64,000 nucleotides of DNA, taken from contig CM049313.1 of NCBI GenBank assembly GCA_026874595.1, positions 60,221,159 through 60,285,158 of the forward strand, written 5' to 3'. Below, piece by piece: positions 1 to 64,000 of this stretch (positions are counted from its first letter, which is position 1; each line of letters opens with the position of its first letter). The notes under the pieces are model-generated. The model was not told the origin of the DNA, did no database searches, and was given only the letters and a program-made list of their open reading frames with translations. The translations under genes and the position numbers were made by a program. The stretch comes from Sipunculus nudus. Taxonomy: Eukaryota; Annelida; Sipuncula; Golfingiida; Sipunculidae.

Positions 1-12
1 TGTCAGTAATGC
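1..12 (-). CDS. TPGS1: possible start of last TPGS1 exon (partial)
   Basis: On the minus strand a pyrimidine-rich tract ending CTTCTCCAG (positions 25-13) forms a good acceptor followed by codons reading A-L-L-T in the phase left by the exon at 1900-1843 (phase 0). The vertebrate protein needs a further stretch of about 30-50 residues here. Only 12 nt are visible, so this is an inference. Confidence 0.35.
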
Positions 13-1842
13 CTGGAGAAGCAGATAAAGAGAAATACACCATCACATACCAGTATATGTTATATATACTGTGGTTGCCTTATTGTTCCTGAGGAATTAA
101 AATTCCTGATTTTCACAAAACAGGAATTTTCACAAAAATATAAAATTAGAGGTCCCATCATTGAAGGCAAAGCTTTAGAATAAAATATGTATAAAAATAA
201 ATTGTGTATGTTCCAAGTGTTCACAAATGCCCTACCCCTGGTATTACCTGGGAACACCCTATAACACCATGGCAACCAGGTGAGGTTCCCTTGGCAATGA
301 TGCCATAGATGCTGCTCCGGATTTACCACAGAGCTGGTGATGCAGGACTGAAACATTACCCGGGTAAACCTGGTGACTGTTTCAGCCTTGCCCTCTCCCT
401 CGGCTTGGGGATACATAGCAGGAAAGACGTGCTGTGCTCCGTCTCCCTGAATCACATCGAGCCTTTGGTCTGGTCTTAGCTTTTGTTTTACAGGAGCTGA
501 GGATAAAGGGCCAGAGAATTATGGACAACTTGGTGTAGGTCTTCAGTAAGTCAGTATATATACTTTATGTAATCAAATTTAGTTCATGGATCCCTTGTTG
601 TATTTTACATGTATAGTTCTTTCTTAATAAATACTAGTGGCCAAATCTCTTCGTCATATAGTTCTAATTATCTGTTGTATGCATGGAGGAGAATTTGTAA
701 TTTCAGCCAAGCTACCATTAAATAATTATAGGAACACCCCATTTTGTAACACAAGATTGAATTTTTTAATAATATCACATCTTTCCAATTGTCTTTCCAA
801 TTTCCAATACTGTTTTTTTTATAGGATTTTGGGCACTAAATTAGAAATATTTAATTCACTTATAAATGGTTATACACTGTGTAGGTCTTTAGTTTTGTGA
901 GATCCTAAAAATGGAACCCTGGAAAAACACTAAAAAAAGTAAAATCACAAAATTTTAACCCAGCAAATATGAAACTAACTGCGGTATATACACTTACAGT
1001 GTGCATCAAGAAGTGAGCAGAGTGGCGCAAATTACAGTTTTACCATTGTGTAACAAAGCACTGCAAACACGCATAACACTCGTTGTGTATCTGGTGACTG
1101 CTGACCTCATTAAGTATGCATGAATTTTGATGAGAAGGTAGTTCAGGTGAGAAACTCTATTGGTATATAATGTTTAATGAGTTTCATGAAAATCCATAGT
1201 TTTTTAGGTAAGTCACCAAGTTGCCTCCAAAGTGAGGTGACCTCAGACCTCATTAAATATGCATGGATTTTGCTGGAAATCAAACTTAGGCGAGATATTT
1301 TATTAATTAACATTTCTGATGAGAATGATTAAAATCCTTCATATTCTTCATAAGTTATCACGGCGACACCACAAATTAGCCTAGTGAACCCATGACCTTA
1401 TTGAATATGCATGGATATTGCCCATAACCAAACCTAAGCAAGATAATCTGTTGGTAAGTAGTTATTGTGAATTTTGAGAAAATCCATCAGAGCCCCAGTA
1501 AGTAAGCACAGTAACACTAGAAGTTAACAGATGGACGGACAGATGGACAGTTGATATACCATAATACTCCCTACATTTGACAGGCATATAAAAACTTCAC
1601 AGCTTTATATAACACATAGTTTAAAAATCTCTCAAACTGCAGCTTTCTATTTTAAGCCTTTACAATGTTACCAGTGCTAATGAAGGTTTTTATTTACAAA
1701 TATATAAATCAAAGGGTATAAGTTTGCAGTTAATAGTAAAGATGCATTACTTGCTGGTGCAGGGCATATCCTTAATTCCACTTTTACTGGGTATGTTTAT
1801 TTACACTGTATCTATGAACACATTCAGTACATATAAAATTAC
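13..1842. repeat. TPGS1 last intron with diverged ~130-160 bp repeat units (1090-1560)
   Basis: Three diverged units carry GACCTCATTAAGTATGCATG-like cores at about 1107, 1231 and 1390. They alternate with 'gagaaactctattgg' or 'gataatctgttgg' segments. The same family recurs at 23820-24130 (opposite strand) and 60530-60700. A run of gacggacagatggacag follows at about 1532. Nothing else recognisable is seen in this intron. Confidence 0.6.
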
Positions 1843-3174
1843 CTTTCCAACTGCTGCAAAGAGCTTATCTGGTCCCAACATGTGTCCTGCTTCAAGGAGT
1901 CTGCAATATAAACAAAAGATACAATGTTGATTAACATGTGATTATACACATGTTAACAGGGTTGACTTTAAATTCTAAATAAAGACTTGCAATATACATT
2001 TACATCTGATACAGTTAAATTTCAAAATTACAACCACCAAAGATACCTCAATAATGATGTGGCATTTTTGAGGTGGTCAACTAAGCGAGGTCTTATATAC
2101 ATGATGGTCGTTAGGTTAGATTTTACCATATAACAGTTATTACTTAACATGAAGCTGAGGATATCCACTATTCTTGCAACAGTTAAGTTAAAAGTAGTAT
2201 ATTATTATATTTTGTAAAAAAATATGTAAACAAATATTATTTTTTTCTTTTTTATTCTTTTATTATTTATTTTATTATTAACTAATTATTTAATATTTAT
2301 ACTAAATCACAGCAAACATATTCAGATTATTTCTATGCTGGTTCACCTATGATCTGTTTCATTCATGTTTCAACTCAATTCTAAAATTTGTAGGAAACAG
2401 CAATAAACTTACGACAAGGGTGTACTAGATGATGTAGATACAGCATCCAGAAACTGGTGCACTACAGCGTCACATACATTTTTGTCTGCCTTGTTGTTTT
2501 TATTTATATCCAGGAGGTCATATAATCCCTCTGACTGGTTTAAAAAATCTGAAAAATTAAAATAAAATAACATACATGCAGGATAGGTAACTACGGTGGC
2601 TCGTATAGGACATGCACAAAATTATTTTTATCTCGTTCCCACGAGATAGTATCTCGTTCCCACGCATTAGTATCTCGTGGCCACGCGATAATTATCTCGT
2701 TCCCACGCGTTAGTATCTCGTGGCCACGCGATAATTATCTCGTTCCCACGCGTTAGTATCTCGTTCCCACGCGTTAGTATCTCGTGGCCACGTGATAATT
2801 ATCTCGTTCCCACGCGTTAGTATCTCGTGGCCACGCGATAATTATCGCGTGGGAATGAGATAAATGTAGATAGATAATACAGTAAGGCCTACATCTTAAA
2901 TCCTTGAGGCATGCTTCTATACACTGGATGAAGACTATGGTCAATTATTTGCATGATTTTAGAGCGGACTTAATATGCTGAGACCTGAAATGATACAACG
3001 GGCACTCATACAACACTCGTGGGCCATGTTTGTCTGGAGAATTTGTGAGCCGGGAAAGGGGGGGGGGGCCTAGTTCGGGTAAAATATTTTTCATAATAAA
3101 TGTTCATAATATAAATCACCATTGGCGGCGAAACCAAATTTTCATTGGGGGCCCAAAAGTTTACCCAAATAGTA

Positions 3175-3261
<87 letters not shown>

Positions 3262-3274
3262 ATGTATATATATA

Positions 3275-3305
<31 letters not shown>

Positions 3306-3368
3306 ATATATTCTAGTGTATATATTATATAAATATATTATATATACATATATATTATATATATATTA

Positions 3369-3419
<51 letters not shown>

Positions 3420-3740
3420 AATAAGGGCCATAGCCTGACACAAATGGCAGGGGGGATTTGATGGGGTAATCCCCGACGGGGGGTGGGGGGGCGGGTGGTT
3501 GGGAGGGGGTCTCACCCTCCCAAGGTTTTGAAAATTTTGAAAAACCCTATGGGTACTACTGCATTCTGGTGCATTTTATTGGTCAATGCTTATTAAATAA
3601 AACAGTACCTCCTTGTAGGGAGATTATTTGTTATTTGTCTGGCAATGGATTCATTTTCACACAGAATATCAACTTTTTTCACCGCAAATCCCGGAGTCTG
3701 CGGCCGTGTATATGTGGTACTCCAAGTACTGAGCCGAAGA

Positions 3741-3828
<88 letters not shown>

Positions 3829-6800
3829 GTGAGGGTGCAAATACCCAATAATAATAGAGTGGATGTTTTTATATCCATCATTATGTTGGGGCCCCCCCCC
3901 CCCCCAAAAAAAAAAAAAAATTCCACCCAGTCATAATGAAGTGGCATGGCTGAGACCTTTTGTTGTAAGCTTCTCCCTTGAGACATAACACAAACCGACA
4001 TGTTGTTTACCCTGTTCGGTATACCCGAAATTAAATAACCCCAACCCTAGTCCTAAAAAAATAAGATTTTCTGGGAAGGTAAAATACAAACAAGTGTTTC
4101 AGTTTAATTCATGTTTGGTACACAAGGGTTTATATCACCCTTACCCTAAAACAAACTCAATACAGTTTTCCATGAACAAATTAAAATGGGCTAGTTGAAC
4201 CAACGCAATGAAATGGTTAACCAACGCAATGAAAACTGCTGAAATTTACCTCTAAGCATTCGGCGCAAACACACATACAACGAAATACATACAAACAATT
4301 TAAGCTGCATCGACGCTCGATATAAAACAGACCACAGACATTCTAGTCCAAATGAGGGCTAAAGCTATAGCATGGCATACTAACGCGTGGCCACGCGATA
4401 CTAACGTGTGGGAACGAGATAATTATCGCGTGGGAACGAGATACTATCGCGTGGGAACGAGATAATTATCGCGTGGCCACGAGATACTATCTCGTGGGAA
4501 CGAGATAATTATCGCGTGGCCACGAGATACTATCTCGTGGGAACGAGATAATTATCGCGTGGCCACGAGATACTATCTCGTGGGAACGAGATAATTATCG
4601 CGTGGGAACGAGATACTATCTCGTGGGAACGAGATAATTATCGCGTGGCCACGAGATACTATCGCGTGGGAACGAGATAAAAAATAATTTTGTGCATGTC
4701 CTATACGAGCCACCGTAGGTAACCGGGTTGAGCAAGAAAACTAAATGTACACCAGGTACAGGTACTCTTATGTTGTTTCATTCAAATCTCTACAACCAAT
4801 CACGGTAAAATATACATTACAGTAGAACCATAAATATCCGAATACTTTGGGGGACATACAACTTGTTCGGATAATTGAGGTTATGGATATGTGAGGTCAG
4901 ACATTTAGTGCATTGGGCATATCATTATCAACGTTCCATTGATATGCTAAACCTGGCTTGCAGTAATGTCATATCATCAGAGCATTTTTAATTATCCTTA
5001 ATCCTATTATCCTTTCAAAAGCAGCAAAACATTTAATCGAGGTAAATTTCAATTAGATACTTTAAATTTCAGAAAAACAAATTTTCGGAAAGAAGAGATA
5101 TGGAAATTCAAGGTTCTACTGTATCTTGTTAGAAATTATACTGTTAAGATGACTGATAAACAATAATTTATGAGAACTCAAAGAGTTCCTACCAGGATCC
5201 TCTCCTCCTGCATCCAGTTTGTGCTGCCACCTGTTATGATAAAAAGGAATTACTGATACTCATCAGCAAAAGAACTGGATATTAATTGTAAAACACTCAT
5301 CTTACCTGATACTGGTACCTAAAATTTGACTTGATTATGTAGACTTGTTCAAGGTCTAAAAGTCATCAAAGTACAATTCTGAGTAACCACTGGGGGGCTC
5401 AGTCATTTAACTTTCCACCTTGGCACAGCCATTATGTTTGATACATTTTATCTGACAAATATATTACCTTGTAACACAAAGCAGGTGAACACACCAGATC
5501 TGAACACATTGTACGTAACAACCTCATGGTCTCGACACTGAATTTTCTTCAACAGTTTTTCTGTAACGCCACTGGGAAAATCCCTGTAATGATAATACAA
5601 GAAGTGAGTTTCACTGAGATACAAAATTTAAAGGCAATTATGTTAAGTTCTTAACTAGATGATTCTCTCAAACTACAATGCCATATGTGACAACAAGTCT
5701 AATAAATATACTGACACTGACAGTGTAATTAAATATCAATAATTATTATGTGTTACACAGATCAGAGAAATGTGACTAAATTCATGATTTCAAAATTAAA
5801 AGGTGAAATCTATCTACTTGAATGATAATTTGAGTGACCACACTGAAGCTTTAAATCTTCAAAGTTCTCTTTAAACTAATATTCAATTAAACTTAAATCA
5901 TGAGGGACACATTACAAGTTACAAGGAAACTTTTGGAGTATCAAATACTGGTACATATAGGAGTAAACCTAGGCTTCTTTGTTACATAATATTATGGAGT
6001 GCACACACTGTCTTCACACATCAACAGTATCTAAAACACATAAATCACGTATTTCTTTTTTCACACTTGAGCTGTAGACAGCAAATGAAAGACAATTATT
6101 ATGCTTTATTTTGTGGAAGATCTATATTGCTTTATTTTGTTCAAGAGGATATGAAAACAGCCCTGGTACAGCCGTATATTAACTCTTCTCCTCACATACA
6201 AATAAATATTGTACATAAGAAGATTATATATTTAACCTGATTGAACGGCCTATCAAGGGCCTTGTTTGTAATAAAAAGTAAAGCTCTTTCCAGCGTGCAA
6301 CACCTAGGAGAAGGTACCATGCCAGCTGTGTTACATGCCTCACACACAGCTCAGAGAGTGCTCTTTTGTTTCTTACTAACTCTCAGGTACATTTCATGCA
6401 AAAGGAAAAACTTTCTCACACATCATGCATTCAGTTACAAACAGGTTACATGTTTGACAATGACCAACACACAGTACACTTAAAACAACAAAACCACATA
6501 TACATATTTATCCATATACCAAAGTGTTTTAAACCCTTTTAATGGTTAAAGTGGAAAATTTGCTGGACTAATGTTTACAGCTGGTTTTACCTTCACAAAA
6601 GGTTCATTGTTGAATGTACTGAATGTGTTCAGTATGTAGGAGGTAAAACTGATTATGATAAAAGATTGGAATTAAAGGAAGAGGGGTACCATTATAATAC
6701 AATAGGTATCTTTAAGTATCAAAGTGTGATAACAGTTAAGTGTGGATGATGCTGCGCCAATATACAAGCCCCATTGCACAAGACAGATCAGAGGGTTCAC

Positions 6801-9800
6801 CAGTGACAAGTTGTGTAACAATAATCATTCACACAAAGGGGTCCATGTCAGTGGTACCTGATTAAATAAGATCTGAAATGATGTAGGTTTTTATCTGGGC
6901 TGAAATGTAGTCATAAAGCATTTACATCAGCTGTTAAACAAACAAAGTATATTCAATGTAAATAATAATTTATTAATATCTGAAAGAGTTATGACAATAT
7001 ATGACAATAATTATTAAGTTAGCTCAGATCTGCTTATTGGACATTTGGTCTCAAGAATTTCCTAATACTTTATATATGTATATGTCTATTCAATGAATAT
7101 TTCTCATGTTTTCCATATGTTTCATAACAGATCATTTTTTTTCTGTGTCTTTCATTTATAATCAACATGTACATATTTGAAATAATCTAGAAATCTTCAT
7201 GTAGTAAATGTACAAGTTACAAAAATACTTTGTTTTATTCCACATACTGATTATGATAATTAATAACACAACATTAACTTACTTGCACAGTGTCTGTAGA
7301 AGTTCTGTATATACATTGCCTGTTAAGCCTTTAATTGATTTGGTAACTGAAAATGAATTCAGTATATAATATATGTGTACATGTGTTAACAAATTGCCAC
7401 ACATAAAACAATACTGAAAGTAATGTTCTCATTTTGAAGAATTATTGTATGACATCACTGGGAATACATACACACTATTTCCTGAGACAAATATTTCAGT
7501 ATAATTTACTTTCTTGTATATCTTTATGTGATACTTAATATTCATGTAAGAAAACTGACATAATATAAACCAAACACTAAGAAATCATATTGTGACATTA
7601 TATACACAAGAAAGCCTGGGTACTGGAGAGACCAAATGAGAGCCCATTAGGATCAAGATCTACTGGCACAGATATAATTTACGCGTCAAAAGTATATAAC
7701 TTAAACTTTTAATCAAAGTTTTATGGACACACCAACAATAACTATCTATATTATACCAAAATCCCATTCATTAGCATGTATGATAGTAACTTATTAGTGG
7801 AATACTGGTATATAAAACAAGGACCCATGGGTCACAGCGCTCAGCTTAAGTTTGAAATTTTTGCAAATGCAAAATATTCTATTTTAATGTTTTTCATTTA
7901 TATAAGCATATGAGAAGCTAAGAGGAAAGAGGCTCTCCTACTTGGTTATAGTAAAGTTCTAAATATATGATTGCAAACTAATACTCTGACAAGACTGTCA
8001 AGAAGAAAAACAGTAAAAGTTTTGAGATAGTGTGATGCATATGAAAAATGTACAGATGCACAGGCCAGTTGACAGAATGGACTAATACCTTTATTTCATT
8101 TTTAAGGGAATAATGCATTTAAGTTTATATATAAGCCTATTATTTAAGCATATCCACTTTTACCATTAAAATAGTTTTTATCTGATTGATTTTTTTATTT
8201 ACAATTTTTATAAATTTGTATTAAAAAACACTGAAAATATAAGTTAAAATATTAGAATTCTAAGTTGCAATCATTATATATCCAGAGTGTAGCTCATATT
8301 GGGTCATATTATGCATACACATATATTTTTATCATTTTTAAATCACAAATGTTTAAACTGAATTTAAAAGAAAATATTGCCACAACATGGCATCTACAAG
8401 ATTATTCCTTTAATCACTGTTAAAAAGTTTTGCACATTGGAGTTTTCAGTACATGCTTAATCTTATTCAATGAAATAAAATAAAAGATTCAGTAAATTTG
8501 GTAAAACTAGATGTGTCGGAACGACACGAATGCCCCCGCCTGGGGCAAATTAGAAACATTTGTTAAATTTTGTAAAATTTTTTAAGTTCAGGAAGTGTTG
8601 TATGGTCAAAAGTAGGTCAACAAGGGCAAAATGCAAACTCGATCTGTAAAGGGTCATTATCAAGCAACACACAAAAAATCAGGCCAGTATCTGCAGGCAT
8701 TGTGAAAAAAAGTCCATATATGTGCATTTTTCATGAAAATTTCTGTCTTTCATGAAATTTTCTATGTTCAGGATCTGTCATATGGTGAAAAATAGGTTAA
8801 CTGGGACGAAACGTGAACTAAACCTGTAAGTGGTCATTATGCGCCCACAGACCAAACATTAGGCTAGTATCTGTAAGCATTGTATTGCGAAACTAGAATA
8901 TTAGCAAAAGTTGATAATCATTTATAAATTTAAATTGGAAAGGTATATACCATGTTTCATAACAATCCACCAAATGCTTCCTGAGAAATAAGCTCCCAAG
9001 TTTTTTTCTATACTAAGCTCTGTGATATTGAAAAGTAGGTCAAGATCACCCATCTTTGAACTTGACCAAGATTTTGTAAATATAATGCAATAGCACTGAA
9101 GAAATGAAGTTCCTGTGTTGAATACCTTTAGAGATATCCTGCACAAAAGGCCAAAATTGAAAAAATCAGATAAAATTTCATTAAAAATCAGAAATTGCAT
9201 GTGGCGCCACCAAAATTGTGCAGCACATACAGACCATCAGTCCCAATGATCATAGTAAGTTTTGTGAAATTCCACACAATGGTTCCTGAGATATAAACTT
9301 CTGAGTGTTTTTCTATAATCAGCTCTAAAATGTAGAAAAATGGGTCAAGGTCACCCATCTTCGAACTTGACCAAGATTTTATCAATATACATCTTCACTG
9401 ATGAAATAAAATTCCAACGGTGAATCCTTTTAGAGATATCCCGCTCACAAGGTAAAAGTAAACAGACGCGGAACGGACGGACGGACAGACAGATCGACAG
9501 ACGGACAGCTTGGGTGACAACAATAGCCCATCAGCCTATGAGCTGAGGGCTAAAAACGGCTGTACATGTGTATTTGTCATGAAAATTTCTATTTTTCATG
9601 AATTTTTCTAAGTTTAGGAGCCGTAAAACGGTCAAAAGTAGGTCAACCGGGACGAAACGCGAACTCTATCTGTAACTGGTCATTATCTGCCCACACACTA
9701 AAAATCAGGCCAATATCTGCAGGCATTGCGAAAAAAAGTCCGTACATGTGTATTTGTCAATAAAATTTCTATTTTTCATGAAATTTTCTAAGTTTAGGAG

Positions 9801-12800
9801 CCGTAAAACGGTCAAAAGAAGGTCAACCGGGACGAAACGCGAACTCGATCTGTAACTGGTCATTATCTGCCCACACACCAAAAAATCAGGCCAATATCTG
9901 CAGGCATTGCGAAAATAAGTCCGTACATGTGTATTTGTCATGAAAATTTCTATTTTTCATGAAATTTTCTAAGTTTAGGAGCCGTAAAATGGTCAAAAGT
10001 AGGTCAACCGGGACGAAATGCGAACTCGATCTGTAACTGGTCATTATCTGCCCACACACCAAAAATCAGGCCAATATCTGCAGGCATTACAAAAAAAGTC
10101 CGTACAACTGTTTGATTTCGGAATGACGGAATGAAGGACTGACGGACATGGGTAAAACTATATGCCCCGGCCACTTTGTGGAGGGGGCATAATAAAAACA
10201 TCTTTTCAAATAAAGTATACACACTGTTGGTTAAATGAGGGACAAACAATATCATTATGCTAATAACAATCTAAGCTATAATTTATTACTGGAATTAATA
10301 ATCAATTTCACACCTGGTGAAGTTTTTACTCTTCTCAAGTAAGGAATTACTTATCTGATGAACATCCACACTTTCATAGCAATACACCACTTTGTGGACA
10401 CAATTAAATGTGCACTTTAATCATTGTAACCCTGGTGATAAATACAAAATCTCAACTGTAGCACTGCATAGCCAAGAATAAAATGAAATACAGAAAATTA
10501 TAACATTCATCTAGTTAATGCACCATCTGAGGGGGGGGGGGTGCAGGGCAGAGGGGAAGCCTGCTAGTAGTGGCCAAGCTGAGCCAAGGCAAGCTGCCTG
10601 GGATGGGTTACATATTGCAAGTGAAGGCTGTACTACTAGGTGGGCTAGATGTAAACAACACTTGACATGGTGTATGAAAACTTGAATAGAAGGTTCTCTT
10701 TTCAATCAATTCCTTTGAAATTTCAGATTTTAAAAGATTAAATCCTTATGTATATATGCTGTGAAAATTAAATCAACAATGTTTACAGAGAAAAAACATG
10801 CCATTGCCAAAGTTGGACAAAATTTAAGGTATTAATTTTTTATTTATGCTAATAACTTGAAAAATTTGCAAAATTCCGATCTAATTTTGGGTAAATAATT
10901 GAATCTTGTATATTCCTGAAAAAAAAGTCTCCAGCTTCAGCAATTCTCATCTTAGGTGAGTAAATATATTTCTTGATTTTTTAAAAAGTGCATTATGTTT
11001 GGGCCTATAACTTAAAAAAATACGCAATACTGACATTATTTCTGGCATGTGCATAGCGAATGTATAGAAAAATATGTATATTATATATGATCAAAGTCAG
11101 ATCAGTGGTTTTGATATTAGGCATTCTTAAAGTGTAACGATGGGTTTTTAATGGAAAAATGACGTTTTTTATTAATATGTCAAAGGAATTAAGTCCGTGT
11201 GACCAAATTCTTGGCATGATAGGGGATTTTGGAGACATCTAACTGTACGCAAAATTTAAGGAACTTAGAGCTGAAGCTCGGGAGCTGAGCTCTAGCAAAC
11301 TGCATAACACTAGCTTGATGTAAAGAATATGTGACATGGTGCTTGAAAACTTGAATAAAATCTACAGTTTTTGATCAACTGGTTTCAAATTTTTTGTGTT
11401 AATAGTTGAAATGCTAACAAAAACATGCTTTGAAAATTAAATCCACAGCAGTCACAGGAAAAAAACGTGCCATGGTCAAAGTTGGGCAAAATTTAAGGTA
11501 CCAATTTTTTATTTTTGCTAATATTTTAAAAAATTTTAAAGATTGTGATATAATTTTGGGTATACAATTCAATTTTGAGTAATAAAAGTAATATTTTTGG
11601 AAAAAAAGTGCTCGGCTTTAACAAGTTTTGTGTCAAGTGATCAAATTTCTTTCCTTATTTATTAAATGCATTATGTTTGGGCCCATAACTTTTTTAAATT
11701 ATAAAATACAGACCTAATTTCTGGCATGTACATAGGAACTACATAGTGGATTATTTATGGTAAATATGAGGAAAAACAGATGAGTGGTTTTGATATTAGG
11801 CAGTCATGAAGTGTGAAAATAGGTTTAAAAAAAAAATTGAGGTTTTTCCTTAATTTCTCAAAGGAACGAAGTCGCAAAGACCCAATTTTCGGCTTGGTAG
11901 GAGATCTTGGGGACATCTAACATTATGCTGAATTTTGGATTCCTAGGTCTTACGGTTTCAAAATGTGCCACATCTACGGACGGACGGACAGACGGACGGT
12001 CGATGGACAATGGACCACGACTATAGCTCAGATGACTTATAGTCAGCTGAGCTAAAAATGCATGTGGTAAAAAATATGATTTCCCTGAAACTGTTTAACA
12101 GTTACCCAGGCATTAATTTGTCTGGTTAGCAATCCAGGCATCATGACGGTATTATAACATCACTGGACACCTGCCCATGTCATATATTTGAAATGTCACA
12201 GGATATAGTTTATTTCATGTAACAGATAAATATGTGACATATGTCACAATGTGACTACTTACCTCGACTCAGTGACAAAATATCATATGCTATCCTGCAG
12301 TTGGATTCAAATGCAGGTCTTGTGTGATGAGTCAGACACAGCTGTTGTGCAGACTTGGCAATTCTATTGGTTTTCTCATTCAGTGTCTCAAAACTGTAAA
12401 AAAAATTAATACAGATGAGAAAATAAATATATGAATCACAGAAATCTGGCTTGAATGATCATGGCACTTAAAGATAATGCTGAATTGCAGAATGTGCAAA
12501 ACATTTCTATGATGCAAAAATATTTTACTGTGTGAATAAGATAAGTCCTTGTGTATTATAGTATTTATTTTTTATGGTATCATTTTTAAAGGATTCATTG
12601 ATTTGTTGAATATATTTTTTTTATACTGACATTTTGTAAAAGGCAAGCAGAAATACCTTATGGATCTGACATGCTTTGCATTTATTTTCACTGCTGACAT
12701 TAATACAGGTTTGCCTTTCCACAGAAAATTTGCCTTTCCACAAATGGTGCATCCTACCATCATATCAAACTTTCAGTCACTCTTAGCTCTGTGTAAACCT

Positions 12801-15244
12801 GATTCTGCCAACTTAATACATGCCATCCAATATGCACACTTGCATGCAAAACGAAAAGATTGTTTTCAATAGTAAAGTGTTGTATCAGGAAAATATAGAA
12901 GATGGGTGCCTAAAAAGTATCAGAAATAATACACCATTTTTTTTAGGAAAATATGGAAAATACATGTATAGGGAGTCTGTGGTAAACCCCTGTAAAATAC
13001 TTTTTTTTGTGTCATGTTTGCTCCTACATATCAACTACTAATGTGAAAAACATCTAGTTGTTCACCTTTCCAACGGATTGGTTCAAAATGAAAAATGCCT
13101 ATCTGTGCACGAGTTTGCCTGCTGTCTGAGACAGGCGGTAAAGCATTTTACAACGCCTGTGCAAGGATGTTATACTCATGGCATGTAATTATCTGCATGG
13201 TTATCACTCTTGAACAAAGGGCCAGTGTACATAAGCAGAAGCCATAAGACTGATGTGAATTACAGCCCACATAAAACCAGTAAAACTACTCTGGTCAATT
13301 ATGGCCACTCATACAAATGTTCCAATGGTTTATATTTGAGACCTTACATATACTCAGAACTTCAAACTAACTAGACAAAATCTACCGGTAATATATTCAA
13401 GGTTATAAGATTCAGGAGATAAATAGATGAGACTATTGTGCACTGTTACACTTACTAATCTGCTAGGAAAGCAATGGGATCTGCTGGACGATTCTCCACT
13501 ATCTTGGACAGCACATCTTTCATCTGGGCTCCAATGTTGTGGCGTTCTACAAAAATTTATAGAAAACTGTATGAAATCTTTACCTAAGTTTTGTTGAAGG
13601 TACAATAAATCTTGGCCAGCTGATATATGTTACCTTTTAGTCTTTTAAATTTTAAAAATTCTTAAGTAATTTAAATTATCTGATTATTACAAAATCTTAT
13701 GACATTTGAATGATTTGATGTTCTCAATAACAACCACTGAAAAATGTGTATAAGCGTGCCTGGCACAAACTGTTGTCTTCTGAGAAATACACAGTTAAGA
13801 TGGTTTGCAAAAAGGAAAAACTTCAGCTGTCAAGCACCTATCAATATGATGTATGGACTACGCTTCTACGTACTTATGGAAAACAAACTTTGCAGATACG
13901 GACTACGCATGCGGACTACGGATACGGACTACGCACTTATGGAAAATCACCTTAATACAGTACCTTGTGACCTGGTAATCCATGTCTGTATTATGATCTT
14001 ATATTCCCTTTCCTGTTTACATTTATTTTTTCTCATTTAAAATGAGAATTTCATGCACATTTAAAACTTTAAATAGATCAACATACAGTAGAGAGTTGTT
14101 TATCTAAAAGCCTTGGTAGACAATCTTCTTGTTTGGATGAACATCATACCCATGAGCCATCTCGCATGAAATTGCTCTGGGAATCTCCATGAATACACCG
14201 CCCAGTTTGGGACATTACCAGATACTGACTGACCCAAATTGATTAAGCTAGCCCGAGATAAATGTATGACAATATATTGTAATATTTTTTATCGATTTAA
14301 TTAATGTATCAAACAGAAAACACTATTTTAAATAATATAATTATTGGTGAACATCCTGTGCTGGAAACAATTGGTATTGTACCTACATCATGTCACACGT
14401 GGCTGCCATGATAACTAGAATGACCTGCCATGACCTTTGAAAGTGCTGCCATCTCTTGGCAGATAGGTTAACTATGGGAACCTTTGTACTAAGCTCCTAT
14501 CTCAGCGCTTTACCTATAGGCCTACTGCCTATATCTTAAGCGCTGTTTGTTTTGACCTCGTATCCTGAATTGCTACACAACAGGGAGGCACTGTATTTTT
14601 GTCTAATCTGATGAGACTGTGCTGTGAGACAAAACGGTTTACCAGCCTTGTGAGGAATACAAGGAGCCAATGTTGTTAATTTCGTTTTAAGTAGCTCATC
14701 GCCCCAGCAACCATTTGAACTGGCCACAGGCTCAGAGAGAATGGCCCCACACGTGGTTTCTGGGCTGACCCTGATGCCTGTCAAGTGTTTGTTGACTGGG
14801 ATTCGGTTGGCTGCTAGTCACATCAGCAGTTTCTTCAGCAGACAGGCCCACCAACCAGTGTTTAAGTGCATCGTAAATGGTCAAAGCAGGCAGCGGGGAA
14901 ATCAGTAGCTTCTTTAGAAGCACAAGACTTCCCCTGCCTCGGGAGCGTACCTTTAAACATGTACTGTAAACGGTCTTGAGATATTCGAGATTCTACAGTA
15001 TTTAAGATTTTAATATCCTTTTTGACATTGCCCTAGAGGAAATCTTCAATTATCGCCCGGTAGTCGATAAAATGACCTCTGACAAGTTCCTAGCAGACAA
15101 CGGAAAAGAAAAGGAAAGGTAAAACAAAAGTATTGGGATAAATGATAAAATCTGCGGCAATATGGACCAGGAAAGATTGACAATACCAAGAAACACTCTA
15201 TCAGCTTCAATGCTTCTGCTGGTGTCAGTTTTCTTGTCAGCCAT
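1843..15244 (-). CDS. TPGS1: TPGS1, tubulin polyglutamylase complex subunit 1 (3' end off window)
   Basis: Spliced gene read on the minus strand. Exons in transcript order: 15244-15187, 13546-13456, 12393-12263, 7346-7283, 5583-5468, 5318-5306 (microexon), 5230-5193, 2548-2413, 1900-1843. All junctions are GT-AG and every phase joins, giving 235 residues from MADKKTDTSR to LGPDKLFAAVGK. Family knowledge: TPGS1 is a non-catalytic subunit of the TTLL1 polyglutamylase complex that modifies tubulin in axonemes, centrioles and neurons. Recognised by the RII-like N-terminal block VENRPADPIAFLADYFE (about residues 31-47), then IQCRDHE, FRSGVFTCFVL and LLEAGHMLGPDKL, all matching vertebrate TPGS1 in order. 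The human protein is about 290 residues, so some 30-50 residues remain for a last exon at or beyond the left edge. The start is the first ATG of an exon that ends in a good donor. Not seen: promoter elements. Confidence 0.9.
2633..2858. repeat. left minisatellite of the 2592-4717 element
   Basis: About eleven palindromic units alternate 'TATCTCGTTCCCACGCGTTAG' type cores (shortest core ATCTCGTTCCCACG) with ATCTCGTGGCCACGCGATAA cores. Each unit is itself near-palindromic. Confidence 0.8.
3174..3420. repeat. (TA)n/(TG)n microsatellite
   Basis: Long TA tract, a TG tract (about 3236-3260) and more TA. A second TA tract lies at 3742-3828. Open frames across these tracts are low-complexity artefacts. 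Confidence 0.95.
4384..4679. repeat. right minisatellite of the 2592-4717 element
   Basis: Inverted counterpart of the left array, with units such as CGTGGGAACGAGATAATTAT and CGTGGCCACGAGATACTAT, ending in GGGAACGAGATAAAAAATAA. Confidence 0.8.
4820..5121. mobile_element. pogo/Tc1-mariner-type MITE (302 bp)
   Basis: Inverted ends CAGTAGAACC...GGTTCTACTG are flanked by TA on both sides (4818-4819 and 5122-5123). There is no coding capacity. Family knowledge: CAGT ends with TA duplication are typical of pogo/Tigger-derived MITEs. Confidence 0.75.
5193..5230 (-). CDS. TPGS1: TPGS1 38-nt exon, cassette partner of the microexon
   Basis: Acceptor ATAACAG and donor GTAGGA flank 38 nt. The frame WQHKLDAGGEDP is open only when the 13-nt microexon precedes it. 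Human TPGS1 has no counterpart to the 17 residues the two exons encode: its FVLL is followed directly by the segment matching DFLNQSEGLYDLL. The pair therefore looks like a lineage-specific, possibly alternative, in-frame cassette. Confidence 0.7.
5306..5318 (-). CDS. TPGS1: TPGS1 13-nt microexon
   Basis: Minus-strand exon GTACCAGTATCAG, preceded by TTTTAG and followed by the strong donor GTAAGAT. Without it, the next exon (5230-5193) cannot be joined in frame to both neighbours. With it, the reading is ...FVLQ-GTSIR-WQHKLDAGGEDP-DFLNQ... with no stop. It and exon 5230-5193 together add 51 nt (17 codons), and skipping both also keeps the frame (FVLQ-DFLNQ). See the exon entry at 5193-5230. 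Confidence 0.75.
5584..7282. other. TPGS1 intron, nothing recognised
   Basis: AT-rich sequence without a convincing exon, RNA gene or inverted-end element on either strand. An open frame at 6241-6483 has no recognisable motif and no supporting splice context. Confidence 0.5.
8510..10197. repeat. dispersed repeat with ~180-bp tandem units
   Basis: The stretch begins near 'gatgtgtcggaacgacac' with CCCCCGCC and ends with 'ccggccactttgtgg' and GGGGGCATAA. Internal copies of a unit containing 'cgtacatgtgtatttgtc', 'ggagccgtaaaacggtcaa' and 'aaatcaggccaatatctgc' start at about 9561, 9741, 9922 and 10101, a period of 179-181 bp. An earlier diverged copy lies at 8580-8710. Between them, 8900-9550 holds a different unit with 'cacccatctt' and a GGACGGACGG tract. 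Lies in a TPGS1 intron. Confidence 0.75.
10690..12056 (+). repeat. dispersed repeat family A, copy 1
   Basis: Ends with a (GGAC)n tract, 'ggacaatggaccacgac' and 'tagtcagctgagctaaaaa', as do the copies at 56489-58056 (same strand) and 51250-52765 (reverse strand). It contains two related halves, each with 'gcattatgtttgggcc' and 'tttctggcatgt'. No transposase is seen. Probably a non-autonomous element. Lies in a TPGS1 intron. Confidence 0.7.
14490..14949. mobile_element. MULE-like MITE, shorter relative of the 699-bp pair
   Basis: Starts near TAAGCTCCTATCTCAGCGC and ends CTCGGGAGCGTA. It is flanked by related 9-mers cctttgtac (14481-14489) and cctttaaac (14950-14958), a decayed 9-bp duplication. 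It shares the 'cgctttacctatagg', 'gacctcgtatcctgaattg' and 'gcctcgggagcgta' blocks with the two copies at 49783-51240. Sits in the first intron of TPGS1. Confidence 0.75.
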
Positions 15245-16763
15245 TTTGAAACTAAGACGCAACAGACATGAACTCCACAAACAAAAGGGAAACGAAAATT
15301 CTAATATGAAGGAACGGTATCATTATCGGCTGTTGAATTAGTTTGTTTGTTCAGAAATATGATACAAATGACTTAAATTTAAATACAAATAATCCCTCTG
15401 TTATGCTTTTAATACAAAATAACTTATCCAGACAGAAAGCCGACAAAAAGCAATAGAAATAAATCCGGTTTAAATATTTTCGCTACACCTTACTTCCATT
15501 TCATTGGTTTAGCCTACACCAATCACAGAAGGGAACAGTTTGTTTGGTACGGACTAAAACCCGATTGTCGGATGTCGGATGCCAAACGGACGTCAATCTA
15601 AGATGCCTTTCTTATATACATACATATATATATATATATAAATATATTATATATTGAAAATGTTTTTATTACATTATTACATATTATATATATATACTTG
15701 CGTGGTGAAGATGTATATCATTATAATTTTTATAGAAAATTTAAATGATCATTGCAATATTTTCTGTTTAGTGTTAGAGAGATTCGTGTAAAGATCACTG
15801 TTTCTTAATGGAAATAATATTAAAGTGTTGTATGAAATCGACAACTTGCATAATAAAAAGAAACATGTAAGACTCGCTTAAGTGGTGCTAAAATAATCAG
15901 ACAAAGTGAAACAATACAAAATTGTGTTGTTTAAAATACATGTACACATAATAACATAATGTCGTTAACTTTCATAAAGATAATTGTATAACTTAATTAT
16001 TTCATGGAGAACATTAAACATGTCCATGTTATAAATCGAAGACAGAAACTAGAGTCAGGATAATGCTATTGACATTCCGTTTTACTTTAAACAAATTTAA
16101 TAAATTGTTCTTTTTGTGTGATTATATGCTCATCCATGCAATATACAAATAGCGCGTGCATCTATGTTTTCATTTCATCTTATACACTTATAATTTGCCA
16201 TGTATAATTGTCACTTCTGGTATATTTTTATTTCTCTCAGAACAATCAACAAATATCAAGTTATAATAAATATGATGAATAAAAATGATTCTAAATGCAG
16301 GAAGTGAACAAATACAGAATATATAATAAACAATTATTAAGTATTTGTTTTTCCCTGCATGTATGCTATAAGCTACAACATTTGTTCACAGAATCGGTAT
16401 TCATGGTGTGTGATAATTTGAATTCCTATTATATAAAATATATATATATATTTTTCTATTTCAAATGTTATATTAAATACAGATATAACTGCACTGGTTG
16501 CATCATATCAGCCATCTCGCACTCGCACATCTTCACGTCAATTCTTATTTATTAAGCCAACACTAAATTTATTGACGTTTGGTGGCATGGCTTTTGCAAA
16601 TATTGACCCAGAAATTTGGAACAAGCTCCGGCCCGTCAAATATGTTTGATGCTTATTTTAATTTCTGTTTTTTATCTGTTTATTCATTTAAATGTATTAT
16701 TATACTTAGTATGACCAGCGCTTTGATTAAGCATACATACTTGGATGTTGTGCGCTTTATGAG
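15245..16763. promoter_or_regulatory. TPGS1 upstream region, left half of the TPGS1-SMN1 divergent intergenic segment
   Basis: The TPGS1 start (15244, minus) and SMN1 start (19418, plus) diverge. Without the transposon at 16764-19030 the original spacer is only about 1.9 kb. No specific promoter motif is asserted. A TA-rich run lies at 15620-15700. Confidence 0.4.
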
Positions 16764-19030
16764 GGCAATAAATAAAACTCGGAAGTCGGAAGTCGGAAGC
16801 CCTCGGAAGTCGGAAGCCGTTATAATTTTTGATATAATGTTAAAAATAACGATCATACCAACACTTTTTCGTGTTAAAATGGAAGATATAGACCCCCTTT
16901 GCAAAACCAGAAAGTCGCACAAACGTATATTCCCATATATGAAAATCAAACCATTTTTAATGCGTCGGAAGCCTCTCGGAAGTCATCCTGAGGTGACAGA
17001 TGATGTTCAAAATGCATAAAACTCGGAAGTCAAGACCATATAGCACCAACCAAAAATGACACAGAAAAAGTCTGGCATAATTCCAAATTTTAATTTAAGT
17101 TATATTTATGTATTTGAATGAAACCATAATGTATATTACTAATTAAACATAATAATATATAAAATAGAAAAAATAAATGTTGAAATATGCATTCAAATGT
17201 AATACATTATATATCATATCGCGACGTAATATTTTAATATGGAATGTTATTTCTAATAAATATAATATAAAAGCATTTAAAATTTCGTAATTTTATCAAA
17301 AAGGTGTGATAATTTTTTTCCTTATATAACAAAATAGATAAGAATATTTTATCATATAAAAAAGTTAAGTATTCTAAATTAATTTGTATTATAATATTTT
17401 TACATAATAATATTCAAATATTTGATAAATACATAAATTTGTATATTAATGTATAAAAAACTAACAAATTATCAAACTGTCGCATCCTTGCAGGAACTGG
17501 TAAAACCGTAAGAAAAGTCCATTAAGTTTTGTATTAATAAAACTATTCTTCTTTATCCATTAGGGTGCTATATACATATAAATGAAACTAATTTTTATCC
17601 ATGCATTAGGTTGCTTTATATGGAACGCATATAACTCTCCAATGCTTGTTGAATACTGATCACCCAACGTATCAGGAAACATTTTTAGATCATTGCACAG
17701 ACAATTTGCATTAACCATTATAAAAACACTTCCAAAATATTTTGAAAATTTAAAAATATGTAAAACTACATAACTGTGAAAGATAGAAAAAAAGGCATGT
17801 GATGTTGCAAAAATATTGATATAAATTATAACAGTATCTTTATATTTCAATTTTAGCTTTATCAAAATAATTTATGTAGGAAGGATATTACATTATTATA
17901 TGATTCCAGAGATCATTTTTAAATTTTACACTTTAAAGCCACATACTGTTTCGGAAACATTTTAAGAACAGTTTCATAAAATGTTTTTGCTAACTGGGGA
18001 TCAGGCAATAAGAACAATGAAACGCGTGTGCCTTTAAGGTAACGACATAAACTATCTTTAGATAATTATCAGTTACAACTAATAGGAGGAATCGCCATCT
18101 AAATTCTTTTCTGCCATCTGTTATCCTTTTTATTTGTTAGAATAACTCCCTAGGTGGAGGAGATAAATTATCACATACATGAATGGATATATAAATAATC
18201 ATATTATATACAATTTAATCATTTCATATATTAATTTATATTGACTTATATAATTTGGTCTTACTTAATATAGGAATATTGATTATAATGTACTTTTTTA
18301 ATATTTATTTTATCATATAATATAATTTAATATCAAATTATATCGATGTTGAATGAATATATAATTATATCGTCATCTGTGTTATTTAACACATTATGTA
18401 TACATTTTATTATACTTGTATTATGTAATTATATTTTGCATCATATATGTATTTGTTCAATGAAAAAAATAGAGAATACCAAAACAAATCTGTATTGTAT
18501 TATACATTTTTTTTATTTATAATTATAGTATTTTATATTCATGTTTTATATTTTAATATGAATTTATATATTATGTTGTTAGTTATATACATTATGATTT
18601 TATTCAAATACATTAATATCACTTAAATTAATTTTTGGGTTAATGCATATATTATTTTGTTAGTTATATACATTATGATTTTATTCAAATACATAAACAT
18701 TACCTAAATTAATATTTGGGTTGATGCAAGACCCTTTTTGTGTCGTTGTCGGTTGGTATACTGTGGCTTGACTTCCGAGTTTTATGCATTTTGAGCATCA
18801 TCTGTCACTTCAGGATGACTTCCGAGAGGCTTCCGACGCATTAATTATGCTTAAATTTTCATATATATCAATATATATCTTTGAAACTTTCTCGTATGAA
18901 AAAGGGTGTCTATATCTTCCGTTTTAACACAAAAACTTGTCGATTTGTTCGTTATTTTTAAAATTATACTAAAATATAAAACGGCTTCCGACTTCCGAGG
19001 GCTTCCGACTTCCGAGTTTTATTTATTGCC
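16764..19030. mobile_element. 2.3-kb MULE-like element with ~280-bp inverted repeats
   Basis: Ends GGCAATAAATAAAACTCGGA in inverted orientation. They are flanked by a perfect 9-bp duplication CTTTATGAG (16755-16763 and 19031-19039), as in Mutator-like elements. The arms (about 16764-17040 and 18763-19030) match closely and carry repeated CGGAAGTCGGAAG units. The 1.7-kb centre is extremely AT-rich with no transposase, so the element is non-autonomous. Lies between the TPGS1 and SMN1 start codons. Confidence 0.85.
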
Positions 19031-19047
19031 CTTTATGAGTGTATATA

Positions 19048-19099
19048 ATAATAATAATAATAACAATAATAATAATAATAATCATTATTATTATTATTA
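19048..19099. repeat. (AAT)n/(ATT)n microsatellite
   Basis: AAT repeats switching to ATT repeats, directly beside the right-hand duplication of the MULE-like element and about 320 bp upstream of the SMN1 ATG. Confidence 0.9.
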
Positions 19100-19417
19100 C
19101 ACATGCATTTACTATTTGCAATAACAGTAAAAAATACAATACAAACATAAAAGAAATTAGAGACATTATGAACTTGGAAAATATATGAATTTTTCATTGA
19201 GACCAGTAGGGTTTTTTATATAATAACTTGTAATATGTCTTTGACTATGAGGGTATGATAGTATAAAAGATTTAAGTTGATTTCTGCAAGATTTATGTCC
19301 ATTTATACATCTTATGTACCCATTGCCGACAGCGTTTTAGCATGTTTGTAAGCAGTTGAAATCTACGTGCGCGTGTGCGTGCATGCGTTTTGGTAACAAC
19401 TGTTTGGTTAGGCAAAG

Positions 19418-22400
19418 ATGGCAGCCGCCGGGGAAGTTGTGTTTTGTCGTGGACAGGTAATATCAAAGGGTATTTGGTACAATGCGTTAGCAGATAACAT
19501 TGTCATCAATAAAAATGTAACCCACAGGTCACGTTTATCATGATTTGAAATGTGAATAGTTCCTTATCCCGGTGCATAATAAACAGGGGTGGAATTTATT
19601 ACAAGACGTCTGCCTGACGGCCCAATTTGAGCGATATTAGGGGTAATCCGGTTGACACTAATTTCAAACATGAGTGCACATGATCACTGTTCTTACACAC
19701 TCTCGCTCTAAAAGTTGCCATACACAGATGAATAGGACAGATATTATTATTCACAGGATAGAAGAAATTGCAGTTGTATGAATTCTTAAGGTGAATGTAT
19801 ATTATTATTAATTATGTAAATTAATGCTGTAAATTAAAACGAGTTTAATGAGGTACATTATGAGTTGTGCATTATTTATCAAACCATTTTTGAAAACGAA
19901 AAATAAGAACTGATTATTTAACCTGAACTTTGAAAATTTGGTCAAAAAGATAGTCTTGATTCCAATAAACAAACAGATGAGCATACTCTTATGGTAATAT
20001 TACACATACCATATTTCCTTGCTCAGATGTTGGGTCTTCAATAGTTGCCTGCCTTATTTAGTAGGCGGGGCAAAACTATGTCTCAGAAAAATGCGATAGA
20101 CTTTGGGTGTCAGAGTATTTTCCATGTTAGCTGCCAGATGTCTTTTCCCATTACAATAATATGTGCATTTACTGGCCAAATTGACAGGAGATAGTGTGTG
20201 TGTTTAATCATATAATCTATAAATCATTTTTTTTTATATGCATGCCTATTTTTTCCATAAGGGACATAATATTCTTGAATCTTCCATTGCTGTGCCGTGC
20301 CCTCCATATTGTCTCATGTGAGATATTCCTCTGCGGTCACATGGTCAGCGCTGTTGCGTGCCTGGATAAGGTCCCCCACCTTGTTCTCCACCTCCGCCTG
20401 TTCAACACACATAGAGGTTCAATTTTGCCAACACACTGATCCAAACTGACTTAATTAGTATAATTGGCTCAAGTGTACGGTCAGAACAATAAGCATACCT
20501 GTGTTTCAAGACTAACTGACCAGGGTGCCGTGTGCAAGAGCCCGACAACTGACATCAAAGGAGAATATACCGGTTGGATTGTCAAGTCAGAAAATATGTC
20601 TGTATGCCAGTCTGTGCATGGAAATGCCATGTCAGAGTGGGAATCAAAGGCTGTTGCTTTGCCAAGGCTTATTTATATGGGTTACCTTCGTTTTTTACAA
20701 AATACCATCAGATTTCAAGGTTTTCAGATTGTTAAGGGTCGGAATGTCAAGTCACAACTGTACATAGGTTTTTTACTGCTTTTACATAAGGGTGTGAGAA
20801 ACCTGTATTCTACATGATGTTTAATAACAGTGTGAAAAACTTCCCAACCCTGATTACAGGTTTACTTTGTCCTTGGTGTAGACCATGTAGTTTATTTTGT
20901 ACTGGTTTAGTTAGTGTCCTAGTGAACTGCTTTTTGTTTGATATTTCAGGAAGATGAGAGTGATTTATGGGATGATACAGCACTAATCCAGGCTTATGAT
21001 GAAGCAGTCAAACAAGTCAAGGTAAGATCAAGAGCCTTCAACCAAAAGTGTTAGTACAGTCCATATACTGTGGTTCATATTTATGGTATTACATGTTAGT
21101 ATTATTTTATTGTATCCCCAGACAAAGTGGGGATACTACAGTTTCATGACAGTCCCGCCGCCGCAAAAAAATCCAGTGAGCGGGATAACTAAAAAAATAT
21201 GTCACTGATCTTTATCAAACTTCACATGTGTATAGATATAGGTAAGAAGAGGAAGTCTATTCAAAAAGGGCTCATGACCTTTGCTAGGAGAGTGACCTTG
21301 ACCTTGAATAGGTCAATTTTTGCTGAAAATAATACTAATTCTTAAATATCTCAATAAAGCTTGCATTGATTGGTCCAAAAATCAAGGTGACTGAAGATCT
21401 TAGATAGCCTTGTGATGTGCCGGTAACTTGTGGCACCACCTGTTATCCTTTTCTGGTCTTCAAGCCTTTTGATATCCCCTGTAATTGTCAAAATATTCGT
21501 TTCGTCATGATAATTCATGCTTTTATTGATGAATGGATTTCAAACTTGACTTATATATGTCCAATTGAAAAAGCTAGACCCCAAATAATTTTTGGGTCAT
21601 GAGGTCAAAGGTCAAGGTCAAAGAACATCTATAAAAAGATTGTTGATGCATTTTCAGCCAATATTTTCATCTCAGACCTTTCATCTTGCACACTTAGTTC
21701 ACCTGCCAATAGAGAAAGAACCCTATCAATAATGAGGTTACAAGGTAAAAGGTGAAGGTCACAGGAGCCATCTTCCCAAAAAATTCAATTCCTGATGATA
21801 ACTCTAGCTTGGTTGATATATGAGTTTCAAATTTTACTTATATATGGCAAATCAATGAAGCCAGAATCCTATTGATTTCGGGGTCATGAGGTCAAAGGTC
21901 AAGGTCACAAGACATATCTTTAAACAAATTGTGGATGAATTCTAAACCAAACTTTTAATCACAGACCTTTCTTCTTGCAGTTATAGCTTACCTATCAATA
22001 GAGGAAGCTCCATATTAATTTTGGGGTTACAGGGTCAAAGGTGAAGGTCACAGGAGCCATCTGTCCACAAATTCAATTCCTGATGAAAACTCCAGCTTGG
22101 TCGATATGAGTTTCAAACTTTACTTATATATGGCCAATCATTGAAGCCAGAATCCTATTGATTTTGGGGTCATGAGGTCAAAGGTCAAGGTTACAAGACA
22201 TATCTTTAAACAAATTGTGGATGAATTCTAAACCAAACGTTTCATTTCACACCTTTCATTTTGTACATATAGCTCACTTGTCAATAGAGGAAGACCCCTA
22301 TCATTTTTGGGGTGACAAGTGCAAAGGGGAAGGTCATGGGGGCTGTCTGTCCAAAAATTAGTTTCTTGATGATAATTCAAGCTTGGATTGATATATGGAA

Positions 22401-25400
22401 TACAAACTTGACTTTTATTTATGGCCCATCAATAAAGCAATTCATCTATTAATTTTCAGGTTATTAGGTCAAAGGCCAAGGTCACAGGACACACATCTTT
22501 GAAAAGATTGTGGATGCATTTTAAGCAAAACTTTTTCATCGCAGACCTTTCATCTTGCACATATAGCTCACCTACCAGTAAAGGAAGCTCCATATCAATT
22601 TTGGGGTTACAGGGTCAAAGGTGAAGGTCACAGGAGCCATCTATCCAAAAATTCATATCCTGATGAGAACAATAGCTTGGATTGATATATGGGTTTCAAA
22701 CTTGACTTATATATGGCCCATCAATAAAGCAAGAAACCTATTGCTTTTGAGGTCAAGGGTCAAGGTCACAGGAGCCACATCCTTAAAAGATTGTGGATGC
22801 ATTTTAAGCAATACTTTTCATCCTAAGCCTTCCCTCTTGCAAATATAGTTCACCTGCTAATGGATGAAGATTCTTATCAATTTTTGGCTACAAGGTCAAA
22901 GGTCAATGTGACAGGTGCCATCTGTTCTCAAATCTTTGGAAACAGAATTTTGGTCAACCCCATAATTTTTAAATACTACATTTGTTCCCTTCACGTTTGA
23001 CGGAACATTCTCCACCAAGCTGTCGAACAAGTTCAAACATTTGTGACCTTGGCCCTGTCATGTGTCAATTTATACTTCAGAAGAAGGGTGCCTAATTTAG
23101 AGGGGGAATGCTTTGTATGTCTGGGGATACTACAGTATCTCCAATGCCAGAAATTTCTAGTTCAATTTGTTTAATCATACCATCTAGTATTCTACACAGT
23201 GTCTCCATTTAAATATTAAATATTTAATATAGATACAAAATCTTAACAATTTGAATAGGCAGTAGGCACTAAGGGAACATCAAACACCAGTACTGAAATT
23301 CTTGTATATCATTTACATATATTTTTTTCAAAGATCTGATGTCATTCATGATATAAATCTTTGATTAAAGGGTAACATAAAATGTCATATTTATAATTTT
23401 AATCTTTTGCCTAGTCACTTTTTTTCAGCAAAGCCATGGACAATGTTCATGAGATGCAAATGAGGCTATACTTTAAATGATTTTTCGCATCTATAGCTGA
23501 AGCATTTTATTATATGCCCGTCATATGATGGGAGAATTATGGTATACCCTACATCCATTTTATAACTTTTATTGTTGCCGTGATAACTTACCAATGCTTA
23601 AATGGATTTTCACAAAACTCACCATAACTACTTACCAACAAATTATCTCACCCTAGTTCAATTATGGGCAAAATCTGTGCATATTTAATAAGTTCACCAG
23701 TCAGTAGGCTACTTTGTGGTGTTGCTATGATAAATTATGAAGAATATGAAGGTTTTTGATAAAACTTATGAGTTATGTTATTTAATAAAATATCTCACCA
23801 TAATTTGATTTCCAGCAAATTCCATGCAATTTAATGAGGTCAGAGGTCACTGCACTTTGGAGGCACCTTGGAAATAGGATTTTCATGAAACTCGTTATAC
23901 ATATTTACCAATAGAGTTTCTCACCTGATTTGCCTTCTCATTTGCCTAGAGACCTGTAGTCCTTATTCCATATGTGTTGATTTTGCCCATAATCAGACTA
24001 GGGTGAAATAGTAGTTACGGAGAGTTAGGTGAAAATCCATCAAAGCCGCAGTGAGTAATCGCAGTGACACTAAATGTTAACGGACTGACAGTAGGTAAAC
24101 CATAATACCCTTGTCATATGATTGGCATATAATAAGCACAGTATTTCAGCATGATATGATATTGTGGTGATACTTCACAGGTCGTCAAAGTAGGGGGAGG
24201 TTACCATAATTTAAAAGAATTTACAGGAAAATTCAGTTCACCATGCAGAATAGGTGAAGTCAAATTTAGGAATCAGAAATGTTATTTGCTATATATATGT
24301 TAACTCATCTTAGTCTTATATGCCCAATCCTTTAATCATGGTTTCCCATACATCATAAATATATTTATTAATTGCTTGCTTAGTTATATTTTTTAAAATA
24401 TATGAACATTAGTAAATGACTCTCTAACCTTTGTATAACCAGAAACAGTTTCAAGTTGAAGTAAAGGTTGAACCAGAGGATGACCAAGAGAGACCAGACT
24501 CGGGAAAGAAGCAACACAAACGGAAGCAGCGAAAACATCGCCGCAAGGAAAAGCAGGCTACGTCTCAGAATAACAGGACAGAGGTCAGAACTGTCTATGT
24601 ACCATCTTTTTCATAACTACCCCACCATTAAATGCTAATCAGAGCTTTCGGGACTGGGTTAGGGGATGGGGGTTGGTAAGCATTTATGATGCTTAAAATG
24701 AGTTTGGGACCACCAAATTTCTGGCTGTAGGTCCTAGATAATCAAAGCTGGCTTTTCTAGCAGTCACTGACCAATGCTAACTATACTCTGTTCCACCTAA
24801 TTTTTCATGATATTGCTTTCAAATATATTTTATTTGCCACTAAAAATTGTTTTAATCAAAGGAAGTAATGTGGTGGTTTGTGATGATTTAAATGGGCATG
24901 AAATAAATTTATTTTCTTTGCAAACACCAAGACCGTGTTGACCTGTTTGGAAAGAGGTGCAAAAATATAGGCGCCAGTTCAAGAGACCATATTTGTTGAT
25001 CCATGTAATGTAGGAAGGAAAGTATATATGACATAATAAATGTACAAACACCACTGTGATGTCATCAATACGAACTGTCAAGTGGATGTAATTTCACTCC
25101 ATCACCTTGGGTCATCACTGATATGTTGCAAGACTGTACATATGTTCAGTCATTTTTCTTTGTGAAATAATCATATGGAATCCATACATGGGACAGCATT
25201 AATATGCTATAAGATAATCACCACATTTGTCTGATTTGCCTCTGGGGTAATGGTATAAAAATATCACGAAAAATCTTGTGTACAGGGATGGTGGAATGGA
25301 GTATAATTCAAATTAGCCAGTCAACTGGGCAAACACTGCACTGACAGCTGACCCTTATATTTAATATAATGGAATAATAATGTTATGACATGGTATACAA

Positions 25401-28400
25401 TGATGTAATGATTAAATACTTTTTAAAATGATTCAGTTTTGACATGTATCTTCTTCCCTTAAGATGTTCTAAAATCCCATGAGAGCCCAAATTTTGGCCT
25501 GCGCATCATGGACTCAACAATTTTTCTTCCTAATGAAAACCATGGTTGCTTTATGTTGCTGAATTGTAAAGTTAAAAGAGAAAGTATGAAATGTTGCTTT
25601 TTTTATGCATCTTGAGATAATTAGAAGTAATTGGAAATGTGAACATCATTAAAACTGTCATCTGGGTAGTGGTACCAAAGTGACAGCTTGGAAAGGGTGA
25701 AAAATTGATAACTTAATGAGATCCATCTGTGTGAAAAGTTAACATGTTGAAAATTATCAGGAAGTACTTTACAATCATTTGCATCATATACAGTTTATGT
25801 CTTGCATAGATGTAAATGTAGGTCTATTTCCAGGACTTCTATTATATACATGTATATACATGAAGAACATGATGACCTCTCTGTGTGTATATTTATTTAT
25901 GGCTCTCTGGCATTCAGTTCACATAGCTTTGCAAATTGAAACTTCTACTAAATGCTTGTTGGTATGGAGGTCTGTAATTATTTAATTTTCATGATTAAAT
26001 TAATGTTAGTCTTACACGAAATTGATGGAGTGAATTTATTGATAAGTAATAAGCTGTCAGGGGGAGGATGAAGTTATGATGAGGTTATGATTCTTGACAG
26101 TTTATTTTCTTTTGCTTAATTATGACATAAAACTGTGAAGAATCACACAAAATAGATGGCCGATAGTACCATGCATGACAATATCAATGGACACTTGAAT
26201 TTCTTATTCTCATAGAGTGTGTCTGTTAGGCTGCCTTTCCACTGGCGCAGGGAATTCGCTACATAAAATGCACTGTTTCCAGGAATGCTATTTTTCTGTG
26301 GTGTAAAGGGGTTGCATTGGCATTGTGGTTTCAGTCTGAATCGCTCAAGTGTCATCCAATTAGCCTTAGCCTTGGTTAAGAAGCGGATCTCGGGGAGGGG
26401 GGGGGGTTCCAAACCCACCTTTTTTATTCGGCATAACCTTTCTTTTAGGGTTTCTGACCATATTTTGTGGTCTGGACCCCCCCTCCCTTTTCTGGACATG
26501 GTGACCTTTGTTTAGGTTTTTCTTTATTCCTCCTTGATTGAAGCCCCTCTTTTCCAAACCTGGAACCACCCCTGTGGGTGGGGTACATACCTTGTGTCGT
26601 AGGTTACGCATGATGCTATTTCAACGGAATACTAGGGGCCTGGACAGCTGAGCGGTAAAACGCTTGGCCTTCTCCGCTAGCGACCTGGTTTGATCCCCGG
26701 TGTGGCTATGAGAGTGGGTTGTAGTTGCCCATCCAAGGTAGGTGGTTTTCTCTGGGTTCTCTGGTTTCCTCCACCCTTACCGACTACCGAGCACCAACAT
26801 CCCAGCCATGGGTGGTGCCTCATATTAGTTATATAAACTAGTAGTACAATCCATGTAAAGTAAATAAAGTTTATATATTATATAAGTTCAACACTCTGAT
26901 GGAGATCCTTTTTCAGGCAAGGCAAACGCAACACTGTGCTGCAGAAAATTGCATTCATGGAAAGGCAGCCTCATATAAGAGCCCAAAAGACTGAAACAAA
27001 AAATGTTTGATAAGACTAGTGGCATTGGTACTACCAGACTATATACTCTTTACTTTCTAATATTGTTCAGGAGAAAGTGTGGAAAGTTGGTGATCGTTGC
27101 AAGGCCTGGTTTACGGAGGACGACCAGCTGTATCATGCGGTGATTACGTCCATAGATTCTGACACAGGCACTTGTAATGTGCGTTATACAGAATATGGCA
27201 ATGAAGAAACACAGGCTCTGGCTGACCTCCTGCCACCAAGTACAAAGTCTCAGCCAGCTGATTCCCACCCAGATAACCTACTGCCAGAGGTGAGTTGGAA
27301 AGAGAGATAGATAGAAAGACATATAATGGAATAAAGGCTTCAGAAAGACTTTTCTGTATCAGTGAATGTGCATTTTACAAGGTGTAACACGTGTATTGTA
27401 TATAAATAATATATCATGCACATTAGTTTCCTGTATTCAGGGCATTTTGTCATAAAGTTACAAAAATTTAAGACTTTTTCAGTAATTTTCAAAACAGAAT
27501 TAAGTTCAGCTCAACATTGGCATTACTGCAATAAATTAAATAATTTAACCCTTGTTTTGGCAGATTTAAATATCTGTAGGTTATAATAAACCTTTCAGTA
27601 GACCAGAGGCTTATGTTGACAAATGTATAAAATCAGGAAATTTTTGTTCTGAACTTGTTCCAGTAAGGTAAACAACGATCAGAATTGTGTTATCATTGCT
27701 AACAGTAGTTAATGTACAGGTGGCAGTGTATTAATTTTACTTCAGATGGATGGTGGCATGGACTGGTCCTCTCCTCACAGATCACCCGCTTCATCAAGCA
27801 GAGGTCAACCTCCTTACAGACACAGAAGTCGTCAAGCACCAAGTCACCCCACACATAGTCACCCAGGATGGGGCTGGCCACAAACCCCACCTCCTTTTAG
27901 TGTACCACAGTTCGCTCCACCAACTCCATTAATCCCTGTAAGTACTTTTATATAGTTATGAACTCCATCAAAAAGATAGGAAAAAGTGATTAATCTCAGC
28001 ACAGTGGACATTGGTTTACTTGTAGCTGTGAATACATGACTAAGTAGGCATTCATATGGGGCTGGTAAGCTCTACTTGAGTTGTGATAAGGAGGAATGTA
28101 CTGCAATGGTCTCCCATCCTGTTGCATTGATATCATGGTGAAAAGTCGATAATCTTATCATTAGACTATGATTGATGAATAACCAGACATGGGGTAATAG
28201 TAATAGATAATAGTAATAGGAAGTAATTCAATTACTTTTCATCAGTAATAGGCAATAATAGATAATAGGCAGTCCAAAAATGTAGAATAATAGTAATAGT
28301 ACTAGTAATAGGCAGATGAGTAATAGATCAATAGCTATTACTTTTAACTATTACCAGTCTGGGGGTAATAAAGAGTTAGTGGGTCTGAGTGCAAGTCAGC

Positions 28401-31400
28401 AGGAACACTGATAAGGGCCCAAGCTGAGGTGAACCTGCATGCTTTCATGCTCATTAACCGGTGGCACAGGCTTATCCTGGGCCATGATGTTCTTACTAAC
28501 ATCAATAGCACATGATGACTGCATTGTTGGTACATCAATGTAGGTGTTTTCCATGAATACCGACTCTTTACTCTTTACAATTGAAGCACAGTACAACCAT
28601 ACCCTTTGATGTTTGTGTATAAGCAACTGTTAGCTGGGGCAGAACCCAGTCAGGCAGATCACCAAAGGTTAACTCATACCTGGTGACTGGTTCCCAACTA
28701 AAAATTGTGACTAAAACTGTACCTTTTTAAACACAAATCTGTGACTATTTCCTTTCCAATCTTGTGGCTTTCTTTTGTGACTTTATTTCCTACCCAAAAT
28801 TGTGACTTTTATTTCCTGTGTGTGACATATTTCTTGCAATTATATTTTCACCAGTCAGAAAGGAACACTCCATGAAAACCTTGTTTGCCTTATGTTATAA
28901 ACATGACTCACCTCCCAGATGAAACTGGATGACAATAGTGCGGAAGTACATTTGATTTAAGGCAGAAAATGAAATGTACATGTAATATTGAGTTAGTTGT
29001 TCTTTCAAAGTAAACTATGCAACTGCATTCAGTTGCAATTTGAATTTTGTTAAATTACAAAGGATTTTCAGTTATGTGAAACAGGTAAATAATAATAGTA
29101 ACATTTTCAGATACCCACCCTGATACAATGAAGGAAACCATACTCTTATGATGAGGACAAAGTTTACACATCGCCAAGGCTCACTGATTATTGCAGCATC
29201 TTAATAAACTAGGTATCTTTGAGTAGGCAAAAGGGAAACCCCCTGAAAGAGCCCTCAAACCCTTATCTTGCCTCTCTTGCCTACGTTAACCCCTGTCGAA
29301 TGCGTCTTTAGGACTGCAGGAATAATCTTCAGATCATTGCTGGGTGTAGGACAATCCCACCCCCCTTCCCCCTCTTTTGGATTACTCAATTAAAAATAAC
29401 TCAAAATTAAAATTTACTATATATTTTATATTTTTGGTTAAATATACAAAAACAATATCAGTGTATACCTTACACTAGTAAGGTTATGAAAATAAAAATA
29501 ATCAGTCAAATGAAAATGCATATAAGCAGTATTTGATGAATAATCATTCATGATAATACAGATGTATATATTGTTGGCGTTTATATTGTTGATAATAAAT
29601 TAAGTGACTCATCAATTATCTATATATACAATATTCTATTACTGCACAGTTATTCCTGCACTATAACAGGACTCACTTTAAAGAATTCTAAATGTAGCCA
29701 TACATTTTAAAAAATAATCTAAAATTTAAAATAAAGCTGGCAAAATTTGGGAGGGGGGGGGGGAGGGGCTTTTGTCTGTACCACACTGTTGCCAGCTGGG
29801 GGATTCAACAGCTTATGTTCATCAGGTGCAATGGACACTTCATTTATTTATGAACTATTCATGCACCATTTCTTGTTTATTTAGTGGTTGGTAACATATT
29901 TTAGTGTGGCCTAACGAGCGATCAACATAAGATTCTTCAAGATTAAATGTTTTTACTTATTTTTATTAAACCAGTAATAGTTAATAGTAATAGTAATAGG
30001 AGTAAAGTAATAGTAATAGCCACCTATTACTTTTGTTGAAACACTGTAAATATTAGTTAATAGTAATAGGCAAACACCCAAAGTAATTGTAATAGGCCCT
30101 ATTATTGAAATCAGTAATAGGCCCCATGTCTGTAAATAACACTAAACAATATATGTGAACTCATAACCCAAATGGAAAATCTGTTTCTATGGGAATGAGT
30201 CATTTCCTGTATCATGTACAATAGGTATTCATCCAGCTACCCATGCAATCCATGCTTGTATTCAATATCCAAGCATGGCTTGAATAGTACACTAAAAATG
30301 CTAGAGTTCTGGTTTAGGCCATAAGGTGTCGTAAAAAATTACAAAAAATAATTGCCTCCTCATAGAGGTGGCCCTCTCTGAAGGATGTAAAGGCACTCTG
30401 ATGTCAGTACACTGGTCATAGACTCTCTAATGTCAGAGGGCCATTATTACACTACTTCTGAGACATCTTCTATTTCAGGGTAGTCAGGGTAAAGTCAGGG
30501 AATTGGATAAAAGTTTCACTGATCAGGGAAATGTCTTTGATTTTCTCATAAGGAAAGGGGTCAGTCAAATATTTTTTTCTCAGCATATCTACGTGATGAT
30601 TGGCTCAGGTGGCTCTGACAGTGTTCAAACATTGTGGCCGCAGTGTATATTATTTACATGCAACACAAACTGGTGTATTAGTTTCATCATGATGACTACA
30701 ACCACTGTGCTATGTAATGACTTGAAGACATATCAAACTATATATTATAAAATATCCTAGAATTTTCAGGCAGTTGTCAAGGAAAAGTAGGGGAATTTCA
30801 TTTTCAGCAGTGTTGCTTAGGAAACACTATCTTACTTCAAAATTTATCTGAATGTTTATATTATTCATGCACTTTTTAGCGAACCTGTGAGCTTATGCGA
30901 TGGTGTGGCGTCGTCCAGCGTCCGTCATCCATCGTCCGTGGTCTGTACGTTTACCCATACTATCTTGAAAATGGCAAGAGTAAGCATCATGAAATTATAT
31001 GCAAAAAATTAGTCATCTAAAAAACTCTATCAGATTTTGCTTATTTTTTGGCTAACTGCATTTTCTTAGATTTTATTGGGAAAAAGCTAAAAAAGCTTTA
31101 AAAATCTTCTTCTTGGAAACTGTTCAGCCAAATCGTCCAATATTTCACAGAAATGATCCCTGGAACAATCTCCCTCAAGTTTGTTCGAATGGTTTAAGTT
31201 CAATGATTTTGGCCGAGTTACAGGAAGTTGAACTAAGTCATCTGTCCAAAAAAGCATACTAAAATGACAATCTCAGAAACAGCCAGAGCTATCATCACCA
31301 AATTTTATGCCAGTGTTGGTCACATGAGATATACAGTCAAGCCCGCTTATTGTCATGTCGGTGGTGCATGCGTAAATTATGATAATAACCGGGATGTGAC

Positions 31401-34400
31401 ATTATGCGGGCTTCAACATTGATGTCCATTTGAGTCATAGAAGAAGCGTTATGTCTCAATTGATATTAAATAAATCGTCAACTAAAAGGAAACAGAAACG
31501 TTTTTGAATATTTTTATTGCAAAACGGCATATCAAATTATGTTAATGCACACCGGACAATTTATTTCCTGTAAATTTTGTGCCGCATGCCGCAATGACTG
31601 AAAAAATCCAACAGAAAGAGACATCTGGGTCATGAGGTCAAATGTCTGGAAATATGCGGCACAGTTATAACGTTATGCGTAGGCAAACTATTTTACTAAA
31701 TAATAATTTCCCCGACTATTGCGCCTTATTTTCCGGATATCTTATTAATGACTCAAACTTCCCAAATTGTTGGGGGAGCTGGCATCATCATGCCATTGTC
31801 AACTTTCTGAAGTTTTGCCGCGATTGAGGTTTTGGACCGGGTATCTCCTCCAGTGCTCACAAAACCACCAGCGTTTTGTGGACCCTTAGAAGGGATTTCC
31901 AGTCGTAAGATACGTTTAGAGCTCGTGCTTTATATCATCTCGGCAAAACGACACCGAGGTGTAAACCACGGCCTTGCAAAGGCCAGGAGTTCATAATGTA
32001 TGAAATGTGATCGCAAACATCGCCCTTGTTAACGTACGAAGAAACGTAATGACTGGATTACCGTGGTATCTTAAGACGTTAATTAGCTAGGTGACGGGCA
32101 GTGACCTGCATGCATCACTGCACCCTCCTGCCGCACACAGGTGGGAGATGTGATCGTTCAATACGCCTCACCGATTACAGGGTTTTGGCCACCTTGATCG
32201 CTGTGTCGGCGTCTGATGTGATATTAACTGCGATCTGGTATCACTGCAAGGGTTCCAAGCATGACAATAAACGGGATTATGACAATATGCCATGACATTA
32301 AACTGTCAGATTTACCATTGTTTATATAGGAAATGGTTTGGGATTTCACATTTATGTGACAATAAACGGGATTTTCTATTAACCGATATGACACAAAGTG
32401 GGCTCGACTGTATATGAAATTCAGGTATTGATGGCGCCACCTGCATTGACCTTTTTTTGTACGGGGGTCATTGGTCATCTGTACATCAACCCATAATTTT
32501 CAGAAATAGCAGGAGCTACCATCCCCAGATTTTATGCAATAATCTGTCACATATCAAATGTTGTGGGATTCAGCTTATTTATTTGCTATCTGGTATCATG
32601 CCCCTCAGATCTGCATGTGGAGCCAATCTGTGAGCTTATACAATTGTGTGGCTACTATTTCAGATTTGGCAACAGGCCAAAGGTCAGTCTGGACCTATTT
32701 TTAGCTTTGGCAGACTGCCAACTGTATCTTATTAGGCAACAGGTCAAGAGTTCACTCAGTGCAGCCAGGTATAGGTCAGGAGTTCACTCACTGCAGTAGC
32801 TGCATTCTATTTATAGCGTTTGCAGACTGCCCACTGCATCAGATTTTACACCAAAGTTCAGCCTGGATCTATTTATAGCTTTGGCAGACTGCCAGCTGTG
32901 TCAGATTATGCAACAGGTCAAGAGTTCACTCAGTGCAGCCAGGTAGAGGTCAAAAGTTTACTCAGTCTAGCCAGGTGCAGGTCGTGAGTTCACTCAGTGC
33001 AGAAGCCTGAGCCAGCAAATTTGTCACAGTTCACTCGGGGCACAGCAGTTACAATGCTGCCCAAGCTGTATGTTTAATGGCCTGCTTACTACAGCACCCT
33101 GCTGGCTGGGGTATCGCTTACACCCCTGCCTCCAGAGGGTATGTTGCTAGGCAACAGGGATGTTCCAATATGGCGGACCCCTAGCAACAGACTATACCTT
33201 TCCCAAATAAATTCCTCATTAATCAGTTACTGTATCGTGTACTGCCTCCCAGATGACCCCTTATCCAGGCCTATATATCATCCTGTCATGGTAACATAAA
33301 CAATGCCACTGGGGTAAGTTTACCAGCCCCACAGTGGTCAGTCACTGTGTTGCCAGGGTACATGACAGGAATGGCAGTTGTGGGCGTCTGTAAGTTAAAA
33401 AATTTCAGTTGTTTGTATTTTTAACCAAAATCAAATGTATGATTCTGTTAGAAAAACGTGTGTTTTTTGTCATGCTGAAAACCAAAGTTTGATTTAATTT
33501 TTTGTTTGAATGTAAAACCTGGTCTTTTGAGACATGTAGAGTCATAATGGCTGTTGCTGCTGGGGCCCCCTGAGGTTGTGTATGGGGTTTGATGTTGAGG
33601 ATACACATGAAATATTGTCACTTTTTTGTACATTTATTCTTGTACTCAATTATACATTCTTAAATTCATAAAAATAATCCTGAGTATTATTCCTAAATGC
33701 ATAAGTATAACCCCAGATGCTAAGTGTTTCTGTGCATGGGCATATCAAATTATTCCATTCCCCCTTCAATTTAACATAAACACAGTGGGTCATAATGGAC
33801 AGATCTCTTGACTCCCATTTGGCATATTTATCCATGCTTTGTAGAGTATGTGGGAACAAATGCCAAACATACGTTCAAAAACTTAAATACAAGCCCATTA
33901 TGTGCAAGGATAATACTCAAAGAATATTTGATGTTTATGGCATTGACATATCACAAGATCAGAAGGATACACACCCAGAGCACCTTTGCAGAAAATGTTA
34001 CATTAAGATATTCAACCAGAAAAAAACCCTTGGAAATGCAGATGCTCGTAAATCTAAGAACCATGAAATGGCAGTGCTTTTCAATAGCAAGTGGTTACCT
34101 CACAAGAGAGGGGCTCCTCAAAATTGCTTTGCATGCAGCCAAGCTGCATCGCAAAAGAAAACTGGTCGACCGGTGAAAAGTAGGCGTGGGGCTCCAAAAC
34201 GGATTCCAGATGGACTTCTGTTCAATCATAGGGATTCGAATATTTTTGACTTCAGTGCAGAGAAGGCAGAAATAAAATTTAACAACATGAATATAGAGGG
34301 GATGAATGAAACACAAAAATCAATGTTCATATGTCCAATTTGCCAAGATATTTATTCCACACATGCTGTGTCTGGAACTTGTGGTCATTATTTCTGTGCA

Positions 34401-37207
34401 CACTGTATCAGTATGGAATTTTGCCAGGCCCTGTCAAATAATATTGAATGTCCTGTGTGTAGTGGCAATTTAGACTTCTTAAGCTGTAGAGTAGCAGATA
34501 AAAGGTTCCAGGATCAAATTCTTTCTTTGGAACTCACTTGTAATTTGTGCCAGGTGACTTCAGCTGCAACAGCTATGACGGAACATGCATGCAGACCTAA
34601 AGTTAACACAGCAAATACGGTAATAGAAACAGAAACAGTACAACTAGAGATTGAGGGAGAGCAGGCATCCTGTTCCCCTGGTAAATCTCAGAGTGTCCCA
34701 GATCCTGTCACACCTGTTCATGAACCTGATGCCACAGTACCTTCACAACTTGCGCGGTCTATTCCGATGATGACAACCGCAATTCAAACATCCCCCAGTA
34801 TAATGCCAATGACGCTGGATGAGAGCATGGAAAGGACCATACAAGAGCCACCCTTACCAGCTGAACGGCATTTGTTCACTAACTTGGCAAAGAGGATGCT
34901 GAGATTTTCTAAAGAAAAGGGATCGATCAGGTGCAAAAATAAACGAGGACAGGTAAGATTTAATTTTAATATGAGCATCAGAAATTCCATTTTTTTTAAA
35001 GTATTTCCATAAATATCATTAAGGCTAATTTCATTATCAAATAATTGCTTGTGTAAACTTTTTCCAGCCAATATTGCTTCAGAGAACAGTTGTACCAAGG
35101 AAATCCTCAGAGAAAGCCCCAAGTTATTTGGTCAGAAGACGTGCTGCAAGAATCGGAAAACTTAGGGCAGTGTTAGCAGGCAAACAGGAAAAAGCATTGA
35201 AAATACAGCATGCTAGTGAATTGAAAAAACTGAGTAAAGAAACAAGAAGAGACGTTTGCAGCAAAGCCGGGGTTGCCAGTGGTGGTCGTCTCAACAGATA
35301 TACTAGCCTGGCAATGAAAGCTAGCCTTGGACTTACTTGGGGCCAGATGAGAAAACATAAGCGGTATGTTCAGTTCAGATTAGATCTGAAAAATTTCATT
35401 TTCACATTCAAATAAGTGTCAAGTGCTCAAATTAATTAATAATTTGAAATAAGTAATTGTTTCCTTTTTCAGATTTATGAGGAGAGCTGGCATGGAGATC
35501 GAAAATGAACATAAAGAACGGGCTGCCAGGAAGGAGATTGTATCAGAAAAGCTTGTTGGTAGAACTGCAAGGTTTCTTGAGAAAGATGAGAAACATCCTG
35601 ACAGAGATAAGAGTGGGTTTGTGGAAGTGGAGGTGCCCTTTGTGTACGTCAATGACATAGCTGGCTTTGTCAATGATTTGTTGGACAGATATCAGAGGTA
35701 ATTAGTTTACTTTAGAAAATATATATATACACTATCGATTAAAAATTTATTCACTATCGATATTATTTTCATGCCTGTCTAATAGTATCCAGTAAAATTT
35801 AAATGTTTTATTCTGTAAAATGTATGTGTACTCAATTTCAAGGAGTAAGCTGTTGTTATGGAGAGATGGGATGATGGCCGAGCAAGCAGATGATGAAATT
35901 TGGATTAAAATTGGTGGAGATCATGGAGGAGGCAACATGAAGTACACATTACAAGTGCTCAACCTGAAAGAACCCAATGCAAAGCAGCACACATTTGTGA
36001 TTGGTTGCTTTGAAGCTAAGGATCTCCATGAAAATCTTCGGCGTTCTCTGGAGGTTATGAAACCTTGCATTACCAAGCTGGCACAGATGTCATGGAAGTA
36101 AGTTATCAAAAATACAAACAAAATATACAAAGAATGTTTAACACCCCAGAATAACACAAAATATATGAAAGCAAAATATTTAATTTTATAGATAACTATT
36201 TTCGTCAAAATTGCACCGTTTAAAGCTATTTAAAAAAGTATCAAACGATATCCTTATTACAGTGTAAGGTTTATTTTTTGCAGTGGCAAAAGAATTCGTC
36301 TGTTCCTCAATGGGGATTATGACTTCCTGTGTAAAGTGTATGGTCTCTCTGGACCAAACGGTAAGTATTTCTATTTCTCTAACCTTTCTGTATAAAGAAA
36401 AATAAAATATATTGTGTTTTGTTAATTATGTCACTTGATCAGTGATTGTAAGGCATATTTTTTTTCTCCAGGCTCTTATCCATGCCTTTGGTGTGATGTT
36501 CCCAAGAAAGCCATGCAGATAAGGCGCCGGGAAAGAATTTCCCAACAACGCAAGCTGTCACTCATTAAAAAACAATATTCTGAATACGTAATACTTGGCA
36601 AAGCAAAGAAGGTGAACGCATCAGCATTCTACAATGTCATTCATAAACCTCTGCTGGACATCTTTATCAACCATGTAAGTATATAAAGTTATCCTGGAAT
36701 TTTATCACTCAAGGTAAATTTGCCCATTCCCAAATCTTTTTTCTCATAATTTTAAACATATTTATCTTGATAGCTGCATGTTTTAAATCACTTTTATACA
36801 TTTTTTTCAGGTAGCTCCACCATATTTTCACATTCTTCTTGGCATTGTGAAAAAACATCATGACCTGTTTATCAAAGATTGCCATGACACAGACATGGAA
36901 ATTGCAAAACACCTTTTGCAAAATAAGTGTCCATCCAGCAATCCAGTCATGATACGATACAGAGATATGGTCAAATTGGCACAAGAAGTAATGAGCATAG
37001 AGGAAAGAATCAGAGCTCTTCAACAACAGATTAGTGTTGTTGATGACAATGAGGACATTTCATTAGCAGATATGGAATCTCAAAGAAGAGCTTTGGAAAA
37101 GGAATTGCGTGATATGGTAAGAATTTATACATGCATTTTTTCAAATTTGAAAGTAAATTAAAAAAAAAAAAAATACAAGACACCATTTCTGTATTTAATT
37201 TTATATA

Positions 37208-37280
<73 letters not shown>

Positions 37281-38349
37281 TATATTATATTTATTTCATA
37301 TAAAGGAAAGAAAACAGAAGACCCTTCAGAATCCACCAACATCGGAAATGAGAGTAGGACCAGTGACAAGAACATTAGATCAGACCTTAGAAACCAGTGG
37401 CATCGTTGTGCAAGCTTACCACAGCCACAGCTTTGTCGGAAACCACTGTCACAAATACCTACAGGTATGTATGCAATTTCTGTATCTATATCAATATCAA
37501 ACATTATAATTTTATTGGTTTAAAATAATTAAAAAGACAGCAGCATTGGTCTAAAAAAATATGTCCATATTGTTTCAGGAACCAGTCTACAATAACCTAT
37601 GCGACAAGATGGTCACAGTGAAGGTGTACACAGACAATGCCTTGATTGTGAACAAAGCCTTTGTGACTGCACAAACTTATAAAATGCTGAATAAGCGGTT
37701 TGCTGCAGTTCACAGAATGGTTTCCCGGGATAGGGCCATATCTGCTGAGGAGTGTGATATAATAGGTAAGATTTTAATCTTTGATTATTCATATATAACA
37801 TATATGATTTACCCATTCATTATAAAGAATACGCATAAAATACATGCATTAAAATATGTGTATATAAATTCGTCTTTCCAGAGCAGAAGATAGATTCATA
37901 CCTCAGCTATTACCGGCGCCATCTAAGTCAGCCTCTCACACCGAAACACCATTTTTTGGAGGATCATGTTGTATCTTGGATTCGGAAGTGGGGCTATGGG
38001 ATGGGTCTTCATGGAGAACAGGGAGGGGAAGGGATCCATGCCGTCATCAATAAAATTAAAAGGGCAACATGGGCAATTAAAAATCCAGTTTCAAGACTGC
38101 TTTCGACCATAAAGGAGCAGCATACACAGTGTGCTCCAGAGATTCAAGCTGAAATTCCAGCAATCAAAAAGAGAAAATCTAAAAGCACCTCTGATTAATC
38201 ACAGGTTAAGGAAAGAAATTATAGCCTTTAGGCCTTACCCAAAGAGAAACAATATTTATAGAAAATAGTTGGTACGAGTATATGATGTTACTTGTGTACA
38301 GAATGACAAAATATTTTATGGAGGCCAGGTTTCATTTTTATTTACTGTA

Positions 38350-38390
<41 letters not shown>

Positions 38391-41300
38391 TACATTACTG
38401 ATGACATGTATATATGACCATAAATGGATCATTTTTCATCACTTAAAACAATATTATTTTGTAATATTTTTTGTATTTTTTCAGTCATTATTCGCATTTA
38501 TCCACTTCAACATATTTACAAGTATCATAAGTGTTTCATATAACACATATGTTCTCATATAAATGTTAAATATACTTCTTTGTTCAAATGATTGACATCC
38601 AATGGGTTTCAGGCATGAAATTCCTTATTATTTGTATGTGACTGACAGCAAATATACCTCAATTTCTGATAACTCTGTCTCTTTAGAAAAAAATTAAATC
38701 AACATATTGAAAGCACACATCTTTTGTGAAATATAGTGTAATTGTTCTCTGAAAATTTGGTTGTTATAAAAATACAAGTGCTTGTGTAGTCACTTAGACT
38801 GTATCTTTAATTTCATGGAATGATTTGTTTTTACAGTGACAACAAGAATGGTGTAGTAGTTTGTGTTGTTAACTCATTCTGTAGTGTTGCTCCTCAGATG
38901 AATAAAAATATAACTTGTATGTTCAAATTCCTGAGAAAATTACCTTTCAGTGCATATATATATTGTCTTGGGTGTATTTTTAATAAAAAATATATGATGG
39001 AAAACATACAGGAGATCTTGTTATAAACACAGGTTTATCAGAGCCCCGGTCACACTGAGTGTGTAACATGATACTGATGCTGCTACACTGGTGGCCAGGG
39101 GCTGTGTGTATACACAGTAGCTCAGCCTATGTTCCCATTAAACATACACCAGCGTAACTGCTGTGGGGGCAACTGCTTTTCTCACCTAAGCCTGGTCAGC
39201 CCCATGCATAAGACTCAAGGTAAGTTTGATGTATTGGCCTGGTATTTTGACCTGTCTATGTGTCTTTGATGGCTTTCTTGTTCACAAGACAGGTGTCGCC
39301 ACCTACAATGACGTTTGCACAGTGTATGTGCCTGCTTGTTTCTATAGACGAATTTGATATATCAGCCTGAAATTAGGCATATTTATGCAAATTGAAAAGC
39401 TTTTTCGTATACAAGACTGGTGGTGCCATCTACAATAATTTTTGCACAGTGTGTGTCCCTGCTTGTTTCTCAGGAGGGGTTTGATATATCAGTCTGAAAT
39501 TGGGCATATGTATATATCTCTGATAGCTTTGTTGTATACAAGACTGGTGGTGCCAGCTACAGTCATTTTTCGAGTTGTGTGAACCCATGCCAGAATTTCC
39601 GCAGTGATGTTTGTGTAATTGTTTCTTATTCAAAATGTTTAGTACTTTTCATATATATGAGAAGTAATGGTCCAGCATTGAAACATTATACCTGGTGTAT
39701 TTCCCAATGCACAGGTTTGCATTAGGCCTGTAGGCCTTGTTAACATTTAATATGAATTTGAAATTCTTAATCTATTTGAATTTGAAATTCTTAATTTATA
39801 AAATTTATAAATTCTTAATCTATAAAATTTATTCATTGTGTTCAGAAGTTGTTTCCTCAGTATATGAACATATTACTTTTCTTTGAAGTTTTCTCATAAC
39901 TGATATGCCACTGTTATTATCTTTTGAGTGTGCTTTGTTGTAACAGGTAATTTCAGAAAACTTTTTTTGTTTTCAGCCCATGTTTCCCCCAGTGATGAGA
40001 CCCCCATTTCCCGGATGGCCAACAGATCCAACTCAGTCCCTACCACAGGTAATGTAACTTTTATAAGAAGACCAGTGTTTAGACTGGCCTCATTTTGTCA
40101 GTTCATGGATTAAAGTGTTAACCCATATCATAGTGGGCCATTTTATCTGTGGCAAAATGATACGTATTGACAACTGCAGTGAAAATCTTGAAAAGGAAAT
40201 TTCATCCTTGTGCTGGACCAGCTACACAAATAGCATTTCTTCAGATAAACCAAACCAGCTGTCTTTTTTTACGTATTTTTCTTATGAAACCTACCATGTG
40301 TGAAAAAAGATTTGGGGACAGTTCAATGTTATAGCTTTTGTGGCTCCCTGGGGAGCATACACCCTAACACATGCAATCATAGATGTATTAGGGTTATCAA
40401 TTCAACATTTTCCTACCACCCATGCATGACCTGTACCCAGTCGCTCCTGGTTGGAAAGGGCTCACCCTTTATGTGAAGGCTTTGGCCAAGAGTCTTTGTG
40501 AGGAATAACAGTCTTAATGAGATTTAAACCCAAACCTTTGCAGCACCCTAACAATTGCACCTGTATGCTCCATAAAACTCAGTAAAGCTTTATAACAAGC
40601 TTTATTTCTATCTCAGAAATTCATAGGAAACTTGTGGTTACCATAGATATTGGATTAACATATTGATTTACTGTTTTGCACATTTTCCTTCTTTTTCTAA
40701 TTCCTCATCGAAAGCTGAATATATTGAGTTTACAGATTGTGCACAGTACTTTTATACTAGCATGAATGGCCAGTTGGAAATAACATTGTTGTTTTCAGCA
40801 TGACTGCTATCACCACAAAAAGTAGGCCTTAGCAGTGCAATAGATTTATGCCAACTGATCCTCTCTATTTTGACACAGTTCCCTTTTTCAAGAGGTAATG
40901 TTTCTATCCGCATTTATATTTCATGGTGTTAGCAGAATCATTCAAAAGAAATGTGTTTGGATAAATTGTATATACTAGTATATCATATGGGTAGTTTTTA
41001 GCATTTTCATCTGTTCAGCATATACTCACTGTGTTATCATACTTATGCAGGTTATACCTGATATTGCTCCACCACCTCCTCTAGTGGATGAAAATGAGGC
41101 TGTCACAGATGACAAAGAGGCTCTACACAGCATGCTGATATCCTGGTACATGAGTGGCTATCACACGGGCTACTATCAGGTGAGACTACGGTATAGTGAC
41201 TAAATATAGTACCAACTTCTATGCTGGTCAGTAACCTGCACAGGGATATGACTAAGTAGCAGCATCCAGATAGTCAAATGTTCATCTCCTTTCTCATTGG

Positions 41301-41849
41301 GAAAGTGTATTAATGAAGTTCCCTGTGAATAACTGCCAGTTGTAGAAAACATTATATTATCACGATTAAATAATTATTTACATTTCAAGGTGAAATTTAT
41401 ATGAATGAGAATAAAATGCTTGTTAAATATTGTTTAGACATCTAAAGTAAGCAAAAAAATAAAAAAAATGATTAAAAGACAAATATATCATTATAATGAC
41501 CAGGTTAAATTATAAAAAATTGGAAAAGATCATAGCTTTAAAAAAACATATCTCTTGTTTGATTTTTAGGTTAATCATCAATCTTGAGTTTCAACAGATG
41601 GGAAAGATTCTGTTAGAATTTGAAATGAATGAGAACAGTAAAACCAAAAACAAAACATATAGGCTAAATTGGAACATATTGAGAAGGAAAAAAAGGTCAG
41701 ATACATGGTACCTTAGACATCTTATTTTTATTTCTCAGTAAAGGAATCTGCTTTTATGTTTATAGGGACTTAAAGAGGGTAAGAAAAATCAAGGAAGTAA
41801 GACAGACACAACGTCAGCTCCAGAACAGCAAGAGGAGTCCACCAGGTAA
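19418..41849 (+). CDS. SMN1: SMN1, survival motor neuron protein, complete 8 coding exons
   Basis: Exons: 19418-19456, 20950-21021, 24443-24583, 27071-27289, 27746-27937, 39977-40048, 41051-41179, 41766-41849 (TAA at 41847-41849). All introns are GT-AG and all exons are phase 0, giving 315 residues (human 294). Family knowledge: SMN oligomerises and, with Gemins, loads Sm rings onto spliceosomal snRNAs in cytoplasm and nuclear gems. Domains in order: the Gemin2-binding segment [19 protein letters not shown] (exon 2), a Lys/Arg-rich linker (exon 3), Tudor (exon 4, residues about 87-138), proline-rich exons 5-6, and the YG box [14 protein letters not shown] (exon 7). The start is the first ATG and is followed by a short [13 protein letters not shown] exon like SMN exon 1. 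The 12-kb intron 5 hosts several transposons including the RAG1-like element. Identification is near certain. Confidence 0.97.
19457..20949 (+). other. SMN1 intron 1, nothing recognised
   Basis: 1.5 kb with GT-AG ends. Open frames at 20194-20439 and 20464-20817 have no recognised domain, and neither has flanking sites that fit the SMN1 transcript. Confidence 0.6.
20950..21021 (+). CDS. SMN1: SMN1 exon 2, Gemin2-binding segment
   Basis: Acceptor ATATTTCAG and donor GTAAGA flank 24 codons. The acidic [19 protein letters not shown] matches the helix of vertebrate SMN that binds Gemin2. Confidence 0.93.
21110..23165. repeat. SMN1 intron 2 tandem array (~290-bp units) rich in AGGTCA half-sites
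   Basis: Bounded by related blocks 'agtggggatactacag' (left) and 'ctggggatactacagtatc' (right). Inside, units with 'aactccagcttggt'-like and 'ggtcaaaggtcaaggtcac' blocks recur at about 21796, 22082, 22370 and 22661 (period 286-291). Nearly every unit carries AGGTCAAAGGTCAAGGTCA or a close variant. A related, reverse-oriented region lies at 60770-61320. Likely a non-autonomous element with internal tandem repeats. Confidence 0.75.
23511..24132. mobile_element. MITE with ~39-bp imperfect inverted ends
   Basis: Left end TTATATGCCCGTCATATGAT and right end (reverse complement) TTATATGCCAATCATATGAC, continuing into GGTATACC/GGTTTACC. The inside carries the 'cctcattaaat'-type family also found at 1090-1560 and 60530-60700. 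Target duplication not clear. Confidence 0.6.
24584..26228 (+). other. SMN1 intron 3, left part, nothing recognised
   Basis: No exon-like segment, repeat or RNA gene could be supported here on either strand. Confidence 0.5.
26229..26970. mobile_element. Harbinger-like MITE carrying a SINE
   Basis: Inverted termini GGCTGCCTTTCCA...TGGAAAGGCAGCC, with TTA on the left and TCA on the right, which suggests the 3-bp TNA duplication of PIF/Harbinger elements (one mismatch). Contains a G-run at about 26398 and the SINE at 26636-26880. Lies in SMN1 intron 3. Confidence 0.5.
26636..26880 (+). mobile_element. tRNA-derived SINE
   Basis: A tRNA-like head with an A-box-like CAGCTGAGCGG and a B-box GGTTTGATCCCC about 40 bp later is followed by a conserved-looking body 'ttctctgggttctctggtt'/TTCCTCC and an AT-rich tail. 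A functional tRNA is not supported: no clean cloverleaf or acceptor stem closes around it. Family knowledge: mollusc SINEs share such a central domain. Confidence 0.65.
27071..27289 (+). CDS. SMN1: SMN1 exon 4, Tudor domain
   Basis: 73 codons. The Tudor fold reads from [12 protein letters not shown] to [13 protein letters not shown]. By family alignment, the aromatic cage that binds symmetric dimethylarginine is F98 (human W102, with W97 beside it), Y105, Y123 and Y126. E130 corresponds to human E134, a spinal-muscular-atrophy mutation site. The cage tryptophan appears shifted or replaced. Confidence 0.95.
28184..30132. mobile_element. hAT-like non-autonomous transposon (1.9 kb)
   Basis: Inverted ends CAGACATGGGG...CCCCATGTCTG are flanked by 8-mers tgaataac (28176-28183) and taaataac (30133-30140), 7 of 8 identical. 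Both subterminal regions (28190-28345 and 29970-30110) are filled with TAATAG repeats. No transposase was recognised. CAG ends and 8-bp duplications are typical of hAT elements. Confidence 0.75.
30875..32560 (+). repeat. dispersed repeat family B, copy 1 (interrupted)
   Basis: Starts 'agcgaacctgtgagcttatg'. Copies of this family start near 46675, 52769 and 54135. It shares blocks such as 'ggtggcgccacctgcat' and 'tttttgtacgggg'. This copy is interrupted by the element at 31334-32410 and runs on into family C. Confidence 0.8.
31334..32410. mobile_element. pogo/Tc1-mariner-like non-autonomous element (1.08 kb)
   Basis: Inverted ends CAGTCAAGCCCGCTTATTGT and CAGTCGAGCCCACTTTGTGT (right end, reverse complement), with TATA (canonically TA) on both sides. 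The neighbouring family B copies at 47100 and 53205 lack this insert, giving empty-site evidence. No intact transposase. Confidence 0.8.
32560..33040 (+). repeat. dispersed repeat family C, left part, split by the RAG1-like element
   Basis: Contains repeated 'caggtcaagagttcactcag' and 'tggcagactgcca' motifs and ends TCACTCGGGG. It continues at 39166 with GGGGCAAC. Uninterrupted copies at 48690-49420 and 58060-58780 read 'actcggggcaacagcc' or 'acttggggcaacagcc' across the junction. Confidence 0.85.
33041..33080 (+). repeat. left terminal inverted repeat of the RAG1-like element
   Basis: CACAGCAGTTAC, then a 14-bp gap, then TGTATGTTTAATGG. The first three bases CAC agree with the RSS heptamer CACAGTG and with Transib/Chapaev ends. 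Confidence 0.88.
33143..33155. promoter_or_regulatory. X-box-like (RFX) palindrome upstream of the RAG1-like gene
   Basis: GTTGCTAGGCAAC fits the RFX consensus RYYNYY-N-RRNRAC exactly. Within 30 bp it is followed by CAATATGGCGGAC (YY1-like) and a half-site CCTAGCAAC. It lies about 640 bp before the ATG and within the transposon. A regulatory role is inferred from motif only. Confidence 0.45.
33795..38198 (+). CDS. RAG1-like recombinase/transposase, intact, 1060 residues
   Basis: Exons: 33795-34952, 35068-35363, 35473-35697, 35843-36097, 36284-36360, 36472-36674, 36811-37116, 37306-37464, 37579-37765, 37882-38198. All introns are GT-AG, all phases join, and there is no stop or frameshift. N-terminus: zinc ribbon CRVCGNKC (16-23) with CRKC (65-68), a [12 protein letters not shown] basic AT-hook-like segment, a perfect C3HC4 RING (C180, C183, C196, H198, C201, C204, C219, C222), then CNLC...HAC (249-266). 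The core is collinear with vertebrate RAG1: the first catalytic Asp is probably D586 in KIGGDHGGG, the second D658 (or D656) in [14 protein letters not shown] followed by the zinc pair PCLWC, then [28 protein letters not shown], and a Glu (E1001 or E1005) in [17 protein letters not shown]. Length is close to vertebrate RAG1 (about 1040). Inferred to cut and paste its own element. The start is the first ATG after the upstream region; no longer frame exists. Confidence 0.9.
34323..34464 (+). CDS. RING finger of the RAG1-like protein
   Basis: C3HC4 pattern C-x2-C-x12-C-x-H-x2-C-x2-C-x14-C-x2-C, complete (residues 180-222). In vertebrate RAG1 the equivalent RING is an E3 ubiquitin ligase module. 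Transib transposases usually lack it. Confidence 0.85.
35843..36360 (+). CDS. exons 4-5 of the RAG1-like gene, first and second catalytic Asp
   Basis: Exon 4 (35843-36097) ends in LAQMSW and holds KIGGDHGGG. Exon 5 (36284-36360, only 77 nt) holds [13 protein letters not shown]. Both splice pairs are canonical. Confidence 0.8.
37202..37273. repeat. (TA)n microsatellite in RAG1-like intron 7
   Basis: Nearly pure TA dinucleotides. A (TG)n tract lies at 38353-38388 downstream of the gene. Confidence 0.95.
37306..37464 (+). CDS. exon 8 of the RAG1-like gene, short internal exon
   Basis: 53 codons from ERKQKTLQ through [12 protein letters not shown], between acceptor CATATAAAG and donor GTATGT. 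The acceptor lacks a strong pyrimidine tract because a (TA)n microsatellite occupies the intron just upstream, which could weaken splicing. The GNxxxK motif aligns with RAG1 GNFARK. Confidence 0.8.
38982..38987 (+). terminator. possible polyadenylation signal of the RAG1-like gene
   Basis: AATAAA about 780 bp past the stop codon and still inside the element. An earlier AATAAA lies near 38901. No transcript evidence is available. Confidence 0.35.
39135..39165 (-). repeat. right terminal inverted repeat of the RAG1-like element
   Basis: Read on the minus strand: CACAGCAGTTAC, a 5-bp gap, then TGTATGTTTAATGG. It has the same two blocks as the left end but the gap is 9 bp shorter. Confidence 0.88.
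39166..39560 (+). repeat. dispersed repeat family C, right part
   Basis: Continues the target repeat after the RAG1-like element: 'ctcacctaagcctggtcag', 'caaggtaagtttgatgtatt', then units with 'caagac' plus 'ggtggcgcc'/'ggtgtcgccacc' and 'tacaatgacttttgca'. Same order as at 49150-49420 and 58625-58790. Confidence 0.8.
39634..41050 (+). other. end of SMN1 intron 5 and SMN1 intron 6, nothing further recognised
   Basis: Apart from SMN1 exon 6 (39977-40048, encoding [18 protein letters not shown]), this stretch has no supportable feature. Confidence 0.6.
41051..41179 (+). CDS. SMN1: SMN1 exon 7, YG-box oligomerisation helix
   Basis: 43 codons: an acidic proline-rich start ([12 protein letters not shown]), then [20 protein letters not shown]. 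This is the tyrosine/glycine zipper that drives SMN self-association. The last exon adds GLKEGKKNQ and a polar tail. Confidence 0.95.
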
Positions 41850-44800
41850 CAGAGGACCAAGTTACAGTGCTGCAAAACGTGTTCATATGGCTACACATCC
41901 ATGATAATGGATGATTCTCGCTTTGGCAGTCATGAGACTTAATGGACTGTCTGTATTGTTTCAGTAGATGGTGTCCACAGGACTGAAATATGTTGTCAGT
42001 AGCTGACAGGTGACTGTAAAGGAAGATGTCCATCAAAACTGGTTCCATCATATGACTCTGAGACTCTCTGGTTTTGTTTTACATTGACTAGACCTGGTGT
42101 CTGTGATCGTTACATGTATTGTTAATTTGGTAAGAGGCTTTTCGTACAAAGGCATTTGGGGTAAAGCAGATATACTGTTATGCTTATCAGTGTCTTGTAC
42201 ATAGACCCACATGGTTATCAGTTCTAAGTTTGAACTGTGTCCTGTAGGTTTTATGTAAGTGAATTATTTGGAGATATAAAACATCTTAAGCTTCCTTATT
42301 CTTATGATTTTATACACATGAGTGGGCTTGGTATCAAAATGAATAATTTCCTCACTTCAGGTGTATGATTGTCTCAAAACTAAATTAAACAACTAGTGTT
42401 GCATATATAAATGAGAAGTACCTTTGTAAAATTGAAATAAGAGAACAGGTGTAATGCAGAAATAATACTCAGAACACCAAGGCTTGACTGAATATGAAAG
42501 GCATGACTCTTCAAGTGAGCATTTTTAAACTGGTCACAAAATATACATTTGTGCATGTGTCCACCATAACAAATAAACACTGCTGTTAGGGACTCTACTT
42601 TCAAAACATCATGAAACACCCTGCAGCTACAAATGGTTTTAAAACCAAAATGACCAGTTTTATGTTAACAGCTATCGTATCTACTGGGGCCACCAGATGG
42701 CAGCATTAATAGCTCCTGTTTCTGCCAGTGACATATCTGCTATCCAAAAAACAACTTTATTCTTGCATTTCCTTTGTTTTATACAATTATGAAACGTTAT
42801 TGCATAGGTATATTCAGAAGGTGAAAATTGTTGAATCATCTGAAGTTATTCCTTCTGACTTAAACTAATAGGGTTGTCTAGAGATGTATAATCATGGATA
42901 CCTAAAACACCATAAAAATAACAGCTTGTATTTTTTTTGGAGCACACCAGTGAAGATTAGGGGCAAGTGAGAAACCCTGATCTTATATCAAGGTCATATT
43001 CTTCCTTCTGATCTAGTGAAAGAGCAGTCACAGGTACTGTTGTGATGTCAGAGGTGATGGTAACACAAGTGAAGAGAACTGAAGTCATCACGAGTGAAGA
43101 GAATAAAACTCAAAATGCCTTTCACTTTGAATTAAATTAACTAAGTCAATTTTAACAGAAGGCCTTCATAAACAAGAAGGTTTAGGTCAGATTAGAGACT
43201 TTAAGGATTGTACAGGGCTGATATACCATGTGGCATAAACAATTATGGGTTGCATGATGGGATATTTTATGATTTAACAACCCATTTCATTCACAGTTCT
43301 AGTAACAATTCCCATTTGTCCTGAAATCTGATAGAGTTTTAATAAGACACAGCATTGCATTTTGGCAGACCAGTGGGGCCATAAAGTTTCAGAATATTTA
43401 CAAGTTGTTAATTTAACCTTTCTTGGAAATAATTTCTTAACAGTGGAAAGCTGATAATCATATAAAGATTAACCAGTACTCAGCACTGTCAGCAAGGTTG
43501 AAAGATAAGATAGGGAATGTCAACTGCATTTGTTGAACTGTTAATAAGTAAAGGGGATCTTGGTAATTGGCCACGCAAGCATTGAAAATTCTGAAGGAGA
43601 TGAGACTTGTTTAATCACTGACGCATTTCAGTGCCAATCAGAATGTGATGTCTTGTGCAAACGCTACAGTGATTTATTTTTAATTACATGGTATGTATGA
43701 ACAAAAGGCTCAGCCAGTGTCAACAAGGTTTCAGGCTTTCAAGGAATCATGCCACCTTGCCTGTGAAATATGTTGTCAGATGAAAACTCAGAAGGTAAGA
43801 AGTATTCTGGAGAAAAAAAAAGACTGGTTCACCAAATGCAGGTGTACAGTACAGTCTTAAATGTTGCTTTAATTGCATTAAAATAAAAAGTTTTCAAACT
43901 GTCACTCATGCCTGGCCATTGTCAGGCTGTCCCACAGAGGCCGGCAAACCATTCTCTATCAAGTACATACTAAGAAATGAATATGTAACCAGTAAATAGA
44001 CTGCATAAAGGCTGTGGGCTGTGCTACAATTAGATTAATGTTCATTGTGAATAATTCATGTCAAGTCAGGATTTGATATTTTGACCTATTATTTAGCAGA
44101 CCTTAATTTCACATGAATAGGTGCAATTTGAAATATCAGGAAATTTCTTGTGACATCCAATTTTTATCTACTGTGCCTTGTGGTCTCCATTTCATTTGTT
44201 CTAGTGATCAATTATTTAGTTTTAAGTTTGTCATGAGGAATTGCATTTGTGGTTATTGATTCTAAAATGCAACAAGAACAATACAGGTGCTTGAATTATA
44301 CTACAGTAGTTGGTACTCTAACCGCTACATGTGTCTGCTGTTCAAGTGACATTTCATGGTTTGTGCTCTCACTGGAGCTTTCTGAAACATTAAAACCATT
44401 CATTATTGATAAAAATCAAAAGCAGGAACCATTATGATAGATAATGTTCATGAAACAGTTCATTATTCTAATATTTCAGTGCATGATGACTCATAGTTAG
44501 ACTGGATTACTATTACAAGACTTTATATCAATGTTTTCATCATTGATGTTTGATTGGTTCTGTAGCTGTATCCAACAATTTGTCAGCAACTTGCTGTTTG
44601 CTGAATCAGGGTTACTTAGCATTTGGTGAGACTTCCTTGCCTGTGTTTTAATAAAGAGAAAATTGTTGCAAGAACTATGAACAGATCCAGCATAAAATTT
44701 CATGAATAAATTTTATACATCATTATTATGGTAATACTATTTCTGTTTTGTCCCTATTTCAGAATATTTTCAGATAAGACCATTGAGTTGAAAAATAATT

Positions 44801-46660
44801 GTGCTTATGTTTAAAATAATATATACCCAAATCTTGGAGGGATTCTCAGTTTTCCTTACCAATCAATCTGCTGATCATTAATGGATGTTTAGCACATGGA
44901 CCCATGTATATGTCATATATAACCATGTGAAAACACAGTTGTTTTGCAGTTGAGACTAAGAGGGCAAACGTTTTGGGTGAATGACACTAACAAGAAACTA
45001 TCTGGACATATCATCCACTGGAAACTATGTAAAAATACAGCAAAGTGACAATTTTCACCCAAGAGGAGTTCACAGATTCCCTTATTTTTGCTCATCCAGC
45101 CATGTGCCTGACAAGCTTATGCTGTGGCAAAGTGACATCTGTTTGGCATCTTTTCAAAATGCATCTTCTTAAATCTGGACAGGTCTATAAGAGCTAAGTG
45201 TGGGCTTTGAAATTTCTACACAAAACTTTGAAACTGCAGGTGGCGCCACCTTGGATACCAACTGTCTCAGATGGAAGGGTTATTACAAGTAGCTGCATAA
45301 TTACATGTTCTAGTTTCCTGTTCTGAGACACTTATAAAGAGACCTTTTCACATGAAGTAAAGTGTTTACCCTCTAAAATAAAATGTTATCTGCCAATATT
45401 CTGATTTGCTTTCTCCTATATTAAAGTGGAAATAAACTTGCACATGCCACCTAGTTGTCATAACATGCAACTTCACAAATCAAGACCTTCAAGCTCAAAC
45501 TGGTGTTTCCTCTTAATTTCCTCTACTTGTTTAGGAGTTTGCAGTGCAGTGGAAGATTCAACCTCGGATGGTCAAGCAGTCCTGTTTTTTGTAATGAAAA
45601 GTGTTGACTGTTTGCTCTCACACAAGACCATTACTGTGTTATAAACACATGAATTTGAGACAGTATGCGCATGCAAATTTGTGGATGGTTTTGCTAGGTA
45701 ACTTTTTGTATTCAGCCAAAATTGTGAAATCTCGTGAGATAATATACATACTATTGCAGATGTTTATGGACAATTTAAAAAATCGTACTACATACTGTAG
45801 TAATGAATTATGATACCAAGGGACTGTCAGTCACAATGCTTAGCTAAAATTGATTCTGAGAATATTTGTATAAAATTCTAGTGGTTGTAATGACTGTCTA
45901 TCACATAAATGTATATGTGAAGGTTTCAGGATTTCAACTTAGTGACTGTAATATGCATGTAAATATATCAACAGGGAACTTACAAAACCTAGAAAATAGA
46001 GGATAATGGACATGAGCTGAAGCATAATAACATGTGAAGGAATAATAAAACAAAATAATTCAACTTTTGTCTGTTCATCATAAAAAATACCAAAAGTCTG
46101 TCATTAACACTTTTATAAATGACTATCATAAATTTAGTGTTCAGGCACTACTACAAATATTTCTTCGCCTCAGGTCTGATTATCCATTATGGAGCATGAA
46201 AGTAATGAAACATTGATATGTATAACAGTTCATAACAGACATCCAATCGGTAGCCATGTAAAGAGGGAGGGGAGGGGGTCTTGTTGTGGAGTCGGTATTT
46301 TTTAAGCAGGTGGGCTCAAGTGGATGGAAAAGTGTTAATTGAAAACCAAAATAACATAAACAGAACTTTATGAAAATTTAGCTGCAATTACTGCTTATTG
46401 ATGAAAGATTTATAATTTTTTTAACAACTGAGTACTAAGGTTTCTATACTAATAAAAGCTCAGTGTAGAAGATCAAATCCTGGTTATAAATGTGTTATAT
46501 GAAATGTTTTATAAAAAAAGAAGGCTTTGTGTGTTTTACAAGTGATTACCAGAAATGTTTATCAGTTTGTGTGTCATTATTATCTGGCAGAACATACCTG
46601 TATATTGATATTTTATCAAATAAAATAATAAGATAATATTGGCTTTTGAGTCATCTGAGA
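41850..46660 (+). other. SMN1 3' UTR and intergenic sequence
   Basis: AATAAA occurs at 42572-42577 and again near 43105 and 43871. Any could end the SMN1 transcript, which would then have a 3' UTR of at least 0.7 kb. No other gene recognised. A family-C-type 'ggtggcgccacc' fragment lies near 45240. Confidence 0.45.
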
Positions 46661-46669
46661 TATATGTAG

Positions 46670-48690
46670 TGCTTATGCGATGGTGTGGCGTCGTCCGTCG
46701 GTCGCCCGTCGTCTGTACGTTAACCCATACTATCTTGAAAACGGCAAGAATTAGCATCACGAAATTTTATGCATAAAATTAGTCATCTAAAAAACTCTAT
46801 ATCGGATTTTGCTTATTTTTTGGCCAACTGCATTTTCTTAGATTTTATAAGGAAAAAGTTAAAAAAAAATTAAAAAATCTTCTCCGAATCTGTTCAGCCA
46901 AATTGTCCAATATTTTACAGAATTGATTCCTGGAACAATCTCTCTCAAGTTTGTTTGAATGGCTTAAGTTCGGTGATTTTTGGCGGAGTTACAGGAAGTT
47001 GAACTTAGTCATCTGTCCAAAAAAGCATACTAAAATTACAATCTCAGAAATGGCTTGAGCTATCATCACCAAATTTTATGCCAATGTTGGTCACATGAGT
47101 CATATCTGAAATTGAGGTATTGGTGGCGCCACCTGCATCAGCCTTTTTTGTACGGGGGTCATCAGTGCCAGTATCATACTTACAGCTACAAATAACTTCT
47201 TCTCTGAAACAATATGGCCAAATTGGTTAATATCGCACAGAAATGATCCTAGGGAAGTGCTTTCTGAAGTTTGTTCTTAATTCAGTGACTTTTGGCTGAG
47301 TTATGGGAAGCTGAATTTAGTCATATGCCATAACAGCCCATTTTACGTGGCTACAAAAATCTTCTTCTCAAAAACCACTCGGCCAAATTCTTTAATCTCA
47401 CACATTAATTATCCTTAGATGTTGATAATTCAAGTTTGTTCAAATGGTCTCAGTTCAGTGACTATTGGCTGAGTTATGGGAAGCTGAATTTAGTCATATG
47501 CCATAACCGCCCATGTTAGCTAAGTGGCTACAAAAATCTTTTTCTTTAAAAACCTCTTGGCCAAATTCTTTAATCTCACACATTAATTATCCTTAGATGT
47601 TGATAATTCAAGTTTGTTCAAATTGTCTCAGTTCAGTGACTTTTGGCTGAGTTATGGGAAGCTGAATTTAGTCATATGCCATAACCGCCCATGTTAGCTA
47701 AGTGGCTACAAAAATCTTTTTCTTTAAAAACCTCTTGGCCAAATTCTTTAATCTCACACATTAATTATCCTTAGATGTTGATAATTCAAGTTTGTTCAAA
47801 TGGTCTCAGTTCAGTGACTTTTGGCTGAGTTATGGGAAGCTGAATTTAGTCATATGCCATAACAGCCCATGTTAGCTAAGTGGCTACAAAAATCTTCTTA
47901 ACAAAAACCACTGGGCTAAATTCTTAAATCTCACACATTAATTATCCTTTGATGTTGATGATTTAAGTTTGTTCAAATGGTTTTGGTTCAATGATTTTTG
48001 GCTGAGTTATGGGAAGCTGAACTTTGCCATTTTGCTGTATTTTCCCATATTAGTTATAAACCTACAAAATGTTTTTCAACTGATGATTCTGAGGCCAGTT
48101 TGTTTAATATTTTGCAAGAACAATTCCCTGAATAATTCTTATCATAATTGTCTTTTTATGGTTCCAAAGAATGAATTTTCGCTGAATTATAAAGATTGAA
48201 TTGAGTCAATTTACCATATATATTAGCTGTGTGAAGCAGATACATTTAGCCTAGCACCAGTTTATCAGCATCCATTACATCATGCCTCTAGACATTTAGA
48301 TTTCAGGTCATCTATGGAAAATATTGACAAGAATGTTTTTTAAAAGCTTTTAAAATATGTAGATATATGATATTACATATCATCTGTACACTAACTCATA
48401 ATTTCTCAGGAATAGCAGGAGCTACTTTCCCCAAAATTTATGCAATTATCTGTCACATATCAAATGTTGATGGATTCAGCTTATTTTTGCTATCTGCATT
48501 TACTTAGATATTACATGGAAAAAGCTGAAAAAACTTTAAAAGTCTTCTTCTTGTAAACAGTCCAGCCAAATTGTTCAATATTTAACAGAAATGATCCCAG
48601 AGGCGAGCCCTCTAAAGTTTGTTCAAATGGTTTGTGTTAGATAAATATTAGCAGAGTTACATAACAGGCCAAGATTGTGTATGTTTCTTG
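46670..48690 (+). repeat. dispersed repeat family B, copy 2, with ~176-bp tandem units
   Basis: Opens 'gtgcttatgcgatggtgtgg' (the family start without its first bases). Units with 'gagttatgggaagctgaa' and 'cacacattaattatcc' begin at about 47300, 47473, 47651, 47829 and 48005 (spacing 173-178 bp), so five tandem copies. Merges into family C near 48690. Confidence 0.8.
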
Positions 48691-49425
48691 AATAGGATGA
48701 GAAACTGCTTACTGTTTCAGATTTGGCAACAGATCAAGAGTTCATTCAGTGCAGCCAAATATAGGTCAAGAGTTCAATCAGTGCAGCCAAGCACAAGGCA
48801 TGTGATCACCTCATGGGCAGCATGTGATCATCTCATTGGTAGCTTGTGATCACCTCATGAGTATCATGTGATCACCTCATGGGTGTCATGCCACTCAGGG
48901 CTGCATATGGAGCCAATCTGTGAGCTTATGCAATTGTGTGCCTACTATTTCAGATTTGGCAATGGGCAAAAGGTCAGCCTGGATTTATTTACAGCGTTGG
49001 CAGACTGCCAATTGTGTCAGATTATGCAACAGGTCAAGAGTTCGCTCAGTGCCGCCAGGTACAGGTCTTAAGTTCACTCAGTCTAGCCAGGTGCAGGTCA
49101 AGAGTTCACTCAGTGCAGTAGCCTTAGCCAGTAATTTGTCACAGTACACTTGGGGCAACAGCCTTTCTCACCTAAGCCTGGTCAGCCCCGTGCATCAGAC
49201 TTAAGGTAAGTTTGATGTATTGGCCTATTATTCTGACCTGTCTATGTGTCTTTAATGGCTTTCTCGTTCACAAGACAGGTGTCGCCATCTACAATGACTT
49301 TTGCAAAGTGTATGTGCCTGCTTAATTCTACGGAGGAATTTGATATATCAGCCTGAAATTGGGCATATTTATACATGTCAAATAGCTTTGTCGTATACAA
49401 GACTGGTGGTTTTCATTTGGTTTTC
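48690..49425 (+). repeat. dispersed repeat family C, uninterrupted copy
   Basis: 'tcagatttggcaacagatca', repeated 'gtcaagagttcactcag', then 'cttggggcaacagcc' and 'ctcacctaagcctggtcag'. Contains a short repeat of 'gatcacctcatgggt'. Serves as an empty site for the RAG1-like insertion. Confidence 0.85.
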
Positions 49426-49782
49426 TTCATATTTACCATAAGTATTCCTCTATATAGTTCTTATGTACATGCCAGAAATTAAATCAGTATTATTTAATTT
49501 AAAAAAGTTATGGGCCCAAACATAATGGACTTTGTAAATAAATCAGGAAAGATATTTGGTCACTTAAGACCAAAAGTGTTAAAGGTAGGGACTTCTTTCA
49601 GTAATACAACTTTAATTGATAAAAATTTAAATGTGTACCAAAAATTAGATCAAAATCTGTTAAATTTTTTTAAATATTGGCAAAAATATAAAAATGGTAC
49701 CTTAAATTCTGCCCAAGTTTGACCATGGCACGTTTTTTCCCTGTAACTGCTGAGGATTTAATTTTCAAAGCATGTTTTTGTT

Positions 49783-50481
49783 TACGCTCTTTACACAGCG
49801 CTTTACCTATAGGGCTACTACCTATATCGTAAGGCGCTGTTTGTTATGACCTCGTATCCTGAATTGCAACACCAGAGGGGAGCACTGTATTTTTGTCCAA
49901 TCAGATGAGACCTTGTGCTGGAAGACAAAGCCAAGCGAGGAATACACAGAGCCAATCATATTCATTTCTTTTTGAGTGACAGCTCATCCCCCAGCGTAAC
50001 CGTCTGAACAGGCCACAGGCTCAGAGAGAATTGCCCCTGACGTGGTTTGCTTAGGGCCTTGGGCACATAGGATGATCGGCCGGTGAGCTGTAATTCAAAG
50101 GAAACGTAACAACAAAGGCTGCGTGCACACCTCGCTTGCTGGTTTCAGTTCTGCAGACAACAGATACACGGCTACGCTAACACAGTCATAATGTCATAAT
50201 CGAACCGGTCGATGATGCGAGAATGCAGAGGGAGCAATTTAAATTCGACCGGAAACTCAATCAGCGAAGCTTGAAGCGCAGCAATGGGCGGAGCCATGAT
50301 GCCTGTCGAGTGTTTGTTTATTGGCATCTGATTGGCTGCTTGTCACATCATACGCATGTTTATTTCAGTGGAAAACGAACCGCCATCTGGTGTCTAAATA
50401 TATCATAAACGGTCAAAGCTGGCAGCGTGAAAATCGGTTGCTTCTTTAGAAGCGCAAGATTTCCGCTGCCTCGGGAGCGTA
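49783..50481 (+). mobile_element. 699-bp MULE-like MITE, first of an inverted pair
   Basis: Ends TACGCTC...GAGCGTA, flanked by gtttttgtt (49774-49782) and gtttgtgtt (50482-50490), a 9-bp duplication with one change. Inserted into family A. No transposase. The open frame at 50223-50408 is repeated in mirror image in the partner and is not a gene. Confidence 0.85.
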
Positions 50482-50541
50482 GTTTGTGTTACCATTTCAA
50501 CTGTTAACACCAAAAATTTGAAACCAGTTGATCAAAAACTG

Positions 50542-51240
50542 TACGCTCCCGAGGCAGCGTAAATCTTGCGCTTCTAAAGAAGCAACTGATTTTCACGCTG
50601 CCAGCTTTGACCGTTTATGATATATTTACACACGAGATTGCGGTTCGTTGTCCACTGAAATAAACGTGCGTATGATGTGACAAGCAGCCAATCAGATGCC
50701 AATAAACAAACACTCGACAGGCATCCTGGCTCCGCCCATTGCTGCGCTTCAAACGCCGCTTGGTGAGTTTCCGGTCGAATTTAAATTGCTCCCTCTGCAT
50801 TCTCGCATCATCGACCGATTCGATTATGACAGTATGACTGTGTTAGCGTAGCCATGTATATATTGTCTGCAGAACTGAAACCAGCCAGCGAGGTGTGCAC
50901 GCAGCCTTCGTTGTTACGTTTCGTTTGAATTACAGCTCACCGGCCGATCATCCTATGTGCACAAGGACCTAAGCAAACCACGTCAGGGGCAAATCTCTCT
51001 GAGCCTGTGGCCTGTTCAGACGGTTACGCTGGGGGATGAGCTGTCACTCAAAAAGAAATGAATATGATTGGCTCCGTGTATTCCTCGCTTGGCTTTGTCT
51101 TCCAGCACAAGGTCTCATCTGATTGGACAAAAATACAGTGCTCCCCTCTGGTGTTGCAATTCAGGATACGAGGTCATAACAAACAGCGCCTTACGATATA
51201 GGTAGTAGCCCTATAGGTAAAGCGCTGTGTAAAGAGCGTA
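50542..51240 (-). mobile_element. 699-bp MULE-like MITE, second of an inverted pair
   Basis: Reverse-oriented near-identical copy with exactly the same length. Flanked by the perfect 9-bp duplication CAAAAACTG (50533-50541 and 51241-51249). The 9-bp duplication supports the Mutator-like superfamily. Confidence 0.88.
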
Positions 51241-52768
51241 CAAAAACTGTAGAATTTATTCAAGTTTTTAAGCACCATGTCACACATTGTTTACATCAAG
51301 CTAGTGTTATGCAGTTTGCTAGAGCTCAGCTCCCCAGCTTCAGCTCTAAGTTCCTTAAATTTGGCATACAGTTAGATGTCTCCAAAGTCCCCTACCATAC
51401 CAAGAATTTGATCACTAGGACTTAATTCCTTCAAAATATTAATGAAAAAGTTCATTTTTCCATTAAAAACCCATTGTTACACTGTAAGACTGCCAAATAT
51501 CAAAACCACTGATCTGACTTTGATCATATATAATATACATATTTTTCTATACATTCGCTATGCACATGCCAGAAATGATGTCAGTATTGCATAATTGTTT
51601 AAAGTTATGGGCCCAAACATAATGCACTTTAAAAAAAAATCAAGAAATATATCTACTCCCTTAACAAGAGGATTGCTAAAGCTAGAGATTTATTGTCAGG
51701 GATATAACATTATTTAATCAAGATTCAATTGGATACCAAAAGTTAGTTCTGAATTTTTCAAATTTTATAAGTTATTAGTATAAATATAAAATTAGTACCT
51801 TAAATTTTGCCCAACGTTGACCATTTCACGTTTGTTTCCTGAGAGCACTGTTGATATAATTTCCATATCATGCACACATAAGGATTTCATCTTTGTAGTT
51901 CAGAAAGCTGAAAGAAATTGGCCAAATATTGGAGCTTTTATTAATGTTTTTATGAGACCATGTCAGACCCAGGCTCAATACAGCCCCTCTTCAGTCACCT
52001 GTATGTTGACCTCGTTGACCTTTCATCAGATTATGCACGCTTGAGCGAAGCATACACTAGGGCAGCCAGGCAGCTAATGCCCAGCCACAGTTGATCCAGG
52101 TGTCCAACCCAACTCATCTAGGAGTTGTTTTGAAAAACAACAAAAATAAACAATAAATTAATAATTTTTTAGCTTAGCTGACTATAAGTCATCTGAGCTA
52201 TAGTCGTGGTCCATTGTCCGTCGTCCGTCCGTCTGTCTGTCCGCCCGTCCGTCCGGATATCCGTCCGTAAGACTGGCATGTTTCGACACCATTGGACCTA
52301 CGAATTTAAAATTTGCCATACAGTTAGATTTCCCAAAAATCTCCTATCATGCCGAAAATTGGGTCAATAGGACTTCGTTCCTTCGAGATATTAAGTAAAA
52401 ACCTCAATTTTTTATTAGAAATCTATTTTCACTCTTCATGACTGCCTAATATCAAAACCACTCATCTGGTTTTCTTCATATTTACCATAAATATTCCTCT
52501 ATATAGTTCCAAGAAATTAAGTCAGTATTATTTAATTTAAAAAATTTATGGGCCCAAACATAATGGTCTTTGTAAAAAAATCAGGAAAGATATTTGGTCC
52601 TTTAAGACCAAAAGTGTTAAAGGTAGGGACTTTTTTTCAGTAATACAACTTTAATTGAAATGTATACTAAAAATTAGATCAAAATCTGTTAATTTTTTAT
52701 AAATATTGGCAAAAATATAAAATTGGTACCTTAAATTTTGCCCAAATTTGACCATGGCACGTTTTTTT

Positions 52769-54000
52769 AGCGAACCTGTGAGCTTATGCGATGGTGCGGC
52801 GGCGTCCGTCGTCTGTACGTTAACCATAGCTATCTCAAAAATGGCAGGAGCTAGCATCACCAATTTTTTTGCAAATAATCAGTCATCCAAAAAACTATAT
52901 CGGATTTTGTTTATTTTTTTCTAACTGCATTTTCTTAGGTTTTATAGGGAAAAAGCTAAAAAAGCTTTAAAAATCTTCTTCTCCGAAACTGTCAAGCCAA
53001 ATTGTCCAATATTTCACAGAAATGATCTCTGGAACAATCTTTCTCAAGTTTGCTCGAATGGTTCCAGTTTGGAGATTTTTGGTCGAGTTACAGGAGGTTG
53101 AACTTTGTTAACTGTGCAAAAAAAAATGTTAAAATTTAAATCTCAGAAACGGCTGGAGCTATCATCACCAAATGTTATGCCAATGTTGGTCACATAGATC
53201 ATATCTGAAATTGAGGTAGTGGTGGCGCCACGTGCATTGGCCTTTTTTGTACGGGGTCATCAGTGCCTGTATCACATTGAGGGCTACAAAAAACTTCTTC
53301 TCTGAAACCATATGGCCAAATAGTTTAATATCGCACAGAAATGATCCTAGGGTAGTGCTTTCTGAAGTTTGTTCAAATGGTCTCAGTTCAGTTACTTTTG
53401 GCTGAGTTATGTGAAGCTGAATTTAGTCATATGCTGTAACAGCCCATTTTAGCTCAGTGGCTACAAAGATCTTCTCCTCAAAAACCACTGGGCCAAATTC
53501 TTAAATCTCACACATTAATTATTCTTAGATGTTGATAATTCAAGTTTGTTCAAATGGTTTTGGTTCAGTGATTTTCAGCTGAGTTATCGGAGGCCTAACT
53601 TAGCCATTTTGCTGTATTTTCCCATATGAGTTATAAACCTGTAAAACGTGTTTTAAATGACACCCTTGAGGCCATTTTGTTAAATATTTTACAGGAATAA
53701 TCCCCTGAATAATTCTTATACTTATTGTCTTTTATGGTTCCAAAGAATGAATTTTGGCTGAATTATAAAGATTGAATTGAGTTACTTTACCATATATGTT
53801 AGCTGTGTGAAGCAGATACATCTAGCCTTGCACCAGTTTATCAGCATTTATTACATCATGCCTCTAGACATTTTGATTTCAGGTTACCTATGTTTAATAT
53901 TCACAAAAATGTTTTTAAAAGCTTTTAAAAAATGTAGATTTATGATTTTTAGATAATCCTCATGCCAGGCAATGTTTACAATCACAGGTATACAGCTCTC
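52769..54000 (+). repeat. dispersed repeat family B, copy 3
   Basis: Starts 'agcgaacctgtgagcttatg', contains 'gtggtggcgcca', 'ttttttgtacggggtcat' and one or two of the 176-bp units, and ends near 'cctctagacattttgatttc'. Confidence 0.8.
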
Positions 54001-54132
54001 TATGGGTATATGAAGACGGCTGTACGTGGATTATAAATAATTGGTATCCATAGTCAACTTAATTCAAGATTTTGCCATCAGTGAGATGTATCTGTATTAC
54101 AATTTTGCATTCAGTATGCATCTGTAATAATT

Positions 54133-55440
54133 TTTAGTGAACCTGTGAGCTAATGCGATGATGAGGCGGCGTTTGTCTTCTGTACATTAACCCATACTAT
54201 TTTGAAAACGATTGGAGCTAGCATCATGAAATTTAATGCAAAAAATTAGCCATCTGAAAAACTCTGCATTTTCTTAGATTTTATAGAGAAAAAGCTAAAA
54301 AAAACTTGAAAAATCTTCTCCTCTGAAACACTCAAGCCAAATTGTTAAATATTTCACAGACATAATCTTTTATACCATCTCTCTCAATTTTGTTCCAATG
54401 GTTCAAGTTCGGTGAATTTTGGCTGAGTTACAGGAAGTTGAACTTAATCATCTGTCCAAAAAAGCATACTAAAATGATAGTCTCAGAAACGGCCGGAGCC
54501 ATCATCACCAAATTTTTTGCCAGTGTTGGTCACATGAGTCATATATGAAATTCAGGTATTGGTGGGCCACCTGTATTGACCTTTTTTGTACAGAGGTCAT
54601 TGGTCATCTGTACATTAATCCATAATTTCTCAGGAATAGCAGGAGCTACCATTCCTAGATTTTATGCAATAATCTGTCACATATCAAATGTTGAGGGATT
54701 CAGCTTATTTTTTTGCTATCTGCATTTACTTATTTATAGGGAAAAAGCTGAAAAACTTTTAAAAGTCTTATTCTTGTAAACAGTCTAGCCAAATTGTTCA
54801 ATATTTTACATAAATGATCCCAGAGGCAAGCCCTCTCAAGTTTGTTCAAATGGTTTGCATTTGATGAATTTTAGTGGAGTTACACAAATTTGAACAGTCA
54901 TTTGGCCAAGTAAGCATGCTGGCATAGTACTCCCAGAAATGACAGAAGCTAGCATTACCAGGTATTGTGCAAATGTTGGTCACATGACTCATATTTGAAA
55001 TTGCAGATTTAGTGGTGCCACCTAGATTGACCTGTTTTTTATGGGCAAAAAAACTCATAATTTTAGCCTCTTTCAGCTTAAAGATGAAACTGTCAAGTTG
55101 AATTGTTCAGTTTTTCAAAAGAATTATCATGGTTCTTTCAATCATATCAGAATATACTGAGTTTGTTGATTTTTGGTCGAGTTGTGAAAAGCTTAAGTTG
55201 GTCTTATGGCCATTATTATGTCTTTTTTAAACTGAGGACTGCAATAGTGTTCTTCTACAAAATTATTGTTTCAAATTTATCTTCTGTAACATTGCACAAA
55301 AATTATTCTTTGGTGGCCTTTGTTCAAGTTTACTAGAATGATTTTTGGCAGAACTATTGGACCTTTAACAATGAAAGTACTGCATCTTTAATTATTCTAG
55401 ATATTTTGATAAAAAGTTTATGAATATATCAGGTTGAAAA
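54133..55440 (+). repeat. dispersed repeat family B, copy 4 (diverged)
   Basis: Starts 'ttagtgaacctgtgagctaa', then 'aacccatactattttgaaaa', 'aaagcatactaaaatgatag' and 'ttgggtgg'-like blocks. Ends near 55440, where a short 'gacctatgggtcac' repeat, also seen at 7826, begins. Confidence 0.7.
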
Positions 55441-56488
55441 AAACAAGGGACCTATGGGTCACGACGCTCAGCTGTTATATATGATAAAAAAAAAAAATTT
55501 TTTTGAAATGAGGCACATGCTGGTTTTGTGTGGTAATAAATATAAGCTGTATTATGAGTTGTGGGTGTTTAGCTTATGTATGATTTTGATAGTATCTTTG
55601 GAGACAGGGAAGAGGATTGATTTCATTTATTTTATTAACAAATGGAGTGCTGTTGTCACACCGATTTTGACTTGGCCATATAACTTATAAGCAGAACATA
55701 TAATATAAGAGTTTAACTATTTATTAAAAAAATTACAAATATTGTCCCAAATATAATTTTTATTAAAAATAAGAGAATCATATGATTTTTTTAACTGAAA
55801 TAACTGATATGATTATTAAAATAATATTAAAGAATATATTCATGAATGCATTCATGAATACATTTTGAAAGTATTTGCACGAGTATTCATATACTTTCAT
55901 TTTACCTGAATTCCCATTCTTTATGCAAGAAATTTTATAATGGAGTACATAATCATATTCATATTTAAATACAATTACAAAGTATTTGCACCATGTCTGG
56001 TATTTATTCAGTTTTCACCAAACAATGATTTTGAGAATCCAGAATATACAAAATCACACATTTAAATAATGATCATAAGTACCTGGTTTTATGGCTTTTA
56101 TTTATATTAAAAAATAACTGTAAAAAATTCATTTTGGACTAATTTCACATCAATGCACTAGACACAGTAGGAATCTAGATTAATATTATCAACTGCATCT
56201 TTGTCTTTCATCAATTTCCTTCATATAATCCCTAATGATTAGTAATGAATAATATGATTTACTTCTTTATCATTAAAAATGAACTGAAAAATGCCATAAG
56301 TGACTGCATGGTGTTATTTGGAATATGTGACATTCTACCCATCGATACAAGATTCTTATATCATCAGTAACTGCAAGTTAATTTCCTGTTATTATAAACT
56401 TACTTTTCTATTTTTCTTTAATTTGTTATTAAAAACCAAGAAAAATTTATTAATTTATTGTTTATTGTTATGTTGTTGGTTAAAACTA
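55441..56488. other. AT-rich intergenic sequence, nothing recognised
   Basis: Apart from the 'gacctatgggtcac' repeat fragment at its left edge, no supportable feature. The open frames here are AT-rich with no motif. Confidence 0.5.
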
Positions 56489-58056
56489 CTAGATGAGTTG
56501 GGTTGGACACCTGGATCAACTGTGGCTGGCCATAAGCTGCCTGGATTCTCGCCTCAAGCGTGCATAATTTGATGAAAGGTCAACAAGGTCAACATACAGG
56601 TGACTCAAGAGGGGCTGGAGAGAGCCAAAGTCTGACAGGGTCTCATAAAAACATTAATAAAAGCTACAATATTTGGCCAATTTCTTTCAGCTTTCTAAAC
56701 TAAAAAGCTGAAATCCTTATGTGTGCATGATATGAAAATTATATCAACAGTGCTCTCAGGAAACAAACATGCCATGGTCACAGTTGGGCAAAATTTAAGG
56801 TACTAATTTTATATTTATACTAATAACTTATAAAATTTGAAAAATTCAGAACTAATTTTGGGTATTCAATTGAATCTTGATTAAATAATGTTACATCCCT
56901 GACAATAAAATCTCTAGCTTCAGCAATGCCCTTGTTAAGGGAGTAAATATATTTCTTGATTTTTTACAAAGTGCATTATGTTTGGGCCCATAACTTTAAA
57001 AAAATACACAATACTGACATCATTTCTGGCATGTGCATAGCAAATGTATAGAAAAATATGTATATTAGATATGATCAAAAACAGATCAGTGGTTTTGAAA
57101 TTAGGCAGTCTTAAAGTGTAACAATGGGTTTTTAATGGAAAAATGAAGTTTTTCATTGATATCTCGAAGGAATTAAGTCCTAGTGACCAAATTCTTGGCA
57201 TGGTAGGGGATTTTGGAGAAATCTAACTGTATGCCAAATTTAAGGAACTTAAAGCTGAAGCTCGGGAGCTGAGCTCTAGCAAACTGCATAACACTAGCAA
57301 TATGTGACATGGTGCATGAAAAATTGAATAAAATCTACAGTTTTTGATCAACTGTTTTCAAATTCTTGGTGTTAACAGTTGAAATGCTAACAAAAACATG
57401 CTGTGAAAATTAAATCCACAGCAGTTACAGCAAAAAAACGTGCCATGGTCAAATGTGGGCAAAATTTAAGGTACCAATTTTTTATTTTTGCTAATATTTT
57501 AAAAAATTTAAAAGATTTTGATCTAATTTTGGGTATACAATTTAATTTTGATTAATAAAAGTAATATTACTGGAAAAAAAGTGCTTAGCTTTAACAAGTT
57601 TTGTGTTAAGTGATAAAATTTCTTTCCCGATTATTTACAAAATGCATTATGTTTGGGCCCATAACTTTTTTAAATTATATAATACAGACCTAATTTCTGG
57701 CATGTACATAGGAATTATATAGAGGATTATTTATAAGAAATATGAGGAAAAACAGATGAGTGGTTTTGATATTAGGCAGTCCTGAAGTGTGAAAATAGGT
57801 TTTTAATAAAAAATTGAGGTTTTTCCTTAATTTCTCAAAGGAACGAAGTCGCAAAGACCCAGTTTTCGGCTTGGTAGGAGATCTTGGGGACATCTAACAT
57901 TATGCTGAATTTTGGATTCCTAGGTCTTACGGTTTCAAAACGTGCCACATCTACGGACGGACGGACGGACGGACGGACGGACGGACAGACGGACGGACGA
58001 CGGACAATGGACCACGACTATAGCTCAGATGACTTATAGTCAGCTGAGCTAAAAAT
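56489..58056 (+). repeat. dispersed repeat family A, most complete copy
   Basis: Starts 'actagatgagttgggttgg' with 'acacctggatcaactgtgg' and ends with a long (GGAC)n tract at 57955-58000, 'ggacaatggaccacgac' and 'agtcagctgagctaaaaa'. The left half of the reverse copy at 51250-52125 ends with the same start motif. Confidence 0.75.
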
Positions 58057-58059
58057 GGC

Positions 58060-58790
58060 CAAGATTGAATCTGTATCTTTAAATAGGTTGAGAAACTGCT
58101 AACTGTTTCAGATTTGGCAACAGATCAAGAGTTCATTCATTGCAGCCAGATATAGGTCAAGAGTTCAATCAGTGCAGCCAAGCACAAGGCATGCGATCAC
58201 CTCATGGGTGACATGTGAACACCTCATGGGCACCATGTGATCATTTCATGGGTGTCATGCCCCTCAGGGCAGGGCCCCTGCATGAGCTTATGCAATGGTG
58301 TGGCTACTATTTCAGATTTGGCAACAGGCTAGAGGTCAGTCTGGATCTATTTATAGCTTTGGCAGACTGCCAGCTGTATCAGATTAGGCAATAAGGTCAA
58401 GAGTTCACTAAGTGCAGCGAGGTATGGGTCAGGAGTTTACTCAGTGCAGTAGCTGCATTCTATTTATAGCTTTGGCAGACTGCCAACTGTGTCAGATTAT
58501 GCAACAGGTCAAGAGTATACTCAGTGCAGCCAGGTACAGGTCAAAAGATCACTCAGTCTAGCCAGTTGCAGGTCTTGAGTTCACTCCGTGCAGAAGCCTG
58601 AGCAAGCTATTCATCACAATTCACTCGGGGCAACAGCCTTTCTCACCTAAGCCTGGTCAGCCCCATGCATCAGACTCAAGGTAAGTTTGATGTTTTGGCA
58701 TAATATTTTGACCTGTCTATGTGTCTTTGATGGCTTTCTCGCTCACACGACAGGTGTCGCCACCTACAATGACTTTATAAAATAAAGCCA
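58060..58790 (+). repeat. dispersed repeat family C, second uninterrupted copy
   Basis: Same order as 48690-49425. Reads 'ttcactcggggcaacagcc' across the point where the RAG1-like element sits at 33040. Confidence 0.85.
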
Positions 58791-60411
58791 ACTGCCTCAT
58801 CTGTAGATTATATGTGATATCTGCCTTATTCTGCATACAGGTAACTCCTGCTGTGAAAGGTTCTTATGATGGCTCAGACTCTGTTGCAGATGTGGGTCCT
58901 TGTTGATCTACAAACAGCTGGTGAATACAGTACATGTGCCCACGTTTACAAACAGCAAAACGTGTGACCTATGATCCTGGGTTGCACATGCGCAGAAGGT
59001 GAAAGGTCACTTGCTGTAAAAAGACATTTGCAAAACTCTGGTTCTTCTGAATTGCCACCAGATGTCACGTTGAATGTGTTACGGATTATTTTTACAACCC
59101 CCTCCCCAACATTATAAACCTTTGGTTATAAACAAATTGAACAGCCTGTGTTCCGTGATTAAGCATTTTCTAGCCAATTTTACTGAAAGGTTCTCTGATT
59201 TTCTTTAGTTATAGACATCAGATATCAGAATAGTCCATTTCAGTTATGGTTTAGTCAAACTTGCCTCTTATAACAAAGATATAAAAGAAAATTTCTTATC
59301 TGGTTCCTTATAATCAAGTACAGGCACAAACCATTCATTAATTCAAAATGAAGAAGACTGTTAAGTGACATTTATGAAAATCTTTAATTCTCTACAATTG
59401 TAGATTGTAATGCAAATCTTCTGATGATGAATTACTTCAAACCTGCCTGTAGGAGGACTAATCTATCAAATAATATTGGTTTGAAATCGATCAGCTGATA
59501 TAAAACATGTACCATTATCGATGATATAATGTTCCCAATGAAGAAGAAAACTATTCTTAAGATAAATGCAAATAATGAATGGTGTTAAGTACAACTTAAC
59601 AAACAATACAGTAGGGTGGTAACTAATTTCCAATATCACCTGTCTCAACAATCAGCAGTTTGGGTCCAATTATCAATTTATTGTCAAACTAAAAATCTGA
59701 AGTGTTATCGTACAGATGTTGAAAACAGTACCTGGAAACCACTTTTGTCAATATTCAGCTGTTAAGGTCCAGGTTTGAAACAATAATCTGTTTCTCTAAT
59801 CATGATGAATATACTGTAAACATGCTGATAACTGAACTTTGAAACCACCTTTATGAAAAGCAAACTGGTTTGAGATGACCAACGGATCAGTAGTGAAAGT
59901 TGCGATGTACCATAAACACTGTAAAGTTGACATATGAGCACCACACCAAGCAGACACTGTACCTATATTACAAAGGTAAAATGGGTCACTTATCCATCAG
60001 TGTTACAATCATTACAAAATTTAAATATTAATACAAAGCTGAATGGTAAATGTGGAGCTCAATACTTTCGTCTGTTTACTTGACACAGAAATGCATGATG
60101 GGAAGTCGTGACAAGGCCTGAGCCTCAATGTCTAATGCTATGCTGTATGTGCAAAATGAATGAAAATGGACTCTTCCAAATACCCCCTGCAAGATGTGAA
60201 ACTGTCCAAACAGTGACTCCTAGTCTGAGGATAGGTACATCATGTTTTTATGTAAATTGAATCCTTCCGACTTTGATCTATATGTGTACTGTCTGCTAGA
60301 ATGGCACGAGTCCTATGCTCCCTCACGTTTCATCAAAATTGTAATATTCATGGCCTTAAATCCAGGGTCAGTCCTTTACTCTCCACTAATTTCTGTCTGT
60401 TTGTGTTGCCA
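58791..60411. other. SERF downstream region, probable 3' UTR and intergenic
   Basis: On the minus strand AATAAA occurs near 59680, about 0.7 kb beyond the SERF stop, and is a candidate polyadenylation signal. No other feature was supported. Confidence 0.4.
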
Positions 60412-63400
60412 CTATTTAGATGTCCCTGCTGCTTCCATCTTTGCCTCTGCCTTTTTCTTTTGTTTTTCCCTCATGATGTCAGCATCTCTGCAATGAATCA
60501 ACATCAAAGCTGTATACCAAGATAAAACATGACCTCATTATATATGCATGGATTTAGCCAATAAACTTAAGTGAAGAATTGTATTGGTTATTATTTCTAT
60601 TGAGTTTTGTGAAAAACCATCAAAACCCTGGTAAGTTATCACAGCGACACTGAAAACTGACAAACCATTGGTATACCATAATACATCCTGTCTCAGATGC
60701 GTTTAAAAAAATCACAATAGGTCTGTAAAGGCCCAGCAAAGGGAGCCAATCTGTCTATCCAAACAAGAGTTGTTGTCCATGAACTAATTTGAGAACAGAT
60801 GGACCCTTGTAAACTTGACCTTTGACTTTGTGACCCTAAAATCAGAAAGAATCTTCCCTATTGGCAGGTGAGCAATATATCTGGAATAACTTTGCCTTGA
60901 AGTGCAACCACATTCTTTTTATAGAAATTGGTCCTGTGACATTGACCTTTTAACCCTAAATTGATAGGGTTCTTTCTTTATCAGTGGGTCTTATTTAAGT
61001 CAAGTTTTAAACAAATATGTCAAACCAAACTTTAGTTATCATCTGGAAACTAATTTGTGGACAGATGGCCCCCTGTGACCTTGACCGTTACCTTGTGACC
61101 CTATGTTCAAAGAGATTCTTCCCCTATTGGCAGGTCAGCTAAATGCACAAGATGGAAGTTTGGGATGAAAAGTTTTGCTTAAAATGCATCCACAATCTTT
61201 TAAGAAATTAAGTGGGTCCTGTGACCTGATGACCCCAAAGTCATTAGGGTTCTTGCCTTACTGTTGGCCATATATAAGTCTGAAGTCCATATGTCAATTC
61301 AAACTGGAGTTATCACCTGGAACAAATTTGTGGATAGACGGTTGAACAGACAGATGGACTACCATGGACACAGGGTGATTACTATAGAGCATCCACTTAT
61401 GAACAATAAACACCAAAGGTCTCAAGACACCAGGTGAAACCAAAGCGTAGAGAAAATTACATGTTTGGTGTCATTTTATAGTCTAAAAAATGGACAAAAA
61501 TTGTGAAAATTTGAAAAAAAAAAACGGCCGCCATAAGATTTCGGGAACTGACAAAACTAGTTATGTTCAAAATTCAAGGCAAGATTCATGCCAATCCATG
61601 CGTTAATTATCAATATATGGGAGGTTTTGTATCAAATATTTATTTATTCTGGGTGGAACTTACAAACCCCATAGCTTGGAGGATATAGGTCGCAGTGACC
61701 TAATTTCAGGTTTCCAAGGAAATTTTTATTGACCCTGGATGTTCACAGGGGTTAGGCTTTGTACATTTATTCATTTTTTCAGACTTTAAGTCAGCTGAAG
61801 TAAAAGCTGACCTTGACCTTTGGAACCCTAAATCATAAGGGGGTTTCCTAACCCCCTCTGCCATACGTATGTGAAATATAAAATCAATAGGATAGGTTTG
61901 GTTGCCAAGATATAAGAGATTAACAAAAAACTTTAACCTGATTTTTTCTTGACCACAAGGTTGTACACTAAGAAGCTTGTAGGGTCAGTGGTTCAGATTT
62001 GTGTTTTGCTGATGGACAGACGATGGACAAAGGACCATACTAATGCAAACCTGTGAAATGGAATATACAGGTATAATGCTTCCATGATAACAAGCTAGAC
62101 CATTACTTGAAAAGTACTTGATTAATTTTCAAATACATGTGTGACATGTATCTTTACAATGCATGTAATAAATATTTTGAACCCAAGTACCAGCAATAAT
62201 TACACAATCATCACTCATGAAATGCAGGCATGGATGCACAAAAAGATTGAAGTTGGTGCCACCAGTCTTGAGTATGAGAAAGCCATTGAAGATGTATAGA
62301 CATGCAAAATTTCAGGCAGATACTTCCAACTACTCTTGAGCTATGTGTACTGATGCATAGAACCCAAAAACAATTGTAGGTGGCTCCACAAGTCTTGTAT
62401 ACAATGAAAGATGTATGGACATGCACAATTTCAAACTGACATGTCAAATCACACCTGATAAATAAGCAGGGACATAACTGTGCAAAATTTACTGTAATTT
62501 GTACTAGGCACCACCAGTTTTGTGTTGACAAAGTTATCCAAGATGTATATATGTGCACAATTTCAGGCTGATATATCAAATCCCTCCTGAGAAATAAGTT
62601 TGGACATATACTTTGCAAAATAATTGAAGATGGCACCATCAGTCTTGTAAATGATGAAGCTATACGAGATGTATGGACATGCATAATTTTAGACTGATAC
62701 ATCAAACTTCTCAGTCAGGCGAACTCGGATGACCAAGCCCAACTGAGAAAGGCAGTTGCCCCTAAGTGAACTGAAACTAATGTGCAGGTGCAGCTACTGC
62801 ACTGAGTGAACTCTTGACCCATACCTGGCTGCACTGACTGAACTCTTCATTTTTCCCCAATCAAGTGAGGGTTTATATTTTCTGTGAATGTGGTGTGATT
62901 GGGTGTTATGAACAAAAGCTGATGAATCACCCGGCACGAGTCAGTCACAAATGTTTGATGCCATTGTTACAGTTAGGTTCTCGTCAGGTGAAGCATGTTT
63001 GGTCAACACTGACCAGACTGAGCGAGGTGCAGGTGCATCATGTGATGAGCATCTCAGTCGAGTTACTGGTGTATTACCTGTGATAGTGGGTATATTTTTT
63101 CATCTTCCTTGCGTAAATGTAGACATTTATAAACCACAAATACCCCATGATATGTGCCTTGCACAAAAATCAATTTTAAAGCCCACAATATTATCTGAAT
63201 CTACAGTATGCTGGAAGATTCTAGAGCTAACAATTACAATTTGTGCCCTGTCTGGCCCATTGCTCAAAATCATGTTTATGGCCTATAGCTTACAAATTAT
63301 AGGTCACCTGACTTAATTTCAGATTTTCAAGGAGACTTGCTCAGAACCTCTCTTGATGTTGTTTTTAAGATTCTACACTTGATGAATACAATTTGTGCCC

Positions 63401-63920
63401 TATCTGACTGCCTGGATGTGCAAAAATAAGTGTTTGCCCATAAGCTCACAGAATATAGGTCACAGTGACCTAATTTCAGGTTTCCAAGGAGAACTGCACA
63501 GGGCCTCCATTGATGATTGCTAGGACCTCCATGGATGATGGGCTAGAAGATTCTGGATCTAATGGATAAATTTGTGCCTTGTCTGTCTGGTTGCTTAAAA
63601 ACATGCTTTGGGCCTGTAGCTCGCATGTCAACATGACTTACTTTCAGGTTTTTAAGGAGATTTGCTCAGAACCTATCGGATGTTGAGTTAGATTCTAGAT
63701 GGATACCATTTGTGCCTTGTCTGACTGTCTGATGTGACTTGCCCGTCTGGGTAAGTTCTCTAAGAAGGTAATGTCAAACCCTGAGTGATCTTTCTTGCAT
63801 ACCTTTGTTTCCTGGTCTCCAGACTCATGCCTTTGTTCCCTTCCATATCCTTTGACGACTTTGATTTCCCTTTATCCTTCTTCATTTGTTTTGCCCGAGC
63901 AAGTTCTCGCTGATTTCCAC
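60412..63920 (-). CDS. SERF: SERF (4F5 family) small EDRK-rich factor, first exon off window
   Basis: Two minus-strand exons: 63920-63803 and 60487-60412 (stop TAG at 60414-60412). The first begins mid-codon after TTTCAG and reads GNQRELARAKQMKKDKG to MSLETRKQ. It joins in phase 2 to RDADIMREKQKKKAEAK... and the stop. The missing first exon should supply only Met plus about two residues (M-T-R-like), as in animal SERF proteins of about 60 residues. Family knowledge: SERF/4F5 proteins are tiny, highly charged, disordered nucleolar/cytosolic proteins that modulate amyloid aggregation and bind RNA. Human SERF1 lies beside SMN1 on chromosome 5. Here the gene is convergent with SMN1, about 18.6 kb from the SMN1 stop. 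Identification rests on GNQRELAR..KNMKK-like and RKQRDAxIM motifs. Confidence 0.93.
60488..63802 (-). repeat. SERF intron, filled with dispersed repeats
   Basis: Contains a 'cctcatta' family copy (60530-60700), a reverse copy of the AGGTCA-rich family (60770-61320), 'ggtcacagtgacctaatttc' units near 61690, four ~120-bp tandem units with 'caccagt(c/t)ttg' and 'ggacatgcacaatttcagac' (62222-62710), a reverse family C fragment (62715-62850), and three to four units with 'cctgtctg' and 'atttcaggttt(c/t)caaggaga' (63240-63720). Confidence 0.65.
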
Positions 63921-64000
63921 CTGAAATAATTGCCTCATTTATACATAACCTATATATGTTACATACATAGTAGATATTAATACATATATGTAAATATATG

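Follow-up and report, generated by a model that had tools for sequence, protein, structure and literature searches.

The window, a 64,000-nucleotide stretch of the Sipunculus nudus genome, contains a transposable element that carries a ten-exon gene and is flanked by exons of a host gene (Table 1). The upstream host exon encodes a Tudor domain (Pfam PF06003, E 5.7e-18) and the downstream exon a YG-box motif. Judged from these two exons, the host is an animal SMN gene and the element lies in one of its introns, the insertion site named in the preliminary description. The intact termini and flanking GGGG of that description were also found when the ends were re-read at 33041 and 39165. The termini are CAC/GTG, with CACAGCAGTTAC at both ends. 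When joined in silico at their GT/AG borders, the exons yield 1060 residues without an internal stop.

Table 1. Coordinates of the element, its gene and the host exons within the window
Feature	Position	Strand	Basis
Host SMN Tudor exon, upstream of element	27074..27244	+	PF06003
Target-site duplication GGGG, left	33037..33040	.	4 bp in 5/5 copies with both ends intact
Complete transposon, very probably Chapaev, 6125 bp	33041..39165	+	Six genomic copies, five with both ends intact
5' terminal inverted repeat CACAGCAGTTAC	33041..33052	+	End comparison
TGTATGTTTAATGG, inner block of 5' end, 14 bp from the terminal repeat	33067..33080	+	14-mer common to both ends
Exon 1 (386 residues), encoding RING and the Chapa zinc domain	33795..34952	+	
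Chapa / RAG1 importin-binding-like domain, residues 4-136	33804..34202	+	PF12560 below cut-off; hhalign
RING finger, residues 180-222	34332..34460	+	PF13445
Exon 2	35068..35363	+	
Exon 3	35473..35697	+	
Exon 4, with D586 (35919-35921) as candidate for the first catalytic D	35843..36097	+	
Exon 5, with D656 (36315-36317) as candidate for the second catalytic D	36284..36360	+	
Exon 6, with CLWC (residues 675-678) as the C(2)C motif	36472..36674	+	
Exon 7	36811..37116	+	
Exon 8	37306..37464	+	
Exon 9	37579..37765	+	
Exon 10, with H(4)H (H979, H984), E1001 (38016-38018) as candidate for the catalytic E, and the stop codon	37882..38198	+	
TGTATGTTTAATGG, inner block of 3' end, 5 bp from the terminal repeat	39135..39148	-	Same 14-mer
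3' terminal inverted repeat CACAGCAGTTAC	39154..39165	-	Reverse complement of 5' end, finishing at 39165
Target-site duplication GGGG, right	39166..39169	.	4 bp in 5/5 copies with both ends intact
Downstream SMN exon of the host with YG-box, limits approximate	41060..41175	+	Motif by regular expression

A genome search for further copies, as had been proposed earlier, recovered six dispersed and near-identical loci (0.305-0.535% apart), five of them with both ends intact. These five have different 4-bp duplications (GGGG, ACCT, TTTA, TGCT, AGAT), and two copies of a relative are also flanked by 4-bp duplications (ACCT and TCGG). Across the window family and this relative, the duplication is 4 bp in all seven copies readable on both sides. 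A search with the 3' end for non-autonomous copies returned the same six loci and one diverged match. The small distances and separate duplications uphold the earlier claim of recent mobility, and the SMN intron insertion would represent one recent landing of the transposon.

Domain composition and group assignment

The RING finger of exon 1 matches PF13445 (E 2.3e-6, 27.9 bits against a cut-off of 25.2). The PF12560 match in the same exon reaches 18.6 bits, below the cut-off of 23.3, and the Chapa domain was called by its likeness to the RAG1/RAG1L N-terminus, without a Chapa profile. For example, hhalign aligns the N-terminus with that of RAG1L over 201 columns (probability 95.9, E 5e-9), and the N-terminal profile matches RAG1 (6oem, 158-374) at E 1.6e-6, with some ordinary RING proteins outscoring RAG1 (RNF4 at 1.2e-9, TRAF6 at 1.5e-7). 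These alignments support a relationship between the N-terminus of the window transposase and that of RAG1, and the RAG1-type N-terminus with RING reported earlier is retained.

This N-terminus is one of the features that would fit a RAG1-like transposon of the RAGL/Transib clade that has lost RAG2L, the reading first given to the element. The zinc motifs and DDE candidates noted at the time are present, and their order, D-D-C2C-H4H-E, is collinear with RAG1. The distance from D656 to the C2C motif is 19 residues, the same as from D708 to C727 in RAG1. The core also shows weak similarity to a RAG1-type core (hhalign E 0.011, 49 columns), with a score reached by none of 200 column shuffles. Despite these likenesses, such an origin is very unlikely, given that the core matches Pfam DUF1280 (E 1e-17; 64.9 bits, where the cut-off is 25), that the duplication is 4 bp and not 5, and that the RAG1 model PF12940 finds no match in the window protein at E up to 1, while it gives 230-268 bits for the three RAG1L frames scanned in this genome. 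None of the 34 stretches listed by a PF12940 search of the genome lies at the window. The profile search suggested in the preliminary description points the same way: the core profile gave seven matches at E up to 10, with no RAG1 or Transib chain among them (6pqn, which we take to be a Transib, is absent). With the RAG1L profile, by contrast, RAG1 is recovered at 7e-113 and 6pqn at 4e-5. A RAG1 core in the element is rejected, as neither a PF12940 match nor a RAG1 chain was obtained at these thresholds. Of the RAG1-collinear core originally proposed, the motif order and a faint similarity remain, and the core itself matches DUF1280.

DUF1280 corresponds to Chapaev transposases in an excerpt of PMC3985635, and hallmarks of the group, as excerpted from PMC4079192, are a 3-4 bp duplication, CAC/GTG ends, DDE residues, C(2)C and H(4)H. 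The window element displays a 4-bp duplication, CAC/GTG ends, DUF1280, DDE candidates, C(2)C, H(4)H, and Chapa plus RING. For the LH motif of Chapaevs, a candidate stretch reads PYLHILLG or PYLHILLE in relatives but PYFHILLG in the window protein. The element shares with RAGL/RAG1 the RING-bearing N-terminus of RAG1 type, and it does not show their PF12940 core, 5-bp duplication or convergent RAG2L gene, nor the Transib-type core and 5-bp duplication of Transibs. It most probably (about 0.93) belongs to the Chapaev group of cut-and-paste DNA transposons and is autonomous, an assignment based on DUF1280 and published hallmark descriptions, with published Chapaevs compared by description. Its transposase and RAG1 would share a distant common ancestor, clear in the N-terminus and faint in the core.

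The absence of RAG2 holds for the element, as no kelch or PHD match at E up to 0.1 turned up in any of its three frames on the minus strand. RAG1-core genes are present elsewhere in the genome, one within a RAG1L-RAG2L element. The idea of RAG1L without RAG2L at these other loci had come from ORF lists cut off at 90-110 residues, and from a search with the RAG2 model PF03089 that returned nothing, its controls included. For the C11 element, this idea was dropped because a frame-by-frame scan revealed a convergent kelch-plus-PHD gene. At loci L009 and L013, no kelch was detected in three frames of 1.4 kb of 3' flank, and the DNA beyond L009 (L047, 6 kb) was covered only at ORFs of at least 110 residues.

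Gene integrity, selection and predicted transposition

The ten-exon gene, which had been modelled from sequence alone, agrees with an intronless relative (L032): all nine exon junctions align without a gap, the nearest one falling eight residues past the third junction. A second relative (L036) covers five of the nine. The reading frame is open throughout in four of the six copies; the other two are broken, one by a stop and one by a deletion with loss of the 3' end. These two damaged siblings, and an exon model predicted from DNA, could suggest an inactive fossil with artefactual exons, a reading made highly improbable by nine GT/AG junctions consistent with the intronless relative and by copies differing by 0.3-0.5%.

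Against a relative 62% identical (641/1035 codons), pN/pS is 0.30, and by this measure the window gene is under purifying selection. Least probable of all is a host-domesticated RAG1/Chapaev-like gene that is no longer mobile, which this ratio and the long intact gene would suit, but which is at odds with the dispersal of six near-identical copies, of which five keep both ends and have duplications of their own, and with a selection signal compatible with element-level selection.

For the Chapaev transposon, the mRNA would be translated into the 1060-residue transposase, in which the N-terminal Chapa and RING zinc domains may serve dimerisation or ubiquitin ligation. At each end, the RNase H-like DDE core (candidates D586, D656, E1001) is predicted to bind the inner block together with the 12-bp terminal repeat. 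The transposase would then excise the element and insert it at a target opened by a 4-base staggered cut.

End spacing and known systems

The 14-bp spacer of the 5' end is found again in relatives, as is the 5-bp spacer of the 3' end, where the inner block is just partly kept. The spacer pair is shared by the window family and the 62%-identical relative and, less securely, by a third. Bipartite Chapaev ends with unequal spacers may be a new point. Chapaev end spacing was not mentioned among the titles and abstract openings of the literature searched, which is weak evidence that it is unpublished, since few full texts lie behind this negative. In being unequal, the 14/5 spacers recall those of recombination signals. 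A speculative and rather unlikely proposal is that Chapaevs with a RAG1-type N-terminus combine an outer 12-bp repeat with an inner block of TTAATG type, set at a fixed 14 bp at one end and 5 bp at the other. Should the transposase require both kinds of end, the arrangement would parallel the 12/23 spacer rule without RAG2, and the asymmetry of the spacers would predate RAG2 and be shared across the RAG1/Chapaev stock.

Chapaev transposons with Chapa and RING domains were reportedly described by Kapitonov and Jurka in 2007. In the excerpted text of Kapitonov and Koonin 2015 (PMC4411706), Chapa plus RING occurs in two Chapaev subgroups, and PMC3630058 also mentions Chapaev and RING finger. The union of parts initially thought to be novel had been published for Chapaev in 2015. 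The architecture of Chapa, RING and DUF1280 core is already described in print, and the window element is a new, well-preserved case. Because this architecture already features in the 2015 reconstruction, the element does not settle the order of RAG1 assembly. It offers a very recently mobile Chapaev with a complete RAG1-type N-terminus that shares its genome with a RAG1L-RAG2L transposon. This pair could serve as a test bed for the roles of Chapa and RING in a transposase, and for whether RAG2 is required for unequal end spacers.

Among known systems, Transib also has C2C and H4H. Its likeness to the window element lies in a distantly related DDE core (excerpt of PMC4411706), and it differs by its 5-bp duplication and the lack of a RAG1-type N-terminus (excerpts of PMC7204232 and PMC8355894). 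N-RAG-TP of Aplysia, compared by description, similarly places a part resembling the RAG1 N-terminus within a transposon, but consists entirely of such sequence (Panchin and Moroz 2008, as cited in an excerpt of PMC8355894). Protostome RAGL transposons share the RAG1-type N-terminus with zinc motifs and CAC-starting ends, and differ in their RAG1 core, convergent RAG2L and 5-bp duplications (Martin et al. 2020, PMC7204232, in excerpt). Published Chapaevs, as excerpted from PMC4411706, resemble the window element in Chapa, RING and a DUF1280-type core, in CAC/GTG ends and in the 4-bp duplication.

Classification of the transposase

The element is a Chapaev transposon, young and intact. It does have a RAG1-type N-terminus, its core is not that of RAG1, and the combination has been published. 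In Pfam, the predicted product matched DUF1280 at 1e-17, while the RAG1 core (PF12940) gave no match at E up to 1. According to Majorek et al. 2014 (PMC3985635), DUF1280 represents Chapaev transposases and shares a single clade with RAG1. When a core profile of 10 rows (the window product and pieces of seven loci) was run against the PDB, the hits at E up to 10 included no chain of RAG1 or Transib, so the RAG1 core proposed in the preliminary description is not borne out; the Pfam search led to DUF1280. As a control, a profile built from three of this genome's RAG1-like proteins matched 6b40 (RAG1L of amphioxus) at 5e-207 and RAG1 at 7e-113; it also matched 6pqn, a Transib transposase, at 4e-5 over about 90 positions.

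When the window core was aligned with the RAG core (hhalign), the E-value was 0.011-0.033 for 42-49 columns surrounding the C2C zinc motif, with a score of 30.3 that was reached in 0/200 column shuffles (maximum 29.3). D656, the candidate second catalytic D, precedes the first C of C2C by 19 residues, the same spacing as D708-C727 (RAG1 numbering). Together, the DUF1280 match, the lack of PF12940, the weak, above-shuffle RAG similarity and the C2C spacing indicate a Chapaev core distantly akin to RAG1. Hallmarks of Chapaev in PMC4079192 are a 3-4 bp duplication, CAC/GTG ends, a DDE core with C2C and H4H, and an LH motif; the element shares the first three (its duplication being 4 bp), and at a candidate LH site it reads PYFHILLG where relatives have PYLHILLG or PYLHILLE. 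The features of RAG1L-RAG2L (RAGL) transposons described in PMC7204232 were not found in it: its duplication is not 5 bp, its core is not that of RAG1, and its three minus-strand frames gave no kelch or PHD match that would point to RAG2L.

At the N-terminus, residues 4-136 show a weak resemblance to the RAG1 importin-binding family (18.6 bits, under the cut-off of 23.3), and a RING follows at residues 180-222. A profile built from window exon 1 together with five relatives (six sequences) matched the N-termini of RAG1-like proteins with probability 95.9 (E 5e-9, 201 columns) and RAG1 chain 6oem 158-374 at 1.6e-6, confirming a RAG1-type N-terminus. Some generic RING proteins outscored RAG1 (RNF4, 1.2e-9; TRAF6, 1.5e-7), and thus the RING by itself is not diagnostic. 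Kapitonov and Koonin 2015 (PMC4411706) report the N-terminal zinc domain Chapa plus RING in two Chapaev subgroups, and argue for the presence of both domains in the ancestor shared by Chapaev, Transib and RAG1. The window N-terminus has this same arrangement; with a Chapaev core and the combination in print, the idea that a RAG1-type N-terminus and a RAG1 core are newly united here falls away.

Gene structure, copies and mobility

Joined in silico, the 10 exons, all with GT/AG borders, give 1060 residues with no internal stop. All nine junctions are ungapped against L032, an intronless relative (676 residues, single frame, 43% identical); the sole gap within 12 residues of one lies eight residues past the third. 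Another locus, L036, covers 5/9 junctions. The open frame and ungapped junctions support the predicted intact, in-phase gene. A relative on C13 keeps the residue in 641/1035 aligned codons (pN/pS 0.30, synonymous sites saturated). The element's placement within the SMN gene was also upheld, as it lies between the Tudor and YG-box exons.

Across the genome, 32 stretches matched DUF1280 and 100 matched the N-terminal exon, counts that take in the window family and split pieces, making Chapaev a diverse resident family. Intronless copies (L032, L035, L036, L043 and relatives) show about 43% identity with the window core, and there are also families, such as L026, that seem to have the introns of the window element. 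Introns thus seem to have been gained or lost within one Chapaev element family.

Numbers of places matched in the searched genome (G000, 1.43 Gb) are lower bounds. The first 360 bases of the element matched at least 11 places, six at 99-100% and five diverged; the last 176 matched the same six loci and at least one diverged place. Further copies with the same termini therefore exist: five of the six have both ends, each with its own exact 4-bp duplication (GGGG, ACCT, TTTA, TGCT, AGAT), and a fifth matching base is seen in none of them. The sixth copy, on C17, carries an internal deletion and is missing the final bases of its 3' end. Pairwise substitutions among the six are 0.305-0.535%, two simple repeats left out; the frame is open in four, stopped in one, and the remaining one is the deleted copy. 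Separate duplications and low divergence point to a recent burst, so recent mobility stands, and the element may still be mobile.

Features of the window element and of RAG1-core loci in the same genome
Feature	Location	Strand	Remarks
5' end	33041		CACAGCAGTTAC; flanked by GGGG
3' end	ending at 39165		reverse complement of CACAGCAGTTAC; flanked by GGGG
Bipartite 14/5 ends	33041-33080 and 39135-39165		also at L025, L026, L052, L053, L054, L057, L058, L059
SMN Tudor exon	27074-27244	same as element	
SMN YG-box exon	about 41060-41175	same as element	
RAG1-like frame	L009:1390-4383	(-)	997 residues, single open frame
RAG1-like frame	L013:1396-4272	(-)	958 residues, single open frame
RAGL element	C11:72621066-72627930		loci L050, L012, L048; C17 copy is L051, L010, L049
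Open frame	L048:3169-4446	(+)	425 residues; by eye like IS1595/ISXO2-type transposase

RAG1-core elements of the same genome

PF12940 matched 34 stretches, of which some are parts of a single locus. L009 and L013 both carry the RAG1 core and importin-binding matches above cut-off (32.5 and 35.4 bits), with RING below cut-off in L009 and above in L013; no kelch was found in three frames of their 1.4 kb 3' flanks. The C11 element has CACGTT ends, a RAG1 core and a RING under cut-off. Its opposite strand carries kelch repeats above cut-offs and a PHD match slightly short of its cut-off (23.2 vs 24), which mark a predicted convergent RAG2L gene. Its C17 copy, about 95-97% alike, has a 5-bp duplication, TATAC; at C11 only four bases agree (CCCC). 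These elements look like ordinary RAGL transposons, against which the window element can usefully be contrasted.

Unequal spacing in the bipartite ends

Internal to the 12-bp repeat, TGTATGTTTAATGG occurs in both ends, set off from the repeat by 14 bp at the 5' end and by 5 bp at the 3' end; a shared stretch of at least 12 arose in 2/20000 base shuffles of the two ends. A genome-wide pattern search allowing 3-20 bp between the two blocks gave 12 matches, seven at spacing 14 and five at 5, with no other spacing and none in the reversed control; 11/12 are the window family itself and hence not independent. The relative on C13 and C9, with 62% identity across aligned codons and the duplications ACCT and TCGG, likewise has spacings of 14 and 5. 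In a third family, whose exon 1 is about 50% identical, spacing is 14 at a 5' end close to the copy on C3 and 5 at a 3' end close to the one on C15; we infer that these ends, about 190 and 670 bp outside the part common to both copies, belong to it. Unequal spacers therefore characterise the window family and one relative, and probably the third family. Further ends agree (L025, 5', 14; L053, 3', 5). In L052 and L053 the inner block of the 3' end keeps only 10/13 bases; it is altered in the diverged 5' ends L022 and L023, where spacing is unreadable.

Unrelated transposons, too, can have unequal inner sites, so the role of the 14/5 spacing stays putative. That it would be a RAG2-free counterpart of the 12/23 rule, with an asymmetry older than RAG2, is unlikely, its odds having dropped slightly after the third family's ends were considered. 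The end design is the feature of the element that merits experiment. Its 14/5 spacers resemble, in being unequal, those known from recombination signals (12/23), some Transibs and ProtoRAG (27/31), as given in PMC8355894.
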